A DNA stretch of 64,000 nt from Fibrobacterota bacterium (GCA_028287465.1 JAQBPO010000013.1:1-64000), one strand, 5' to 3'. Positions 1-64,000 are shown, counted from the first letter of the stretch. The notes: generated by a model from the letters alone, not told the origin. A program made the numbers and translations.

Positions 1-2
1 AA

Positions 3-470
3 GAGGGATGGCTCGCGCCCAGGTAGTGGGAAGAGGACGCGACCGGATGGTCCGAGAAAACCCTTGCGGGCCTCCGCCCCGTGGATCCGGCGGCCCCGGT
101 CTGCCATGTGAGCCACTTCGAGGCGGACGCCTTCGCCCGATGGAGCGGCGCGCGCCTGCCCACCGAGGCCGAATGGGAAACGGCATGCGTCGCTTCGGCG
201 CCCGCGGCCTCCGCGCCCGCGGTCCGGCCTTTCCAGATGCTCAGCTGCCTATGGCAATGGACCGCATCGGCCTACCTGGCCTATCCCGGCTTCCGTCCCT
301 TTCCCGGAGCCGTGGGCGAGTACAACGGAAAATTCATGATGGACCAGATGGTATTGCGGGGCGGCTCGTTCGCCACGCCTCGAGGCCACCTGCGGCCCAC
401 CTACCGTAATTTCTTTCCGGCCGCGACCCGTTGGCAGTTCAGCGGCATCCGGCTTGCGGAGGACGCATGA
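3..470 (+). pseudogene. egtB: egtB 3' part, ergothioneine synthase EgtB-like, with in-frame amber codon
   Basis: This is the C-terminal part of an EgtB-like (FGE-sulfatase/SUMF fold) iron-dependent sulfoxide synthase, which joins hercynine to a thiol donor in ergothioneine synthesis. The 5' end lies outside the window. Visible family motifs are [33 protein letters not shown] and a closing [10 protein letters not shown]. The reading frame is coherent from base 3, but codon 24-26 is TAG, at the place where the family normally reads Trp-Leu-Ala-Pro-Leu-Tyr-Trp; here it reads GWLAPR-stop-WEED. One base change from TAC or TAT explains it. Either the gene is broken or there is a base-call error; other genes here use TAG as a normal stop, so a recoded amber is unlikely. 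Its TGA overlaps the egtD start by 4 nt. The family assignment is firm; the pseudogene status is uncertain. Confidence 0.75.
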
Positions 471-1483
471 ATAGTCGGGAAGACCATTCGCGGCTCATCG
501 TCGACAATCCCCAGTGGGACGCCGGCCGGGCCGCCGCCGAAAGCATGGAGTTCCTCCGGGACGTGGTGGACGGGCTCTCCCGACGCGCGAAATCCCTCTC
601 CTGCAAGCATTTCTACGATGCGGAAGGCAGCCGGCTCTTCGAGCGGATCATGCGCATGCCGGAATATTACCCCACCCGGTGCGAGACCGAGATCCTGCGG
701 GCCTTCCGCGGCGACATCCTTTCCCTCATGGACGGACTCCCGTTCAACCTGGTGGACCTGGGGGCCGGCGACGCCGCCAAAACGCGCATCCTGCTCGAGC
801 ATTTCCATCGCCGGGGCGCCTTGCTTTCGTACGTGCCCGTGGATGTTTCCGGGGACGCGCTCGCGCGCATGGCCGCCTCCGTCCGGGAGGAGTTGCCGGG
901 CCTGACGGTGCATCCCTTGGCGGATGAGTACTTCCCGGCCCTGGACCGTCTGAACGGATCGGTTCCTGGGCGAAAGCTCGTCCTCTTCCTCGGCTCCACC
1001 ATCGGCAACTTCGAAAAACGCGAGGCGGCGGCCTTCCTGAAAGGCCTGCGGGACTCCTTGGAACCGGACGACGCCCTTTTGATCGGGTTCGATCTGCGTA
1101 AGGAGCCCGGCCGCGTCCTGCGGGCCTATGATGATGCCTCCGGCCTGACCGCGCGCTTCAACCTGAACCTCCTGGAGCGCATCAACCGGGAGCTCGAAGC
1201 GGATTTCGATCCGGACGGGTTCGTCCACCATGCCGTTTACGATCCGGAGGAGGGCGTGGCCCGAAGCTACCTGGTTTCCCGCCGGGAGCAGGCTGTGCGG
1301 ATCCGCAAGGCGGGCCTGACCTTGGTTATCGGCGCTTGGGAAAGCATCCATACCGAGAATGCCTTCAAGTACGCTCCCGAGGAAATCCGGCGCTTGGCCG
1401 AAGCCGCCGGGTTCGTGGAATCCGCCGTTTTCCAGGATAGGGAGGGGCTGTTCCAGGACTCCTTTTTGACCTTTTCACGCTGA
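467..1483 (+). CDS. egtD: EgtD, L-histidine N(alpha)-methyltransferase
   Basis: SAM-dependent enzyme that trimethylates histidine to hercynine, the first step of ergothioneine synthesis; cytoplasmic. The 338-residue product is near the usual length (about 320). Family features are the N-terminal [15 protein letters not shown] block, PEYYPTRCE, the SAM-binding [11 protein letters not shown] stretch, [10 protein letters not shown], and a C-terminal [11 protein letters not shown] segment. I chose the ATG at 467 because GGAGG lies at 458-462 and the ATG overlaps the TGA of egtB; a longer frame from TTG at 431 would run into egtB. The tight overlap implies translational coupling, so if egtB is really interrupted upstream, egtD output may also be affected. 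EgtD alone would make hercynine only. Confidence 0.95.
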
Positions 1484-1617
1484 TTACGCCACTTCCGCGT
1501 CCTAGCGCCCCTATTTGAACCCCCTTCCATTCTTATTAAATATGCCGGGGGCATGCGGTTAGCCTGCCCCGTTTTTATACCTTTTCGGGGCCGGTCAGAC
1601 GGAAGGAACGCGTTTTA

Positions 1618-2304
1618 ATGTCGAGATGGTTTGATACTACCTCCGAAACAAGGGGGTGGTTGCTGGAGAAGTTCGCGAAGGGGACGGCCAATTACTGGTT
1701 CGCTTTTATCGCCGATTTCGCCACCGCCATGTTCTTCATCTCCTGGGAAATCAGCCATAACAAAGGCACGCCCACCCTCACCGCCCTCGGATTCACCGGT
1801 GGATTCCTCATTTGGGGCCTCACCGAATATGTCTTCCATCGATGGGTCTACCATCAGGTCGAGGGGATTTTCGGCGATGGCCATCGCATCCACCATACCG
1901 AAGCCAGGACCCTGATCGCCATGCCCTGGTTCATGACCACCCTGACCATGTTCGCCTTGTGGCATATAGGCGGGGGAGTCCTCAGGACGCCCTACTTTTC
2001 AAGCGTTCTGGCGGGTTGGCTGGTCGGTTTCGTCTGGTATTCCCTGGTCCACCACAGCCATCACCATTGGGCCATCGGCAATTCCTGGATACGCCGCCTC
2101 AAGGCCTACCATCGCGTGCACCACCATTTTCCCGACTACAATTACGGCGTGACCATCCGCTTTTGGGACATTGTCTTCAGAACCCAGTACCGCAAGCCCC
2201 TGTCGGGCATCCAGCGGGAAAAAGACGTCAAAGAGGATGTCGAAGGGGATGCGGCCTATCCGGATCCGAAACCCATCCGTCCCCGGGTCATGGCGGGCGC
2301 CTAG
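1618..2304 (+). CDS. fatty acid hydroxylase superfamily membrane protein
   Basis: Integral-membrane di-iron hydroxylase of the fatty acid hydroxylase/sterol desaturase superfamily (FA2H/Scs7, carotenoid hydroxylase relatives). The 228-residue product shows the full histidine cluster: HRWVYH at residues 74-79, HRIHH at 89-93, HHSHHH at 145-150, and HRVHHH at 165-170. Two hydrophobic pairs lie around residues 27-72 and 100-145. The start is ATG 1618 with GGAAGG about 12 nt upstream. It ends 2 nt from the end of the convergent Mpo1-like gene, whose yeast relative acts on 2-hydroxy fatty acids, so fatty acid 2-hydroxylation is a reasonable guess for the activity. Substrate cannot be read from sequence; carotenoid or sterol oxidation are alternatives. 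Confidence 0.85.
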   Translation: MSRWFDTTSETRGWLLEKFAKGTANYWFAFIADFATAMFFISWEISHNKGTPTLTALGFTGGFLIWGLTEYVFHRWVYHQVEGIFGDGHRIHHTEARTLIAMPWFMTTLTMFALWHIGGGVLRTPYFSSVLAGWLVGFVWYSLVHHSHHHWAIGNSWIRRLKAYHRVHHHFPDYNYGVTIRFWDIVFRTQYRKPLSGIQREKDVKEDVEGDAAYPDPKPIRPRVMAGA

Positions 2305-2306
2305 CC

Positions 2307-2795
2307 CTAATCCGCCTTCACCGGCCTCTTGGGACCTTTCCACAATCCCAGGCCGAGCAATGCCTCAGCGACCAGGAAAAGGGGTGCGGTGAACACCGCC
2401 TGCCCGAAATTGTCCATCAAGGCGGGCCGTTTGCCTTCTATGGCATGGCCGGCCAGCTGGAACGCCCATCCGAGGATGAAGGTGATCGCGAAGACGGCAA
2501 GGGACGCTTTGAGAGGCAGGCGGGACGCCCAATCCGCGCCCCAGGTTACGGGGATCATGGCCAGGGTCATCAGCGTTGCCAAAAGGGGATCCAGGAGGAA
2601 ATAATACACGAGGGTGCAGAGAACGAAGGCCATGGCCAAGGTGAGCCTATGGCCGCCCGCGGACGCGGAAAGCCATCCCATGGGAATGAGAATGGAAAAA
2701 GTCACCAGCGGTACGCCGAAAAAATGCGTAGCCTTACAACCCGGGGTCCGGTGATAGGATTGGTAAAAGGCCAATTGATCCGCCAAGGGCTTCAT
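2307..2795 (-). CDS. Mpo1-like (DUF962) membrane dioxygenase
   Basis: A 162-residue protein of the Mpo1/YGL010w-like (DUF962) family. Yeast Mpo1 is an iron(II)-dependent dioxygenase that shortens 2-hydroxy fatty acids by one carbon in alpha-oxidation. Family hallmarks seen: the N-terminal YHRTPGCKATHFFGVP block with His15 and His24, and the C-terminal GHAIEGKRPAL block with His117, separated by several hydrophobic helices (about residues 28-43, 49-80 and 96-112). It is convergent with the fatty acid hydroxylase gene (2 nt between stop codons) and its start lies only 27 nt from the divergent start at 2823, so its promoter must sit inside the neighbouring coding region. Family membership is strong; the reaction is taken from the yeast homologue. 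Confidence 0.85.
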   Translation of the reverse strand: MKPLADQLAFYQSYHRTPGCKATHFFGVPLVTFSILIPMGWLSASAGGHRLTLAMAFVLCTLVYYFLLDPLLATLMTLAMIPVTWGADWASRLPLKASLAVFAITFILGWAFQLAGHAIEGKRPALMDNFGQAVFTAPLFLVAEALLGLGLWKGPKRPVKAD

Positions 2796-2822
2796 CTAAC
2801 CTATTATAACCGATATCGACGG

Positions 2823-3701
2823 ATGATGAAAGCGCATTGCATAGGGACCCTGGTATTGCTTGCCGGCCTGCATTCGCTGTGCCCGGCTTTCAACGCCCAG
2901 GATCCCTCCACGGATTTCGCCTTCCTCGAATTCGAACCCTATCCCGCGTTCGGCGGGACGCGCTTCCAGGGCCCGGCCATCGCGCAGCCGGGGGATCGCC
3001 TCTGGCGCCTGGCCGGCCAGCTTTCCTTCCCCGCCGGCAAGTTCGGGGATCACCAGTTTTTCGGGTCCTTCAAATCGACCCTCATGGACCGTGATATCGT
3101 GTACGGGGACACCCTGGTCCTCAACGACGGGATGCTGAAGCGGTTCTGGCTGAGCGGCGGGGACTCCTGGAAGGGAACGCCCGGGCAGAGTTCCATGGTC
3201 CTGGTGGGCGTGGGCGTCAATAGCGACTTCGCGGATCTGGGTCCCAAGGATTTCAACACCGAATGGATCTATTCGCATTTCTGGACCGTGGGACCTTCCT
3301 TCAATTGGGGCCTGGGGCTGGACATCCAGCAGTATTTCGGCAAGTACGAGCCGTATCCGCTCATCTTCGCGGAATGGATGGTCAACGATAGGACCAAGCT
3401 GAAATGGGACGCGGATTTCCTGGAGATGCGCCGCTTCCTCAGCCCATGGCTTTGCTTCACGGCCGGGGTCCGATTCAACCTGGAGTTCTTCGCCCTCAAG
3501 GACGATGCGGACTACGAATACAACAGCATGGGCCTCGAGACCGGTTTCCAATACGCCATCGGCGGCGATTTCTACGTGCGCATCAAGTACAAGGAACTGG
3601 TCTGGGGACGGCAGACGCTGGGCCTGCCGGACGGGACCCGCCGTACGGAAGGCATCGACGCGGGCCGCAGCCTGCGCCTCAATTTCGCCTACGGTCTTTG
3701 A
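2823..3701 (+). CDS. predicted secreted outer-membrane beta-barrel protein
   Basis: A 292-residue protein of unknown function. It begins with two Met codons (2823, 2826) and an apparent signal peptide (MKAHCIGTLVLLAGLHSLCPAFNA, cleavage near Ala-Gln). The rest is rich in alternating aromatic/hydrophobic and polar residues with Gly/Asn-Asp turns, and it ends in an aromatic-containing strand (RLNFAYGL), the pattern of Gram-negative outer-membrane barrels. It may belong to the DUF6268-type barrel group, but I cannot verify that. The long open frame upstream (from 1812) is antisense to the Mpo1-like gene and was discarded. Only 27 nt separate its start from that of the divergent gene. Confidence 0.7.
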   Translation: MMKAHCIGTLVLLAGLHSLCPAFNAQDPSTDFAFLEFEPYPAFGGTRFQGPAIAQPGDRLWRLAGQLSFPAGKFGDHQFFGSFKSTLMDRDIVYGDTLVLNDGMLKRFWLSGGDSWKGTPGQSSMVLVGVGVNSDFADLGPKDFNTEWIYSHFWTVGPSFNWGLGLDIQQYFGKYEPYPLIFAEWMVNDRTKLKWDADFLEMRRFLSPWLCFTAGVRFNLEFFALKDDADYEYNSMGLETGFQYAIGGDFYVRIKYKELVWGRQTLGLPDGTRRTEGIDAGRSLRLNFAYGL

Positions 3702-3740
3702 AGGCACGGGAGGGACGGGCCGCCGTCCCGGCGATCGCGC

Positions 3741-4427
3741 TCACTCCAGATACTGTTCGAACCAATGGCAGGCGAGGCGGGAAACCTTTTCCGTGATGCG
3801 CAGATCGTCGCGGCCCTTCACGAAACCCGGCACGTACTCCATGCGCTTGCGGCCCGTCAGGGCGGCATGGCAGTCCCGGGCGAACTTGGCTTCATCGCCG
3901 TCCTGATCACCGGTGATGATCAGGGTGGGGGGCTTCACCCTCCTGAGGATGTCCAGCTCGGCGGGCGGGATTCCCGCGGCGACCACGGCCGAAACCACGG
4001 TCGGCTTGGCGGCTGCCACGGCGAAGGTGGCCCAGGCCCCCGGACCCGTTCCGAAAAGCCCGATGGGCAGGCCGGAGGCTTCGGGGAGATCCCGCACCCA
4101 TTCCAGGGAATCGTACAACCGCTCGGAAAGCATATCCGTATCGAAGCAGGAGCCGTCTTCCCCCTGCGTTCCCATCTCCTCGGCCTGTTTGCCGATCTCG
4201 GACTCTTCTTCGGTCAGCAGGTCCATCATCAGGATGCCGAATCCGTCCTTGGTGAAATATTCGGCGAGGTTCTGGACGCGCTGAGTGCCATGCGCCCGGC
4301 TACCCGCATGGGAGAGTATTATCAGCCCCGTGGCTCCGGCGGGAACCTGCATTTCGGCGTCCAGGATGGACGTGCCGGCAGGCACCTGCACGGGAAAACC
4401 TTCGGAAAACCATTCTTGCATCATCAT
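3741..4427 (-). CDS. dienelactone-hydrolase-like alpha/beta protein lacking nucleophile and His
   Basis: A 228-residue alpha/beta-hydrolase-fold protein resembling the hydrolases often fused or linked to phosphoribosyltransferases. Seen in order: LIILSHAGS near residue 40, a DLLTEEE segment, PIGLFGTGPGAWA at 121-133 where the nucleophile elbow G-x-S-x-G belongs, and LIITGDQD near 169-176. The expected Ser is Gly128, and the expected THLF histidine after VPG is replaced by VKGR. It is therefore probably not a classical serine hydrolase; it may be a pseudoenzyme. I chose the ATG at 4427 because a GGGGGA-like site precedes it; the open frame upstream to 4565 overlaps the start of the divergent aminopeptidase gene and looks non-coding. 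Confidence 0.75.
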   Translation of the reverse strand: MMMQEWFSEGFPVQVPAGTSILDAEMQVPAGATGLIILSHAGSRAHGTQRVQNLAEYFTKDGFGILMMDLLTEEESEIGKQAEEMGTQGEDGSCFDTDMLSERLYDSLEWVRDLPEASGLPIGLFGTGPGAWATFAVAAAKPTVVSAVVAAGIPPAELDILRRVKPPTLIITGDQDGDEAKFARDCHAALTGRKRMEYVPGFVKGRDDLRITEKVSRLACHWFEQYLE

Positions 4428-4556
4428 AGGGAGGTCCCCCTTATAACAGAATAAAATCACGGAACGGAGCGGTCCCAAAGAAATCGGAGTGTCTTTTTGG
4501 CATGCCTTATGCTCCGGGACGGGCCCAGGCCGGCGCCGAATGCTATTTTTGGACGG

Positions 4557-5507
4557 ATGACCCATCCCGGCCTTTATCCGGAAATCGAGCCCTATCGAAC
4601 CGGATTCCTACAGGTTTCACCCATCCACAGTATTTACTTCGAAGAGGCGGGGCAACCCAACGGATTCCCCGCCCTCTTCCTGCATGGCGGTCCCGGCGCC
4701 GGCATCAATCCCAAGCACCGGCGCTTCTTCGATCCGGCCCACTACCGCGTCATCCTCTTCGATCAGCGCGGGGCCGGGCGCAGCAAGCCGCATGCGGAGA
4801 TCCTCGACAATACCACGGATCTCCTGATCGAGGACATCGAGAAGCTGCGCCGCATGGCGGGCGTGGAGAAATGGCTCGTCTTCGGCGGAAGCTGGGGCAG
4901 CACCTTGGCCCTGGCTTATGCCATCCGGCATCCGTCGCGGGTTTCCGGACTCGTCCTGCGCGGCGTTTTCCTGGGCCGCAAAAGCGAAGTCCGCTGGCTG
5001 TTCCAGGCGGGCGCCTCGGAAATCTTTCCCGACTACTGGGAGCGGTACCTCGGGCCCATCCCCCTGGAAGAGCGCGGGGACCTGGTGGCCGCATACCACC
5101 GCAGGCTCACCGGTCCGGACACGGCGGAGCGCTTGCGCGCGGCCCAGGCCTGGAGCGGTTGGGAGGCTTCCGTTTGCAAGCTCGTGCCGGATGAGAACCT
5201 GATCCGCGAATCCGTCGCCGACAAAATGGCCCTGTCCCTGGCGCGCCTCGAATGCCACTACTGCCTGAACGGACTCTTCCTCCCGTCCGACAACCATATC
5301 CTCGGGAACGCCAAGGCGCTTTCCGGGATCCCGACCCGCATCGTCCAGGGACGCTACGACATGGCTTGCCCGGCGGTCTCGGCGTGGGACCTCCACCGGG
5401 CCATGCCCCATTCGGAAATACGGATCGTCACCGAGGCGGGACACTCCGCGACGGAACCGGGCCTGGCGCGCGAACTGGTGCAGGCCACCGACGACTTCCG
5501 GCGCTAG
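4557..5507 (+). CDS. pip: proline iminopeptidase (prolyl aminopeptidase)
   Basis: Serine peptidase of clan SC, family S33, that removes N-terminal proline from peptides; cytoplasmic. The 316-residue product has the family signatures: LHGGPGAG (oxyanion loop), FDQRGAGRS, the nucleophile elbow GGSWGS, the Asp in QGRYDMACP and the His in EAGHSA. The cap domain spans roughly residues 135-245. ATG 4557 is chosen because the family begins just after it (YPEIEPYRTGFL); the frame upstream to 4497 has no homology. Transcribed divergently from the hydrolase-like gene at 3741-4427, with 129 nt between starts. Confidence 0.93.
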   Translation: MTHPGLYPEIEPYRTGFLQVSPIHSIYFEEAGQPNGFPALFLHGGPGAGINPKHRRFFDPAHYRVILFDQRGAGRSKPHAEILDNTTDLLIEDIEKLRRMAGVEKWLVFGGSWGSTLALAYAIRHPSRVSGLVLRGVFLGRKSEVRWLFQAGASEIFPDYWERYLGPIPLEERGDLVAAYHRRLTGPDTAERLRAAQAWSGWEASVCKLVPDENLIRESVADKMALSLARLECHYCLNGLFLPSDNHILGNAKALSGIPTRIVQGRYDMACPAVSAWDLHRAMPHSEIRIVTEAGHSATEPGLARELVQATDDFRR

Positions 5508-5617
5508 GCCTTCCGGGCCAGGCCGGATTCCCCATCCCGATCAATCCGTTGCGATCAATCCGTTGTAATGGGTCCGACGGAATTTATTTTCAAGGAAGGC
5601 CCTTCCAAGGAGGAACC

Positions 5618-5914
5618 ATGCCCAGAGGAGACAAGTCGGCCTATTCCGACAAGCAAAAGCGCCAGGCGGAGCATATCGAGGAAGGATACGAGGAAAAAGG
5701 GGTGCCCGGAAAGGAAGCGGAGAAGCGCGCATGGGCCACCGTGAACAAGACGACCGGCGGAGGCAAGAAGCGCGGTTCGGGACGCGGCAAGCCGATCAAC
5801 AAGGAACCGTCCCGCAAGGGCGGCGCCAAGGGCGGAAGGTCCGTCGCGGCCCGTCCCAAGTCGTCCCGTTCGGCTTCGGCCCGGAAGGCCGCCCGTACCC
5901 GCTCCAAGTCCTGA
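5618..5914 (+). CDS. small basic protein of the plasmid-stabilisation-annotated type
   Basis: A 98-residue, highly basic protein. The N-terminal half (SDKQKRQAEHIEEGYEEKG followed by AEKRAWATVNK and TGGGKKRGSGRGKP) matches a widespread family of small proteins often annotated as plasmid stabilization protein, with no established function. The C-terminal half is a Lys/Arg/Ser/Ala-rich tail (RPKSSRSASARKAARTRS) like a histone-H1 or Ku-tail extension, suggesting nucleic-acid contact (inference). A strong AAGGAGG at 5608-5614 fixes the ATG at 5618. A G/C-rich hairpin follows 25 nt after the stop. The upstream leader contains a 13-nt direct repeat (GATCAATCCGTTG) twice around 5540-5566. Confidence 0.8.
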   Translation: MPRGDKSAYSDKQKRQAEHIEEGYEEKGVPGKEAEKRAWATVNKTTGGGKKRGSGRGKPINKEPSRKGGAKGGRSVAARPKSSRSASARKAARTRSKS

Positions 5915-5939
5915 CCCCGTGAATCCCCATTCGTAAAGC

Positions 5940-5979
5940 CCCTTCCCGCCTTCCGGCGAACTTCAGCGGGCGGGAAGGG
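5940..5979 (+). terminator. GC-rich hairpin, probable terminator
   Basis: Perfect 11-bp stem (CCCTTCCCGCC paired with GGCGGGAAGGG) with an 18-nt loop, 25 nt downstream of the small basic protein gene. No T-tract follows, so it may be a Rho-type or processing hairpin. Confidence 0.5.
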
Positions 5980-6004
5980 TTGCGGGGATGTACAATTCCC
6001 TAGC

Positions 6005-6511
6005 ATGCTTCCGTCCATACGTTTTCCTTCCCTCCTTCTTTCCGGCCTCATCCCCGCCATGCTTATGGGATGCGATGGTTCCGGATCCGCGACGGGACCC
6101 GGCCGCCAAACGGATGAGGGCCCCTGGATCACGGATTCGGTCTATACCCTGGACGAATTCCCCTTCGGTTCCGATGCCTGCCTCGAAGTGTTCCCGGCGG
6201 GCTCCGTCAATTCCGAAACCCGCGGACCGGACGCCGCGGCCGCCCTGCGCATCATCGCTACGGCGTGTTATCACGCTCGCGTAACCGTGATCGATTCCGC
6301 CAAGGATACCGTCCGGACCTTCGATTCCCGTTTCGGCATCTTCAACCGCACCGAGGAGGAGAAGAACCGGGGGGTGGTCGGATACGTCTCATGGGACGGA
6401 AAGGACGACCTGGGGATTCCCGTTCCCCGGGGCCGTTACCTGTGGCGGATGGATTTCGATTTCGGATCGGGCCGTACGCGGCGATTCCGCGCGGAGTTCG
6501 TCCTGCCCTGA
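6005..6511 (+). CDS. lipoprotein with FlgD-Ig-like C-terminus
   Basis: A 168-residue predicted lipoprotein: the N-terminal signal ends in a lipobox (LMGC, Cys near residue 23). The C-terminal part, with GYVSWDGKDDLGIPVPRGRYLW near residues 125-145, has the pattern of FlgD/T9SS-type Ig-like modules (...WDGKDDxGxxVPxGxY...). The middle contains a Cys pair that could form a disulfide. Start ATG 6005 lies shortly after the GC hairpin. Its last 76 nt overlap, antisense, the end of the universal stress protein gene. The function is unknown; it is probably anchored in the cell envelope. Confidence 0.7.
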   Translation: MLPSIRFPSLLLSGLIPAMLMGCDGSGSATGPGRQTDEGPWITDSVYTLDEFPFGSDACLEVFPAGSVNSETRGPDAAAALRIIATACYHARVTVIDSAKDTVRTFDSRFGIFNRTEEEKNRGVVGYVSWDGKDDLGIPVPRGRYLWRMDFDFGSGRTRRFRAEFVLP

Positions 6512-7362
6512 GAGCCTCGGCGCGAAGCCTTTCCCGCGGGCCTGACGACCTCCACTGAACATGGGGCGTGAAGGGCCATGGCCGAGGCCACGCTCCCTAT
6601 CAGGAATCCACGGAAGGAAGTGCGCCCGCACGAGCCCAGGAAGACGCAATGGGCCGGCCAGGTCCTGGCTTCCTGGAGCAGAAGGTGGCGCGGCTCCCCC
6701 AGGCGTACCTCCAGGGTTACCTTAAGCCCCTTGCCCGAAAGTTTCGCCGAGGCGCGGTCGAGGAGGCGGCCGATCCTGGTGCGGGTCCCGGGCGCCAGGC
6801 AGCCCGATCCGGCGCCTTCCGCGGATCCTGGGCCGTCTTCCTTGGGGTCCATCACGGCGATAAGGCGGATCAGGGTATCCGCGGGCCAGATCCTGGAGGC
6901 CACGGCATCGACGGCGGCCAGGGAGCCCGGGCTGCCGTCGATGGCCACCAAAACCCTGGGCGCCGCCGGGTCCGCTCCGATCCGGGCGCGGGCGATGCGC
7001 ACGGGCACCCTGGAGTGCCAGGCCACCTTTTGGGAGACGCTGCCCACGATCAACCTGGTCGGACCGGAACGGCCGTGCGAACCCATGACGATCAGGTCGG
7101 CTTTCCAGGCACGGGATCTGGCGAGGATGGCTTCGGCGGCCCGGTTGGGCCGGGCCTCGCTCCGGATGATCCATCCCGGGAACCGCCCGGCCAGGTATCG
7201 GGCGGCCCGTTTCGCCAGGATCACGGCATCCGGCAGGGACTCCCGGGGGGGCGCCGCGGTCAGCACCAGGACCTCCGCGTCCGGAGGGAGACCCGCCGAG
7301 GACAATTCGAACAAGGCCCCATCGCCGCACACCGAACCGTCATAAGCCACCAGGATCCTCAT
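6436..7362 (-). CDS. tandem universal stress protein (two UspA domains)
   Basis: A 308-residue protein with two UspA domains. The first (about residues 1-135) begins MRILVAYDGS and carries LIVMGSHGRSGPTRLIVGSVSQKV, the G-2x-G-9x-G(S/T) nucleotide-binding pattern. The second begins RVLVAIDGSPGS near residue 145 and has VFLGSCGRTSFRGFLIGSVAS. ATG 7362 is selected because GGGGAGG lies 6 nt upstream; the frame also extends to 7389 without support. The last 20 residues are a basic tail (SRRGSQGRTNSARNRRVR) that overlaps the neighbouring lipoprotein gene in antisense, so the tail may be a recent read-through extension. Divergent from the baeRF-like gene. Confidence 0.88.
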   Translation of the reverse strand: MRILVAYDGSVCGDGALFELSSAGLPPDAEVLVLTAAPPRESLPDAVILAKRAARYLAGRFPGWIIRSEARPNRAAEAILARSRAWKADLIVMGSHGRSGPTRLIVGSVSQKVAWHSRVPVRIARARIGADPAAPRVLVAIDGSPGSLAAVDAVASRIWPADTLIRLIAVMDPKEDGPGSAEGAGSGCLAPGTRTRIGRLLDRASAKLSGKGLKVTLEVRLGEPRHLLLQEARTWPAHCVFLGSCGRTSFRGFLIGSVASAMALHAPCSVEVVRPAGKASRRGSQGRTNSARNRRVRPDPKSKSIRHR

Positions 7363-7516
7363 TCGATGCCTCCCCTGCAAAGAAGCCATTCAGGAATCGT
7401 GACGCAATAGACAAGATCCCCGAAACGGCCCGGAAATGGGGAGACGCGCGGAGGGGGAAACGGAAAAACCGAAAAGGTATTTTACGGGTAGGACATTCCT
7501 GGAAAGCGGGGAAAGC

Positions 7517-8713
7517 ATGATCACAGGGAAAAACGCGCTAACGATCAAATCGAATTTCACGCGGGAGGATTTGCGCCGGATGGCAGGGGACGGAGACGGT
7601 TGGCGCCTATCCTTGTACATGCCGCTCCACCGCACGGGCAGGGAGGTCCGCCAGGCTCCCATCCTGCTCAAGGATCTCCGGACGCGGGCCGCGGCCGAAC
7701 TGGGCGGGAGAGGCTGCGGTCCCGATACCATAGCGGAACTCCTGGCGCCGGTGAACCAGGTTTTCGAGGAGACGGATTTCACCTTGCTACAGGGGGAAGG
7801 CTTGGCCATCCTTTCCTCGCGCACCTTCTCCGCCTCGTTCCTGCTGCCCATCGCACCGCCCGCCGCCGCTGATGTCGGCCGCAGGTTCCTGCTGGATCCG
7901 CTGCTGCCGCTCCTCTTCGAGGACGGCCGTTTCCACCTGCTGGCGCTGGGCCTCCATTCCGTGCGCCTGTTCGAGGCGGATCGGATCCGCCTGCGCGAGA
8001 TCCCCCTGGACGGCATCGCCACCAATATGCGGGACGCCTTGAGGATGGACGAGGACGCGACTTTCACCAATCTCAACTCCGCCGCGTCGCCGCGCGGAGG
8101 GCGCTCGCCCGGCATTTCGCACGGGCATGGAGGGGCGAGGGAGGATTTGAAGGAACCCAGGCAGGACATCCAGGATTTCTTCCGGCAGTTGGATCGGAGC
8201 CTGCTGATGCGCCTTGACGGGACGGGCCTGCCCATGATGCTCGCGGGCGTGGAGTACATGCTTCCCATCTATCGGGACGTTTCTTCGCATCCCCGATTGA
8301 CGGCCAAGGGCGTGCGCGGCGGCAATACGGCCGCGAACCTGGACCTGGAGGAGCTGCACGGCAAGGCGTGGAGCGCGTACCGGGCGGAGCGCCAAGAGGA
8401 GGTCCGGGAAATCCTGAAATCGTACCGGGAGCGCCTGGCAAGGCCCGAAACGGTCTCCGGGATCCGCAATACCCTCGTGGCCGCCAGCGAGGGCAGGGTC
8501 AGCCACATGTTCCTGCGCAAGGGTTTCCGGATGTGGGGCCGATTCGATCCGGAGGACCAGCGCGTTTCGATCGCGGACGGGCCGGGCCCGGAAGAGGAGA
8601 ACCTGGTGAACCTGGCCTGCATCCATGCCTTGCTGGCAGGCGGGAAGATCTACGGGGTGGACGAAGGGGAGATTCCCGAACGCGCGGACATCGCGGCTTT
8701 ATGCCGGTATTGA
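7517..8713 (+). CDS. baeRF-type (bacterial archaeo-eukaryotic release factor-like) protein
   Basis: A 398-residue protein resembling the baeRF families, which are related to the central and C-terminal domains of eRF1/Pelota and are suspected to act on stalled or resting ribosomes. Visible are the N-terminal LSLYMPLHRTGREVRQAPILLKD block, a HGHGG loop (about residues 200-204) followed by a helix DIQDFFRQLDRSLL, LPMMLAGVEYMLPIYRD, and a C-terminal alpha/beta module ending with HALLAGGKIYGVDEGEIP. GGGGAAAG upstream supports ATG 7517. Transcribed divergently from the tandem UspA gene with 154 nt between starts, which suggests shared stress control (inference). Family placement is by motif pattern only. 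Confidence 0.7.
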   Translation: MITGKNALTIKSNFTREDLRRMAGDGDGWRLSLYMPLHRTGREVRQAPILLKDLRTRAAAELGGRGCGPDTIAELLAPVNQVFEETDFTLLQGEGLAILSSRTFSASFLLPIAPPAAADVGRRFLLDPLLPLLFEDGRFHLLALGLHSVRLFEADRIRLREIPLDGIATNMRDALRMDEDATFTNLNSAASPRGGRSPGISHGHGGAREDLKEPRQDIQDFFRQLDRSLLMRLDGTGLPMMLAGVEYMLPIYRDVSSHPRLTAKGVRGGNTAANLDLEELHGKAWSAYRAERQEEVREILKSYRERLARPETVSGIRNTLVAASEGRVSHMFLRKGFRMWGRFDPEDQRVSIADGPGPEEENLVNLACIHALLAGGKIYGVDEGEIPERADIAALCRY

Positions 8714-8756
8714 CGCCGCTATTGAAGGGGACCTCCGCAGGCAGGGGGCCGGGAGG

Positions 8757-9140
8757 CTAGCGGATGGAAGCCCCGAGCAGGCCGGCCAACATCCCGGGCA
8801 GCTTGCGCGTATCGATGGGCTTGACGATGTAGGCGTCGCACCCGGCTTCCATGGCCCTTTCCTCGTCGCGTTTCATCGCGAACGCCGTCAAGGCGACCAC
8901 GGGTATCCGGCAGGTTTCCGGCCTGGAACGCAGGTGCCGCGTGAGGTCCAGGCCGTCCATGCCGGGCAGGGCCAGATCCATCAGGATGAGATCCGGGGCG
9001 TGGGCGGCGATGGCCGCCAAGGCCGCATCCGCATCGATCGCGCGATCCACCAGGTAACCTTCGCACTCCATCATCTCGCTGGCGAGCTTCAGGTTGGCGA
9101 GGTTGTCGTCGACCACCAGGATGCGCTTGACCGGCATCAT
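8757..9140 (-). CDS. single-domain response regulator (CheY-like)
   Basis: A 127-residue receiver domain with no output domain. It has the acidic pair VVDDN, phospho-acceptor Asp in LILMDLALPGMDG (about Asp55), the Thr in VVALTAFAM and the Lys in YIVKPIDT. It begins with ATGATG overlapping the TGA of the multi-PAS kinase gene, with GGAGGA immediately upstream, so it is translationally coupled to the kinase. It most likely acts as the phosphate sink or relay partner of that kinase, in the manner of DivK-type regulators (inference). Confidence 0.92.
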   Translation of the reverse strand: MMPVKRILVVDDNLANLKLASEMMECEGYLVDRAIDADAALAAIAAHAPDLILMDLALPGMDGLDLTRHLRSRPETCRIPVVALTAFAMKRDEERAMEAGCDAYIVKPIDTRKLPGMLAGLLGASIR

Positions 9141-12100
9141 TCCTCCCCGGCTTCGGCCTTGGGGAATACGGCGGTGAAAATGCTGCCCCGGCCGGGTTCG
9201 CTCTCGACTTCGACGGTGCCTCCGTGGAGTTCGACGAGCTTCTTGGTGATCACCAGGCCCAGGCCCGTTCCCGGGTAATGCCGCGCGGAACCGGAATCCA
9301 ACTGCTGGAATTGCTGGAAGAGCTTGCCCAGGTCCTGCTTCCGGATCCCGATCCCGTTGTCGATGATCTGGAGGCGGATGGCCCCCACGGCGTCCTTGCG
9401 CGCGACGACGGACACCTTGCCGCCCTGGTTGGAGAACTTGATGGCGTTGGAGACCAGGTTGTAAAGCACCTGGCGGACCTTTCCCCCGTCCAGCAGGGCG
9501 GTCTCGGCCGCGGGATCCGCCGTGGTGTCGATGGAGACTCCCTTGACCAGGGCCATCGGGAGGAGGATGTCGCAGACCTCCCGCATCGCAGATGGGAGGT
9601 TCATTTCCTCGCGGAACAATTGCATCTTGCCGGCTTCGATCTTGGCGAGGTCGAGGACATCGTTGATGAGCCGCAGGAGGTGCATGCCCCCGTCCAGGAT
9701 GTCCCCCAGGTATTCGAACTGCTTTTCGTTCATATTGCCGACCTTGCGGTCGATGAGGAGCTGGGAGAAGCCGATGATGGCGTTCAACGGGGTGCGGAGC
9801 TCGTGCGACATGTTCGCCAGGAATTCGCTCTTCATGCGGCTGGCTTCCTGGATGCGCAGGTTCAGCTCGGAGAGTTCCTGGTTCTTACGGCTGATTTCCT
9901 GCTGCCGTTGCCGTTCGATGGCGATGGCGGCCAGGTCGGAGGCGGTTTCCAGAAGCTTGATGTCATAGGCCGGTGGCTCGCCCTTGACCGGATAGAAGAA
10001 CGCGAATGCGCCCAGCACCTGGCCGAATGAGCCCAGGATGGGCTTGGAAGCGCACGATCGGAAGCCATTGGCCACGGCTTCCCTTCCGCCTTGGGTCCAG
10101 GCGGTGTCCGCGTCGATGTCCGCCGTGCAGACGAATTCCTTGCCGGCGACGGAAAGGCCCAAGGCGCCGCCTTCCGCGCCCTGCGGGAAGACCGAGGCCT
10201 GTTCCCGGAACGATTGCGGCATGCCCGGGGCCGAAAACCACCGCAGGCATTTGGACTCCGAGTCGAGTTGGAGCACGCAACCCCGTCCGCCGGCGGATTC
10301 CTTTTCCGCATAGCGCACCAGGCTGTCCAGTACGTCCTGGATATGCCATCCGGAAGCCACCATGGCCAGGGTGCGCTTCTGGCAGGCGAGCAGGATCTCG
10401 GCGTGCTTCCGTTCGGTGATGTCCGTAAAGGTGCCCACGAATCCGAAGGCGTATCCATCGGGACCCTTGTCCAGAAGGGCGTTCCCCATCACCCAAACGA
10501 CGGTTCCGTCCTTGCGCAACACCCGGTATTCCGCATGGAAAGGACTTTCGGTCATGACGGCGGCATTCCAGGTTTCCGTAAGCCATTCCAGGTCGTCCGG
10601 GTGGATGAAAAAGGTGAGGTCGCGGCCGAGGACCTCCTCCGGCGCCATTCCGAGGATGCCGCAAAGATGGTCGTTGAGGTAGGTGCAGAAGCCTTTAAGA
10701 TCGATGCGATAGAGCCCGACGGGGGATACTGCGGCCAGGGTCCGGTACCTCTCTTCGCTATGCCGCAGCCTTTCCAGGGTCTCCAGCTTCTCGGTGATGT
10801 CGTTCGCCAAGGCGATGGCGGCGCCCTTGCCGGAGATCTCGATGTAATGGTGGAAGACCTCCGCGTGGAGGATGGTCCCGTCCTTGCGGCGGTGCCGGCG
10901 GACCCCGCTCGTCTCCCCGTCGGCGATAAGGTCCTCCATGGCCCTCGCCAGGTAATGGAAGTCCTCCTCCAGCCACAGGTCCTTCATGCGTAGATCGAGG
11001 AACTCCTCGCGCGAATATCCGTATTTGGAAACCGCGGCGTCGTTGACGTCCAGGAGCCGTAGGGTCCCGGTATCATAGAGCCACATCGGCTGGGGATTGT
11101 TGAGGAAGAGCAGGCGGTAGCGCTCTTCGGAGTCGCGCAGGGCCGACTCGGCCTTCTTACGGGACGTGATGTCCCGGATGACGGCCAGTTTCGCCATATG
11201 GCCCTGGTAGGGAAAGGCGATGGCGCGCGATTCCGCCTCGATGGAGGTCCCGTCCTTGCGGAGGAACTTGTGTTCCATCGGCTGGATTTCCCTGCCCTGG
11301 TCCAATTGCCGCAGCCTCTCGGCGACGACCTCGCGGGAGTCGGGATGGAAGAATTCGATTGCCGGCTTCCCGAGCACCTCCTTGGGATCCGACACGCCGT
11401 AGAAAAGCAGACCGGCCCGGTTGATGAAGGAAATCTTCCCGTCCACCATGATGGATACGACGTCCGGGAGCACTTCCACCAGTTTGCGGTACTTTTCCTC
11501 GCTTTCACGGACCGCTTCCTCGGCGCGCTTGAGTTCGGTGATGTCGAGCATGGTGCCCAGGATCCGGATGGGGTCGCCGGATTCGTTCCGCACCACGTAG
11601 CCGCGGGAATAGATATGGACGATGGACCCGTCCGGCCGGAGGATGCGGTATTCCCTGGCCCAAGCGCCCATGTTTCCTTTGAATGCGTCCTCGAGGGTCC
11701 GCATGGCGATGGAGCGATCTTCCGGATGGATACGGGCGCTCCAGGTCTCGTGGCTCGGAACGGTCTCCTTCGGGTCATACCCCAGCATCTGGAAGGCGCG
11801 CTCGTTCCACCAGGTCTCTTTGCCGGCCGGCGTGTACTCCCATACCCCATCGTTGGTCGCGCGGGCGATGAGTTCGAAGCGTTCCACGCTCTGCCGGAGG
11901 ACCTCGCGATTGCGCCGCTCCTCAGTGACGTTCTCGAAGGCGACCGCCACGGTGTCGTTGGGAAGGGGGATGATCTTGGCCGAATAATGCCCGGCAGGGG
12001 AGGATTTCCCCCCATAGGGAAGCTCGCCCAGATCGAGGGACTCGCCCGAGGCGATCACCTGCAGGCATTTCGACGTCAGCCCGAGTTCGTAGATGCCGGG

Positions 12101-13396
12101 GAAGGCCTCCTGCATGGTCTTGCCGATGACGTCGTCGATGGACAGCCCGGTCATGCGCGCGGCGGCGGCATTCGTGGCCAGGAGCCGGAAACGGGCCAGT
12201 TCCATGGGGCCTTCCAGTTGCCAGACGAACAGACCGGCCTGGATGTTCCGGAAGATGTCCGCGAACACCCGGATGCGCGCCTCGGCCTTTTCCCGTTCCG
12301 TGATGTCGAGGGAGACTCCGCCGATGAAGACCTGGCCATTCCTTCCCTGATACGGGAACTTGCTGACCCACCAGGAGCGCATCCTTCCGTCCGGGGTGGG
12401 GGCCTTCTCGGTGAACTCGACGGTCTGGCCCGCGAGCACGGCCCGGTCGGTATCGCTGATGGATTGCAGGACCTCGGACGGGAGGCTTTCGAAATGCAGG
12501 TTCTGCCTCGGGTTCTCCTGTTTGACCCTGAAGGTTTCGCCCATGGATCGGTTGACGTACAGGAAACGGTTCTGGTCGTCCTTGATGAAGGCGAGCATGG
12601 GGCTGTGATCCATGAAGGTCCGGAAGCGTTCCTCGCTTTCGCGGAGGTTCTCGGCCGCCTCGACGCGCGGCGAAACGTCCCTGGCCACCACCAGGCGGCA
12701 TTCCTCCCCGTCCAGTTCCACCGACATGGACGCGACCTCGAGGGGGATTTCCTTGCCGTCATGCCGCCGGTAGCGGAGGGTCCGGCGCGCGGTCGGCAGT
12801 CCGCTCTGGTAGGAGTCCTCGATGCGGCCTTCCACCGATTCACGGGTCTCCGTCGCGAAAAGCGAGGCCGCTGGCAAGCCGATCAGATCGGCGGCATCCT
12901 TGGTCCCGGACAGTTTAAGCATGGCGGAATTGACGAAGGTCAACCGGCCCTTGCAATGGATGAGGATGGCGTCCGGCATCAGTTCCAGGATGTCGCGGAA
13001 CTGCTTCTCCAGGGGAAGGACCTTGCGCGGCGCCTCGCCGGACAATTCGAGCAGGGCCGCGGCCTGGCGGGCCAGACCGGAAAGGATCTGGCTCTGGTCG
13101 GAGGAGATCTCGGTGACGGCGCGATCGAAAAGCGTGAGGGTCCCGATGACCCGTGCCTTCTCGTCGGATATCGGGATGACCGTCTGGTTGGGGAAGGATT
13201 CGCCTGTCTCCCCGCCGACGGAGGCCATGATGCGGGGCGGGTCGTCGCCCACGTGTATGGCGGCCGAGGGCGCTCCCGAAATCCGCGCCGCCAGGGAAGT
13301 CAGATCCGCGAGAGCCCGGGATGCGATCCCGGACTGGAGATGTGAAAGCTGTTCGCCTGGAAGGGCGGACCCCCGGGGCGGAACGGGAGCCGTCAT
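9137..13396 (-). CDS. multi-PAS/GAF sensor histidine kinase
   Basis: A 1419-residue predicted soluble sensor kinase. Domains in order: N-terminal GAF-like region (about 20-115), PAS repeats starting near residues 130, 255, 375, 500, 630, 750 and 870 (most introduced by SEERYR/SEEKYR and closed by DITERK-type PAC motifs), a second GAF (about 1000-1165), a short coiled coil, HisKA with MSHELRTPLNAIIGFS (about 1190) and a HATPase_c domain with NLVSNAIKFS, DNGIGI and GTGLGL. There are no obvious transmembrane segments, so signals are probably sensed in the cytoplasm. It lies 12 nt downstream of an OmpR-type regulator gene and overlaps the single-domain regulator gene downstream: a three-gene phosphorelay unit. 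Confidence 0.95.
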   Translation of the reverse strand: MTAPVPPRGSALPGEQLSHLQSGIASRALADLTSLAARISGAPSAAIHVGDDPPRIMASVGGETGESFPNQTVIPISDEKARVIGTLTLFDRAVTEISSDQSQILSGLARQAAALLELSGEAPRKVLPLEKQFRDILELMPDAILIHCKGRLTFVNSAMLKLSGTKDAADLIGLPAASLFATETRESVEGRIEDSYQSGLPTARRTLRYRRHDGKEIPLEVASMSVELDGEECRLVVARDVSPRVEAAENLRESEERFRTFMDHSPMLAFIKDDQNRFLYVNRSMGETFRVKQENPRQNLHFESLPSEVLQSISDTDRAVLAGQTVEFTEKAPTPDGRMRSWWVSKFPYQGRNGQVFIGGVSLDITEREKAEARIRVFADIFRNIQAGLFVWQLEGPMELARFRLLATNAAAARMTGLSIDDVIGKTMQEAFPGIYELGLTSKCLQVIASGESLDLGELPYGGKSSPAGHYSAKIIPLPNDTVAVAFENVTEERRNREVLRQSVERFELIARATNDGVWEYTPAGKETWWNERAFQMLGYDPKETVPSHETWSARIHPEDRSIAMRTLEDAFKGNMGAWAREYRILRPDGSIVHIYSRGYVVRNESGDPIRILGTMLDITELKRAEEAVRESEEKYRKLVEVLPDVVSIMVDGKISFINRAGLLFYGVSDPKEVLGKPAIEFFHPDSREVVAERLRQLDQGREIQPMEHKFLRKDGTSIEAESRAIAFPYQGHMAKLAVIRDITSRKKAESALRDSEERYRLLFLNNPQPMWLYDTGTLRLLDVNDAAVSKYGYSREEFLDLRMKDLWLEEDFHYLARAMEDLIADGETSGVRRHRRKDGTILHAEVFHHYIEISGKGAAIALANDITEKLETLERLRHSEERYRTLAAVSPVGLYRIDLKGFCTYLNDHLCGILGMAPEEVLGRDLTFFIHPDDLEWLTETWNAAVMTESPFHAEYRVLRKDGTVVWVMGNALLDKGPDGYAFGFVGTFTDITERKHAEILLACQKRTLAMVASGWHIQDVLDSLVRYAEKESAGGRGCVLQLDSESKCLRWFSAPGMPQSFREQASVFPQGAEGGALGLSVAGKEFVCTADIDADTAWTQGGREAVANGFRSCASKPILGSFGQVLGAFAFFYPVKGEPPAYDIKLLETASDLAAIAIERQRQQEISRKNQELSELNLRIQEASRMKSEFLANMSHELRTPLNAIIGFSQLLIDRKVGNMNEKQFEYLGDILDGGMHLLRLINDVLDLAKIEAGKMQLFREEMNLPSAMREVCDILLPMALVKGVSIDTTADPAAETALLDGGKVRQVLYNLVSNAIKFSNQGGKVSVVARKDAVGAIRLQIIDNGIGIRKQDLGKLFQQFQQLDSGSARHYPGTGLGLVITKKLVELHGGTVEVESEPGRGSIFTAVFPKAEAGEE

Positions 13397-13408
13397 GCGG
13401 AGGTTACC

Positions 13409-14152
13409 TCAGTTTTCGAATCGGTAGCCCAGACCCGGTACGTTGACGATCTTCTTGCCCAAATCCGGTCCGAGCTTGCTGCGGAGGGAGGAGACGTGCA
13501 CCTTGACGGTGTGCGAATCCACGGGAGCCGAAGCCCCGTAGCCCCAGACGGTATGGTAGAGTTGGGTCGTGTACACGACCTGGCCGCGCTTGCGGAGCAA
13601 GGCGGTGAGCAGATCGAATTCCTTGCGGGTCAAGGCGATGGGCTGCCCGGAAACGAGCACCTTGCGGGCCTTTACGTCCAAGGCCAGGCCTTCCGCCTGC
13701 AGTACGTCGGCGAGTTCTTCCGCGGAGGCGTAACGCCGGAGCACGGCGCGAACCTTCGCGACGAGCAATTCGTTGGAGATGGGCTTGAGGATGTAGTCGT
13801 CCGCGCCTTCTTCGAAGCCCTGGAGCTGGAACTCCTCATCGGTCTGGGCCCCTGAAAGCAGGATGACCGGGATGGAGCTCGTATAAGGCTGGGCCTTGAG
13901 CTTCTGGGTCAGGGCGATCCCGCTCTGGTCGCCCAGCACCACGTCCATGAGGATGAGGTTGGGCTGATGCGTTTTCGCCAGGTTGAGCACGTCGTCGAGA
14001 TCTTCGGCGGCGATCACCAGGAATTTTTCCTCTTCCAATACGACCTTCACCATTTTCCTGAAGGAGGGATTATCCTCCACGATCAGGATTTTGGTGTCCG
14101 GCCGGATGGCGCCCTCTGGGGAGGTGGTGCTGCCTTGTGGGTTCTGGGACAT
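13409..14152 (-). CDS. OmpR/PhoB-family response regulator
   Basis: A 247-residue transcriptional regulator: receiver domain (about 20-140; ILIVEDNPSFRK, phospho-Asp in LILMDVVLGDQSG, Lys in YILKPISN) followed by a winged-helix Trans_reg_C domain (about 155-245; ALTRKEFDLLTALL, VDSHTVKVHVSSLRSKLG, GLGYRFEN). It is first in the leftward unit with the multi-PAS kinase and the CheY-like protein and is presumably the transcriptional output of that kinase. The 283-nt gap upstream contains two hairpins and is where its promoter must lie. Confidence 0.95.
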   Translation of the reverse strand: MSQNPQGSTTSPEGAIRPDTKILIVEDNPSFRKMVKVVLEEEKFLVIAAEDLDDVLNLAKTHQPNLILMDVVLGDQSGIALTQKLKAQPYTSSIPVILLSGAQTDEEFQLQGFEEGADDYILKPISNELLVAKVRAVLRRYASAEELADVLQAEGLALDVKARKVLVSGQPIALTRKEFDLLTALLRKRGQVVYTTQLYHTVWGYGASAPVDSHTVKVHVSSLRSKLGPDLGKKIVNVPGLGYRFEN

Positions 14153-14254
14153 TATGAGGTTTTCCTTGGTCCAATCCTGGCGGGGGGAACCGGGAACGAT
14201 ACCCGGTTGGAATAGACCCTGACGCCGTAATAGACCTGAAATTTAGTTGAATCC

Positions 14255-14287
14255 GCGCCCTGGCACCAACAATTTTGTCCAGGGCGC
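14255..14287 (-). terminator. hairpin in lhr/regulator gap
   Basis: Perfect 9-bp stem GCGCCCTGG / CCAGGGCGC with a 15-nt AT-rich loop, in the gap between lhr (upstream in transcription) and the OmpR-type regulator gene. A second shorter dyad (CCCCG/CGGGG) lies near 14368-14390. Together they probably end lhr transcription, although no T-run follows. A role in the regulator gene's leader cannot be excluded. Confidence 0.45.
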
Positions 14288-14435
14288 TTCAATGCCTGCT
14301 TACCGCCGGCTTGTTCGTGAGAGTAAGATACCTTATTCCCGCGAGTCTACCTAAAATCCCAAAATCACCCCGGTTATTCCACGGGGAATGTACGCTCTTT
14401 TGGAATGGATCCAGGCGGTAACCGTTTGACTCCCG

Positions 14436-17400
14436 CTAGGATACGGCCCTTAACCGGGATTCCCCCGCGACATCCAGGGTATGTCCGGGCAGGACCCGCA
14501 TTTCACCGGCCTCCAGCACCGCTACCGGCTCGCCGTCCCGGAAGAGGATCCGGTTTTTCCGGGTTGCGGGCACCCGGGGGCCCGGGGTGATCACGCCTTG
14601 GAGGTTGGCGGGATCCGCCGCGCTCAAGCTGAGCAAGGCGCCGTTTTTGTCCTTTTTGCGCAAGAGCCGCAGTTGGGCTACCGCTTCCGGCAAGGCGAAC
14701 TGCTCGCCGTAGACGCCTTCCACGAATCGGCCCCCGCGGATTTCCCCTCGGGCCTCGAGGGTGCGGAAGGCCCTCACGAGGTCCCGCCAAGGCGGCACCA
14801 GATTCTCCCTGTCCGCCAGCTTGCGGAATACCACGCCGTAGCGTTGCAATAAGACCCGGGCGATGGCTTCCAGGCCCGGATTCTCCCTGCGGTTGCCGCG
14901 GTGGGTCGGCCCTCCCGGCATGACCGTCGCAGCGGAGTCGGCGAAAGGGGCGTTGGCGGATATCTGCGGAGGATTGCCCGCTTGCGGCAGATTTCCCGGA
15001 AGTCCGTTCCCACGCGGCTGGGTTTGGCGCAAAAGGGACCATCGGCCCGAGCGCTCCAGGCCTGATGCGGCATCCTTGCCTGAACCATTGCCTCCGTGGA
15101 TCAAGGCCCGCAATCCCCGGAACCCGTCCGAGGTCAGCCAGCCCAAGGTGACCAGTTCCGCGATGGCTTCCCGGGCCTCGGTCGCGGTCAATCCGGTTTC
15201 CCAGAGGATGTCCCTCCAGAAGGATGCGCCCCTTTGGCGGAGATGCTGGAGCATACGCACCGCCGCGGCCCCCTCCGGCTCCGGGGCCTCCCAGCCTTCC
15301 GATCCGGATTGGCCTTGCGCATAGGCCGCATGCACGGAAAGCCAATGGTCCAGGTTCTGTCGGCCGAGGAAGGCGATGGGCGTGGCCTTTACGGGCCCGG
15401 GCTTGCGGCCTTCCACGCCTTGGGGCTGGATGCCCGGCCGCACGCGTCCCCAGATAAAGCCGCCGGACAGGCTTTGGAGATCCAGCCAACCGGGTTCATA
15501 CCGCGCGAGGCGGGCCGGGAGGATCTCGTTCTCCCAGGCCGCGCCGGGCGCCTCGAAGCCTTCCAGACGGGCCAATACGGCTTCCACGCCCTCCGGCCCT
15601 GCGGCTTTGCCATGATCGATGGTCCCCGGTTTCGCGTCCCCGTCGAGCCCCTGCCAGGAGAAGAGGAACCGCATATAGTCCGCGGCCGAGACGGGTTCGA
15701 TTTCCCGGCGCAGCTTGGCCAGGGTATACCGATGGATGCGGGCCAGCAGGCGGCGTTCGCACCATTCCGTGCCTTCGCAACCGGGCGTGAAGCGCCCCCG
15801 CAGGATGAAGCCTTCCTGTTCCAGGGCCAGCAGGGCCAGCTCGATCCGCTCCGGGCGCAGCCCGATGGACGCGGTAACATCCGCGCTACAGGTCGGTCCC
15901 AGGGATTCCATGCGGCCGCGCACGATCTCCACCAGGGCGTCCTCTTCCGTCCAGGCCTTGGCCGGCGCTTTGCCGGCGGATACGGGACCCGCTGAAACCG
16001 GAGCGCCGGGGACCCCGCAGCCGGGGCCTTTGGCCAATGCGTCATTGGCGGGTCGTACCACGCCGGTGACGGGGGACGCGCCCGCGCGCCAAAGGATTTC
16101 CGCGCCGGGGAAGGCCGCCAGCGCCTGTTCCAGCCGTTCCGCCGCCACCCATACCGGCCTGGATCCCAGGTCGATGCCCCCATCAACGTCCGCGAAGCGC
16201 GGGGCCACCGATCGCGGGACCGCGCGTACGCAGGCGACGCGGTTATCGGCCTTGAGGGTCTCCAGATGGGACGGCCATTCCGCGATTTCCGTTTCCGTCA
16301 GGAATCCCGTCAGCATCAGGGCGTCGTGCAATTCGTCCGAGCCGCGCACCTGGGGCCAGGCTTCCGCGCGCACCGCGGCGATGGCCAGGGGATCCAGGCG
16401 GCCCAAATCGCCGGCCTCGGCCGGATCGAGATAACGGCGGCTCTGGATGGCGCGCGTACGCCGTTCTTCCAGGGGCGCATCGTCCAGGAACGCATAGGGC
16501 CGGGCATTGATGACTTCCTGGGCCAGGGGAGAGGGCTCCTTGAGATCCCGCGCTTCCAGGATCAGGCGGCCCGCCTCGATATCGGCCAAAAGGCCTTCCA
16601 GGGTGTCGATGTCCATGGCCTCGTGCAGGCAATCGCTGATGGTCTGCCGCACCAGGGGATGATCGGGGACTTCCCGTTCGCCCTGGATGTTCTCGAAGCA
16701 GGCCCGCTGATCGGGGAAGACGAGGGCGACCAGATCCTCCGCGGCCATGCGCTGGAGCTGCGGCGGGACCTTCTTGCCGTTCCGATTGCGTTGGATGGCC
16801 AGGGCGCGCGTGGCGTTCCAGCGCCAGCGCACCTCGAACATGGGCGCGTCCAGCAGGGCCTGGATCAGGATATGCCGTACGGATCCGGAGCGGAGGTATT
16901 GGAAGACCTCGTCCAGGGGGAAGCTGTGGGTCGCTCCCAGGGAGAGGATGATGCCGTCCTCGGTGGCCGCGGCCTGCAATTCGAAGTTGAACTTCTTGCA
17001 GAAGCGCTTGCGCAGGGAAAGGCCCCAGGCCCGGTTCACCCGGCTGCCGAAAGGCGAATGCAGGATCATGTGCATGTCCCCGGCATCGTCGAAAAAGCGC
17101 TCGAGCACCAGGGTGCCTCGGCTGGGCATGACGCCCAGGGAAAGCTTGGCGGAGGCGAGATAGTCGATGATCTGCTCCGCGGCGGGAGCCAGGATGCCGA
17201 CATCGGAAGTGAGCCACTCGAGGGACGGGACCTTCCAGGGAGCGCCGGGCCCGGAGCCTTGGAGCTCCACCTTCTCCTGCAATACCGCGGTTTCACCCAA
17301 GCGGGCCGAGATCTCCTCGCGCAGGCGCGAGACCGCTATCGAGAACGCCTGACTGCGGCCGGGCGACTCGCCGAACCAGAAGGGGATGGTGGGCGGCTGG

Positions 17401-19055
17401 CCATGGGCGTCCGCCACGCGCACCGTGCTGCCCTCGACGCGCAGGATCATCCAGCTGTTGTTGCCCAGCTGGAAGATGTCCCCGGCCGAACTGTCGATGG
17501 CGAAGTCCTCGTTCACCGACCCGAGCAGGGTATTGCCCGGTTCCAACTTCACGTCGTAGTCGAAGGTGTCCGGGATGGCGCCGCCGTTGGTCAGGGCGGT
17601 GAGGCGCGCGCCCGGCCTGCCTCGCAGGCGATCGTTCACGCCGTCCAGGTGCACATGCGCCCCTCGGCGTCCTCGTCGCGTGGTGAATCCCTGCCCGAGC
17701 ATCTCGGCGATTTCCCGGAACTCCTCCAGCTTCAGATCCCGGTAAGGATAGGCCCGTTTGAAAACCTCGAAGAGCTTTTCCCCGCTCCACTCCCGGCAGG
17801 CGGTCTCGGCGACGATCTGCTGCGCGAGGATGTCCAGGGGCTTGGCGGGAATGACGAGGGTGTCCAGATCGCCGTGCCGCACCGCATCGAGCAAGGCCGC
17901 GGCCTCGATCAGCTCATCCCGGGTCAGGGGGAAGAGCCGTCCCTTGGGCGTACCGCCAACCGCGTGGCCGGAGCGGCCCACCCGCTGGAGGAAGGACGAT
18001 ATGGAACGCGGACAGGCGACCTGGATGACCAGATCCACCGACCCGATATCGATGCCGAGTTCCAGGGAGGCGGTGGCGACCAGGACGGCCAATTGCCCTG
18101 ACTTGAGGCGCTGTTCGGCGGTGAAGCGGCGATCCTTGGAAAGGCTGCCGTGATGGGCCGCGACCTTGTCCTCCCCCAGGCTCTCGCTGAGGCGATGGGC
18201 CATGCGCTCCGCGAGGCGGCGGGTATTGACGAAAAGCAAGGTGGTCTGGTGTTCGGAAACGAGCTGTTCGATGCGCGCGTAGACTTCGTCCCAGACCTCG
18301 TTGGCCATGACCGCCGTGAGGGGGGAGTCCGGGATTTCCACCTGCAGGTCCATCTTCCGGCGGTGGCCGGTATCGATGATGACGCAATCCGCGCCGCCCG
18401 TCAGGAACCGCGACACTTCCTCGATGGGCTTCTGGGTCGCGGACAGGCCGATGCGCACCATGGATTCGCCGGCCAGCTCCTGCAGGCGCTCCAGGGACAG
18501 GGCCAGATGGGCGCCGCGCTTCTCGCCGACCAGGGCGTGGATTTCGTCCACGATCACGGTGCGGACCCGTTTCAGCATGTCCCGCCCGCCCTTGCTCGTG
18601 AGCAGCAGGAACAGGGACTCGGGCGTGGTGATGAGGATATGGGGGTTATGCTTGACCATGGCCGCCCGCTCCCCGGGAGGCGTATCCCCCGTACGTACGG
18701 CCACGCGAACGTCGACCTTGCGCAATTCCGAATTGAAGAATGCGTCCTGGATTTCCCGCAAGGGCCGGTTCAGGTTCTTCTCAACGTCGTTGCTGAGGGC
18801 CTTGAGCGGTGAAACGTAGAGGACCGAGGTCTCTTGCGCGAGCTCGCCGTCGCAGGAGCGGATCACCAGATCGTTCAAGATAGTGAGGAAGGCGGCCAGG
18901 GTCTTGCCCGAACCGGTCGGCGCCGCGATCAGGGTATGGGTGCCGCGGCGGATGGCTTCCCAAGCGCGTTCCTGCACCGGGGTCGGATCGCCCAGGGTAT
19001 CCCTGAACCACGTCGCGATGAGGGGATGGAAAAGGGAGAGGGGATCCTGTCGCAT
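14436..19055 (-). CDS. lhr: Lhr-family large DNA helicase
   Basis: A 1539-residue superfamily 2 helicase, about the same length as E. coli Lhr (1538). Motifs: Q-motif region, Walker A APTGSGKT (about 45-52), YVSPLKALSNDVEKNL, TTPESLFLLL, DEIHAL (Walker B), GLSATQKP, FVNTRRLAER, ATASLELGIDIG and QRVGRSGHAVGG, then the long Lhr core and C-terminal region. Lhr proteins act in DNA repair, loading 3' to 5' on DNA or DNA/RNA hybrids. Low-complexity inserts interrupt the C-terminal half (about residues 1005-1035 and 1330-1375). The frame opens at GTG 19058 and an ATG follows at 19055. No clear ribosome site is present, and a LexA-like box lies 20 nt upstream, which points to SOS control. Confidence 0.93.
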   Translation of the reverse strand: MRQDPLSLFHPLIATWFRDTLGDPTPVQERAWEAIRRGTHTLIAAPTGSGKTLAAFLTILNDLVIRSCDGELAQETSVLYVSPLKALSNDVEKNLNRPLREIQDAFFNSELRKVDVRVAVRTGDTPPGERAAMVKHNPHILITTPESLFLLLTSKGGRDMLKRVRTVIVDEIHALVGEKRGAHLALSLERLQELAGESMVRIGLSATQKPIEEVSRFLTGGADCVIIDTGHRRKMDLQVEIPDSPLTAVMANEVWDEVYARIEQLVSEHQTTLLFVNTRRLAERMAHRLSESLGEDKVAAHHGSLSKDRRFTAEQRLKSGQLAVLVATASLELGIDIGSVDLVIQVACPRSISSFLQRVGRSGHAVGGTPKGRLFPLTRDELIEAAALLDAVRHGDLDTLVIPAKPLDILAQQIVAETACREWSGEKLFEVFKRAYPYRDLKLEEFREIAEMLGQGFTTRRGRRGAHVHLDGVNDRLRGRPGARLTALTNGGAIPDTFDYDVKLEPGNTLLGSVNEDFAIDSSAGDIFQLGNNSWMILRVEGSTVRVADAHGQPPTIPFWFGESPGRSQAFSIAVSRLREEISARLGETAVLQEKVELQGSGPGAPWKVPSLEWLTSDVGILAPAAEQIIDYLASAKLSLGVMPSRGTLVLERFFDDAGDMHMILHSPFGSRVNRAWGLSLRKRFCKKFNFELQAAATEDGIILSLGATHSFPLDEVFQYLRSGSVRHILIQALLDAPMFEVRWRWNATRALAIQRNRNGKKVPPQLQRMAAEDLVALVFPDQRACFENIQGEREVPDHPLVRQTISDCLHEAMDIDTLEGLLADIEAGRLILEARDLKEPSPLAQEVINARPYAFLDDAPLEERRTRAIQSRRYLDPAEAGDLGRLDPLAIAAVRAEAWPQVRGSDELHDALMLTGFLTETEIAEWPSHLETLKADNRVACVRAVPRSVAPRFADVDGGIDLGSRPVWVAAERLEQALAAFPGAEILWRAGASPVTGVVRPANDALAKGPGCGVPGAPVSAGPVSAGKAPAKAWTEEDALVEIVRGRMESLGPTCSADVTASIGLRPERIELALLALEQEGFILRGRFTPGCEGTEWCERRLLARIHRYTLAKLRREIEPVSAADYMRFLFSWQGLDGDAKPGTIDHGKAAGPEGVEAVLARLEGFEAPGAAWENEILPARLARYEPGWLDLQSLSGGFIWGRVRPGIQPQGVEGRKPGPVKATPIAFLGRQNLDHWLSVHAAYAQGQSGSEGWEAPEPEGAAAVRMLQHLRQRGASFWRDILWETGLTATEAREAIAELVTLGWLTSDGFRGLRALIHGGNGSGKDAASGLERSGRWSLLRQTQPRGNGLPGNLPQAGNPPQISANAPFADSAATVMPGGPTHRGNRRENPGLEAIARVLLQRYGVVFRKLADRENLVPPWRDLVRAFRTLEARGEIRGGRFVEGVYGEQFALPEAVAQLRLLRKKDKNGALLSLSAADPANLQGVITPGPRVPATRKNRILFRDGEPVAVLEAGEMRVLPGHTLDVAGESRLRAVS

Positions 19056-19074
19056 CACCCTATAATCTAATAAC

Positions 19075-19094
19075 TACTGCTCGAATGTACAGTA
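19075..19094 (-). promoter_or_regulatory. LexA-like SOS box upstream of lhr
   Basis: On the minus strand this reads TACTGTACATTCGAGCAGTA, an imperfect palindrome with TACTG/CAGTA arms. It matches the site upstream of dnaE2 (37349-37368) at 17 of 20 positions. The core on the plus strand, TGCTCGAATGTACA, fits TGCNC-N4-GTGCA (the LexA operator I recall for Fibrobacter succinogenes) with one mismatch. It sits 20 nt before the lhr ATG, where bound repressor would block transcription. Confidence 0.7.
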
Positions 19095-19132
19095 GGTCGA
19101 CGGTTCCCGGCCCTATCGCCGGATAAGAGACG

Positions 19133-19531
19133 TTAGGGGCCCTTCATCCCCTTTTCCAGGGAACGAAGGGCCGGATAATTGTCCTCGTAGAAAAGCTTAA
19201 GCAGGACCAGGGCGTCATCCAGGCCCACCAGGCCGAAATTCAAGGTGAAGGTCTTGTCCTTGGATACCAGGCCAAGCAGGTTCCACTTGTCCAGGACCCG
19301 GGCGGTAACGCGGACGCCTTCCTGTTCCGGCATGATCATGAAGAACGATTCCCCTTCGTCCAGGAAAAGCATGAATGGGGCGCTGGGCTCGCCGTCCTCG
19401 CCGGTAGGCGGGATGGGGGACAACTTCCAATCCATGCCTCGCAGGAGGCTTTCCGCAACGACGAAGGATATCGGGGCTTCATCGCGATGCGCGGCATCGG
19501 ACAGCTCCAGAAAGTAACGCAATTCGCGCAT
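19133..19531 (-). CDS. hypothetical protein, 132 aa
   Basis: I do not recognise this 132-residue acidic protein. It looks cytoplasmic (no signal or membrane segment) with a regular alternation of predicted strands and helices (PFMLFLDEGESFFMIMPEQ, VTARVLDKWNLLGLV, FTLNFGLVGLDDALVLLKLFYED), which suggests a small alpha/beta sensor-like fold. It lies 21 nt downstream of the 78-residue gene on the same strand, so the two may be co-transcribed. Coding bias and position make it a likely real gene. Confidence 0.6.
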   Translation of the reverse strand: MRELRYFLELSDAAHRDEAPISFVVAESLLRGMDWKLSPIPPTGEDGEPSAPFMLFLDEGESFFMIMPEQEGVRVTARVLDKWNLLGLVSKDKTFTLNFGLVGLDDALVLLKLFYEDNYPALRSLEKGMKGP

Positions 19532-19552
19532 GCCTGGCCGGGAAGGGTTTCC

Positions 19553-19789
19553 TCATTTTCGCTCCCGGAAGCCGTTATCGTCAATCGATTTCGGGTCGTG
19601 ACGTTCGTCCTCGCTGGGAGACTTGCCGGGCTCCTCGTCGAAGAGGGTCATGTCCTCGATTTCGTTTTTGGCGACATATCCATGGCGCGTCCCCCCTTTG
19701 CCGCCCAGTTTGCCTGGGCCGGGATCATGGGGCCGCACGATATCCTCGTCGTCTTCGATGGTGTGGTACGGAGCGCGATCTTCGGCCAT
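19553..19789 (-). CDS. small hydrophilic hypothetical protein, 78 aa
   Basis: A 78-residue, Asp/Glu/Lys/Gly-rich protein, probably largely disordered, without recognisable motifs (HTIEDDEDIVRPHDPGPG, then GTRHGYVAKNEIEDMTLFD). A good AAGGAG 8 nt before the ATG supports it as a real gene. First of a probable two-gene unit with the 132-residue protein. The function is unknown. Confidence 0.55.
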   Translation of the reverse strand: MAEDRAPYHTIEDDEDIVRPHDPGPGKLGGKGGTRHGYVAKNEIEDMTLFDEEPGKSPSEDERHDPKSIDDNGFRERK

Positions 19790-19965
19790 TTTGGGCTCCT
19801 TGGTTGCAAGACCGGCGGTTCATCCTGCTGTCGGGCGGCCGGATTTCCCTTGCCAGGGGGAAAGCCAGGCTTGCCGGTCCATGCATTCAAAATAAGACTA
19901 TCCGCGGCTCGAGGCGAATGGCCGTCGGTGGGCCTTCCGGAAAAGCGGGAGGGAGCGATCGGGGC

Positions 19966-21195
19966 TTAAAAGGGGGACGTAAAGAAAATCGATCCTTTGG
20001 GATCGAATCGGGCCTCCCAGGTCCCTACGGCGGAGGCGAAGATGGGGAAATCGTAAGCGGGAGGGAGATCGGCCCGGAGCTTCCGGAGGCGGCCGCCATT
20101 GTCGTCCAGGTAAAGGTTGCCGGTCCTGGTGGCCAGGAAGCACATGGCGTCCTTGTCCTCGGGGTTGCGCGGGATGACGCACGCCGCTGACCGGAGGTTC
20201 TTCGCGGCGAACGCGTTCCCGCGGATCCGGAGGTTCGGGATCCCGTTCCCCGGATCGGCCGGCACGGTCCATTCCGCCGCGCGCACCGAATCCGCGTCCG
20301 TGCGCCCCATGAGCCAGGCCATGCGGAGGGTTCCGGAGGGATCGCGCCAGATGCCGATGCGTTGATCGGGAAAGGCCTTGTATCCGGCTATGGGGTCCGA
20401 GTCGAGGACGCGCACGCTTTTCCCGTCAAGCAAGGCGGCATGGGCACGCAGGCCGGTGCCGGCGTCGGAAAGCCATCCGATCACGGCCAGACCCGCGTCT
20501 TCGAATCCTTTTTTCGGGATCCATTTCATCGCGATGGGATCCGCTCGGGACAGCCTGGGCTCGTAGGGGATGTCGACGAGCTTCTCCGTGGCCACCGTCC
20601 CCTTTTCCCCCTGCTCCCCGGAAAAGACATGATTGCAGAGCGCATAGGCATTGCCCGATTTCCGCCAGAAGAAGAGGCGCAGCTTCCTGTCCTGGTATTG
20701 CACGGGCGCGTGGATGGCCACATCGCCGGGAAGGATCGGAACGGTGATCGGATCCTCCTGGGTCAGGGCCAGGGCATGCCATTTGGAATCCGCTTGCCAA
20801 GCGGTCCAGAAAATCTTGTGGAAATCGTTCAGGTTCCCGGCGCTGGCTCCCACCGGGACGGCGGCCTCCGGGACCTTCTCGCTCCAGGGCACGGTCTTGT
20901 ACGCGGTGAACTCGCCGCCGTGCTGCTGAGTCTCGATGAATTCCCTCGTGCACAATTCGCCCGTTCCCGGATCGCGCAGGACCGAGACCAGGTGGATCAT
21001 CCCCGTCTGGGCGTACTCCTGCACGGCGAACGATGCGAAGGCGGGATAGGCCCCGGTCGCGGAAGCGGTTTCGATATGATCCATGTGAGCGTCCATTCCG
21101 CATACCCCTCTCTTGGGTCCCCCGAAACAATCCGAAAGCAATATTCCCGCGCCCAAGGCCAGGGCCGAGGCGCAGAAGCGGGCGGGCGCCCTCAT
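19966..21195 (-). CDS. secreted hypothetical protein, third gene of coupled trio
   Basis: A 409-residue exported protein. From ATG 21195, which overlaps the TGA of the preceding gene (ATGA), it starts with RAPARFCASALALGAGILL and then SDCFGG; the Cys could be lipidated, although Asp at -1 is unusual. The mature part shows about six repeats with aromatic and W-containing strands (for example FWTAWQADSKWHALALTQ, KLRLFFWRKSGNAYAL, IGIWRDPSGTLRMAWL), compatible with a beta-propeller. The frame upstream to 21252 lies inside the previous gene and was dropped. Its coupling to the metalloprotease-like gene suggests a joint function, possibly as a surface partner; this is inference. Confidence 0.65.
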   Translation of the reverse strand: MRAPARFCASALALGAGILLSDCFGGPKRGVCGMDAHMDHIETASATGAYPAFASFAVQEYAQTGMIHLVSVLRDPGTGELCTREFIETQQHGGEFTAYKTVPWSEKVPEAAVPVGASAGNLNDFHKIFWTAWQADSKWHALALTQEDPITVPILPGDVAIHAPVQYQDRKLRLFFWRKSGNAYALCNHVFSGEQGEKGTVATEKLVDIPYEPRLSRADPIAMKWIPKKGFEDAGLAVIGWLSDAGTGLRAHAALLDGKSVRVLDSDPIAGYKAFPDQRIGIWRDPSGTLRMAWLMGRTDADSVRAAEWTVPADPGNGIPNLRIRGNAFAAKNLRSAACVIPRNPEDKDAMCFLATRTGNLYLDDNGGRLRKLRADLPPAYDFPIFASAVGTWEARFDPKGSIFFTSPF

Positions 21196-23432
21196 TCCAG
21201 CTCGAACGGGTCGATGACCGTGGCGTCGTTGCGTATCATGGTGAAATCCCATCCGCCCATGCGCAGGAAGCAGAGCCCGCAGAAATGCTTCTTGTCCGGA
21301 TGATAGGACATCATGCAGACCTGGGCGGCGTCATGGACCTTCGCATCCGATCCGGCGGGATTCTTGCCGGCCTCGAAGTGGCCGGGCGCATGGGGCAGGA
21401 ACAGGTTGTGGCCCATTTCGGGGATAACGGTATTGACCGCCTGGCCGGCATCGAAGATGAACAGGACCGCCCTGGTCCGCGTGGTATAACCCGGTATGGA
21501 CGGCGCCATGCCCGCGGTATAGGCTCCATTGTAGCGATTGTGATCGCCGTCATTCTTGAATTTGAAATACGTCAGGCCGTCCTTGCCCAGGGGAAACGCC
21601 TTGGCCGTCTCGGACCACAGGGTATAAGCGGCGTTGCCGCACTTGACGATGTATTCATCCTCGTCCGACGCGCCGAAAAAGGCCTTGATCCGGTGCCAGA
21701 CCTTCCCGAAAAACCCCTTCTCCGGGTGGGTCTTCTCCCAATACTGGTTATAGGTGACGAAGGCCGCCGGATAAAGGCCCGGGTCCTGCAGGGCCGCATC
21801 CTTGATGAAGGAGGTCCCGGACAGGAGGATGACCGTGTCCTTGTATTCCGATTTCCAGCGATCGTGTATGTCCACCGGGGCCATGCCGGCCTTGGGCAGG
21901 ATGGAAAGCGCCGCCTTCTTGAATTCGGCGTTGGACGCCCCGAATTCCAGGGGGCCGGTGGCCGCGCCTATGAGATAGCCCTTGGACAGGTTGACGTCGC
22001 GCCAATTCCGGAGGTCCAGGGTCTGGGACTTCCGCGGCGCGGAAACGATCTCGTTGAGCTTCGGGTCCGCATCGTCCAGGTTCGCGTCGAGGTCCGCGTA
22101 GGCGGTGACATGGTAGCAATCCCCCGCGATCCTGCCGTTGTAATACAACACGCCGCTGTCCGAGAGGGATGTGCCCAGCTTGGCGCATTCCGTGAATCCT
22201 CCCCATTCGCGCTTGACCGGTTCCGGGCCTTCCGCCGCCCATCCGGAATCCAATTCGGCCCAATGCCGGCGTTCATCATCCCGGCCTTTCGGCGCGGCCC
22301 GCATCCCCCCGAGATCCGAATGGCAGGTGGTGCCGGGCGGCTGGGTACCGGCCTTCTTGTATTGGGAGACCTTTTTCATGAACTTCTTGGCGGCTTCGTT
22401 CACGCCCCGGTCCGCCAGGTTCGCGTCCAGGCCGGCTTCGTCTTCCGGAAGGGTATCCCAGAGGATACGGGTGCCCGCCACGCCTTGCGGCGAACGCTTC
22501 CTGGTCCCGTCCTTTCCCTTGAGCCACAGCTTTACGAACAAAGGGATGCCGATGCCTTTATCCAGCTTTTTCGCGTACTCGGTGAAGGAGGCGGAATTGT
22601 ACATCTCCTTATTGTTCAGCTTGAACACCGATCCCGGCAGATGCACCGTGGCCTTGCCGGGAGTCTTCTTCGATTCCTCGTTCAGGGCCGCGATCAACTC
22701 CTTGTTCGTTTCGGTTTCACCCAGGCCGAAGCCGTCCCCGACCGTCAATTCCGTTTGCAGCAATTCCACCTTGAGGGGCGCTTTGTTGGTGAAGGCGGGC
22801 TTGCCGGACGATTTCCCCATGAGGCCCATCTGCACCCAGTAGGGGGATGATGACAGGTCCACGCAGCCATGGAACGCCGGATCGGTCACGGCCCCGTCCC
22901 ACATGAAGATGCCCTTCGCCTGCGGGGCCCCGTCCAGCTTGCGATCCAGGAGGAATGCGTCCGGCTTCTCCTGGGTTGCGATGCGGAGATGCACGGATTG
23001 CGCCAGGGACACGTCGCCGGTGATCTCATAATGGATGAGCACCGTGTCCACCAGGGGCGCGAAGCATTCGCAGTCTAGCTTGGTGATTTTGATTTCCGGG
23101 ATCTTGGCCGGGGGTAGTTCGACCGCTTCCTCCGGTTGCGGTTCCGCCTGCGCATCGGTAGGTTGTCCGGGGGGAGGGCTTTTGACGCCGCCCGCTCCCA
23201 TCCCGCCGTGGCGCTTGGTCTCCGCGACTTTCAGGAAGTATCTCAGGTTGGAATAATTATAGGGTCCGACCGCGAGGAAATACCGGCTGGAACGGTCGAA
23301 GGGGGCCACGGTATTCATCCCCATGGACGAGGCGATGACCACGACGGTGCCGAAGCCGCATTCACGAAGGGCCTGGTTCCTGGTGATGGGTTTCCAGGAA
23401 TTGGATCGGGAGAGGACGTCGTTCGGGTTCAT
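21192..23432 (-). CDS. metalloprotease-like protein with altered zinc motif
   Basis: A 746-residue protein with no signal peptide. The last 80 residues contain PEMGHNLFLPHAPGHF (671-686), corresponding to a HExxHxxxxxH zinc site whose first His is Pro671 (codon CCC at 21422-21420; CAC would restore it), then CMMSY (706-710) and a Cys pair, HFCGLCFLRMGGW. I recall similar 'HEMGHNLFLPHA...CVMSY...FCGxCxLRLRGW' proteins near contractile-injection and PAAR genes in Gram-negative bacteria, but no such genes are visible here. Residues 75-100 are a Pro/Gln/Glu-rich linker. It overlaps both neighbours by 4 nt (YjbR gene upstream, secreted protein downstream). Likely an inactive or atypical peptidase. 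Confidence 0.65.
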   Translation of the reverse strand: MNPNDVLSRSNSWKPITRNQALRECGFGTVVVIASSMGMNTVAPFDRSSRYFLAVGPYNYSNLRYFLKVAETKRHGGMGAGGVKSPPPGQPTDAQAEPQPEEAVELPPAKIPEIKITKLDCECFAPLVDTVLIHYEITGDVSLAQSVHLRIATQEKPDAFLLDRKLDGAPQAKGIFMWDGAVTDPAFHGCVDLSSSPYWVQMGLMGKSSGKPAFTNKAPLKVELLQTELTVGDGFGLGETETNKELIAALNEESKKTPGKATVHLPGSVFKLNNKEMYNSASFTEYAKKLDKGIGIPLFVKLWLKGKDGTRKRSPQGVAGTRILWDTLPEDEAGLDANLADRGVNEAAKKFMKKVSQYKKAGTQPPGTTCHSDLGGMRAAPKGRDDERRHWAELDSGWAAEGPEPVKREWGGFTECAKLGTSLSDSGVLYYNGRIAGDCYHVTAYADLDANLDDADPKLNEIVSAPRKSQTLDLRNWRDVNLSKGYLIGAATGPLEFGASNAEFKKAALSILPKAGMAPVDIHDRWKSEYKDTVILLSGTSFIKDAALQDPGLYPAAFVTYNQYWEKTHPEKGFFGKVWHRIKAFFGASDEDEYIVKCGNAAYTLWSETAKAFPLGKDGLTYFKFKNDGDHNRYNGAYTAGMAPSIPGYTTRTRAVLFIFDAGQAVNTVIPEMGHNLFLPHAPGHFEAGKNPAGSDAKVHDAAQVCMMSYHPDKKHFCGLCFLRMGGWDFTMIRNDATVIDPFELE

Positions 23433-23920
23433 GAACCGGACTTGCCGGTCTTCGCCTTGGCGGCTTTGGCTTTTGGCTTCTTAGCCATCGGCTTCCTAGC
23501 CTTTGGCTTGGTCGCCCTGGCCGCGACCGGCCCGGCCTTGGCGGCTTTCAGGGATTGCCTGAACGCGTCGCCGATTTTTTTCGGGGCCACGGCCACATAG
23601 CTTTCCCGCAACCAGCTGGCCAACAGGTCCACGGGGACCTTGTCCTTCCCGGAAAAGCTCGCGGTGACCCAACCGCTTTTCCCCAGGCCATAGCCGGTGG
23701 GCGCCGCGAAGGATTGCATCAGGGCGAAGTCGGCCGAGTCCGGCAGCTTGACGGAAAGGCTGAGGACATCCTCTTCGAGGGACATGAACACGAAGGCCTT
23801 GCCTTTTACCTTCAGGGCGCGATGGCCCCAGGGGAAGTCCTCGGTGGTTTCGGGAAAGGACATCCCGATTTCCCTGAGTTCCGATTCCGGCTTGGTGAAG
23901 ATGCTTTTCTTGGCGGCCAT
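23429..23920 (-). CDS. MmcQ/YjbR family protein with Lys/Ala tail
   Basis: A 163-residue protein of the MmcQ/YjbR (CyaY-like fold) family, usually thought to bind DNA. Seen: FPETTEDFPWGHRALKVKGKAFVFM (about 22-46), GYGLGKSGWVTASF and SWLRESYVAVAPKK. The last 35 residues are a Lys/Ala/Pro tail (KPMAKKPKAKAAKAKTGKS) resembling histone H1 C-termini, not part of the usual 120-residue family. First gene of a three-gene ATGA-coupled unit. No clear ribosome site precedes ATG 23920. Confidence 0.85.
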   Translation of the reverse strand: MAAKKSIFTKPESELREIGMSFPETTEDFPWGHRALKVKGKAFVFMSLEEDVLSLSVKLPDSADFALMQSFAAPTGYGLGKSGWVTASFSGKDKVPVDLLASWLRESYVAVAPKKIGDAFRQSLKAAKAGPVAARATKPKARKPMAKKPKAKAAKAKTGKSGS

Positions 23921-24194
23921 GCGCTGAAAAATAGCTCAATCCCGGGATTGGGTGGAATCGGGAGGAATCGGGCCGGCTTCCTCAAAAAACCCAGAGCAAG
24001 TGAATCAAAATAGGTTCAAAAGGAAATTGGATGAGGGAGGCAAAATATCTTTAAATGCCTTATGAATAAGGAGGTTATGAAAATCGAAGTGAATCATTTA
24101 AAATTGACGAAACGTTTGATATACTTTTCGGATGGGTCATATATTCTCTTACGGGTTCCAACCGGAGCCCGGAACACGAACCATGGAGACTCGT

Positions 24195-24680
24195 ATGAAG
24201 ACAATCAATTGGATACCGATGCTGGCCGTAGGCGCAGCCGGACTTTTCGTATCCGGCCTGGTGGGATGCATGGGCATGGGCGACGTCGCCTCGGACTCGA
24301 ACTCCAGCGCCTTGCAGCGGGGCGCCGCCGGCGCGCACGATTCCAGTCTCGATTGCGGCCGCCACCATGAAGGCATCAATGAGGACCGGGATGACGATGA
24401 CGATTCCACCGTTTCCAACCATGACCGGGATGATGACGACAGCCTCGAGGTCAAAGGTTGCGACGACAACGATGATGATAAGGACAGCGTCCGGGTCGGC
24501 GACAACGATGATGATAAGGACAGCGTCAGGGTCGGCGACAACCATGGCGGAAGCGGCGATATCGATGATAAGGACGAGGACCATAGCGGCCACGATTCCT
24601 CCGGCGTCGATGTCGGCGAGGACCATGAAGGCCATGACTCCTCCGGGGATGACGATGTCGAGGTCGTGAAGGTCCCGTAG
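24195..24680 (+). CDS. Asp-rich repeat lipoprotein
   Basis: A 161-residue predicted lipoprotein: signal ending FVSGLVGC (Cys about residue 26), followed by an extremely Asp/Gly/Ser/His-rich sequence with DDDDS, DNDDDKDSVRVG twice in tandem, and HDSSG repeats. Acidic DxDxD strings suggest divalent-cation binding at the cell surface (inference). ATG 24195 is preceded by GGAG at 24186-24189; an in-frame ATG at 24183 lacks a site. Located immediately upstream of the TIGR02147 regulator and a second lipoprotein. The upstream 190 nt are AT-rich and presumably carry the promoter. Confidence 0.75.
   Translation: MKTINWIPMLAVGAAGLFVSGLVGCMGMGDVASDSNSSALQRGAAGAHDSSLDCGRHHEGINEDRDDDDDSTVSNHDRDDDDSLEVKGCDDNDDDKDSVRVGDNDDDKDSVRVGDNHGGSGDIDDKDEDHSGHDSSGVDVGEDHEGHDSSGDDDVEVVKVP
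24465..24536 (+). repeat. 36-bp in-frame tandem duplication
   Basis: Two adjacent 36-bp units (starting GACAACGATGATGATAAGGA) differing at one base, encoding two copies of DNDDDKDSVRVG inside the Asp-rich lipoprotein; a third partial copy begins at 24537. In-frame length implies copy number can vary without breaking the gene. Confidence 0.85.
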
Positions 24681-24706
24681 AACGGACGGACAGCGCAAGC
24701 GAACCG

Positions 24707-25540
24707 ATGAAGCCCGATATCTTCACCTATCTCGAATACCGCGTCTTCCTGAAGGACGCGTTCGAGGCCCTCAAGGCCGGTTCGCCCAAGCTGTCCTATC
24801 GCACCTTCGCTTCCAAGGCCGGATTCTCCTCCCCGAATTTCCTGCAGATGATCATCCAGGGCCAGCGCAACCTGAGCTCCACCTATGCCGTCTCGGCGGC
24901 CAAGGCATTCAAGCTGAATCGCCAGGAAACGGAATTCTTCCAGTACCTGGTGGGTTACGACCAGGCCAAGAGCCTGGACGAGAAGAACCTTTTCTACCAG
25001 AAGATCCTGAAGAACAAGCGCTATGCCACGGTCAAGACCCTGGACAAATCCCAGTACGAATTCTTCAGCCATTGGTACATCCCCGTCGTGCGGGAACTGC
25101 TGACCCATAAGGACTTCACGGGCGAAAGCGCCTGGATCGCGGAACGGATCCATCCGCGCATCACCGCCGCCCAGGCCGATTCCGCCAGGGAAATCCTGCT
25201 CAAGCTGGGCATGGTCCGGCTCGATGAGGGGACCGGCAAATGGCGCCTGACGGATGCGGTGGTCAGCACCGCCTCGGAAGCGGCCCACCTGGCGATGCGC
25301 AATTACCATATGGCGGCAATCCAATTGGCCCATGATTCCCTGAAGGTGTTCACGCCTTCGGAGCGGGACGTGCGTTCCGTGACCATCGGCCTCTCCGAGA
25401 GCGCCTTCGGGGAATTGAAGGCGAAGCTGGAAAACGTATGGAAGGAAGTGCTCGATTTCGCGGCCACCCAGCAGCAGGCCGATGCGGTCTACCAGGTGAA
25501 CCTGCAATTATTCCCCCTGACACGGGAAAGAAGGACCTGA
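24707..25540 (+). CDS. TIGR02147 family putative regulator
   Basis: A 277-residue protein of the TIGR02147 family, a paralogous family first defined in Fibrobacter succinogenes and also seen in Bdellovibrio-type genomes (DUF4423 region). It starts with IFTYLEYRVFLKDAFEALK, then a helix-turn-helix-like block (SYRTFASKAGFSSPNFLQMI, about 38-57) and NLSSTYAVSAAKAFKLNRQETEFF, and ends with a longer helical domain. It is probably a transcriptional regulator. The stop is 1 nt from the ATG of the next lipoprotein, so the two are co-translated; in Fibrobacter-type genomes such genes often neighbour secreted proteins (recollection). It is the best taxonomic hint in the window. Confidence 0.85.
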   Translation: MKPDIFTYLEYRVFLKDAFEALKAGSPKLSYRTFASKAGFSSPNFLQMIIQGQRNLSSTYAVSAAKAFKLNRQETEFFQYLVGYDQAKSLDEKNLFYQKILKNKRYATVKTLDKSQYEFFSHWYIPVVRELLTHKDFTGESAWIAERIHPRITAAQADSAREILLKLGMVRLDEGTGKWRLTDAVVSTASEAAHLAMRNYHMAAIQLAHDSLKVFTPSERDVRSVTIGLSESAFGELKAKLENVWKEVLDFAATQQQADAVYQVNLQLFPLTRERRT

Positions 25541-25541
25541 G

Positions 25542-26438
25542 ATGAGAAAGCCCGCCCTCTACTTCGCATCCCTGCTCGGCCTGTTGCTGGCCCATTGCGG
25601 GCCGGACAAGCTGGCCGGCGGCGCGGGCGCGGGCAATCCTCCCCTCGCCGACGTGACCCTTTCCTTCCTCGCGAGTTCCACGGCGGACGCGGGGCTTCCC
25701 AAGGCCGCGGCGCAAGGCGGATCCCCCGCGTCCGGACCGGGCTTGGCCAAGGCGACCGGAGGCCTGACCCGCAATGCGGACGGGACCTTCACGGTGCGGG
25801 ATTCCTCGGGAGCGGGAATCGTCCTCACCGCCATCGAGGTGGGGGTCAGACGTATCGATTTCGAGCTTCCGGAAGGCATCGATTGCGAACATGCCACGGG
25901 CACATCCTGCGACAGCAGCGAGGTTTCCGTGCGCGGCGCCTTCATCATGGATCTGATGACGGGCGAATCCGTTCCCTCCCTGGGAACCTTCCGCCTGCCG
26001 GAGGGATTGTACAAACGGGTGCGGCTGCGCCTGGAAGGGAACGACGGCGGGTCCAGCGGCGAATCCCATAAGGACGGCGCGGACGGGAGCGCCTCGGGGC
26101 CCAATATGGTGATCAAGGGACGCACCGACAGCGCCCGGGGACCGGTCCGGGTCTTCGCCTTGAAGCTCAACCTGAGCGAGGGCCTGGAATTCGAAAAGCC
26201 GGAAGGCTTCCGGATCGCGGCCGACTCCCTGAACAGCGTATTGATGCAGCTCGCCGTCGACGGCTGGCTGCGAGGCATCGATCTGATGGGATGCCTGGAT
26301 CCGGTCCTGGTTCCCGCGGACGGTTCCGGAGTGCAGAACCTGGAAGGGGACGATTTCTGCGGCGGGAACGGTCTGCGTCTGCGGCGGAACATCGAAGGCT
26401 CCGGCGAAATCGACAAGGGTGAAGACGACCATCCGTAA
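25542..26438 (+). CDS. DUF4382-like lipoprotein
   Basis: A 298-residue lipoprotein: signal with LLLAHC lipobox (Cys19), then GGAGAGNPPLADVTLSF; the GAGNP string is common in Fibrobacterota lipoproteins. The central region (LTAIEVGVRRIDFELPEG ... FIMDLMTGESVPSLGTFRLPEGLYKRVRLRLEG) has the outline of DUF4382 modules (domain L...LPxGxYxxIRL). A Ser/Gly/Asp-rich linker lies at about 165-185. It follows the TIGR02147 gene by 1 nt. The function is unknown, probably envelope-anchored. Confidence 0.75.
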   Translation: MRKPALYFASLLGLLLAHCGPDKLAGGAGAGNPPLADVTLSFLASSTADAGLPKAAAQGGSPASGPGLAKATGGLTRNADGTFTVRDSSGAGIVLTAIEVGVRRIDFELPEGIDCEHATGTSCDSSEVSVRGAFIMDLMTGESVPSLGTFRLPEGLYKRVRLRLEGNDGGSSGESHKDGADGSASGPNMVIKGRTDSARGPVRVFALKLNLSEGLEFEKPEGFRIAADSLNSVLMQLAVDGWLRGIDLMGCLDPVLVPADGSGVQNLEGDDFCGGNGLRLRRNIEGSGEIDKGEDDHP

Positions 26439-26516
26439 AGGCGTCCTCCCGAATCTCCCGATTCGACAGGTAACCGGCGCATGTCCTGATGCGCGAAAGT
26501 GTTACTTTTCCGCTCC

Positions 26517-28142
26517 ATGCCGAAAAAACCCGTTCCTCCCCGCCGGACCGGAAAGTCCCCCAGCGCGACTCCCAAGACCGTAAAGCCCCGCGTGGCCGCG
26601 CCCACGGCGGAGAACCCCAACCGTTCGGGCTTCAATCCCGGCACCTTGGACAGCAGCATCATCGCCCTTCCCTTGCTGCGCCAGTTGCAGCAGGATGGCG
26701 CGCCCCGCAAAGGGGCGAAACGGCCGAAGCCCCACGACATCATCATCGATCTCAATCTGGATTTCCCCGGCGGGCGCCAGGACGCGCGCAAGAAGGTCCT
26801 GGAGCGCCTCGCCGAGGTGCTGAAGGATTTGGGCGCCGATAAGGAGGCCAACCGGATCCGCGATCAGAAAAGCGACCAATACCTGTTCGGCAGCCTTGAG
26901 GGGGAGGTCATCCGGCAACTGGTGGCGCGGGATCGCTATCGCAAGGACGATAAGGATCGCCTGGTCGGGGCGGGCGCCGCCGAAGGGAAGATGAAGGGAC
27001 TCAAGAAGGATATCTTCCGATCGATCTACAAGGTCTGGCCGGATTTCCAGGTGCGGGCCTTCATCGATCGATCCATCCGCACCGTGAAAGCGGACGCGGC
27101 GCGCTTCTCCTTTTCCGCGGAGGGAACGGGAATGGTCTGGGGGGTGATGGACTCCGGCGTGCAAGGGGACCATGCGCATTTCCAGTTGCACGGCAACCTG
27201 GCGGTCAAGGATGAGGACGTCTGGCACAAGGATTTCACGGGCGGGAACGAGCCCCTGGTGGACGCCTTCGGGCACGGTACCCATGTGGCCGGGATCATCG
27301 CCGGCGAGGTGAAGGGAACGGAACATTGCGCCTTCGTCAAGCAACGGGACGAACAGGGCGAGGTGGCGTATTCCAAAATCGTATTCACCCAGATATCGGG
27401 AATGGCGCCCAAATGCAAGCTGGTGAGCCTTAAGGTGCTGGACGGAGAGGGCGGGGGACAGGTGAGCAACCTCATCGCCGCCCTGGATCACGTGCAGGAG
27501 ATCAACGCCCACGGACGCCGCCTGCGCATCCACGGGGTGAACATGAGCCTGGGCTACGATTTCGATCCGGAATGGTTCGCCTGCGGCCAAAGCCCCTTAT
27601 GCGTGGAAGTGGACCGCATGGTCCGCTCCGGGGTGGTGGTGGTGGTGGCCGCGGGCAATACCGGTTACGCCTACGTCAACGACGCCTTCAAGGGTCCGGT
27701 CGCCTCGGGGATGGATCTGAGCATCAACGATCCGGGCAATGCCGATCTGGCAATCACCGTGGGATCCACCCATAAGGACAGCCCCCATGTCTACGGCATC
27801 TCCTATTTCTCATCCAAGGGGCCCACCGGGGACGGGAGACTCAAACCGGACCTGGTGGCGCCGGGAGAAAAGATCCTGTCCTGCGCCGCGGGCCGGCCGC
27901 GCGCGGAGATCGAAGCCGAAACCGGTGGAACGTGCGAATATCGGGAACATAGCGGAACCAGCATGGCCGCGCCCCATGTCTCGGGCGTCGTTGCCGCCTT
28001 CCTTTCCGTGCGGCGCGAGTTCATCGGGCAGCCGGAGAAGGTGAAGGAGATATTCACCAATACCGCGACGGACCTGAAACGCGAAAAGTATTTTCAAGGC
28101 AACGGCCTGGTGGACCTGATGCGGGCCATCCAATCAGTATAG
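26517..28142 (+). CDS. subtilisin-like S8 serine peptidase
   Basis: A 541-residue S8-family peptidase with the complete triad: Asp in GVMDSGVQGDH, His in FGHGTHVAGIIAGE and Ser in HSGTSMAAPHVSGVVAAF, plus the Asn-containing AAGNTGYAY oxyanion region. No signal peptide is seen; the first about 75 residues are basic and Pro-rich, then a helical region (DARKKVLERLAEVLKDLGA) may act as a pro-domain or adaptor. The start is uncertain: ATG 26517 or GTG 26499, neither with a convincing ribosome site. The next gene (alpha/beta hydrolase) begins 15 nt after its stop, indicating an operon. Confidence 0.9.
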   Translation: MPKKPVPPRRTGKSPSATPKTVKPRVAAPTAENPNRSGFNPGTLDSSIIALPLLRQLQQDGAPRKGAKRPKPHDIIIDLNLDFPGGRQDARKKVLERLAEVLKDLGADKEANRIRDQKSDQYLFGSLEGEVIRQLVARDRYRKDDKDRLVGAGAAEGKMKGLKKDIFRSIYKVWPDFQVRAFIDRSIRTVKADAARFSFSAEGTGMVWGVMDSGVQGDHAHFQLHGNLAVKDEDVWHKDFTGGNEPLVDAFGHGTHVAGIIAGEVKGTEHCAFVKQRDEQGEVAYSKIVFTQISGMAPKCKLVSLKVLDGEGGGQVSNLIAALDHVQEINAHGRRLRIHGVNMSLGYDFDPEWFACGQSPLCVEVDRMVRSGVVVVVAAGNTGYAYVNDAFKGPVASGMDLSINDPGNADLAITVGSTHKDSPHVYGISYFSSKGPTGDGRLKPDLVAPGEKILSCAAGRPRAEIEAETGGTCEYREHSGTSMAAPHVSGVVAAFLSVRREFIGQPEKVKEIFTNTATDLKREKYFQGNGLVDLMRAIQSV

Positions 28143-28156
28143 ACAAGGAGCATGTC

Positions 28157-29551
28157 ATGGGCGTTCAATCCGGTTTCCCGTACTTCGAGGTGGAGTTCGA
28201 CAAGGACGGCGACGTTTCCGACGCGAAACAGGTCAAGTCCCTGAAGGCTGCGCTCAAGCCGGACGATCCCACCGATCTGATCGTCATTTCGCACGGTTGG
28301 AACAACGACATGGCGGAAGCCCGCCTGCTCTATTCGAAATTCCTGCAGAGCTTCCGCAAGCGCCTGGACGCGGGCCTTCCCGGCACCATGGATCGCCGGT
28401 TCGCCGTGCTCGCGGTCCTTTGGCCTTCCAAGAAGTTCGCCGATCACGACCTCATCCCCAGCGGCGCCGCGGGCCTGGGTTCGTCCATCCCCGACAAGGC
28501 CATCCTCGATCAGATCCAATCCCTGAAGGGATTCTTCAACTCCCGCGATGCCGACGCGCACCTCGAGAAGGCCAAGACCCTGGTTCCCAAGCTCGAGAAC
28601 AGCCCCGCGGCCCAAAAGGAATTCGCCGATCTGATCCGCTCGGTCGTCGATGCGGAAGCGGCGCATGGCAAAGAGGGCGCCGAGGACGCATCGTCGGATT
28701 TCTTCAAGCTATCCGGGGAGGAAGTAATGAAGCGCCTGGCCAAGCCCATTACCGTGCAGGGTACGGTAACCCCCCATGGCGGGGTGGCGGGCATAGGCGG
28801 CACGGCCATGGGGCATGGCGGACCCGCGGCGGGCCCGGGCATGGGCGGACCCGGCATGGGACATGGAGGCGCGGCCGGAATCGGCTCCTTCTTCGCAGGC
28901 ATCAAGGCCGCGGCCGGGAACCTCCTCAACTTCACCACCTATTACCAGATGAAGGCGCGCGCGGGCAAGGTGGGCACCCACGGGCTCATGCCCCTGCTCC
29001 GGGACATCAAGACCGTGCATGCTCCCCTCAAGCTGCACCTGGTCGGCCACAGCTTCGGCGGACGCCTGGTGACCGCCACGGCATCGTCCCTGGCCAAGAA
29101 CGAAACCAACCCCAACGCGGTGCCGGTGGATTCCCTGTCGCTCCTGCAGGCCGCTTTTTCCCATTACGGCTTTTCCGACAAATGGGACGGGACCCATGCC
29201 GGCGCCTTCCGCAACGTCCTGACCGCCAAGCAGGTCAAGGGGCCCATCATCGCCACCTGCACGGTCAACGATAAGGCGGTGGGCCTGGCCTATCCCATGG
29301 CCTCCCTGTTGGCGGGCCAGGTGGCTGCGGGCATCGGGGACAAGAACGACAAGTACGGCGGCATGGGGCGCAATGGCGCGCAGATGACGCCGGAAACCGT
29401 GAATGGAAAATTGCTGGCGTTGGGCAAGCCCTACGAATTCGCCGCGGGCAAGGTGCATAACCTGGTCGCGGACGAATACGTCAAAGGGCATTCGGATATC
29501 TGCGGGGAGGAAGTCGCCTACGCTGTCCTCGCCGCAATCAGTCGGACCTAG
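28157..29551 (+). CDS. alpha/beta hydrolase with Gly-rich internal linker
   Basis: A 464-residue lipase/esterase-like alpha/beta hydrolase. VISHGWNNDMAEA (about 37-49) is the oxyanion region and HLVGHSFGGRLVTATA (about 295-310) is the nucleophile elbow. Between them lies a striking Gly/His/Met-rich stretch (about 205-245; HGGVAGIGGTAMGHGG type repeats), probably a flexible linker or membrane-interacting loop. No signal peptide. AAGGAG at 28145-28150 supports ATG 28157 (28152 is out of frame). It is cotranscribed with the S8 peptidase and ends at a strong bidirectional terminator. Catalytic His may be in the C-terminal GKVHNLVADEYV segment. Confidence 0.8.
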   Translation: MGVQSGFPYFEVEFDKDGDVSDAKQVKSLKAALKPDDPTDLIVISHGWNNDMAEARLLYSKFLQSFRKRLDAGLPGTMDRRFAVLAVLWPSKKFADHDLIPSGAAGLGSSIPDKAILDQIQSLKGFFNSRDADAHLEKAKTLVPKLENSPAAQKEFADLIRSVVDAEAAHGKEGAEDASSDFFKLSGEEVMKRLAKPITVQGTVTPHGGVAGIGGTAMGHGGPAAGPGMGGPGMGHGGAAGIGSFFAGIKAAAGNLLNFTTYYQMKARAGKVGTHGLMPLLRDIKTVHAPLKLHLVGHSFGGRLVTATASSLAKNETNPNAVPVDSLSLLQAAFSHYGFSDKWDGTHAGAFRNVLTAKQVKGPIIATCTVNDKAVGLAYPMASLLAGQVAAGIGDKNDKYGGMGRNGAQMTPETVNGKLLALGKPYEFAAGKVHNLVADEYVKGHSDICGEEVAYAVLAAISRT

Positions 29552-29554
29552 AAC

Positions 29555-29597
29555 AACCTGACACGGAAAATCGTGCATCCCTTTTCCATGTCAGGTT
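29555..29597. terminator. bidirectional terminator
   Basis: Inverted repeat of 16 bp with one mismatch (AACCTGACACGGAAAA against TTTTCCATGTCAGGTT), 11-nt loop, located exactly between convergent genes (stops at 29551 and 29609). A-run and T-run flank the stem on both strands. Confidence 0.85.
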
Positions 29598-29608
29598 CGT
29601 AAGCCGCC

Positions 29609-30601
29609 CTATTTGCGTCCGGTCTTCCGGGCCAACGGCCTGGAGGCCACCTTCCCCTTGACCTCGACCTGTTCCTTGGCCTTGGACCGGGTTCCCGTTT
29701 TCGCTGGGCCGGATCGGGATGATCCGGCCACGGTCCTGGATGGTGGCTTGGATGCCGACTTGGTTGACACCCGTTGGGACCTTCCCTGTTTCCCCTCCGG
29801 GTTCGGCTTGATCGGCGCTGCATTACCCATGACCATGGCGGCCTGCCAGCTGCGTACCATTTCAAGATGGTCCTGCTCGTGTTCCTTGGCCTCTTCGATC
29901 CGATCCCCGAGATCCCCGACGCCCAGGGTGGCTACGAGGGCCTGGAGGAGGTTCCAACCGTCGTTGTCCGCCAACTCCGCGTTGAGGATGGCTTCGAGGC
30001 ATTGAGGCACCGTTGTCCTGGGGTCGGCGACGACCTGGACGAGGCCTTGCGAAAGGATGCCGGCGATATTGGCGCAGGGAGTCTGGACGGTGGGGTCGCC
30101 CCCGATCCCCACGATGGCCTCGCTGAGAAATCGGAAGTGCGCGCGCTCTTCATCCAGGATATGCTCCAGCTCATCGATGGCAGGGCCGCCGGGTTCTTCC
30201 CCGATGGCCTTGATCTTGCCGATCAGGGATTCATAGAGGCGGACTCCCTGGCGCTCGAAGGCCAGGCGCTCCCCCAGCTTGTCGAGAAGGAGGGAAACCG
30301 ACGTGTTACCCTCCTCCGCCCGGCCCGTCCGGGCCTGATCAATCGCGACCGGCCTGGAACCGATGGGGATCCGCTGCTCGAGGTACGGCTTACGGTATTC
30401 GGCCAGTTGCCTCGCATCCCCCTTTGGGCTGGGCGGCGTACGCTGGGCCTCCCGTATGACGTCCAGGGCGTCCTCGGGGGACGTGGAGGTTCCGGACCGG
30501 TTCATCATCCCGGCTCCGGTCTCTCCGGTCACGCCCGCGAATGCGGTATCGTACGCTTCCGCGCCGTTCATGCGGTTCGTGTTCTTCTTCGCCATGATCA
30601 T
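29609..30601 (-). CDS. ferritin-like domain protein with basic tail
   Basis: A 330-residue protein with a central ferritin-like four-helix region (about residues 100-245): ERLAFERQGVRLYESLIG, DELEHILDEERAHFRFLSEAI (E-x-x-H), EAILNAELADNDGWNLL and EAKEHEQDHLEMVRSW (E-x-x-H). The ligand pattern is that of di-iron ferritin/rubrerythrin-like proteins. The last 70 residues are a Lys/Ser/Arg tail (RSQRVSTKSASKPPSR, then KTGTRSKAKEQVEVKGK) suited to nucleic acid binding, recalling Dps-like DNA protection (inference). Its ATG overlaps the TGA of the other ferritin-like gene (ATGA), so the two are coupled. Confidence 0.75.
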   Translation of the reverse strand: MIMAKKNTNRMNGAEAYDTAFAGVTGETGAGMMNRSGTSTSPEDALDVIREAQRTPPSPKGDARQLAEYRKPYLEQRIPIGSRPVAIDQARTGRAEEGNTSVSLLLDKLGERLAFERQGVRLYESLIGKIKAIGEEPGGPAIDELEHILDEERAHFRFLSEAIVGIGGDPTVQTPCANIAGILSQGLVQVVADPRTTVPQCLEAILNAELADNDGWNLLQALVATLGVGDLGDRIEEAKEHEQDHLEMVRSWQAAMVMGNAAPIKPNPEGKQGRSQRVSTKSASKPPSRTVAGSSRSGPAKTGTRSKAKEQVEVKGKVASRPLARKTGRK

Positions 30602-31794
30602 GCCCCTTTCCTGGTCAGGGTGGCGGGAGGCGTCTTTTCAGCCAATTCCGTTCCGGCATTCCACTTGTATCCCGCCGAGACCGTGTCCGAGGGAGAGCCT
30701 TCGGAGTTCATCTTCTTGCGGTACAGGACCGAAGGCGAATCCGGGCCCTCTTCGCTTTTATCGATGAAATCCGCGCCCCGGGCCCGGAGGTCCACCTCTT
30801 CCTTGAGCACCTTGCGCACGAATTCCCGGTGTTGCCTGTACTCGATGGGTTCGGGCAGGGTGGCCGGGAGGATTTCCGCGAGGTCGCGCTTCTGGGTCCT
30901 CTTGAAAATGTCCATGACATAGTGGAGATGGCCCAGCTCATAGTTCAGGAAGCGTTCCCAGATCGCCTTTATCTTCGGGTTGGTTTCGTATTGCAGGCAG
31001 GAGAAGTAGTTGTAGACCTCGCCGGCCTCGTGCATGAGCCACTTCTCCATCCAGCCCTCGGTGGGGTCGATGATGGATTCATACTGGGTCACGTGCTGCT
31101 CCTCTATGGACGCGATTTCCGCATAGAGCTGGCGCGCCACCGGGTCCGCGAACATGGGCCCGATGGTCATGTAATAGTCGTGGGTCTGGTTCTCGCCCGC
31201 CATGATGGTCAATGCATTCAGCTTTGTGATGGGCGCGGCCTTGGTCCGATCATAATGCTTGCGGAGGTCGTCTTCGGGAGCGCGATGCTCGACCGAGGTC
31301 GGACGGCCGGGAAGGATATCCGTATAATTCTGGAGGATGTTGTTGGCGTCCCCGCCTCCGACCCGGTCGAACAGGGCCGAATAGCGGTACATATGATCGA
31401 AATCCTCCAGCAGGCCAAAGCGGTAGACCTGGGCCAGATAGGGATCCGGCTCATGCTGCGCTACGCTGGCGGTGACTTCTATGGCAACCTGTTCGAAGGC
31501 CAAGGTGGTCTCAAGGGGGGAGAGGTCGGACGGCAGCAGCCAGTTGACCATGGTTTGCTGGTGCTGCTCGATGCGGCGGACCCGGGCCAGGGCGAGCTGC
31601 AGGTCCTTATTCATGCGGGCGCAGGAATGGGAAAACCGGCCGGCTTCGGATTCGATCCCGTTCATGAGGACGATGCGCACCCGGGTAAAGGCGTCATCGT
31701 CCAATTTGCTGGTGGGGACCCGGACCATGTCCCGCCAGGTGAATTCCTGTTTGTCGAGGGGGATGCCTTTTTCCTTGAGAATATCCAAACCCAT
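30598..31794 (-). CDS. double ferritin-like protein, unknown family
   Basis: A 398-residue soluble helical protein. Two ferritin-like blocks are visible: residues about 75-140 (ETTLAFEQVAIEVTASVAQ, YRFGLLEDFDHMYRYSAL) and about 185-300 (YAEIASIEEQHVTQYES with E-x-x-H, MHEAGEVYNYFSCLQYE, FLNYELGHLHYVMDIFK with E-x-x-H). AAGGAG upstream fixes ATG 31794; the open frame further upstream to 32244 is antisense to nothing useful and overlaps the DUF2214 gene. Overlap with the next ferritin-like gene implies a stoichiometric pair, possibly a hetero-oligomeric iron or peroxide-detoxifying complex (inference). Confidence 0.7.
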   Translation of the reverse strand: MGLDILKEKGIPLDKQEFTWRDMVRVPTSKLDDDAFTRVRIVLMNGIESEAGRFSHSCARMNKDLQLALARVRRIEQHQQTMVNWLLPSDLSPLETTLAFEQVAIEVTASVAQHEPDPYLAQVYRFGLLEDFDHMYRYSALFDRVGGGDANNILQNYTDILPGRPTSVEHRAPEDDLRKHYDRTKAAPITKLNALTIMAGENQTHDYYMTIGPMFADPVARQLYAEIASIEEQHVTQYESIIDPTEGWMEKWLMHEAGEVYNYFSCLQYETNPKIKAIWERFLNYELGHLHYVMDIFKRTQKRDLAEILPATLPEPIEYRQHREFVRKVLKEEVDLRARGADFIDKSEEGPDSPSVLYRKKMNSEGSPSDTVSAGYKWNAGTELAEKTPPATLTRKGA

Positions 31795-31856
31795 GAGCGT
31801 CTCCTTGGTTTGCCGAACAAGGAAAAACACTTTTTTGGGGCCGGAAACAAGCGCTT

Positions 31857-32291
31857 TTAGCGGAGGCCGATTCCCTTGGCCATCATCACCGCCAGTAATG
31901 GAATCAGCAGCGCGATCGCCAACTCGATCCGCACCATCTTCAGGACCCCAGCGGGAACCGTCACCGATTCCTCCGGGTTCCCCTTCCGCTGCTTCAGGAA
32001 ATACATGGTGGGATAGATGGACATGAGTCCCACGGTCAGGAAGAACCCCAGCTTGGCATGGAAGACCGGGTTCTTCAGGTAGAAGGCCACTCCCTTCCCG
32101 TAATAGAACCAGAGCATCAGGCCCGCCGACAGGGTCGACAGCGCGCTCAGGCCGAAGACGAGATCGACCGAAGCGAGCCGGGCGATCTCCTTCCGCATGA
32201 GCGATTTCCGCAACAAGGAGTTCTCCACGATCAGGGTCCCGCACAGGATGATGATGGAAAGGAAATGGAGATAGCGGACCAGTATGGCCAT
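31857..32291 (-). CDS. DUF2214 family membrane protein
   Basis: A 144-residue integral-membrane protein with four hydrophobic segments (about 5-22, 42-62, 77-95 and 118-138) and the DUF2214 signatures LVRYLHFLSIIILCGTLIVE and YGKGVAFYLKNPVFHAKLGFF. Conserved His9 and His79 within or next to membrane helices could bind haem or metal, as proposed for related cytochrome-b561-like families (inference). AAGGAG precedes ATG 32291. It is 62 nt upstream of the ferritin-like gene and in the same leftward run, so redox or iron-linked work is plausible. Confidence 0.85.
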   Translation of the reverse strand: MAILVRYLHFLSIIILCGTLIVENSLLRKSLMRKEIARLASVDLVFGLSALSTLSAGLMLWFYYGKGVAFYLKNPVFHAKLGFFLTVGLMSIYPTMYFLKQRKGNPEESVTVPAGVLKMVRIELAIALLIPLLAVMMAKGIGLR

Positions 32292-32322
32292 GGGGCTCCT
32301 TGTTATGCTTCGCTTCCGGGAC

Positions 32323-33060
32323 TCAGCGGGGCTGGTTCATGCGCTCGAACATCGTATCCAGCTGATCCCGCGAGGCCCAGCTGGCTTCCGCGGCCATGCC
32401 GTAGGCCGCCTCCTCGGCGCCATCCTTCAACTGCTCCCAGATGGAATCGGCGAATTCATCGATCGGGGCGCCGAACTTGTGCAGGCCCACGCCGCCAAGA
32501 TCCGTATCCACCGCGGGCGGGATCACCTCGACTACCGAAACCGGCGTGCCCTTGAGCTGATGCCGGAGCGAAAGGGTGAAGGAATGCAGGGCGGCCTTGG
32601 TGGCGGAATAGACCGGCACCATGGCCAGGGGCGAGAAGGACAGGCCGGACGTCACGTTGACGATGGCCGCTTCCTTCTGCTTCAGGAAATGCGGGATGAA
32701 CAGGGTCGACAGATGGATGGGCGCTTCCAGGTTGATGATCAACTCGTTCCGGATGGCTTCCACGGAAGGGGAGGACGCGAGGGCGATGCGCTGCTGGATC
32801 CCGGCGTTGTTGACCAGGACATTGAGGGTGGGGAAATTGCCGGTGGCCCATTCCAAAAGGCCCTGCCGGCCCTGAGGGTCGGCGACGTCGCAGGCGAAGA
32901 TATGGAGTTCGGGGCGTTTCGCCCGGGCCTCCTTCAGCTTGTCTTCCCGCCTGCCGCAGATGAGCACGGTATTGCCCGCGTCCAGGAAGCGTTCCGCCAG
33001 GGCGTAGCCGATGCCGGACGCGCCGCCGGTGATGAGGACGGTATTCGATTCCGTTTTCAT
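32323..33060 (-). CDS. short-chain dehydrogenase/reductase (DltE-like)
   Basis: A 245-residue classical SDR oxidoreductase: nucleotide-binding TGGASGIGYALAERF, CGRREDKL (Arg suggests NADPH), NNAG, catalytic Ser in NVTSGLSF and YSATK (Tyr-x-x-x-Lys), then IPPAVDTDLGG. The overall pattern resembles DltE-type SDRs of unknown substrate. AAGGAG supports ATG 33060; the frame upstream to 33126 lacks support. Part of the leftward run with DUF2214 and ferritin-like genes. Confidence 0.9.
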   Translation of the reverse strand: MKTESNTVLITGGASGIGYALAERFLDAGNTVLICGRREDKLKEARAKRPELHIFACDVADPQGRQGLLEWATGNFPTLNVLVNNAGIQQRIALASSPSVEAIRNELIINLEAPIHLSTLFIPHFLKQKEAAIVNVTSGLSFSPLAMVPVYSATKAALHSFTLSLRHQLKGTPVSVVEVIPPAVDTDLGGVGLHKFGAPIDEFADSIWEQLKDGAEEAAYGMAAEASWASRDQLDTMFERMNQPR

Positions 33061-33133
33061 GATGTCTCCTTGAGGGCGGATTCCTCCCGCCGCCGACTGA
33101 TGTTCGCGGATCCCGATAAAGCCCAATAAAGCT

Positions 33134-34318
33134 TCATCGCAGCCGGTTGTGCAACCGGTTGCTCGATAAGCCGAAGCCCAGCAAGGCCGCCAAGGCGAAA
33201 CCCGCTCCGGTCATAAAGGTAGCTTGCGGCCCGATGCGGTCCCAGGCCAGTCCCGCGATTACGCTCGCCCCGATGGTGGCGATGCCGCCCGCCAGGTTGA
33301 ACAATCCGAAGGCCGTGCCCCTGAGCGAGGCCGGCGCCGCTTCCGCCACGAAGGCGGAGAAAATCCCCTGGGTAAGCCCCATCTGCAATCCCCACAGGGC
33401 CGCTCCCGCCCCGGCCATCCAGACCCCGCCGGCCTTGGCCAGGACCAGGTCCGAAGCGATCAGGGCCAGGATCCCGGCCGCCAGCAGGCCCCGCCTGCCG
33501 ATCCGGTCCGACAGGTAACCCGCCGGGTACGCCGTAAGGAAATACACGACGTTCATGACCATCATCAGGATGGGCGCGTCCGCCGCCGCCATCCCCGCCG
33601 ATTCCCCCCGCAAGAGCAGGAAGGCTTCGCTGAAGCGCGCCAAGGCGAGCAAGGAACCCAATCCCGTCACCAGCCAGAAGCCCGGGTCAAGCCGTTTCAA
33701 CTCCGATGCCTTGATGGGGTTGCTCGCCTTGCCGGTCCTCGCATGCTCCGGCTCCCGCACGCCGCCCGCCAATATCGCCACCGCCAGGAACCCGGGAATG
33801 GCCGCCACCCAGAAGACCAGGCGGTAATCCCCGCCCGTTGCCCGCATCAGGACCCAGGCCAGGACCGGGCCCAGCAAGGCTCCCACCGTATCCAGGGATT
33901 GCCGCAGGCCGTACGCGGCCCCGAGGATCTCCGGCGCGGTCACGTCCGCGATGAGCGCGTCCCGCGGCGCGCCCCGGATGCCCTTGCCCACGCGGTCGAG
34001 GAGCCGCGCACCGAATACGAGATTGGCCGTGGAGGCCAGGGCGAAAAGGGGTTTGGTCGCGGCCCCCAGGCCGTATCCGATGAGGGCCGGGACCTTGCGG
34101 TTGCGGAAGCGATCGCTGAGCGCGCCGGAAAAGATCTTTACGATTAGGGCCGTGCCTTCCGCCATGCCTTCGATGAGTCCCACGCGCGTGGCCGAAGTCG
34201 CGAGCACGGTGACCAGGAACAAGGGCAGAAGGCTGTGGACCATCTCCGAAGAAACGTCCATGAAAAGGCTGACCAGGCCCAGGGCCCAGACGGTACGGGG
34301 GATGCGGGATAGGGTCAT
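33134..34318 (-). CDS. MFS transporter
   Basis: A 394-residue major facilitator with about 11-12 hydrophobic segments. Seen are the MFS motif A-like loops (GALSDRFRNRKVPALIGYG and GYLSDRIGRRGLL) and the GARLLDRVGKGIRGAPRDALIAD segment typical of the bacterial subfamily of MFS exporters that begin TLSRIPRTVWALGLVSLFMDVSSEM. Substrate unknown. ATG 34318 is chosen because homology begins there; the frame to 34465 overlaps the SRAP gene. 11 nt separate it from the SRAP stop, so the two are probably cotranscribed. Confidence 0.9.
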   Translation of the reverse strand: MTLSRIPRTVWALGLVSLFMDVSSEMVHSLLPLFLVTVLATSATRVGLIEGMAEGTALIVKIFSGALSDRFRNRKVPALIGYGLGAATKPLFALASTANLVFGARLLDRVGKGIRGAPRDALIADVTAPEILGAAYGLRQSLDTVGALLGPVLAWVLMRATGGDYRLVFWVAAIPGFLAVAILAGGVREPEHARTGKASNPIKASELKRLDPGFWLVTGLGSLLALARFSEAFLLLRGESAGMAAADAPILMMVMNVVYFLTAYPAGYLSDRIGRRGLLAAGILALIASDLVLAKAGGVWMAGAGAALWGLQMGLTQGIFSAFVAEAAPASLRGTAFGLFNLAGGIATIGASVIAGLAWDRIGPQATFMTGAGFALAALLGFGLSSNRLHNRLR

Positions 34319-34329
34319 GGGATCGGGGC

Positions 34330-35076
34330 TTAAAGCCCTTCGAGCAGGGAGGTTTGCGCATCCGGCTTCACGGGCCGGACGACTTCCTCTTTTTCCATTC
34401 CGTCCGCCGAAAACAACCGGCACATCTCCAGGGCCCGCCGGGGCGTCGTCGCCGGATCCAACCACTCCTCCGCTTCCGCCTCGGTAAGGATGAGCGGGCA
34501 GCGCTCATGCCAGATGCCGCGCAGCAACCCGTTCCCCAGGCTGTCCACGGTGACGATGGAACAGGAATCCAGCCGTTCCCCGGCCTTGTTCTCCCAATGG
34601 GCCCAGATGCCGCCCAGGTAATGGATGCCCTTCAGGCGGATATCGTATTCCCGGCCCGTGAACTCCTTGGGCGCGCCGTCCATGTTGGGGCGTTCCCGGA
34701 AGGCCGCCGCCGGCACCGCCATGCGCATCCCTTCGCCCCACGAGGTCCGGAAGGAATACAGTTCCGCCACGGTTTCCGAACGCGCGTTCCAGGCGGGGAA
34801 GCCCTTGGAATCCTTGGCCCGGGAATTCTTCCGCTTGATCATCTCAGCCAAAGGGAGTTCCGGGAAGAAATGCCTGGGGACCAGATCCCAGCGCATGGGC
34901 AGGACCTTGTACTCCTTGTCCTGGACCAGGATGGCGGCCACCCGATCCTTGGCGTAATGGTATCCGTCCCAGTCCGGTACGATGAGGCCGTCGCGGACAA
35001 GGAGCTGGAACTCCCGGTGGGGGACCTTCCAGATCCTGCCCGTTTCGTCCTTAACGGGTTTATAGGCGTAGCACAT
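34330..35076 (-). CDS. SRAP/HMCES-YedK family abasic-site shielding protein
   Basis: A 248-residue SOS response-associated peptidase (SRAP) protein, which crosslinks to abasic sites in single-stranded DNA through its N-terminal Cys. The start at ATG 35076 puts Cys at position 2 (MCYAYKP) after Met removal, as required; the longer frame from 35103 would bury it. Other family features are PMRWDLVPRHF, NARSET, the VPAAAFRE block, and HERCPLIL with the conserved His. No LexA-like box is visible upstream. Being 11 nt from the MFS gene is probably incidental. Together with dnaE2 and lhr it adds to the DNA-damage content of the window. Confidence 0.9.
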   Translation of the reverse strand: MCYAYKPVKDETGRIWKVPHREFQLLVRDGLIVPDWDGYHYAKDRVAAILVQDKEYKVLPMRWDLVPRHFFPELPLAEMIKRKNSRAKDSKGFPAWNARSETVAELYSFRTSWGEGMRMAVPAAAFRERPNMDGAPKEFTGREYDIRLKGIHYLGGIWAHWENKAGERLDSCSIVTVDSLGNGLLRGIWHERCPLILTEAEAEEWLDPATTPRRALEMCRLFSADGMEKEEVVRPVKPDAQTSLLEGL

Positions 35077-35361
35077 GATTAACCCAATCGTTCCGATTCC
35101 CACTATTAAAATAGCTTACAGCCACTAACCGGGCATTTCGGTACACTCCGCAAAGATAACGGGATTTTAATTCCCACTTACTCCCTCGAGATATCTATTT
35201 CAAAGACATGGCCGGCGAGCGGTCATCATAGAGCAATCCTTCCCCAGCCCGTATCCACCGGCTTCGGTGGGTTGAATCAGCCACGATACATCCATCGGCA
35301 TCGGAAGATCGAATGCAATCGCATCGATCGGTTCAAGGACATTCGGGAAAAGAGGGGGAAA

Positions 35362-35775
35362 ATGAAGGAAAACGGAAAGCCGACTCTATTGGTCGTGGAC
35401 GATGAGCCTAATGTTCGGGAGCTCGTCAGCCTTCTGCTCCGGAACGCCGGCTACACCGTATACCAGGCCGATGGGGGCGAGGAGGCCATAGCCATGGTGG
35501 CCGATCCGGACTTCAAGGTGGATATCCTGCTCACCGACATCATCATGCCGGGCATGAACGGCCGGGAATTGGCGGATCGCATCTGCGCCCTGAACCCCAG
35601 GATCAAGGTGCTGTTCGTCTCCGGGTACTCCGCCAACGTCCTGGCCAGCCGGGCCTTGTGCCCGGAAGGCGCCGATTATATCCGTAAGCCCTTCGGCGCG
35701 GAAATGCTTCTGGATCGGGTTTCCCGGGTCTGGTCCTCCAGCCCGAAGTGGTACGAACTCCTTCAGCAAGCCTAG
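35362..35775 (+). CDS. single-domain response regulator, paralogue 1 of 3
   Basis: A 137-residue stand-alone receiver: LLVVDDEPNVRELVSLLL, phospho-Asp in ILLTDIIMPGMNGREL, Ser in FVSGYSA and Lys in YIRKPFG, then a short tail ending in VWSSSPKWYELLQQA. GAGGGGG precedes ATG 35362. Closest relatives by eye are the two other regulators just downstream and the receivers at the ends of hybrid kinases in this window (IIMPGMxGRELAxR ... KPFxxxxL). Probably receives phosphate from a FixL-type hybrid kinase; its output is unknown. Confidence 0.92.
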   Translation: MKENGKPTLLVVDDEPNVRELVSLLLRNAGYTVYQADGGEEAIAMVADPDFKVDILLTDIIMPGMNGRELADRICALNPRIKVLFVSGYSANVLASRALCPEGADYIRKPFGAEMLLDRVSRVWSSSPKWYELLQQA

Positions 35776-35860
35776 GAGGCGGGAATATTCCCCCCTGGGT
35801 CCCCTGGGAAACGTATTTCCCTAGCATGCTTGGCAATCCGTCACCCTAGGGCAATCCTCC

Positions 35861-36277
35861 ATGCACCGAACCTTTTTGCTCAAGCCGAATATCCTGGTGG
35901 TGGATGACGAGCAACCGGTCCGGGAATTGATCGCCCTGTTCCTGGAAACCTCCGGCTATACCGTCTACCAGGCGGAAGGAGGGCACCAGGCCCTCAACCT
36001 CGTAGCCGATCCGGGAATCATGGTGGACATCCTCGTCACCGATATCATCATGCCTTACATGCACGGCCGGGAACTGGCGAACCGCATCTGCTCCATCAGG
36101 CCCCATATCAAGGTCCTTTTCGTCTCCGCCTATTCCGCGCAGATCCTCAGCAACCAGAACCTCTGTCCGGACGGCGCGGACTATATCCGCAAGCCCTTCG
36201 GCAAGGCGCTGCTGCTCCAAAGGATTTCCAAGGTCTGGGACACCGGTCCCAAATGGAAAGAGCTCACGTCTCCGTGA
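35861..36277 (+). CDS. single-domain response regulator, paralogue 2 of 3
   Basis: A 138-residue receiver with ILVVDDEQPVRELI, phospho-Asp in ILVTDIIMPYMHGREL, FVSAYSAQIL, YIRKPFGK and the tail VWDTGPKWKELTSP. It follows paralogue 1 by 85 nt and shares its layout and tail, indicating tandem duplication. No strong ribosome site precedes ATG 35861. Confidence 0.92.
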   Translation: MHRTFLLKPNILVVDDEQPVRELIALFLETSGYTVYQAEGGHQALNLVADPGIMVDILVTDIIMPYMHGRELANRICSIRPHIKVLFVSAYSAQILSNQNLCPDGADYIRKPFGKALLLQRISKVWDTGPKWKELTSP

Positions 36278-36396
36278 TCCCGATATGCGGATGCACCTGA
36301 ACGCGCCCACCCTGCGCGTTCCCGTCCGCAAGGGTCCGCCCAGGTTTGCCCAAGGTTTGACTTCCTTCGGGCCCTCCCGCGTTCTATCCTGGTAGC

Positions 36397-36633
36397 ATGA
36401 AGCTCGTGCATGAATCCGGCGTCTTTTTCCTCGACGAGGGCGGACTGCGGATCGAATTGACGGCCCGTGAATTGAACCTCTTCCGCCAGATGAACCCCAT
36501 GGGCCGCAGGCTCACCCTCCGCAAGCGTGGCCATGACCTGGCCCTTTCCCACCCGGACCATCCTGAAATCGAACTGATTCATACCTTTACCCGGCTCCCG
36601 GCCCGGGAATGGAGTTTCCTGGTTCCCGATTAG
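36397..36633 (+). CDS. hypothetical protein, 78 aa
   Basis: A 78-residue protein I do not recognise. The sequence alternates charged and hydrophobic residues (SGVFFLDEGGLRIELTARELN, then HPEIELIHTFTRLPAREWSFLV) and looks like a small beta-rich fold. It lies between the second and third receiver paralogues on the same strand. Weak ribosome site. Reasonable but unproven gene. Confidence 0.5.
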   Translation: MKLVHESGVFFLDEGGLRIELTARELNLFRQMNPMGRRLTLRKRGHDLALSHPDHPEIELIHTFTRLPAREWSFLVPD

Positions 36634-36797
36634 ATCCAGCCCCGCCCTCTTTGGGTTTTAGACTTATTTTACCCTTTGAATCGCGCTTTTCCGGTATGAA
36701 ACTACCGGTGTTGAGGTTAGTATGGGCCTAAGGGGAGCCCGTTCCGGATAACTTTAATAGGTTTTATCCCTTCCTTCCCTAGTCAGGTGCCCTACAC

Positions 36798-37214
36798 GTG
36801 CTAGCCAATAAAAAGCCGACCATACTCGTAGTGGACGATGAAAAGTCGGTCCGGGAACTGATCCGCCTATGGCTGGAATCCCAAGGGTATGATGTCTTCG
36901 TGGCCGGGGACGGCCGGGCGGCCATCACCATCGCCGCGACCCCGGAAACCAATATCGATATCCTCATTACGGATATCATCATGCCCCAGATGAACGGCCG
37001 GGACCTGGCCAACCGCATCTGCTCCATCAAGCCTTTCATCAAGGTGCTTTTCATCTCCGCCTATACCGCGGAAATCCTGTCCCGGTACAAGCTCTGCCCG
37101 GAAGGTTCCGACTATATCCGGAAGCCTTTCACCAAGGAAACCATGATGGAGCGGATCGCCAAAGTATGGGCGACCAGCCCCAAGTGGAAAGAACTCGTCG
37201 CGAACGAAGCCTAG
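36798..37214 (+). CDS. single-domain response regulator, paralogue 3 of 3
   Basis: A 138-residue receiver starting at GTG 36798 (no ATG precedes the conserved TILVVDDEKSVREL). Phospho-Asp is in ILITDIIMPQMNGRDL, followed by FISAYTAEIL, YIRKPFTKE and the tail VWATSPKWKELVANEA. It is the third copy of the same receiver type; the SPKW(K/Y)EL tail is shared by all three. A separate 5' region of about 160 nt suggests its own promoter. Confidence 0.9.
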   Translation: MLANKKPTILVVDDEKSVRELIRLWLESQGYDVFVAGDGRAAITIAATPETNIDILITDIIMPQMNGRDLANRICSIKPFIKVLFISAYTAEILSRYKLCPEGSDYIRKPFTKETMMERIAKVWATSPKWKELVANEA

Positions 37215-37348
37215 TTCCCGTCCCTGAGCGCCTTGGCCGATAACGCCAACGGCCGCAAGTCCCATCCCGCCTTATTCCCAAACTTCCCTAAAATGAGCCG
37301 GAACCGGGCGAAAATTCCCTTCTTTTAATTGGATTCGGCCCCGGAATA

Positions 37349-37368
37349 TGCTGTACATTTGTGCAGTA
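37349..37368 (+). promoter_or_regulatory. LexA-like SOS box at dnaE2
   Basis: The sequence TGCTGTACATTTGTGCAGTA is an imperfect palindrome (CTGTACA-TT-TGTGCAG). Its core TGTACATTTGTGCA fits TGCNC-N4-GTGCA with one mismatch, and it matches the lhr site at 17 of 20 positions. It ends 1 nt before the dnaE2 ATG at 37370, so bound LexA would cover the transcription start or the start codon. Confidence 0.75.
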
Positions 37369-37369
37369 T

Positions 37370-40300
37370 ATGCATCATCCCTTCGTTCATCTCCATACCC
37401 ACTCCGAGTTCTCCCTGCTCTCCGGGGTCCCGGCCATCAAGGACATGGTCGCCAAGGCCAAGGCCCTGGGCATGACCTCCCTGGCCCTCACGGACAGCAA
37501 CCGCATGAGCGGCCTCATCCTCTTCTATAATGAATGCCGCGAGCACGGCATCAACCCCATCCTGGGGGTGGAACTCAACGAAGCCTCCCGACCCGGGGAA
37601 ACCGTGGTCCTGCTGGCCCGGAACGCGAACGGCTACGGCGATATCTGCGAACTCACCACGCGCCGCCAGAAGGACCCTGCCGCCTTCACCTTCGCCAAGG
37701 CCTTCGGGCGCGAATGGCCCGACCTCATCCTCCTCACCGCCTTCCCCCGCCCCCTCAAGACCCTGTACGAAGGCCCCAACCGCCCGCACCTCTACGGAGA
37801 GCTGCTCCGCCACTCCGCCGAATCCCGGGAACGCGGCAAGGGCATCGAAGCCCTGTGCCAAACCTGGGGCCTGCCCACGGTCGCCGCCGGCGACTGCCGC
37901 TTCCTGGCGCCCGCCGACTTCGAGGTGCACCGCATCCTGCGCGCCATCGATCTCAACTCCACCCTCTCCCGCCTCAAGCCCGGCGAGACCGTGCCGGAAG
38001 GGGCCTGGATGCGCTCCGGCGATCAGATGCAGGAACTCTTCCACGATCGCCCGGAAGCCCTCGCGAACACCGTCCGCATCGCCGATGCCTGCCGCGCCGA
38101 ACTCTCCCTGGGCAAATGGATCATGCCCGAGATCAAGGTGCCCCGCCGTCACACGCCGGATACCTGGCTGGCCAAGCTCGCCCTGAAAGGGCTCGTGCGC
38201 AAGTACGGCAATACCCCCCAGTTCAAGCAGGCCCGCGCCATCCAGGAGATGGAACTCGGGGTCATCAAGAAGCTCGGCTACGCCTCCTACTTCCTCATGG
38301 TCAAGGAAGTGCGCGACTGGGCCGGCAGCGCCCTGCGCGGCAAGTACCGCCGCTCCCGGGACTGCAGCCTGCTGCGCGGCAGCGGCGCCAACTCCATCAC
38401 CTTCTACGACCTCAACGTCTGCAACCTCGATCCCATCGCCCTCAACCTCTACTTCCAGCGCTTCCTCAACGAGGACCGCGCCGCCCCGCCCGACGCCGAT
38501 CTGGACTTCGGCTGGGACGAACGCGACCAGGCCCTCAAATGGATGGTCGACCGCTTCGGCCGGGACCGCGTGGCCATCACCTGCACCACCAACACCTTCC
38601 GCGGCCGCGCCTCCTTCCGCGAGACCGCCAAGGTCTTCGGCTATTCGGACGAACAGGTCTCAACCGTGCTCAGCAGCTTCGAGACCAAATCCCGCCGCCT
38701 GGACGACGATTCCATCCGCGCCATCCTGGCCTGGGCCCGTCGCCTCCAGGGCAAGCCCCGCTTCCTGGGCCAGCATCCCGGCGGCCTCATCATCACCAAC
38801 CAGCCCGTCTGGCGCCACGTGGCCTGCGAATGGAGCCGGAGCGCCGCGGGCGGCGCTTTAGGAGTCGGCGATGCCGACTCCACCCGCTTCGGGTCCGGAG
38901 GAATGAGCGGGGGAGGGGCGGCCGGGTCCCGCGGCGGGGCATTCGCAGCCGCTTCCAAGGGTCGTAATGCGCCGCAGCGCGGCGGCCCCCGCTTGGACGC
39001 CGACGGCCCCAACGGCGCCAGGCTCATCACCCAGGTGGACATGCACAATGGCATCGACGATCTGGGCCTGATCAAGTTCGACCTGCTGGGCAACGGCTCC
39101 CTGTCCGTATTGCGCGATACCCTGTTCCAGATCGAAGAGCAGAAGCTGCCGGACCCGGAAGTCTGGGACATCCAGAAATGCTTCCGCGATCCCGCCGTGC
39201 ACTCCATGATGGCCGAGAGCCGCACCCGCGGGGTCTTCTATATCGAGAGCCCGGCCCAGATGCGCCTCAACCAGCGGGCCAAGGCCGAGACCTTCCCGGA
39301 AATCGTCATCACCTCCAGCCTCATCCGCCCCGCGGGCACGGCCTATTGCAAAACCTTCGTCGAAAGGCACCGGAAAATGAAAGACCATATCCAGGATTGG
39401 GAGTTCCTGCATCCCGCCCTCGAGCCCGTGCTGGGCGAGACCCATGACGTCTGCGCCTTCCAGGAGGACGTGATCCGCATCTGCCACGACGTGGCCGGCC
39501 TCTCCTTCAAGCTGGCGGACCGCATCCGCAAGATGATGAACAGCCAGCACGAAGGCCGCCCGGACAACCAGGAATGGGAGACCGTGAAACGCGAGTTCAT
39601 CGAAGGCTGCAAAAACCACGCCCAGCCCTTCACGGACGCCCAGGCCGAACAGCTCTGGAAGCGCATCGCCTCCTTCTCCGGCTTCTCCTTCTGCAAGTCC
39701 CACAGCGCCAGCTATGCCGAGCTCTCCTTCCAATGCGCCCACCTCAAGGCCCATTACCCGGCCCAGTTCCTCTCCTCGGTCATCACAAACCAACACGGCT
39801 TCTATACCCGGGACGTCTACCTGGACGAAGCCCGCCGCTGGGGCATCAAGGTGCTGCCCCTGGACGTGAACGCGTCCCGCCTGCATTACCACGGCCGCGA
39901 CAACTGGATCCGCCCCGGCCTCATGCCCGTGCGCGATTGCCGGGAGGCGGCCCTGAAGGTGCTGGTCCAGGAACGCGAGGCCAACGGCCCCTTCACGGAC
40001 CTGATCGATCTGCTGCGGCGGGTGCCCCTGCACAAGCGCGAGGCGGAGAACCTGATCCTGGCGGGCGGCATGGGCTGCTTCAACCTGAGCCAGCCGGAAC
40101 TGCTCTACCTGCTGGACGCGGCCTACTCCAAGATCCGGCCGGCCCAGGCGGATCTGTTCGGGGGCTTCGGGGATGCGTTCGGGGCGGGGGAGGGTGCGGG
40201 CATAGGCGCGGGGGGCGGTCTCATCGCCTCGATGGGTCCCGGTTCGGTCCAAGAGGCGGGGCGGCGGCAGGCGGGCATGCCCCTGGGGTTCACCCAGGCG

Positions 40301-40852
40301 GGCCTGCGGGACTATTCCCTGATGCAGAAGTGCATGAACGAACTGCGGATGCTGGGCTATGTGCTCTCGGCCAACCTCCTGGACGTGGTGGAACACCATG
40401 TGCTGGCCCGCAATGCCGTGCGCGCGGCGGACCTGCGGCACCATGTGGGGCGGCGGGTGAAGGTGCTGGGCATCCCCGTAACCGACCGGCTACATCCCGT
40501 GGCGGGGGCGCGGAAGGAAGGCGAATCCGATCGGGGCGATCGAAGCGATCGCTTCATGAAGTTCCTGACCATGGGGGACAATACGGGCTACCTGGACATC
40601 ATCTTCTGGCCGGATGCCCTGGCCAAATGGGGCGATACCCTGGCGGGGCAGGTGCCGTTCAGCGGGAACCTGCTGGAGGTCTGGGGCAAGGTGAGCGAGG
40701 AATGGGGGACCTTTTCGGTGGAGGCGGACGCGGTGCGGGTGGCGGAGTGGCTGCCGAACCATGTGGACTTCGAGATCGCGTCGAAGAGGCTGAGGGAGGG
40801 CATGAAGAATTATCCGGCGTATGCGGAGGAGGTGGAGTCGATGGCCGCCTAG
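37370..40852 (+). CDS. dnaE2: DnaE2/ImuC-type error-prone DNA polymerase III alpha
   Basis: A 1160-residue C-family polymerase. PHP domain HLHTHSEFSLLSG at the N-terminus; polymerase motifs RGSGANS, the catalytic PPDADLDF (Asp pair, about 377-384), GQHPGGLIIT, IKFDLLGNG (third Asp), FQEDV; then HhH and an OB fold near the C-terminus (GYLDIIFWPD). Length and motifs match DnaE2/ImuC, the SOS mutagenesis polymerase, rather than replicative DnaE1. No imuA or imuB is adjacent, unlike the common cassette. Two Gly-rich low-complexity inserts occur (about 490-543 and 930-960). The start is ATG 37370; no ribosome site is visible and the LexA-like box abuts it, so the mRNA may be leaderless. Confidence 0.92.
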   Translation: MHHPFVHLHTHSEFSLLSGVPAIKDMVAKAKALGMTSLALTDSNRMSGLILFYNECREHGINPILGVELNEASRPGETVVLLARNANGYGDICELTTRRQKDPAAFTFAKAFGREWPDLILLTAFPRPLKTLYEGPNRPHLYGELLRHSAESRERGKGIEALCQTWGLPTVAAGDCRFLAPADFEVHRILRAIDLNSTLSRLKPGETVPEGAWMRSGDQMQELFHDRPEALANTVRIADACRAELSLGKWIMPEIKVPRRHTPDTWLAKLALKGLVRKYGNTPQFKQARAIQEMELGVIKKLGYASYFLMVKEVRDWAGSALRGKYRRSRDCSLLRGSGANSITFYDLNVCNLDPIALNLYFQRFLNEDRAAPPDADLDFGWDERDQALKWMVDRFGRDRVAITCTTNTFRGRASFRETAKVFGYSDEQVSTVLSSFETKSRRLDDDSIRAILAWARRLQGKPRFLGQHPGGLIITNQPVWRHVACEWSRSAAGGALGVGDADSTRFGSGGMSGGGAAGSRGGAFAAASKGRNAPQRGGPRLDADGPNGARLITQVDMHNGIDDLGLIKFDLLGNGSLSVLRDTLFQIEEQKLPDPEVWDIQKCFRDPAVHSMMAESRTRGVFYIESPAQMRLNQRAKAETFPEIVITSSLIRPAGTAYCKTFVERHRKMKDHIQDWEFLHPALEPVLGETHDVCAFQEDVIRICHDVAGLSFKLADRIRKMMNSQHEGRPDNQEWETVKREFIEGCKNHAQPFTDAQAEQLWKRIASFSGFSFCKSHSASYAELSFQCAHLKAHYPAQFLSSVITNQHGFYTRDVYLDEARRWGIKVLPLDVNASRLHYHGRDNWIRPGLMPVRDCREAALKVLVQEREANGPFTDLIDLLRRVPLHKREAENLILAGGMGCFNLSQPELLYLLDAAYSKIRPAQADLFGGFGDAFGAGEGAGIGAGGGLIASMGPGSVQEAGRRQAGMPLGFTQAGLRDYSLMQKCMNELRMLGYVLSANLLDVVEHHVLARNAVRAADLRHHVGRRVKVLGIPVTDRLHPVAGARKEGESDRGDRSDRFMKFLTMGDNTGYLDIIFWPDALAKWGDTLAGQVPFSGNLLEVWGKVSEEWGTFSVEADAVRVAEWLPNHVDFEIASKRLREGMKNYPAYAEEVESMAA

Positions 40853-40901
40853 AGGCGGCCGGGGCGGACCTCCAGTGCCCGATCCCTCGAACAAAAAGGA
40901 A

Positions 40902-40925
40902 CCGGCCGTCGACTACAACGGCCGG
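40902..40925. terminator. hairpin between convergent dnaE2 and DUF5670 genes
   Basis: Perfect 8-bp stem CCGGCCGT / ACGGCCGG with an 8-nt loop, between the dnaE2 stop (40852) and the stop of the leftward small membrane protein gene (40934). Confidence 0.55.
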
Positions 40926-40933
40926 AGCCCGGT

Positions 40934-41083
40934 TTAAATGGTTCTCCTGCCGGAAAAGAAATGGACCACGACCAGCACCAGGGCCACGGCGAGGAGAATG
41001 TGGATGAAACCTCCCACGACGAAGGAGGTGAGGGTTCCTGCAAGCCATAAAACGAGGAGGAAAGCGGCAAGTATCAAAAGCAT
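40934..41083 (-). CDS. DUF5670/lmo0937-type small membrane protein
   Basis: A 49-residue, almost entirely hydrophobic protein with two membrane helices separated by a Gly pair (LLILAAFLLVLWLAGTLTSF, then VGGFIHILLAVALVLVVVHF), ending SGRRTI. This is the layout of the lmo0937/DUF5670 family, small membrane proteins often linked to stress. ATG 41083 has AAAGG upstream. A second, internally deleted copy with its own related 5' region lies at 54715-54816. Confidence 0.8.
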   Translation of the reverse strand: MLLILAAFLLVLWLAGTLTSFVVGGFIHILLAVALVLVVVHFFSGRRTI

Positions 41084-41611
41084 GGGAGGCCTTTCGGTAT
41101 CGGTTGATACAGATAAAAAACGCACTCGGAACGCCATGTGCAAATTTTTCCAATACCGGCCGAAAACGCCGGATTGGCGAGGGTAGAAGGCTGAAACTGG
41201 GGGTCTTGCGGGTATGGGCCCAAAGGGTAACATTCGCGCCCCTCCCCTGCGCCAATCAGAAGACGGAACAAACACGACGGCTTGTCATTACAACGGGATC
41301 CGGCCAAGGGAAGGCGCCCAAGGGGCCGGTCTTGAAAAGGCCCAGACGCACAATGCCGAAGGCGGGGCCGCCGAATAGGAATGGATGGGGAAGATTGGAA
41401 TGGACCGGACAAGGACGGTGAGGCGGTTGCGGGGCAGGGGGGCCGGGTAGAGATGGAGATGGAGGAGGATGTTCACCATGGGGGGTAACCTAGGGTGAAC
41501 TTTTATTTCACCCTGGTACTAGTTGGGCGAAAGTTTACCTCATAAAAGTGTTACTCACCGATCATTCTGTCGGTGGGTAAGAAAGAAAAATATTTTATTG
41601 GGGCGGAAAAC
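41084..41611. other. non-coding stretch; base composition changes to AT-rich
   Basis: I see no convincing gene here. The first 80 bases resemble the 5' region of the second DUF5670-like locus (shared GATAC ... AACGC-CTCG ... GTGCAAATTTT). Composition switches from GC-rich to AT-rich around 41500. An 11-bp stem with one mismatch (TTACTCACCGA / TCGGTGGGTAA) lies at 41551-41580. Confidence 0.5.
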
Positions 41612-41634
41612 AGTATTGGAGTTCAACCAATACT
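41612..41634 (-). terminator. terminator of the OB-fold lipoprotein gene
   Basis: Stem AGTATTGG / CCAATACT with a 7-nt loop, beginning 5 nt after the leftward gene's stop; on the minus strand it is followed by GTTTTCC, a short T-run. Confidence 0.6.
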
Positions 41635-41638
41635 AGGC

Positions 41639-42442
41639 TTAATTCTTAAAAAGATCTTTTACCTTGGATTTGTCAAGATGAAGTTTGGTTACCGCATTCG
41701 CGTAGGATGAAGAATCAAGGCTCTTCGTTTCTTTGGAAATACACTTGTTTTTTTCTTGCTCCTTCATATTAAGACAGCTTTCAATGTTCTGCGATCTAGA
41801 AGCCAATGCCACTGAAATCATGGCTAAATAAACCGCGGTTCTATTCCCTTCTTCTAATCTCTTGTTTATTGTTAAAACAAATTTATTCGCCCATTCTTCA
41901 GCCCAATTTTCGGCGGGTTTACAGTCTCTAAGTACGGCGGATCCAAGAAGCATACCATCACCCTGGCAAACCAGATATGTCTTCTGACCCTTTTTAAGGG
42001 CTGCTAGGTAGTCTGTATAGCCATCGGCCATTGAGGCATGTGGACAGGTAAACATATTGCTTCCGCCTTTAAGGGAAATAAAATAGCTGTCACCTATGCC
42101 TCGATCAATCGACGAAACTACTCCGGTTACAGCGAGCTGTTTGTGCCGATATTTTCGATCTCCCAAAACCTCGTTTCCTTCGTAGTCAGTTTGTAGAGTT
42201 CCAGCAGTAACTCTAACCGGCTTTTCCAAGGTAGTGTCTTCTTGCAGCATCGCATCGCCTCCTTTGGCGTAGCCCGTGAAATCATCGGCCAAAAGAAACT
42301 TTAAAACGGCCACTTCCTTTTCACTCGGAGTGTACTCTTGCGTAGTTTCGGGGTGCGGCTTCTCTTGAAAATTTGAGGATGCTTTTTCTTCTGATTTGCA
42401 TCCTACTAAAATCCAAACGCATAGGAGAATTTTTTTCCACAT
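41639..42442 (-). CDS. lipoprotein with tRNA_anti-like OB fold
   Basis: A 267-residue AT-rich gene for a predicted lipoprotein (LLCVWILVGC, Cys15). Residues about 75-175 (VRVTAGTLQTDYEGNEVLGDRKYRHKQLAVTGVV, then DSYFISLKGG and YLVCQGDGML) match the tRNA_anti-like OB-fold domain found in bacterial lipoproteins. Its Cys residues could form disulfides. The base composition is clearly unlike the surrounding chromosome. It is on the opposite strand to the cassette genes that follow, so it probably lies just outside the cassette array. Confidence 0.75.
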   Translation of the reverse strand: MWKKILLCVWILVGCKSEEKASSNFQEKPHPETTQEYTPSEKEVAVLKFLLADDFTGYAKGGDAMLQEDTTLEKPVRVTAGTLQTDYEGNEVLGDRKYRHKQLAVTGVVSSIDRGIGDSYFISLKGGSNMFTCPHASMADGYTDYLAALKKGQKTYLVCQGDGMLLGSAVLRDCKPAENWAEEWANKFVLTINKRLEEGNRTAVYLAMISVALASRSQNIESCLNMKEQEKNKCISKETKSLDSSSYANAVTKLHLDKSKVKDLFKN

Positions 42443-42599
42443 TCTTGGCCTCAGACTTTGAAAATTATCGAGAAGAAATCATAGAAAACCAACAATGAGT
42501 TCTGGAGGAAAACGGTTTTCAAGCGCAGAAAGTATTTAAGACCATGAATTTCTGGAAACTAATACCCACCCCAATTAAATTCGCGAGAGAGAAACATTT

Positions 42600-42894
42600 G
42601 CCCAACAAGCCCCAGTAGGGGCCGCCCGGCGGACATGCTTTGCATTGCCGGGCCGGAAATGGCCTGGGACGGCTGCGGCCATTCGCACTAAGCTTCGCTA
42701 CTGAGCTGTCCAAGGGTCTAAATATGTGGTCTCCGTCAGTAACTCAGCTTGTGACTCATGGCACGCTGCGAGAGCGTGCTCCGGGATGCGTAGGCAACCA
42801 TTCCGCACGCGTCCCCGCGTAGCGCGCAAGTCTCTCCTTCGCCTTCAGGCCTTCGGTCGCCCCAGGCCACTTCCTACTGGGGCGAACGTTGGGC
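42600..42894 (+). repeat. attC-like site A (295 bp)
   Basis: Left end GCCCAAC (42600-42606) and right end GTTGGGC (42888-42894). Inner arms GCCCCAGTAGG and CCTACTGGGGC are perfectly complementary. The right end has the attC-typical CGAACGTTGGGC context. The middle contains GGCACGCTGCGAGAGCGTGC and a CGCGTCC...CGCGTAGCGC segment shared with the other copies. Confidence 0.65.
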
Positions 42895-42993
42895 GACACG
42901 GACCTCGAAAAGTGGCTCGTTGAGCCAAAGGGAATGATTTATTTTTTGAGGGTGGGATGGTGTTTGAAAAACCTTATTTAAGGATAATGTAAA

Positions 42994-44040
42994 TTGACAT
43001 TAATCGCTGCCTTTCTTTCGCACGAGACCCCAGCAATAGTTGGCGACTACCTGCTAACAGTTGAGAATGCAAAGTCTGGGTTAAGAAAAAAGATTATGAT
43101 TCTTGGAAAAAATGTTGCAATTGCATGGACTGGTCACTTAAGTGCTGCTAATTCAGTCATCAAAAATCTGCAATCTAAGCTACCATATTCAGAAATATCG
43201 ATGGGAAAAATCAGTGTTGTTTTGAAAGACCCCGAAACTATAGTATTTGAAGAATCCGATTCTTTCGTTACAGTAATTGGATGGGTAGTTGAGGCGAATC
43301 AAAGGTATTGTTTTAGGTGGAGCAGTGAAGACCCAACGGAGATCACTTATGGAGACCCTATTTACGAGGGCTCTGGTGCCGAAGAAATATTTCAAATCGC
43401 TGGCCCCCGTGGTCTAACTAATTCCCAAAACATAAATGACAAGTTTAGTGTAAAGCGTGGAATTCTTACGGTCTTAACTAACTTGTTAAGACTTGAACTT
43501 GTTGGCCCATCGACTGAAAATAGCGGATATGGCTTTGCTTATGAAGCGATCATTTTTGATAATAAAGTTGGCTTTCACTATTTAGATAATATTCTTTATC
43601 TATCCATAATTTATAGACTTGATGAAAAAGGAAAATATTTAGGATTTGAAGGAAATCCTAAGAAGTATAAACAAATTAGTGTTGGAAACATCTCAATTGT
43701 CCAAATTGTGAACAGTGAAAAGGAACATAATTGTTTTCACATTATTCACCCAGCAGGAAATAAAGAGAATGAAAGTTCTGATGACATACTAAGAGAGTTA
43801 AAAGATAAAACAGAAAAAATTTCCCTGGAAGCAGACTTCTATTGTATAGCCTCCATACTTATTGTACCAAACTTTCTCTGTCCCAAAATAATTGAGGTAT
43901 ATCCAAAACCAAGTAAGGATTCAAATGGACCAATAACCTTAAATGGTAACCAAATCGATTTAGTTATAAACCCTGGATATGTGGAAGCCATGTATTTACA
44001 GATAAAAGCAGATCAGGAAAATAAATTTAGTCCGAAATAA
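42994..44040 (+). CDS. cassette gene: proteasome-like Ntn-hydrolase candidate
   Basis: A 348-residue AT-rich gene starting with TTG 42994 (AAGGA at 42980-42984). After Met removal the protein would begin TLIAAFLSHETPAIVGDYLL: Thr at 1, Asp at 17, and a Lys pair at 31-32 before IMILGKNVAIAWTGHLSAA. This matches the N-terminal Thr1/Asp17/Lys33 layout and Gly-rich loop of proteasome beta/HslV subunits. The rest (two alternating strand/helix halves to about residue 290) is longer than HslV and has no motif I know. It is the first cassette after attC-like site A. The Ntn-hydrolase assignment is inference from the N-terminus. Confidence 0.6.
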   Translation: MTLIAAFLSHETPAIVGDYLLTVENAKSGLRKKIMILGKNVAIAWTGHLSAANSVIKNLQSKLPYSEISMGKISVVLKDPETIVFEESDSFVTVIGWVVEANQRYCFRWSSEDPTEITYGDPIYEGSGAEEIFQIAGPRGLTNSQNINDKFSVKRGILTVLTNLLRLELVGPSTENSGYGFAYEAIIFDNKVGFHYLDNILYLSIIYRLDEKGKYLGFEGNPKKYKQISVGNISIVQIVNSEKEHNCFHIIHPAGNKENESSDDILRELKDKTEKISLEADFYCIASILIVPNFLCPKIIEVYPKPSKDSNGPITLNGNQIDLVINPGYVEAMYLQIKADQENKFSPK

Positions 44041-44173
44041 TTTCAGAATATGTAAGTACTTACCATTATACGACTTTTAACCATAAAATTGAAAATTTCT
44101 TTGCATGAAGATGAAAGAGTAAATTGACATTGAAATAATGAGACACCCCCAAAAAAGACCGAGGCCCACGATC

Positions 44174-44443
44174 GCCCAACAGCGTCATAACGCATCGCTC
44201 GCCAGACTCGCTCGGGGCTTCGGCCAAATGGGGTTTCGCTCGGACTTGGCCCTTCAGATTGGGCTTCGGCGGCACTGACTTTCTCCGCAATCAATACCTG
44301 GTGTCTCCGTCAGTTTGCCTCAGCGCCATTTTCAGGGCACGCTGCGGGCGCGGTATCCGGGGGCAAGCTGCCCCACTCCAGCCCCGTCCTCGCATAGCAA
44401 GCCTGTCGCGAAATCCCACTTCACCATGGCGCGAACGTTGGGC
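44174..44443 (+). repeat. attC-like site B (270 bp)
   Basis: Left end GCCCAAC (44174-44180) and right end GTTGGGC (44437-44443), preceded by CGCGAAC. Inner arms GCGTCAT and the complement of GCGCCAT pair with one wobble. Internal GGCACGCTGCGGGCGCGG and CGTCCTCGCAT blocks are shared with other copies. Confidence 0.65.
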
Positions 44444-44476
44444 GAAATTTCCCCGCGGAAGAGTTAGATTTCAAAA

Positions 44477-44770
44477 ATGGAAATCGATAAGTTAAAATTG
44501 AGGGAAGCAAAAAGACAGATTAGGAAAATCCTCCTGGAGTATTGGGATCCGATTGGAGTAAACGACGTTCCCGAAGCCCAAGATGAGTATGACAACTATC
44601 TTGGAAAGATATTTTCCATGTTAGAAACAAAAGCTTCTGAAGATGAATTGATAAGTCATTTGTATTGGATTGAAACAGATCATATGGGACTGACATCTCG
44701 GTCAAAAGAGGCGATAAAACCAATTGTGCAGAAACTCTTACTAATCGATGCAAATGTGAAGAAAAACTAG
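44477..44770 (+). CDS. cassette gene: 97-aa helical acidic protein
   Basis: A 97-residue, Glu/Asp/Lys-rich, helical cytoplasmic protein. The block LLEYWDPIGVNDVPEAQDEYDNY (in two parts: LLEYWDPIGVNDVP and EAQDEYDNYLGKIF) recalls small proteins common in integron cassettes and resembles DUF1871 (EWDPIG...DEYD). It starts 34 nt after the end of attC-like site B, the compact layout typical of cassettes. AT-rich. The function is unknown. Confidence 0.75.
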   Translation: MEIDKLKLREAKRQIRKILLEYWDPIGVNDVPEAQDEYDNYLGKIFSMLETKASEDELISHLYWIETDHMGLTSRSKEAIKPIVQKLLLIDANVKKN

Positions 44771-44821
44771 AAGAACCGCGGGGAAACTTGGATTGCCTAA
44801 GAAGTCTCCAGCCTTCGGCTC

Positions 44822-45079
44822 GCCCAACAACGCCAAGGCAGCCTTCGCGCACTTTCCAGTGCGCTCCGGGGGCTCCACCAAAACGGCTTTTCAGGTTGGC
44901 TTGGCAGTTAAGACAGAGTTTCGAGCGGCGCGAAATTCCGTTCGCGCCTACGTCCGCTTGCTCTCTACTGGTCTTCACGGCATTCTGCGGGCGCGCGCTC
45001 CGGGGCACTTACGACCCACTCCGCGCGCGTCCTCGCAATTCGCGTATGGTTCCAGAGTCAACTTCTCCATGGGCCAACG
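44822..45079 (+). repeat. attC-like site C (258 bp), right end degenerate
   Basis: Left end GCCCAACAACGCC (from 44822). The right end reads CTTCTCCATGGGCCAACG and then AAGCAT instead of GTTGGGC: similarity to site B stops right after the G where integrase would cut. Shares the TACGTCCGCTTGCTCTC and GTCTTCACGGC blocks with site D. Confidence 0.5.
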
Positions 45080-45277
45080 AAGCATACAATTTCCCCCCAC
45101 ACAAAACGAAATGCAGAAAATCAAAACCCGCCCCCAAAGGGAAGGAAAAATCGCTAGCCAGAATTTCGAAAGCCAAACCCCGCTTGCTGCCGATGTAAGT
45201 ATTGGTAGATTTGGGTTTTCTATTGCTCCACCTAAACAAAGTTCGGCCGACACGCTTCGGAGATTTAGGAGACCACC

Positions 45278-45784
45278 ATGCCCGCCCGCAAGACAGACAA
45301 AACTCCCAAGCCCGCAGGCCGGAAGCCGACCAAGCGCACGGCGGTACTAGGCAAATCGGTCACGCCTCTGCCGAAATCTATGGCGACCGGCAAGGCAAGC
45401 CCGGCGAAGTCTGCGGTCGGCGACAAGCCGGTCTTCGCCTACATCGCTAGCCTGCCGCAGCCGCAGCGCGGCATCGCGGAGCGTGTTGATGCTCTTGCGG
45501 CCAAGACGCTTCCCGGCCTGCAGCGCTCGGTGAAATGGGGCATGTCCTACTATGGCGTCGGCGACGGCTGGTGCCTCTGTTGCGGTGGATTCGCCGGCCA
45601 CGTCAAGCTCATGTTCGTAAACGGCGCGGAGCTCAAGCCGGTACCCCCGGTGACGCCTGTGGCGATGGGCAAATCTACGCGGGGCGTGGAGCTTAAATCC
45701 GTGGATGACCTCGACGAACGGCAGATCGCGGCATGGATGAAGCAAGTCGTGGCGGTGCCCGGTGTCGGGGGGAAGAAGCGGTAG
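45278..45784 (+). CDS. cassette gene: DUF1801 protein
   Basis: A 168-residue DUF1801 (YdhG-like fold) protein: VFAYIASLPQPQRGIAERVDAL, VKWGMSYYGVGDGWCLCCGGF, HVKLMFVNGAEL and a closing SVDDLDERQIAAWMKQ. The first 45 residues are a Lys/Pro-rich basic extension (ARKTDKTPKPAGRKPTKRT). AGGAG precedes ATG 45278. It is GC-rich, unlike its cassette neighbours, which suggests a different donor. The function of DUF1801 is not known. Confidence 0.85.
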   Translation: MPARKTDKTPKPAGRKPTKRTAVLGKSVTPLPKSMATGKASPAKSAVGDKPVFAYIASLPQPQRGIAERVDALAAKTLPGLQRSVKWGMSYYGVGDGWCLCCGGFAGHVKLMFVNGAELKPVPPVTPVAMGKSTRGVELKSVDDLDERQIAAWMKQVVAVPGVGGKKR

Positions 45785-46063
45785 GCCGGAAATCGGCCGC
45801 GAAGGCGAAGGTCGCGTTGAACAGGGAGCGGACTGGCAAGCTTTGAAACGAGTGGCGATCGCATCGGTGTCAGAGGGCGGGCCAATAAACAGCTTGCAGC
45901 TCACAGCTCTGCGCGCCGCCGTTGATGCAGGAATTTAACCCGACATAAGAAAAACCGGAGCGGGAAAAAAAGTGAGGGGGGCTGGAAATACGAAAACCAG
46001 GGTCCCCGGTCATTTCTTCGTGTTTGGAGGCACTCAGCGGGCCATGCCGGCCCTTGGGCTTCG

Positions 46064-46319
46064 GCACATGCAACAAACGGCATTACGGCGGCTTGCTTCG
46101 CCAGCCTCCCAAATGGCTTTTCGGGTTGGCCTGGCCGTTCAGACTGAATTTCGAGTAGCGCGATCGTCACTTGGCGCCTACGTCCGCTTGCTCTCAATTT
46201 GTCTTCACGGCGTGTTGCGGGTGCTCATTCCGGAGGCGGTAATGCCCCCCTTCTTTCGCGTCCTCACATGTCAGGCCAAACCCGAAAAGCCACTTCGTAA
46301 TGCCGCGAACGTTATGTGC
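46064..46319 (+). repeat. attC-like site D (256 bp)
   Basis: Ends GCACAT(GC)AAC and GTTATGTGC are complementary apart from one inserted GC pair. Inner arms CGGCATTACG / CGTAATGCCG are perfectly complementary, and the CGCGAACGTT context is conserved. Middle blocks (GGTTGGCCTGGCCGTTCAGA, TACGTCCGCTTGCTCTC, CGCGTCCTC) match site C and partly B. Confidence 0.65.
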
Positions 46320-46455
46320 AATTGCCGCCATACAAGAGAAGAGAATCACGAATTTCGAATCCGCCCCCAAGAGAAAACAAACATTAATCCGGAAACGAGC
46401 AGCCTCCAAAATCTATTTTGAAATAAATAGATAGGCTATAAAAAAAGAGGTTGTC

Positions 46456-47283
46456 ATGACTAACGTGAATGTCGTGATTGGGGCAGGGTCAATCGGTCAA
46501 GCAATTGCTCGTCGCGTGAGCATTGGCAAGAAGGTCTTATTGGCTGATCTGCGAAAGGAAAATGCAGAAGCAGCTGCGAAAGTATTAAGTGAGGCGGGAT
46601 TTGATGTAAGTACAGCCGTAGTGGACGTATCTTCGCGGGAATCTGTCCATTCGCTTGCGAAAACCGCCTCGGCGATCGGGGAAATCGTAGGTGTAATCCA
46701 CGCGGCTGGCGTATCTCCTTCGCAGGCATCACCGAGTACAATTCTAAAAGTCGATCTTTATGGTACGGCGCTTGTACTTGAGGAATTTGGAAATGTAATC
46801 GGACAAGGTGGATCCGCCGTTGTAATATCTTCTCAGTCCGGGCACAGGCTTCCAGCACTTACGCCCGATCAAGACAAGGCGTTGGCGACTACTCCAGTCG
46901 ACGATTTGCTCAGTCTTCCCATGCTCAATTTGGATCACCTGACTGACCCGCTTTATGCTTACCAGATTTCCAAGCGCGGGAATTCATTGCGGGTCATGGC
47001 AGAGGCCGTAAGATGGGGCAAGCGTGGTGCGCGAGTCAATACAATTAGCCCTGGCATTATTTTCACGCCTCTAGCATATGATGAGTTAAATGGGCCGCGT
47101 GGTGAAGGATACAGGCGCATGATTCAATTATCCTCAGCCGGCCGTGGCGGCACTCCAGATGAAGTCGGATCCGTCGCGGCCCTCTTAATGGGGCCAGATG
47201 GTACATTCATAACCGGCAGTGATTTTCTAATGGATGGTGGTGTCACTGCTGCCTATTGGTATGGCGAACTCGCTCCAAAGTAA
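46456..47283 (+). CDS. short-chain dehydrogenase, last cassette gene
   Basis: A 275-residue SDR: VNVVIGAGSIGQAIARR (nucleotide binding, GxGxxG variant), LADLRKENA (Asp then Arg), VVDVSSRESV, VIHAAG, catalytic Ser in VISSQSGHR and YQISKRG (Tyr-x-x-x-Lys), then NTISPGIIFTPLA and a C-terminal FLMDGGVTAAYW. AAAGAGG precedes ATG 46456. AT-rich relative to the chromosome. It follows attC-like site D by 136 nt, but no attC-like site is seen after it, so it is either the last, decayed cassette or outside the array. Confidence 0.88.
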   Translation: MTNVNVVIGAGSIGQAIARRVSIGKKVLLADLRKENAEAAAKVLSEAGFDVSTAVVDVSSRESVHSLAKTASAIGEIVGVIHAAGVSPSQASPSTILKVDLYGTALVLEEFGNVIGQGGSAVVISSQSGHRLPALTPDQDKALATTPVDDLLSLPMLNLDHLTDPLYAYQISKRGNSLRVMAEAVRWGKRGARVNTISPGIIFTPLAYDELNGPRGEGYRRMIQLSSAGRGGTPDEVGSVAALLMGPDGTFITGSDFLMDGGVTAAYWYGELAPK

Positions 47284-47309
47284 TTGTAGAGATCATATAC
47301 ACAATCGTC

Positions 47310-47341
47310 GCAGGGTGAAATGCATAGGCACTTCACCCTGC
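47310..47341 (+). terminator. hairpin after SDR gene
   Basis: Perfect 10-bp stem GCAGGGTGAA / TTCACCCTGC with a 12-nt loop, 26 nt after the SDR stop. No T-run follows. Confidence 0.6.
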
Positions 47342-47748
47342 CTGAAGAAAGTAATTAGTTCAATTAAGGAATAATGCGGCCCCAAACCCATAAGATGAAT
47401 TCAAGAAAAGAGGGGGGCTGAAAGTTGGATATCTAAAAGAGAATACTGGATCAAAGAAAATGGAATCGAATCTCCGGAAGAACCGTATAACCAGGGTGGT
47501 CAACCAGACTGCGCTCCGCCACCATGCCTTTTACTTGCCCAAAAGCCACGTGGCGACGCTACGGTTTTGTCCTTTCCAGGCCGATGACTTTGGAGCGTTT
47601 CGATATTGATAGACGTAAGTGTTACCTAGAGCCGCGCGACGCCAGGTGATTGATGTCCGGATGAATCCCCCATCCATTTAACCACTTTCGGGTTGCTAAC
47701 AATGAGCAAGGGTGTTCGGAAATCCAGTGCTGCTCTTTTTTGGCTCGG
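47342..47748. other. non-coding stretch after cassette region
   Basis: No gene, attC-like end or clear promoter found in these 407 bases. Mixed composition, probably degraded remnants of earlier inserts. Confidence 0.5.
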
Positions 47749-48705
47749 CTAAAATGTCACATTGACTGCGATCTTCCCGACTACTCCGCCCCTTTTCAGC
47801 CTGGCTAGCGCTTGTGGAACTTCGCTTACGGGGACGGTCGCATCCAATGGGATGGTTAACCCGGATTCGAGCCATTCCGCGAGGATCTTAAGGTCCTTGT
47901 TCTTTGGCTTTACGCCGATGAAGTCCACCCTTGATGAAGAAACCAAGCTTTTCATTTTGTCCACGGCAAATGCCACCGATGGCAGGGTTGTGACGTATGT
48001 CCCGTTCGATTTGAGCCTGCTTTTCCATTGGCTCCATCGATAAGCGGCGGCGGCATCGAAAATGACGTCAAAGCTTCCGGAGGCGGAAGCGAAGACGTCC
48101 TCGTGTTTGCGGTCAATCACGACCTTTGCCCCGAACTTCTTGGCAAGGTCGAGACCCTTATCCGACCCGATCGCGGCGACTTCCGAAGACCCGAGCCTCA
48201 AGGCGACCTGCACGGCGACCGAGCCCACGCCTCCGGAGACTCCAGTGACCAGGACGCGCCCTCCTGGCTTGAGCTTTCCGATGTCCCGGAACGCTTGCAT
48301 GGCCGTTACCACTGCGGTGGCCGATGCTGCGGCTATGGAATGGGAGGTGCTCGATGGCTTGTGCGCAATGCACTCAGAACGCGTTACAAGTTTTTCCGCG
48401 AATGCACCGCGATGGTTGGAAGGGCTGTAAGGGAAAAAACCGAATACCTCGTCGCCGGCCCGAAAATCCGTAACGCTCTCGCCGACCGAGACGACTACAC
48501 CCGAGAAGTCATTGCCAAGAAGCATGGGAAACCGGCGTCCATGCAAAAACTTCATCGCGCCGAGAGCCACTTTGAAATCGGAAGGGTTGAGAGCCGAGGC
48601 GTGGACTTGAACCAGGACTTCCTGCACGCCTGGCGTCGGATCAGGAAGCTCCGTCAGTTTGAAATTATCCAAAGACCCGTATCGTGTCAGGCAGAGCGCT
48701 TTCAT
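47749..48705 (-). CDS. NADPH quinone reductase-like zinc-independent alcohol dehydrogenase
   Basis: A 318-residue medium-chain dehydrogenase/reductase: MKALCLTRYGSLDNFKL, DPTPGVQEVLVQVHASALNPSDF, GNDFSGVVVSVGESV, cofactor-binding VLVTGVSGGVGSVAVQVAL (quinone-reductase type) and a closing LKRGGVVGKIAVNV. It lacks the structural-zinc Cys cluster, as in quinone oxidoreductases. ATG 48705 is chosen because homology begins there and AAAGG lies upstream; the frame to 48930 is unsupported. Oriented against the flanking + strand genes. Confidence 0.9.
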   Translation of the reverse strand: MKALCLTRYGSLDNFKLTELPDPTPGVQEVLVQVHASALNPSDFKVALGAMKFLHGRRFPMLLGNDFSGVVVSVGESVTDFRAGDEVFGFFPYSPSNHRGAFAEKLVTRSECIAHKPSSTSHSIAAASATAVVTAMQAFRDIGKLKPGGRVLVTGVSGGVGSVAVQVALRLGSSEVAAIGSDKGLDLAKKFGAKVVIDRKHEDVFASASGSFDVIFDAAAAYRWSQWKSRLKSNGTYVTTLPSVAFAVDKMKSLVSSSRVDFIGVKPKNKDLKILAEWLESGLTIPLDATVPVSEVPQALARLKRGGVVGKIAVNVTF

Positions 48706-48972
48706 CGAGTAAGCCTTTCGACTCATTGTTATTAATCTTGCGAAAAGAAAGCCTAATATATGATATGTTACGCTTGCATGATGCAAATAAATGCCGAATT
48801 GGGGGGCTAGAAGAGAAGAGAATTGCGGATTACGGAAGAAAGAAATGACGCGCACCAGGAAGGGAATTGCAAATCCGGGATCTGTTCGATAAATTGTTAT
48901 ACAGACGATGAATTGAAATGCAAAAACCAAGAAAAATGAATCACCTCTTCAGGTTTGGAATGGGAAAAAACA

Positions 48973-49539
48973 ATGAGAAAGCTAATTGCGGCAATCAATA
49001 TGACGATCGACGGGTTTTGCGATCACACCGCAGGGATCCCGGATGAGGAGCTACATCAGCATTATAGTGAGCTCATAAGAAATTCAGGGGCCTTGGTATA
49101 TGGAAGGATTACCTACCAACTTATGGAGAGCCACTGGCCTACCGTAGTAAAGAATCCTACCGGTAACAAACCAATGGATGACTTTGCGATGACCATAGAA
49201 GACATCCCAAAAATCGTGTTTTCCAGGACTTTGAATCAGGTAGGATGGAAAAACGTAAGGTTGGCGAAGAGAGAAGTCAAAGAAGAGATTTCGGTCCTTA
49301 AGCAACAACCCGGTAAGGATATTCTAGTCGGCAGCCCGAGTTTAATCGTGCAGTGCATGAAACTGAATTTGATTGATGAATACCAACTCTGCGTCCACCC
49401 GGTTGTAATAGGAAGCGGTTTGCCGTTATTCAAAAACATAAACGAAAGAACTGTCCTTAGACTGTCGAAGACAAAAACCTTCCGCTCCGGCTCTATTACG
49501 CTTTATTATGAGCCGACAAAAGGTGACAAGTCTTCGTAA
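48973..49539 (+). CDS. dihydrofolate reductase-like (RibD C-terminal domain) protein
   Basis: A 188-residue RibD_C/DHFR-fold protein: MRKLIAAINMTIDGFCDH, ALVYGRITYQLMESHWP, KIVFSRTLNQVGWKNVRL, DILVGSPSLIVQCMKLNLIDEY and HPVVIGSGLPLFKNI. Such stand-alone proteins are widespread in AHSA1/YciI-containing clusters and rarely have a proven substrate. ATG 48973 follows the frame's earlier TTG at 48955. AT-rich. Confidence 0.9.
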   Translation: MRKLIAAINMTIDGFCDHTAGIPDEELHQHYSELIRNSGALVYGRITYQLMESHWPTVVKNPTGNKPMDDFAMTIEDIPKIVFSRTLNQVGWKNVRLAKREVKEEISVLKQQPGKDILVGSPSLIVQCMKLNLIDEYQLCVHPVVIGSGLPLFKNINERTVLRLSKTKTFRSGSITLYYEPTKGDKSS

Positions 49540-49767
49540 AATCGATCCGAACCGGTTGTAAAGCCGAAGGCTGGGGATTCGGGCTGCATTCCAACAAATC
49601 CACTTCACCCTGGGAAACCTTGTATTCAATAAGATATGGAAGGACGGTTCGCCGCATATCGTATGCGTCGGAAGCCGCGAAAAGAAATTGAAAGCGCATC
49701 GGAAAGGTTGGATTGCAAGTCATTTGAATTAGCTTGGTTTGTGGTCGGTAAATCAAAGGAGGTCTTT

Positions 49768-50205
49768 TTGAAAAAAGACTATATCGCTAAGACATCCATT
49801 TCCATCGATGTCGCTGCGGCCGAAGTATGGGATGCCTTGGTAAATCCGGACACGATCAAGCAATATATGTTCGGCACCGAAGTCGATTCGAATTGGGTAG
49901 AAGGGAATCCGATTACTTGGAGCGGTATGTGGGAGGGGAAACCGTACAAAGACCAAGGTGTCATTCTTAAAGTGGTGCCATTCAGATTCCTCCAATACAC
50001 CCACTTCAGCCCCTTGGCTGGGCTTCCGGATGCGCCGGAAAACTACCATACCATGAAATTCGAAATAACGAAAAAAGAGGCCTTTACGTTCCTCTCCCTG
50101 TCTCAGGACAATAATCCGACCGAAAAAGGCCAGAAGCATTCCGAGAGCATGTGGGACGCCATGTTGATCGGGCTGAAAGAATTATTGGAAAAGAAAAACG
50201 CGTAG
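49768..50205 (+). CDS. SRPBCC/AHSA1-like protein
   Basis: A 145-residue START-like (SRPBCC, AHSA1 type) protein: KTSISIDVAAAEVWDALVNP, IKQYMFGTEVDSNW, GNPITWSGMWEGKPY, and a C-terminal helix SMWDAMLIGLKELLEKK. AAAGGAGG at 49755-49762 points to the TTG at 49768 as start, because no ATG follows before the conserved region. It is probably a ligand-binding or stress-related protein, like the neighbouring YciI and DHFR-like genes. Confidence 0.85.
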   Translation: MKKDYIAKTSISIDVAAAEVWDALVNPDTIKQYMFGTEVDSNWVEGNPITWSGMWEGKPYKDQGVILKVVPFRFLQYTHFSPLAGLPDAPENYHTMKFEITKKEAFTFLSLSQDNNPTEKGQKHSESMWDAMLIGLKELLEKKNA

Positions 50206-50316
50206 GTGAAGCGGGGGTTCAATCGGCGATGGTTAAGGCGCGACTGAGCCTGCGTTGCCCGCTGGAAACCTCGAGGATATGGCTTCCCTATCCAATCGGA
50301 AAAAGAAAGGACGAAC

Positions 50317-50589
50317 ATGAAGGCCGTTTTGTTTTATGAATCCTCGACCGCGCCCGTGGAAGAAATCATGGCCGTCTACCCTCGTCACAAGGCTTTGCTG
50401 GATCAATTCCATGATAGGGGGGAATTGTTGGCCGTCGGAGCCTTTGCGAATCCCCAAAAGGATGGGTCGATGGGGGTTTTCAAGGCGAAAGAATTCGCGG
50501 AGGAGTTCATCAAACAAGACCCTTTCGTTTTGGAAGGGTTGGTCGGAAAAATCACGATCAAGGAGTGGAATGAAACGTATCTGGGGTAA
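50317..50589 (+). CDS. YciI-like (YCII domain) protein
   Basis: A 90-residue YCII-domain protein: MKAVLFYESSTAPVEEIMAVY, HKALLDQFHDRGELLAVGAF, GSMGVFKAKEFAEEFIKQDPF, IKEWNETYLG. The active-site-like His/Asp pair of YciI is represented by the HKALLDQF region. Such proteins may catalyse small lyase or dehalogenase-like reactions. It ends 1 nt before the next gene, so the two are cotranscribed. Confidence 0.9.
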   Translation: MKAVLFYESSTAPVEEIMAVYPRHKALLDQFHDRGELLAVGAFANPQKDGSMGVFKAKEFAEEFIKQDPFVLEGLVGKITIKEWNETYLG

Positions 50590-50590
50590 A

Positions 50591-51616
50591 ATGCGAAACT
50601 ATCCTTTCATCGTCCTGGCCGTCTGCGGCGTTTCCATAAACCTTTCTTCGGCCGGTCTCGATACTTTCGGGATTACCCAGAAGTATCCTACCAAGGCCGG
50701 AACCCGGGAATGGAACTCCGCGCATTGGGCGAACAGTACGGCGCGCAAGTTGGCGTATGACGGCGATGCCTTCGACCCGACCGGCTGGTCGGATAACCAC
50801 AGTTCCGGCGACGACAATCTGAGTATTGACGGCAAGGGTTCGATGCTGTTCAAGGGGGAAGGGCCACGCTTCCACATCAATTCCACCTCACAATATTCCG
50901 GCTCCGGTCCCGCCCAGAAAGTCCCGCCGCAGTCCTTCGTCAATGTCGAAGCGACGGGGTATTACCGCCGTCTCGCCACCGGAGGCGCCGCCTATGATGG
51001 CGCGGAAATCCAGGTCCGCACCGGCCCTTTGGCCCACGGCAGCTCGGGCGGAAATGTCTGCGATGCGACAGGTTATGCCGCCCGCTTCCGCGACGACGGT
51101 AACTGGGATTTTGAGAAGGAACTCAAGCACCCCGGCAGCGGCATTTATTCGACCAAGTCCGGAAGCGGCGCACCCCTATTCGGTATCAAGACCATCCCCC
51201 TCAATAGATGGATTGGCATGAAATTCCTTGTTTACAACCTGGAGGACGGTGCGCAAGTTCGCTTGGAGCTTTATATAGACTCCGTTTCCGATGTGAGCAC
51301 CGCGGCGCCGGTCGACGGTGGGCATTGGAGCTTGGTGGGGGCGGTAACGGATGACGGGACGAATTTCCCAAGCGGGGACATTTCCGGCTGCCCGACCTTA
51401 ACCTCGAAAATGGCGATCACCTCGGGACATGGAACGGTGTTGCTGCGCACCGACAACGAATCCTGCGAATGGAAGATGGTTTCCGTACGGGAAATCGTGG
51501 CCGGGTCGACCACCCGGATCCTTTCGCGACTTAGGCCAGGGTGGACTCCGGGGAATTTCCTTTTGCCAGGATATGATGCCCTGGGCCGGAAAGAGCCTTG
51601 GGGCCTTGCACCGTGA
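50591..51616 (+). CDS. secreted concanavalin-like protein, possible polysaccharide-active
   Basis: A 341-residue protein with a signal peptide (RNYPFIVLAVCGVSINLSSA). The mature part is rich in Gly/Ser/Thr and aromatic strands; YAARFRDDGNWDFEKELKHP and WIGMKFLVYNLEDGAQVRLEL resemble the beta-jelly-roll of secreted polysaccharide lyases or carbohydrate-binding modules, but no catalytic motif is certain. The last about 30 residues (GWTPGNFLLPGYDALGRKEPW) look unlike the rest and may be a read-through or shifted end. Starts 1 nt after the YciI stop. Confidence 0.6.
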   Translation: MRNYPFIVLAVCGVSINLSSAGLDTFGITQKYPTKAGTREWNSAHWANSTARKLAYDGDAFDPTGWSDNHSSGDDNLSIDGKGSMLFKGEGPRFHINSTSQYSGSGPAQKVPPQSFVNVEATGYYRRLATGGAAYDGAEIQVRTGPLAHGSSGGNVCDATGYAARFRDDGNWDFEKELKHPGSGIYSTKSGSGAPLFGIKTIPLNRWIGMKFLVYNLEDGAQVRLELYIDSVSDVSTAAPVDGGHWSLVGAVTDDGTNFPSGDISGCPTLTSKMAITSGHGTVLLRTDNESCEWKMVSVREIVAGSTTRILSRLRPGWTPGNFLLPGYDALGRKEPWGLAP

Positions 51617-51619
51617 GGC

Positions 51620-51700
51620 TTAGCTTGGATTATCCCGCCGCGCCAATCGGTTCCGAGGCTCCACTTCATTCGCGTCCTCGCGTATCGGCAATGGCACTAG
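51620..51700 (+). repeat. possible remnant of an attC-like element
   Basis: Short similarity to the interior of site C (CGCGTCCTCGC followed by CGTATCGG, and a CCACT(T)C lead-in). The characteristic GTTGGGC end is missing. If real, it marks an older right border of the cassette region. Confidence 0.3.
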
Positions 51701-52014
51701 GCGGAAATGACCTCATCAATCAGGAACATTTGGACGTCCTCGTCGTTCGGGGCCAGGAGCCGGCGGTCCCTGGCGCATTCCTGGCCGCACTCTGAGGCGA
51801 AGGCTTCCTTGATGGCGGCAAGGGAATCAAAATGCAGGTTCGCGATCAGGTAAGTGTCCTTGTTTCCCGAGAGGACGGCGATCGGTCCCCTGCTCACTTC
51901 ATATTTCCTTAGGCCGGGCAGGTTTTTCGCCAGCGGAATATGGATATCCCAATAGTGCCTTTCAAATGCCTCTATGTCCCTGGGGGTCCGGTAGATCACC
52001 AACATTCTCGCCAT
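51697..52014 (-). CDS. EthD-like small protein
   Basis: A 105-residue EthD/ferredoxin-fold protein: MARMLVIYRTPRDIEAFERHYWDIHIPLAKNLPGLRKYEVSRG (residues 1-43, in the typical HY-x-x-HxPLA-x-x-PG arrangement) and a C-terminal MFLIDEVIS. Such proteins can form small dimers that bind or degrade aromatic compounds. AAAGGA precedes ATG 52014. It marks the return to GC-rich chromosome. Confidence 0.85.
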   Translation of the reverse strand: MARMLVIYRTPRDIEAFERHYWDIHIPLAKNLPGLRKYEVSRGPIAVLSGNKDTYLIANLHFDSLAAIKEAFASECGQECARDRRLLAPNDEDVQMFLIDEVISA

Positions 52015-52200
52015 GGTTGTTCCTTTCCGTTCACTCCAGCTTTATCCCAAAGGGGAACGGGATGATTTCCTGGTTCCCTGGAATCACGGCTCCCAGGGGT
52101 TCCCGGTTTACACGGAAAATATGCAAAAACGCTTGCAAAATACAAGTGAAAGCGGCATCAGCGGCCATTCCCCGGCCACAGGGCATCGCAGAGGACCACG

Positions 52201-52305
52201 ATGGAATTCAGCGGTCTTTTCATCGTACAAGATGACGCCCCGGAAGACATCAAAAGGGGCTACGCCGGAAAGGGGGAGCAGCCCCATCAGAGAAAGGTGG
52301 ACTAA
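52201..52305 (+). CDS. possible 34-aa peptide gene
   Basis: ATG 52201 is preceded by AGAGGA and reads MEFSGLFIVQDDAPEDIKRG and then a charged tail, stop at 52303-52305. It overlaps the end of the convergent hybrid kinase gene by 4 nt. Too short for coding statistics; could be chance. Confidence 0.2.
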   Translation: MEFSGLFIVQDDAPEDIKRGYAGKGEQPHQRKVD

Positions 52306-54467
52306 GATCTGGGGGATTGCGCGGCAGGTTCCATGATGGAGCGCACCTTGGCCAGGAAATCCACGGGACGGAAGGGCTTGGCGGCGAAATGCGGAGACTC
52401 TCCGCCGATCAAGGGCAGCTTGTGATGGTCCTCGGCGTATCCGGACATGAACAGGATTTCCACCCCTGGGCGGAGGTTCGCCAGGCGTTCCGCCAATTCG
52501 ATGCCGCCCATGCCGTCCATGAGGAGGTCCGTTACAACCAAGGCCAGGTCGGTGTCCCGCTCCGGCAGATTCGCCAAGGCATCTTCGCCGTTTTTGGCCT
52601 CGATTACCTGGTAGCCGTTATCCTTCAGCACCTTGGCCAGGAGCCGGCGCACGACCCCTTCATCCTCTACCAGCATGATGAGCCTCCCAAGGCCGTCATG
52701 GAGGTCGGCCGGTTTCGACGTAGGCACGGCATCAGAGACGGAAGCGGGACTGCGGAGCGGCAGGATGACCTTGAAAAGGGAGCCGCGCGACTCCTCGCTG
52801 AAGACCTGCATGTAGCCGCCCATTTGCCGGATGATGCCGAAGGCCGTCGACAGCCCCAGGCCCGATCCCTTGCCGAAATCCTTGGTCGTGAAGAACGGTT
52901 CGAAAAGGTGTTCCAGCACGGCCCCGCTCATCCCGGTTCCCGTGTCCTCGATTTCGATGCAGGCATAGCTTCCGGGAGGCATGCCCTCTTCCGCCTCCCT
53001 GAGCACTTCCCCGACCAGGCCGCTTACGTCATGGGACTGGATATCCAGGCGGCCCGTGCGGATGGAGAGCTTCCCGCCCCCTGGCATGGCATCCCGGGCG
53101 TTCAGGACCAGGTTGACCAGCACCTGCTGGAGCTTGCTCTGGTCGACTTCCACCCATAGGGGCTCCGGGGCCAGGTCCGCTTGCAGGGTGATTTTCTCGC
53201 CGATGAGATGGCCGATCATTTTGCGCAAATCCTCGATGGATTCGTCCACGCGGCGGATGGTGGGGGCGAGGATCTGCTTGCGGCTGTAGGCGAGCAATTG
53301 TCCCGTGAGGGCGGCGGCCTTCTCTCCCGCCTTTTTGACTTCCACGAGATTATCATGGATCGGCGTTCCCGGCTCGATCAGCGCAAGGGAGAGATCCGTG
53401 AACCCGAGGATGGCCAGGAGCAGGTTGTTGAAGTCATGGGCGATGCCGCCCGCCAGCCTGCCGATGGCTTCCATCTTCTGGGAATGTTGCTGCTTCTCCA
53501 CGCTCAGGCGCAATTGGCGCTCGGAGGCTACGCGTTCGCTGATATCGCTTACCACGACGATGCTTCCGCGCACCTTGTTTCCGTCCTTGACGGGGTAGTA
53601 CGAGAATTGGACCGGAGTGCCGCGGCCGTCCCGGGCCATGAGCTTGCCGGCCTGGGTCACGATTTCCTGTCCGGCCCTATTCGCCGGGTCCGCCGCGATT
53701 ACGGGAATGTCCGCAGATTCGGGTTCGATCCGGAAGACTTCATGCAAATCCTGGCCGAGGAAATCCTCTTCCCGGACGCCCAGGAATTCCAGCATGGCCG
53801 GATTCTGGAAAATGATTTTCCCGTCCATATCGACCAGGATCAGGCCCTCCGCGATATTGTCGCTGACGGACTTGAGCAGGTCGAACTGATGCTGGAGCTG
53901 CTCGCTCTTCACGGAAAGCCGGAGCTCGGAAAGCTTGCGGGTGGTGATATCCATCAAGGTCACGATTCCGCCCTGCACGCCCTCCCAGGTAAGCGAGACG
54001 GGATTCGCATCCAGGAGATAAAAGCGGGTTCCCAACCGGGGATGATCATAACGGACACCCAGCCCGCTGATATGCTTGCCTTCCGGGATCCAATTCCCCA
54101 GCAGGTCCATGACCTCGGGTTCCTCCCCCTCATTGGCGGAATGGAACCGGACGGTATCGAGGAAAGACCGGCCCGCGGGATTGAAACCGCAAAGTCCCTG
54201 CCCGGGTTGGTTGGCGCGCAGGATGCGGTAGCCGTCGTCCAGGATGAAGATGGGCTGGGCGACCTGGTTGAACACGGAGTCTCCCAGGGATCCCATGTCC
54301 ATGATGGCCCGGATCTCGTCCTGACCCGGCCTGCTGGAAACCACCAAGGCGTCCACCTTCCCGGAGCGGATGGCATCCAGGGTGGATTCCGCCTCGCGTA
54401 ACTTCTGTTGCGTCGACTCGAGTTCTGCCCGCAATTCCAGGTACCCGCTTTCGGTAGCGGCTTCCAT
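52302..54467 (-). CDS. hybrid sensor histidine kinase (PAS-PAS-HisKA-HATPase-REC)
   Basis: A 721-residue soluble hybrid kinase: N-terminal coiled coil (LELRAELESTQQKLREAEST) with the common AIRSGKVDALVV, PAS domains (about 65-185 and 200-325), HisKA of the HDFNN type ([15 protein letters not shown], about 350), HATPase (NLVLNARDAM, DTGTGM, GSGLGL) and a C-terminal receiver (MLVEDEGVVRRLL, VVTDLLMDGMGG, FRPVDF). No membrane segment. ATG 54467 is preceded by an in-frame TTG. FixL/NtrB-type kinase core; likely targets include the nearby single-domain regulators (inference). Confidence 0.93.
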   Translation of the reverse strand: MEAATESGYLELRAELESTQQKLREAESTLDAIRSGKVDALVVSSRPGQDEIRAIMDMGSLGDSVFNQVAQPIFILDDGYRILRANQPGQGLCGFNPAGRSFLDTVRFHSANEGEEPEVMDLLGNWIPEGKHISGLGVRYDHPRLGTRFYLLDANPVSLTWEGVQGGIVTLMDITTRKLSELRLSVKSEQLQHQFDLLKSVSDNIAEGLILVDMDGKIIFQNPAMLEFLGVREEDFLGQDLHEVFRIEPESADIPVIAADPANRAGQEIVTQAGKLMARDGRGTPVQFSYYPVKDGNKVRGSIVVVSDISERVASERQLRLSVEKQQHSQKMEAIGRLAGGIAHDFNNLLLAILGFTDLSLALIEPGTPIHDNLVEVKKAGEKAAALTGQLLAYSRKQILAPTIRRVDESIEDLRKMIGHLIGEKITLQADLAPEPLWVEVDQSKLQQVLVNLVLNARDAMPGGGKLSIRTGRLDIQSHDVSGLVGEVLREAEEGMPPGSYACIEIEDTGTGMSGAVLEHLFEPFFTTKDFGKGSGLGLSTAFGIIRQMGGYMQVFSEESRGSLFKVILPLRSPASVSDAVPTSKPADLHDGLGRLIMLVEDEGVVRRLLAKVLKDNGYQVIEAKNGEDALANLPERDTDLALVVTDLLMDGMGGIELAERLANLRPGVEILFMSGYAEDHHKLPLIGGESPHFAAKPFRPVDFLAKVRSIMEPAAQSPRS

Positions 54468-54714
54468 CAAATCTTCCCGAGGGCGGGCATGGTCTCGCCG
54501 CGCCCGGCGCTGCTGGTGGGGTCTTTTTCCGGTTTTACCGCGGGAGGGTTCATATGCGAAATCACGTCCGACATGAGTTCTCCTCCGAAGATGATCCCGC
54601 CTATTCGCTGGAATCGATGGAAAGGAAATCCGCTGGGATCAGGTCGAGAAGCACTATGGTGTAAGATACATGTTAATGGGGTGAAGGAGAATTTCCACGA
54701 TACCCGGACCCGGT

Positions 54715-54816
54715 TCATAGGGCCCACCTACCGGAAATGAACCGCACCACGAACAGCACCAGGGCGATGGCGAGGAAGTTAGGGATCACCCCCCCGAGGG
54801 CGTAGGAGGTGAGCAT
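54715..54816 (-). pseudogene. truncated DUF5670-like small membrane protein
   Basis: A 33-residue frame (MLTSYALGGVIPNFLAIALV...SGRWAL) that aligns with the C-terminal half of the DUF5670-like protein at 40934-41083. The 83 nt compared agree at about 63 positions without gaps. In the first copy 72 nt separate the GAG of this block from a GATAC motif; here only 3 nt do, a 69-bp (23-codon) deletion that removed the first membrane helix and ribosome site. The upstream sequence (CTCG ... CCATG ... GTGCAAATTTT) is also related. A frame upstream from 54843 exists. A single-helix peptide may still be made, but it looks like a decayed copy. Confidence 0.65.
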
Positions 54817-55020
54817 GATACTTCTAAGGAACGCGCTCGCCATGCCAAGTGCAAATTTTAACTGCGAATGGCATTGGCCGGCACTTTGGGCCGGGAAAGC
54901 GTGATTATAGAGGGGTTGGGCCAGGATATTAGGCCCTCCCTGGCAACGGGGGGGCGAAATCAGGCCCAGGGTCCTACTTTCCCGGGAAAGGAAGATCCAA
55001 TCCCGGGACCGAGAAGCGGA

Positions 55021-56946
55021 TTAGGGGTGGTAGATCATAGCGGCATAGGGCGATAGGGAGGAACCGGTGGAAGTGCCTACGATGTAGGTCCCATAACCCA
55101 TCGCGACTACGTCGGCCTTGCCGTCATTATTCGCGTCGCCGATCATGCGGGGCGTTTCCACCACGCGCCATCCCTGATTGTAACCCAGGTCATTGAGCCA
55201 GATGGCGGCGGAAAAGGCGCTTCCATTCGACAGGCCTACCAGGGTCTGGCCTGCGCCGAAGGCTATGACGTCGGCCTTGCCGTCGCCGTTCATGTCGCCG
55301 GTAGTGCGGAGATGGGTCGTCGTGCGCCAGCCATTGTTGTATCCCAGGTCCATCAGCCAGTAAGAGGTGGAGAAGCTGGAACCGTTGGATTTGCCGACGA
55401 TGCAGCCGGAATTGGAGATTCCCAGGATATCGTCCTTCTTGTCTCCGTCGAAATCGGCGACCATGCGGGGGTTATTGGCCGTGGTCCATCCCGCGTTGAC
55501 ACCCATATCCATGAGCCAGTAGGAAGTGGTGAATGCATTGGTGCCGTTGGAAAGGCCCACGATGGCGCCTCCATTCGCGAATCCGACGATATCCTTCTTG
55601 CCATCGCCGTTGAAGTCGCCGGTCATGCGGGGATTATTGGCCACGGTCCAGCCCGCGTTCACTCCCATATCGTTCAACCATACGGAAGCGGTGAAGGAGC
55701 TTCCCGTGGAGATGCCCACGATGACGCCGCCATTGGAGAATCCGATGATATCGTCCTTATGATCCCCGTTCACGTCCGCGACCATGATGGGGTTGGCATC
55801 CCGGCGCCAGCCCAGATTGTAGGTGAAATTGGTGGTCCATACGGATGACGTGAATCCCGTGCCGGTTGAAAGGGCCACGATCCCGGAAGCGTCGCCGAAT
55901 CCGACAACGTCCATTTTCCCGTCTCCATTGAAATCGCCGAATAGCCGGGGATGCTTGGCGACGTCCCAGCCTTGGGCCCGGGCGAATTGGTAATGCCACA
56001 GGCTGATTTGATCGAACTGATTCGTGGACGGGTTCTTGACCGCGACGGAAATGCCGTTGTCGCCGATGACGATGATGTCCTTTTTCAGGTCGCCATTCAC
56101 GTCCGCGAAAGTCGTGAGTTCGGATTTGAGGTCAAGGGGATAGAGGACGCGCGCGGCGTAAAGGTCATTGACCGTGAATGCCAGGGAAGGCTGTGAAACC
56201 GATCCCATGACGGAGGCCGCATCCGTCGTCGCCGTACCCGGAATCAGGGTTCCGTCCGTGCTGTTGGTGTGGTGGTAGCCGAGGGTGTGGCCCAGTTCAT
56301 GTCCCAAGGTCCTTACGACGCTGGAGGTGGAACGGGTAGGCCAGTCGTAGCCCGTGCTACCGGTATTGTTACGGATCCTAAGCGTATTGCCCGGATTGCC
56401 GCTGTACGGGAAAATGGCGTAGGCGGTATAGCTGGTCGATCCATTGACGGAGGTCTCATTGGTTTCGGTAATGGTGATTTCCGCCGGAGCCGCGTCCACC
56501 CGGACAAGGTGGATCTTGGACCCGGTGGCATTCCAAGCCGTGATGGCCTGATCGAGGAGCGGGCGCAAAGCCACGATGGCGGTGGTGATACGCACCTTGG
56601 AAGCAACCGGTTGGGAAACGATGTCGGCCGCCCGGCGTTGGGAGGTTTTGAGGGCGCCATGGATACGGAAGTTGGCTTCCGGAATCAGCACATCCTCGAC
56701 ACCTACGAATCCAGGCGTGAAAAAGACCTTGTCTTCCGTGACGCCCCATTCCTCGGCCACATCGGCGCGAATGGAGCTCATTTCATCAGGCGTGAAACCG
56801 ATTAAAGGTTTGGACGACGGGGCAACGGAACCCTCCTGCGACGGGCTCATGCAACCGACCATGGTTCCGGCTACGAGGGCTGAGGTCAGGAGGATACCGG
56901 TTATGTAGCGGTTCCTATGGCTTACCGTGGACGTATTTCGGTTCAA
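55021..56946 (-). CDS. secreted HEIGH-type metallopeptidase with FG-GAP/VCBS repeats
   Basis: A 641-residue lipoprotein-like secreted peptidase. Signal with MVGC (Cys32); zinc motif HELGHTLGYHH (216-226, HExxHxxGxxH) and Met-turn SVMGS (Met247) place it with M57/HEIGH-type metzincins. Residues about 280-640 are about seven FG-GAP/VCBS repeats of roughly 50 residues (DFNGDGKxDIVGF ... VGLSxGxxFxxSxWxxDMGxNxGW), a Ca-binding beta-propeller. It starts at TTG 56946 with AGGAG 8 nt upstream; no ATG lies before the signal. Probably cell-surface or secreted protein degradation. Confidence 0.9.
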   Translation of the reverse strand: MNRNTSTVSHRNRYITGILLTSALVAGTMVGCMSPSQEGSVAPSSKPLIGFTPDEMSSIRADVAEEWGVTEDKVFFTPGFVGVEDVLIPEANFRIHGALKTSQRRAADIVSQPVASKVRITTAIVALRPLLDQAITAWNATGSKIHLVRVDAAPAEITITETNETSVNGSTSYTAYAIFPYSGNPGNTLRIRNNTGSTGYDWPTRSTSSVVRTLGHELGHTLGYHHTNSTDGTLIPGTATTDAASVMGSVSQPSLAFTVNDLYAARVLYPLDLKSELTTFADVNGDLKKDIIVIGDNGISVAVKNPSTNQFDQISLWHYQFARAQGWDVAKHPRLFGDFNGDGKMDVVGFGDASGIVALSTGTGFTSSVWTTNFTYNLGWRRDANPIMVADVNGDHKDDIIGFSNGGVIVGISTGSSFTASVWLNDMGVNAGWTVANNPRMTGDFNGDGKKDIVGFANGGAIVGLSNGTNAFTTSYWLMDMGVNAGWTTANNPRMVADFDGDKKDDILGISNSGCIVGKSNGSSFSTSYWLMDLGYNNGWRTTTHLRTTGDMNGDGKADVIAFGAGQTLVGLSNGSAFSAAIWLNDLGYNQGWRVVETPRMIGDANNDGKADVVAMGYGTYIVGTSTGSSLSPYAAMIYHP

Positions 56947-57299
56947 AATGGACTCCTGGAAAAATGGATTTATGAAGACCGCACCAAGCGCTGATAGGGA
57001 TGTTAGAAAGGCGAAATAGGTCGGGAAACACCATTTTGAATGGTGCGATTACGGTCCTTTCGCTACGGAATTGCCGATCTTGGCAGAATGCCGGTACGAG
57101 GGCCGGATCTTTCAATAAGGCAAGCCGGATCGGCCATTATGGCCAATGGACGCCTTATGGACGACTAATAGATGCCCAATCGAGGCCCTGGAATCAAACT
57201 TCAGATAAGGGTTCTACTTTGATGTCTCTTAGACATTATTGAGTAAGCACGCGAAGCATTACCGAGATCCGGAATCCCATCCATTTCCCAAGAGGCCCC
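56947..57299. other. intergenic region upstream of nirK
   Basis: No gene supported. The stretch 57190-57245 is AT-richer and should hold the nirK promoter; I looked for an FNR/NNR-type TTGAT-N4-ATCAA palindrome and did not find one. Confidence 0.5.
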
Positions 57300-58778
57300 A
57301 TGAAGAACGAGCGTACCCCCCTGAACGGAATCCGGGGCACCGGTTCGGCGCGAGGCCTTGCCCTGGCTTTCCTAGGGGCGTCCTTGCTCCTGGGGGCCTG
57401 CCGTAAGAGCGAGGATAAGGCCCCTGCCGCCGCGGGCGAGGGTCCGGTGGTGGGATGGGAGGACGCGGTTCTGACCCATGCTCCCGAGGTGCCGCCCCCC
57501 ATCACGCGTACCCATCCGGCCCGGGTGACGGTGCGGCTCGAGATCAAGGAAGTCGAGAAGGAACTGGCGCCCGGCGTCCGGTACATGGTCTGGACTTTCG
57601 GCGGCAGCGTTCCGGGGATGTTCATCCGGGTGCGCGAGGGGGATCTGGTCGACTTCCATTTGAGCAACCATCCCGACAATAAGATGCCGCATAATATCGA
57701 TTTGCATGCGGTGACCGGTCCCGGCGGCGGGGCCGCGGCTTCGGTGACGGCCCCCGGGCACAGCTCGGTGTTCTCCTTCAAGGCCATGAACCCGGGGCTT
57801 TACGTCTATCATTGCGCCACCGCGCCCGTGGGCATGCATATCGCCAACGGCATGTACGGCCTGATCCTGGTGCAGCCGAAGGAAGGGCTCCCGAAGGTGG
57901 ACCATGAGTATTACGTGATGCAATCCGAGTTCTACACCCATGGCAAGAATCGCGAAGAAGGCCTGCAGTCTTTCGACATGGAAAAGGCGGTGAAGGAGGA
58001 TGCGGACTATGTGGTATTCAACGGAGCGATGGGCGCCTTGGCGGATGATAAGGCCCTGACGGCCAAGGTGGGGGAGACGGTCCGGCTGTTCGTCGGCAAT
58101 GGCGGGCCCGGTCTGGTTTCATCCTTCCACATTATCGGAGAGGTGTTCGATCGGGTGCATTCCTGGGGAGGCGCCCGGGCCGATCAGGAACAGGTCCAGA
58201 CCGTGCTGATCCCTTCCGGAGGCGCCGCGATCGTTGAATTCGGCGTGGACTTCCCCGCGACCTACATCCTGGTGGATCATTCCATCTTCCGCGCCTTCAA
58301 CAAGGGGGCCCTGGGCATGCTCAAGGTGACGGGCCCGACGGATTCCTCCATCTATTCCGGCAAGCAGAGGGACGAGGTGTACCTGGCGGAAGGCGCGGCC
58401 ATCCAGACCCTGCCCGATGGCGCGGCGATAAAAATGCCTACCAAGCTGACCCAGGAGGAGATGATGGAACGCGGGGCCCGCGTCTTCACCCAGGTTTGCG
58501 CGGCCTGCCATCAGGCCAAGGGGGAAGGCATCCCCATGGCGTTCCCGCCTCTGGCCAAATCCGATTTCCTGATGGCCGACAAGGCCCGGGCCATCGACAT
58601 CGTTTCGCAAGGCAAGACCGGGCCCATCACGGTGAATGGGGCCCATTTCGACGGCGTCATGCCGCGGCTGGACCTGGATGATGCGTCCATCGCCAGCGTG
58701 CTGACCTATGTGCGGAACAGCTTCGGTAATTCCGGAGATGCGGTCACCATCGAACAGGTGAAGGCCCGGCGCCGCTGA
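57300..58778 (+). CDS. nirK: copper nitrite reductase with C-terminal cytochrome c (NirK type)
   Basis: A 492-residue periplasm-facing lipoprotein (LGAC lipobox, Cys34) that reduces nitrite to nitric oxide in denitrification. Two cupredoxin domains carry all copper ligands: type 1 His131, Cys172, His180, Met185; type 2 His136, His171, His327; catalytic Asp134 and His277. Residues about 385-475 form a fused cytochrome c with CAACH (400-404) and a probable Met ligand in GVMPRL (Met454), as in Ralstonia-type three-domain NirK, allowing internal electron delivery. No other denitrification gene except the NirV-like fusion downstream is in the window. Confidence 0.95.
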
Positions 58779-58783
58779 ACGGG

Positions 58784-60112
58784 ATGGAACGGATGCTCTT
58801 CAGGGGTCGGGTATTGTCCGTGGCCGCCATGGCCGCTTCCGCCGCGATTGCGACCGCCGGGGTGGGGTCCGGGCAGGGAGGGATGGGCCTTGTCCCCAAA
58901 GGGGCGTTCGCCCTCCCGTTCCGCAAAGACTCGGTGGAGGTCCGGATGAAGGTGGAGGCGTTCCGCCTGGACCGTTTCCCGGTTACCCATACTGATTTCA
59001 AGGCCTTCGTGAAGGCCGATCCCGATCAGGCGCGTTCCCGGATCAAGCGTCTTTTCGCGGACACGGCCTATCTGGCGGATTGGCAGGACGATTCCACCCC
59101 GCGGGAGGGCTCAGGGAAGGCTCCGGTCACCCAGGTCTCCTGGTATGCGGCCAAGGCGTATTGCGCCTGCCAGGGCAAGCGCCTGCCCACTACGGCGGAA
59201 TGGGAATGGGCCGCCAAAGGCCTGCCCCCGGGGATGGATTCGGCCGGGCTGGACAGGTCCATCCTCGCCTGGTATGCCAGGCCGGGTTCCGACCGGTTCC
59301 ATCCGGTGGGATCCGGTTCGGTCAACGGAAACGGGATCCGGGATCTTTTCGGCCTGGTCTGGGAATGGACCTCCGATTTCGACGCGTACGGATTCGCGGG
59401 ATTGAACCAGCGGGGCGTGGCCGACAGCGTGGCTTTTTGCGGAGCCGGCAGCGCGACGGCCACCAAGGAGGCGGAGTACGCCACTTATATGCGTTGGGCC
59501 TTCCGCTTGAGCCTGCGACCGGAATATTCCCTGGGCAGCCTGGGATTCCGATGCGCGCGAGACCTGGACGGCAAGGGCGCGAGGACGCGGGAAAGGGCCC
59601 GGGTCGCGCTTCCCGACAGTTCCTTGTACCGGTCGGATGCGCGCTGGTGGCGCGACGATGGCAGGAAGATGAAGCTGGAGGATCTGCGCGGCCGGGTCCG
59701 GGTCGTTTCCATGTTCTTTTCGAATTGCGAAAACCTTTGCCCCATGGTGCTGGGTCAGTTGAAATCCCTGGAGGGCGCAATGCCCGGGGCCCTCAGGCAA
59801 AAGGTGGGCTTCGTCATGGTCACCTTGGACCCGAAGGAGGATACCTCCGGGGCCCTGAGCGCGTACCGGAAGAAATCCGGCCTGGCCGCCGATCAGTGGG
59901 AGCTATTGCGGGGTTCCGCGGATGATACCCGGGAATTGGCGGCCTTGTTGGGAGTGCGTTACACCCCCAAGACCGAAGCGGGGCAGATGGGTCATACGGG
60001 CCTAATCGCCATCCTGGATCGCCAGGGACGCATGGTGTCCCACGTCACCGGCATCACCGACCAAGAGGCCTTTCTCGCCCAGCTTTCCCGCGCGGTCGCC
60101 TCCGAACGCTGA
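58784..60112 (+). CDS. NirV-like SUMF domain fused to SCO1/SenC domain
   Basis: A 442-residue exported fusion (hydrophobic start MAASAAIATAGVG, about 15-28). Residues about 35-265 are a FGE/SUMF1-like domain (MGLVPKGAFALPF, RLDRFPVTHTDFKAF, KRLPTTAEWEWAAKG, LGFRCARD) as in NirV, the protein often encoded after nirK. Residues about 290-440 are a SCO1/SenC thioredoxin-fold copper chaperone with CENLC (Cys315, Cys319) and His404 in GHTGLIAILD, the three copper ligands. It starts 5 nt after nirK. Fusing NirV to a copper chaperone fits copper delivery or maturation of NirK (inference). Confidence 0.9.
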   Translation: MERMLFRGRVLSVAAMAASAAIATAGVGSGQGGMGLVPKGAFALPFRKDSVEVRMKVEAFRLDRFPVTHTDFKAFVKADPDQARSRIKRLFADTAYLADWQDDSTPREGSGKAPVTQVSWYAAKAYCACQGKRLPTTAEWEWAAKGLPPGMDSAGLDRSILAWYARPGSDRFHPVGSGSVNGNGIRDLFGLVWEWTSDFDAYGFAGLNQRGVADSVAFCGAGSATATKEAEYATYMRWAFRLSLRPEYSLGSLGFRCARDLDGKGARTRERARVALPDSSLYRSDARWWRDDGRKMKLEDLRGRVRVVSMFFSNCENLCPMVLGQLKSLEGAMPGALRQKVGFVMVTLDPKEDTSGALSAYRKKSGLAADQWELLRGSADDTRELAALLGVRYTPKTEAGQMGHTGLIAILDRQGRMVSHVTGITDQEAFLAQLSRAVASER

Positions 60113-60243
60113 GGCCGCCGCTACGCTGAGGTCGCTGCTACGCTGAGGACGCCGCTACGCTGAGGCCGCCGCTACGCTGGGGTCGCTGCTACGCTGGGGT
60201 CGCTGCTATGCTGAGGTCGCTGCTACGCTGAGGTCGTTGCGGC
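60108..60243 (+). repeat. 17-bp minisatellite overlapping the NirV-SCO stop codon
   Basis: Seven to eight tandem 17-bp units (consensus GCTGAGGYCGCYGCTAC, variants GCTGGGG...) starting at 60108. The first unit contains the TGA stop of the NirV-SCO gene. Since 17 is not a multiple of 3, unit gain or loss leaves the first stop intact, but slippage errors upstream of it could alter the C-terminus. Confidence 0.9.
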
Positions 60244-60280
60244 TTCATTGGTTTCCGGCGGGAAGACCGGTATGCATGGC

Positions 60281-62158
60281 TTATCCCGCCGATCCCTTGG
60301 ACTGGGGAGCCAAGGCTTCGCGGACCGACTTGGCCAGGTCGGCCGGATTGAACGGCTTTTGTATGAAATGCCCGCCCCTTTGCAGTTCCTCATTGCGGTT
60401 GAAAATGGTGTCTTCCGTATAGCCTGACATGTATAGGACCCGGCTTTGGGGACGTGAAGCGCAGAAGCGCTCGGCCAATTCGCGCCCGCCCATGCCCGGC
60501 ATGATCATGTCCGTCAACAGGATATCGATCGCCATGTCCTTGCATTGCTCGCTGAGGCGCAAGGCATTGCCGCCGTTGTCGGATTCCAGGACCTTATAGC
60601 CCTGGATTTCCAGAACCTTGCGGATGAATTTCCGGACCGTTTCCTCATCCTCCACCAGCAGAACGGTTTCCGTGGCGCGTTGAGGCTTTGCATCGGTCCC
60701 ATCATCGCGCAGGGCGGGGACCTCCTTGTTCTTCTCCTTGGGCAGGAAGAGATTGAATTCCGTGCCGATGCCCATTTCGCTCTTCACGGAGATGAAGCCT
60801 CCGCTCTGGGATATGATGCCCTGGACCACGGAAAGGCCGAGCCCGGTGCCCATGCCGAGCGGCTTGGTGGTATAGAAGGGTTCGAAAATGCGCGACTGGA
60901 CATCGGAGGCCATGCCGATGCCGTTATCGCTTACGGAGAGGGCCACGTAAGCGCCGCGCGGGGCCGTGGGGACGATCTTGGAGAAATCCCCGACCACATC
61001 CTTGTTCCAGGTCCTCAAGGAAATGACGCCGCCATTGGGGAGGGCGTCGCGGGCGTTCACCACCAGGTTGATCAGCACCTGCTCCATCTGTCCCGGATCC
61101 GCCTTGACCAGGCCCAGGGCATGATCCAGGGAGAGATCGAGGCGGAAGCGTTCTCCGATCAATCGGGTCAGCATATTGTGCATGTTGGAAACGATGGCGT
61201 TCAGATCGAATACCTTGGGCAGCAGCACCTGTTTGCGGCTGTAGGCCAGCAATTGCCTCGTGAGGGAGGCGGCCCGCTCGCCGGCTTTGTGGATTTCCTC
61301 CAGGTGTTCGTGGAGATCCCCTTCCGGGGGAGCGCTGGTCAGGCACAAGGCGCTGTAGCCGTTGATGGCCGTGAGCATATTGTTGAAATCGTGGGCGATG
61401 CCTCCCGCAAGCTTGCCGATGGCCTCCATCCTCTGCGCCTGCCTCAATTTCTCTTCGGTCTCGTGAAGGGCCTCCTCGACGCGCCGGCGCTCGGTGATGT
61501 CCTCGATGGCCAAGAGCATCAATTGGGTACGTCCGTCGTCCTGCAGGAGCCTGCGCGCATTGAGCATCATCACCCGGGAACCCAGGCCGGGAAACACATG
61601 TTTCATCTCGAAATTTTCCACCGAGGTGTTCTGGGGCAGGATATGCTCGAGCAGGGAACGCAATTGCGGGATGTCCCACTGGCCATTCCCCAGGTTGTAA
61701 AGAAGCACCCCCTCGGTCTCCTCCGGGGAGACCTGGAAGGTCCGGTAGAAGGAGGGATTCGCGGATTCGACCCGCGCCTCGCCGTCCAGGACCAAGAGAG
61801 GTTCCCGCACGGTATCCACGATGGAGCGGGCGTAGTCGCCGCTTTCCTGCAACCGTAGCTGGAATATCCTGAGGTTGTCGTTCAGATGCCCATGGTCGAT
61901 GTTCCGGGTCCGGAGCTCTTCATTCGCGGTCTCCAGCTTCTCATTGGCGCTTTTCAATCCTTCGTTGGCGGCTTCCGATCGTTCATGCGCGGCCTGCGAA
62001 TTGGCGCTGACGGCCTCATATCGCTCGCGGACGGTCTGCAGGATTTCCTTGACCGCGGCAAGCTCGATCCGGAGCAGGGAGATCACCTCGTCCTTGGCCG
62101 GAAGGGGCATTTGTTCCCGCAGGCCATGGCCTTTGGGTTCCAAGGGCGTATCGGGCAT
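60281..62158 (-). CDS. hybrid sensor histidine kinase (PAS-HisKA-HATPase-REC)
   Basis: A 625-residue soluble hybrid kinase: a long coiled coil with heptad-like repeats ([20 protein letters not shown], about 55-85), PAS (about 105-230), HisKA ([16 protein letters not shown]), HATPase ([26 protein letters not shown]) and a C-terminal receiver ([42 protein letters not shown]). It is closely related to the kinase that follows upstream (62329 onward), sharing [11 protein letters not shown] and the [13 protein letters not shown] receiver end, so it is a tandem paralogue. Convergent with the NirV-SCO gene. Confidence 0.93.
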
Positions 62159-62328
62159 TTTCCTGTTCTTTCGGTCGGGGAAGGCGCGCTTCCGGGAGGA
62201 CGGGTCGGAGTGATCTGAAGATACCGCTATCGGGGTTGAGTGACCAGCTTATTCTCGAGCTTGATCCGGTACGGCCGCAGCCGGCCGATCCGCCCCTCAC
62301 AGGTAACCGGAACGTTTCCCGCCCGGCC

Positions 62329-64000
62329 TTAAGGGGCCTTGGCCTGGGAAACGAGGTTCATGGCCCCCCGGACCGAATTCGCCAGATCGGCGGGATTGAA
62401 GGGCTTTTGGATGAAATGGCCATCCCGCTCGATTTGCCCATCCTCCGTCTGGATGACCTCTTCGGAGTAGCCGGACATGAACAATACCCTGCTTTCGGGC
62501 CGGCTAGCGAGGAACCGTTCCGCCAATTGGCGTCCGCCCAGTCCCGGCATGATCATATCCGTCACCAACAGCTGGATGGGGATGCCTTGATGCTGAGCAT
62601 TGACCTGCAGGGCGCGTTCCCCGTTTTCGGCCTCCAGGACCGTATAACCCTGCATCTCCAGGACCTTGCGGGTGAAGTTCCGCACGGTATCCTCGTCCTC
62701 CACCAACAGCACGGTCTCGGTGCCTTTGGCCGGCCTGGCCCGGTCTTCGTCCATGCGGGGCGAACCCTCTTGCTTGGCCACTTCCATGGGCAGGAAGATA
62801 TTGAATACCGCTCCCTCTCCCTTTTCGCTTTGGAGGGCAATGTGGCCGCCGCTCTGGGTGATGATTCCCTGGACCACGGACAGGCCAAGGCCGGTGCCTT
62901 TGCCGACTTCTTTGGTGGTGAAGAAAGGATCGAAAATCCGCTTCTGCAATTCCGCATCCATGCCGATGCCGTTATCGCTCACCGAAAGCACCACGTAGGA
63001 TCCGCGGGGCACCACGGGGAAAACGTTCGGGTATTCCGCGGTCAGGATCTCGTTGCGGGTCCGCAGGGCGATTTCCCCCCCATGGGGCAGGGCATCGCGG
63101 GCGTTCACCACCAGGTTGATCAGCACCTGCTCCATCTGTCCCGGATCCGCCTTGATCAGTCCCAGGGTCCCATCCAGGGCGAGATCGAGCCGGTAATGTT
63201 CCCCGATCAAGCGGTTCAGCATGCTATGCATGTTCGAAACGATGAGATTCAGATCCAATACCTTGGGAACCAACACTTGCTTGCGGCTATAGGCCAGAAG
63301 CTGCCGGGTGAGGGTGGCGGCGCGCTCGCCCGCCTTGTTGATTTCCAGCAGGTGATGATACATGTCGCCGCGCTCAGGCGATTCTTCCAGGCACATGGCG
63401 CTATAGCCGTTGATGGCCGTGAGCTGGTTGTTGAAGTCATGGGCGATGCCGCCGGCCAGCCTGCCGATGGCCTCCATCTTCTGGGACTGGCGCAGCTTTT
63501 CCTCGGCCAGGTCCAGGGCCTCGCGGTTGGCCATGCGCTCGGTGATATCGCGCGCGATCACGAGCATGAACCGCTCGCCCTCGAAGTCCACGCCCGTGGC
63601 GGAGCATTCCACCGGATGGCGCTTGCCGTCCTTTCCGGCGTGCTCGGTCTCGAATGCCGAGGCCCGGAAGCCCTGGGCGTCCTCGAACAGGGCGGAGAAG
63701 CGTTCGGGAGTGAAGCCCGGTTCTATGGAGAGCAGGTTCATGCCCAAGAGCTCCGTTTCGGCGTAGCCGAGCTTGGCGCAGGCGCTGTGGTTCACGTAGG
63801 TCAGGTTCGCCGCGCGGTCCGCCAGGTAGTAGGGATCGGGGCTTTGATCCGAAAAGAACTTGAGGAGGCGGAGATCCCGTTGCGCGCGGCTACGCTCGGT
63901 GATGTCATCGATGGCGAGCAAGGTCATCCGCTTGCGGCCGTCGTCCTGGAGGAGGCGGCGGGCATTGAGCAGAAGGTCCGTACGCTTTCCCGCAAGGGTG
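62329..64000 (-). CDS. hybrid sensor histidine kinase, 5' end outside window
   Basis: Partial gene; the frame stays open to base 64000, and the ATG at 63927 is internal because the upstream bases encode [18 protein letters not shown], the same PAS end as in the paralogue at 60281-62158. Visible domains are the end of one PAS, a second PAS ([18 protein letters not shown] onward), HisKA ([16 protein letters not shown]), HATPase and a C-terminal receiver ([38 protein letters not shown]). Tandem duplicate of its neighbour, with an extra PAS. Confidence 0.92.

Follow-up and report, generated by a model that had tools for sequence, protein, structure and literature searches.

A long-site gene-cassette array in Fibrobacterota, probably the orphan of an integron-like system whose recombinase lacks the I2 helix

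The main result of our work is that a tyrosine recombinase without the I2 helix goes together with long cassette sites in a genus of Fibrobacterota, and that recombinases of this kind occur broadly. The array discussed here lies in a stretch of 64,000 nucleotides (hereafter the window), contig C18 of the 5.8-Mb Fibrobacterota genome G000. The initial annotation had described an integrase-less cassette array at positions 42600-46319, and this observation is real and confirmed. Judging from sequence comparison, we consider it likely that the window carries an orphan gene-cassette array and that the corresponding recombinase is an IntI-related tyrosine recombinase devoid of the I2 helix, not a canonical IntI. 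The link between the window array and such an enzyme rests on relatives, because a search of the G000 genome found no I2-less recombinase.

In the window, four related elements of 255-295 bp stand between cassettes, in the following layout:

41489..41528, plus strand: attI-like site with an imperfect palindrome, CCTAGGGTGAAC-N-TTCACCCTGG, and then the boundary ACTA/GTTGGGC
41522..42887, plus strand, own gene on the minus strand: cassette 1; boundary at 41522 against R'' of site 1, complementary at 5/6 variable positions
41639..42442, minus strand: cassette 1 gene, 267 aa, tRNA_anti-like (PF12869), probable lipoprotein
42600..42894, plus strand: long attC-like site 1, 295 bp, GCCCAAC...GTTGGGC; bottom-strand fold z -4.8
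42888..44436, plus strand: cassette 2; boundary against R'' of site 2, 6/6
42994..44040, plus strand: cassette 2 gene, 348 aa, without known family, 35.6% GC
44174..44443, plus strand: long attC-like site 2, 270 bp
44437..45078, plus strand: cassette 3; boundary against R'' of site 3, 6/6
44477..44770, plus strand: cassette 3 gene, 97 aa, no family assigned, 37.1% GC
44822..45087, plus strand: long attC-like site 3, R' degenerate, with GAAGCATAC where GTTGCAT.. is expected
45079..46310, plus strand: cassette 4; R'' of site 4 against the mutated boundary 4/6, against its own R' 2/6
45278..45784, plus strand: cassette 4 gene, DUF1801 (PF08818), 64.9% GC
46065..46319, plus strand: long attC-like site 4, 255 bp, R' = GTTATGTGC
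46456..47283, plus strand: SDR oxidoreductase gene, 3' of the last site, 79% identity to Variovorax/Rhizobium plasmid proteins

The four sites were correctly recognized by the initial annotation, but its interval was too short: the true start of the array lies further left, at the palindrome at 41489-41528, which had been missed. A covariance-model search of G000 returned exactly these four sites (5.4e-34 to 8.4e-27) and no other. One right end had been called degenerate and another a variant, and these proved to be GAAGCATAC of site 3 and GTTATGTGC of site 4; the former reads as a GTT boundary in which TT has become AA, the R'' of site 4 predicting GTTGCATG. The clashing composition of the genes was also borne out, since their GC content ranges from 35.6 to 64.9% as compared with 60.4% for the whole window. 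The proposed agreement between gene direction and attC polarity holds for three of the four cassettes and fails for cassette 1, with its minus-strand gene. The SDR oxidoreductase gene is either a trailing cassette without a site of its own or chromosomal. Like a CALIN, the array consists of successive cassette sites with no neighbouring integrase, but it differs by its attI-like start and by sites that would belong to another recombination system. It is integrase-less only locally: no recombinase is located near it, but the genome encodes a canonical IntI on contig C13. The window array is probably an orphan of an I2-less system, whose recombinase was lost from the genome or lies in an assembly gap, and we call it decaying because the GTT of site 3 is mutated and the palindrome is imperfect.

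In integrons, crossover takes place at GTT, as a result of which the 5' end of a cassette (GTTNNNNNN) and the R'' of the same cassette's site are complementary; within an array, the site before the cassette has this 5' end as its boundary. Among 16 sites from three arrays, with boundaries assigned by eye on the alignment, 82 of the 96 variable positions in R'' complemented the boundary that precedes the site, as compared with 49 of 96 for the R' of the same site, and none of 100,000 shuffles reached 82 matches. The same-genus genome G002 alone gave 61 matches out of 72 (0/100,000 shuffles). As far as sequence can tell, this complementarity is what recombination of circular cassettes in the manner of integrons leaves behind. 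The arrays of the window, G002, G003 and G004 all start at a palindrome with a GTT boundary (putative attI), and this boundary is matched by the R'' of the first long site in G002, G003 and G004. The palindrome of the window opens, with other loops, three arrays of G002 (on C85, C59 and C81), overlapping the 3' end of the recombinase gene on C85. An exact search for the palindrome matched G002 only, because its arms differ in G000, G003 and G004.

The initial annotation had suggested searching the genome and its relatives for an integrase and for further copies. With one genome per species, the element family was recovered in all same-genus genomes, an I2-less recombinase in G001-G005 and IntI in G000-G003. 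The I2-less enzymes form a second recombinase family, with one intact orthologue each in G001, G002, G003 and G005 and an N-terminally shortened one in G004. They are 47-54% identical among species and have a C-terminal SPLD motif in common with IntI, lack about 40 residues where IntI has its I2 insert, and score 208 bits against TIGR02249, below the cut-off of 265. In rows where both motifs were found, the KGxKxR-HxLRH spacing is 57-66 aa in I2-less and Xer proteins versus 100 in IntI. Beside the window array there is no IntI-type integrase with an I2 insert, and the recombinases adjoining the arrays of relatives have the 57-66 aa spacing. The F. difficile enzyme, as modelled by AlphaFold (pLDDT 84.6), exhibits a short loop at the I2 position. 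The structures that match it best are XerA (4a8e, Z 23.5) and the IntI of V. cholerae (2a3v, Z 21.3, 255/317 residues). In an unrooted quick tree, IntI and Xer each form one clade (both 99) and the I2-less rows fall outside both. A codirectional attI-like boundary and long sites follow the 3' end of the I2-less gene in G002 (+27 bp), G004 (+59 bp) and G003 (+598 bp); the contigs of G001 and G005 end too soon behind the gene, so that direct linkage is seen in three genomes of the genus. Contig C127 of G005 has a fragment of a recombinase and, about 10 kb away on the same strand, a long site.

The presence of IntI in G000, G001, G002 and G003 raises the alternative that the window array is a CALIN of an ordinary IntI integron, in which the IntI of C13 or a lost relative mobilizes the long sites as extreme attCs and the I2-less enzyme is a bystander. 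The long sites do have classical attC ends, and in G001 the contig with IntI breaks off within an element of the long type, which means that IntI may accept or neighbour long sites. However, the IntI of C13 (TIGR02249, 377 bits) has a divergent array of its own, with sites of about 136 bp, ends GTATAAC...GTTATAC and an extrahelical base. The IntI arrays of G002 and G003 likewise carry this other type of site, and the attI boundary of the IntI arrays is GTTATACGG, unlike that of the long-site arrays, which open at a different palindrome. An extra single C in L'' (G on the bottom strand) is present in 6/6 IntI sites of the genus, and sites of I2-less systems generally pair in L'' without it or show substitutions, a comparison that stands on n = 6 for IntI. 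A few short sites in loci L061 and L104 are exceptions, with gaps at the place of the extra base; window site 2 aligned poorly there and carries no information at this place. Finally, 16 genomes with I2-less arrays, from Flavobacterium and others, gave no IntI match. We therefore regard the CALIN explanation as unlikely and continue to favour an I2-less recombinase for the window array.

Arrays behind I2-less recombinases are indeed found in other taxa. We scanned named genomes encoding such a recombinase (80 loci, each with at least 1.5 kb downstream) with an ab initio chain finder that scores R'' against the preceding GTT boundary together with L''/L' pairing, its thresholds being set on the Fibrobacterota arrays. 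Chains of at least three sites starting within 1 kb were present at 14 of the 80 loci, as opposed to 0/240 shuffles and 1/88 upstream flanks; single-site 'chains' were at noise level. Arrays lie directly downstream of the recombinase in Flavobacterium, Winogradskyella, Aquimarina, Arundinibacter, Rufibacter, Saccharibacillus and Halanaerobacter; those of Flavobacterium, Winogradskyella, Saccharibacillus and Halanaerobacter contain 2-17 cassettes and mostly start 40-210 bp 3' of the recombinase. In an independent set of 249 Flavobacterium genomes, 24 have an I2-less recombinase, and chains of at least two sites, with up to 17 cassettes, were detected in 9 of the 15 with enough sequence (shuffles 4/90, none with three or more). 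The finder also detects arrays on the reverse strand, as expected for palindromic sites; being blind to strand, it does not give polarity, which we took from gene direction and the attI side. Of the 76 cassette ORFs in 11 Flavobacterium arrays, seven of which come from the independent set and four from the named genomes, 74 are on the recombinase strand, and in most of these arrays the motif TTGCGTRTAT precedes the first boundary. Conservation of the Flavobacterium attI flank stops at GTT, with an identity of 0.56 before and 0.41 after it (n = 10). Sixteen genomes with such arrays gave no TIGR02249 match at 1e-40, in a search that did match in G000. Many I2-less recombinases, in archaea and Patescibacteria, have no array, and the enzyme family as a whole is therefore not an array marker.

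The structural proximity to Xer enzymes suggests another possibility, that the I2-less recombinase marks the platform only and that host XerC/XerD or another recombinase exchanges the strands, as for IMEX elements. The XerA, XerC and XerD proteins (PDB 4a8e, 5hxy, 1a0p) share their domain plan and the absence of the I2 insert with the I2-less enzyme, whose fold is nearest to theirs, and Xer-type recombinases occur in the genus. Nevertheless, the I2-less recombinase differs from them by its cassette arrays, its IntI-like SPLD motif and its place outside the Xer rows. Moreover, the arrays mostly start less than about 200 bp from the I2-less gene and codirectionally with it, the sites differ between lineages of I2-less recombinase, and inspection by eye recognized no dif-like core in them. 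Exchange by Xer proteins seems to us quite improbable, and the I2-less recombinase itself remains the preferred enzyme.

Compared with canonical integrons (IntI, attI and attC, as in class 1 integrons and the Vibrio superintegron), these systems share the GTT boundary, the R and L boxes, one site per cassette, mostly codirectional genes, complementary cassette ends and a better fold of the bottom strand. They differ by a cognate recombinase without I2 insert that is transcribed towards the array, unlike IntI, by an L'' without extrahelical base and, in this genus, by branched sites of 255-295 bp. These exceed the known attC sites, as had been claimed; for instance, the attC sites of Treponema measure 63-132 bp, and the Treponema integrons use integron integrases, unlike the I2-less system (PMC3607928). 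The integron reading of the initial annotation was right in kind, but length is not its main point: the cognate enzyme and the absent extrahelical base matter more. In canonical integrons, the I2 helix docks extrahelical bases, and the literature regards it as indispensable to cassette capture and as a feature of IntI only (PMC7790495). Integron search tools require it (PMC9668308), and Firmicutes and Bacteroidetes are reported to have almost no complete integrons (PMC9024848), a near-absence which we attribute to this belief and to this requirement of the tools.

With somewhat less confidence than for the window array itself, we favour the existence of a second class of integrons, widespread in Fibrobacterota, Bacteroidota and Bacillota and also on plasmids, in which cassettes are captured and stored by I2-less recombinases at sites without extrahelical bases. 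If so, cassette capture does not require I2. The second class may be the ancestral state or a parallel one, and genes such as tet(X3) may have reached Acinetobacter plasmids through it. Such integrons are apparently undescribed so far: our literature search, which left preprints and most subscription journals outside its scope and leaves priority unproven, returned no description of I2-less cassette systems. If I2-less recombinases do capture cassettes, the origin of integrons can be put to a direct test with natural enzymes, a large reservoir of unseen cassettes exists (up to 17 in Flavobacterium arrays), and the 'XerD' adjoining tet(X3) is explained.

In the mechanism that we propose, the recombinase gene would be followed by a codirectional attI, in this genus a palindrome ending in TAG/TT, at which circular cassettes, each with one long attC-like hairpin, would enter. 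Strand exchange at GTT would keep the GTTNNNNNN end of the cassette and the R'' of its site complementary. The substrate would be the folded strand of the site, probably the bottom one, and a branched inner structure or mismatches, together with an exactly paired L box, could replace the extrahelical base read by I2. We infer both catalysis by the I2-less recombinase on single strands and a block on second-strand exchange.

The sites themselves share a conserved, branched structure. BLASTN with a single element was too insensitive, missing the other three copies of the window, and nhmmer and a covariance model were used instead. A profile built from the four window elements detected the same family in all five other genomes of the genus, and a covariance model of the conserved core counted 33 copies (4 in G000, 3 in G001, 20 in G002, 2 in G003, 3 in G004 and 1 in G005). 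The same model found no long element in 25 further genomes of the class, in line with the lineage-specific class that had been envisaged. RNAalifold on 18 elements gave 47 pairs, 33 of them with compensated double changes. In an independent count, 92.8% of cells in the conserved core were paired, as compared with at most 52% when slid, and the covariation score was 0.52 versus at most 0.11. The common shape is a branched hairpin, in which a basal helix leads to a junction with two arms; folds of single sequences are variable (z -4.8, -3.9 and -0.95). The inner arms are complementary, as first noted, and their L''/L' pairing is element-specific (score 145.5 versus 91.7 +/- 6.9 when shuffled, 0/5000). 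Although the elements are repeated, structured and intergenic, a MITE, a REP-like element or an intergenic structured non-coding RNA is scarcely credible in view of the complementarity of R'' to the preceding boundary, the cassette chains and the attI start, the location of all four G000 copies inside one array, and an Rfam search of the sites that returned no relevant family; the initial annotation was right to prefer recombination sites to a MITE. As to the strand, counts of GT/AC in the fold gave no clear choice. Folding, which had also been suggested, indicated a moderate preference for the bottom strand, more stable in 66 of 79 sites of I2-less systems and in 13 of the 18 long ones.

The I2-less system, that is, the IntI-like tyrosine recombinase without the I2 insert together with its attC-like cassette sites, is present on plasmids, since a Chryseobacterium plasmid carries both the recombinase and a chain of three sites. 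One site of this chain is 86% identical to those of F. difficile (Flavobacterium), and I2-less sites therefore cross genus boundaries. The plasmid loci are:

L177 (NZ_CP041688.1), 7803-13601: I2-less recombinase and three-site chain, Chryseobacterium plasmid
L178 (NZ_CP041297.1 18391-27074), 4028-6140: I2-less recombinase and tet(X3), Acinetobacter indicus plasmid

The ‘XerD’-like recombinase adjoining tet(X3) on the A. indicus plasmid shares 52.6% identity with the F. difficile enzyme over 80% and belongs to the I2-less family. A palindrome and GTTATGTGCC precede tet(X3), which lies behind this recombinase and is codirectional with it. When the stretch behind tet(X3) was compared with a Bacteroidota I2-less site, it scored 41, against a maximum of 29 for shuffled sequences. 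This element resembles the left half of such a site in truncated form, and its left end (R'') fits the boundary only partially.

The 94-bp sites of Saccharibacillus (Bacillota; L070:11329-11428) adopt a three-hairpin cloverleaf fold, and compensating changes are seen when the copies are compared. Flavobacterium may also have long sites, because a two-site chain located 3' of the recombinase in a genome of this genus (L242, G356) comprises candidate sites of 299 and 287 bp. In the window itself, beyond the array, positions 51651-51694 matched the long-element profile weakly and only in part (17 bits); the covariance model did not recover this match, which is probably due to chance.

At the canonical IntI loci of the genus, the contig edge of the G001 array falls inside a long-type element (L046:1-202, G001:C17). 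This element is preceded by GCATAAC, which matches the IntI attI boundary; the arrangement possibly reflects contact between the IntI and I2-less systems. The canonical arrays of G002 and G003 have in common a stretch of ~480 nt (L043:1014-1495 and L044:3234-3698; 69% identity). In this stretch no ORF is obvious and Rfam gives no match; it may be a non-coding cassette. Finally, the IntI proteins of the genus and of G010 are extended at the N-terminus by about 110 residues ahead of the usual SAM-like domain (L042:1596-1950, G000:C13).
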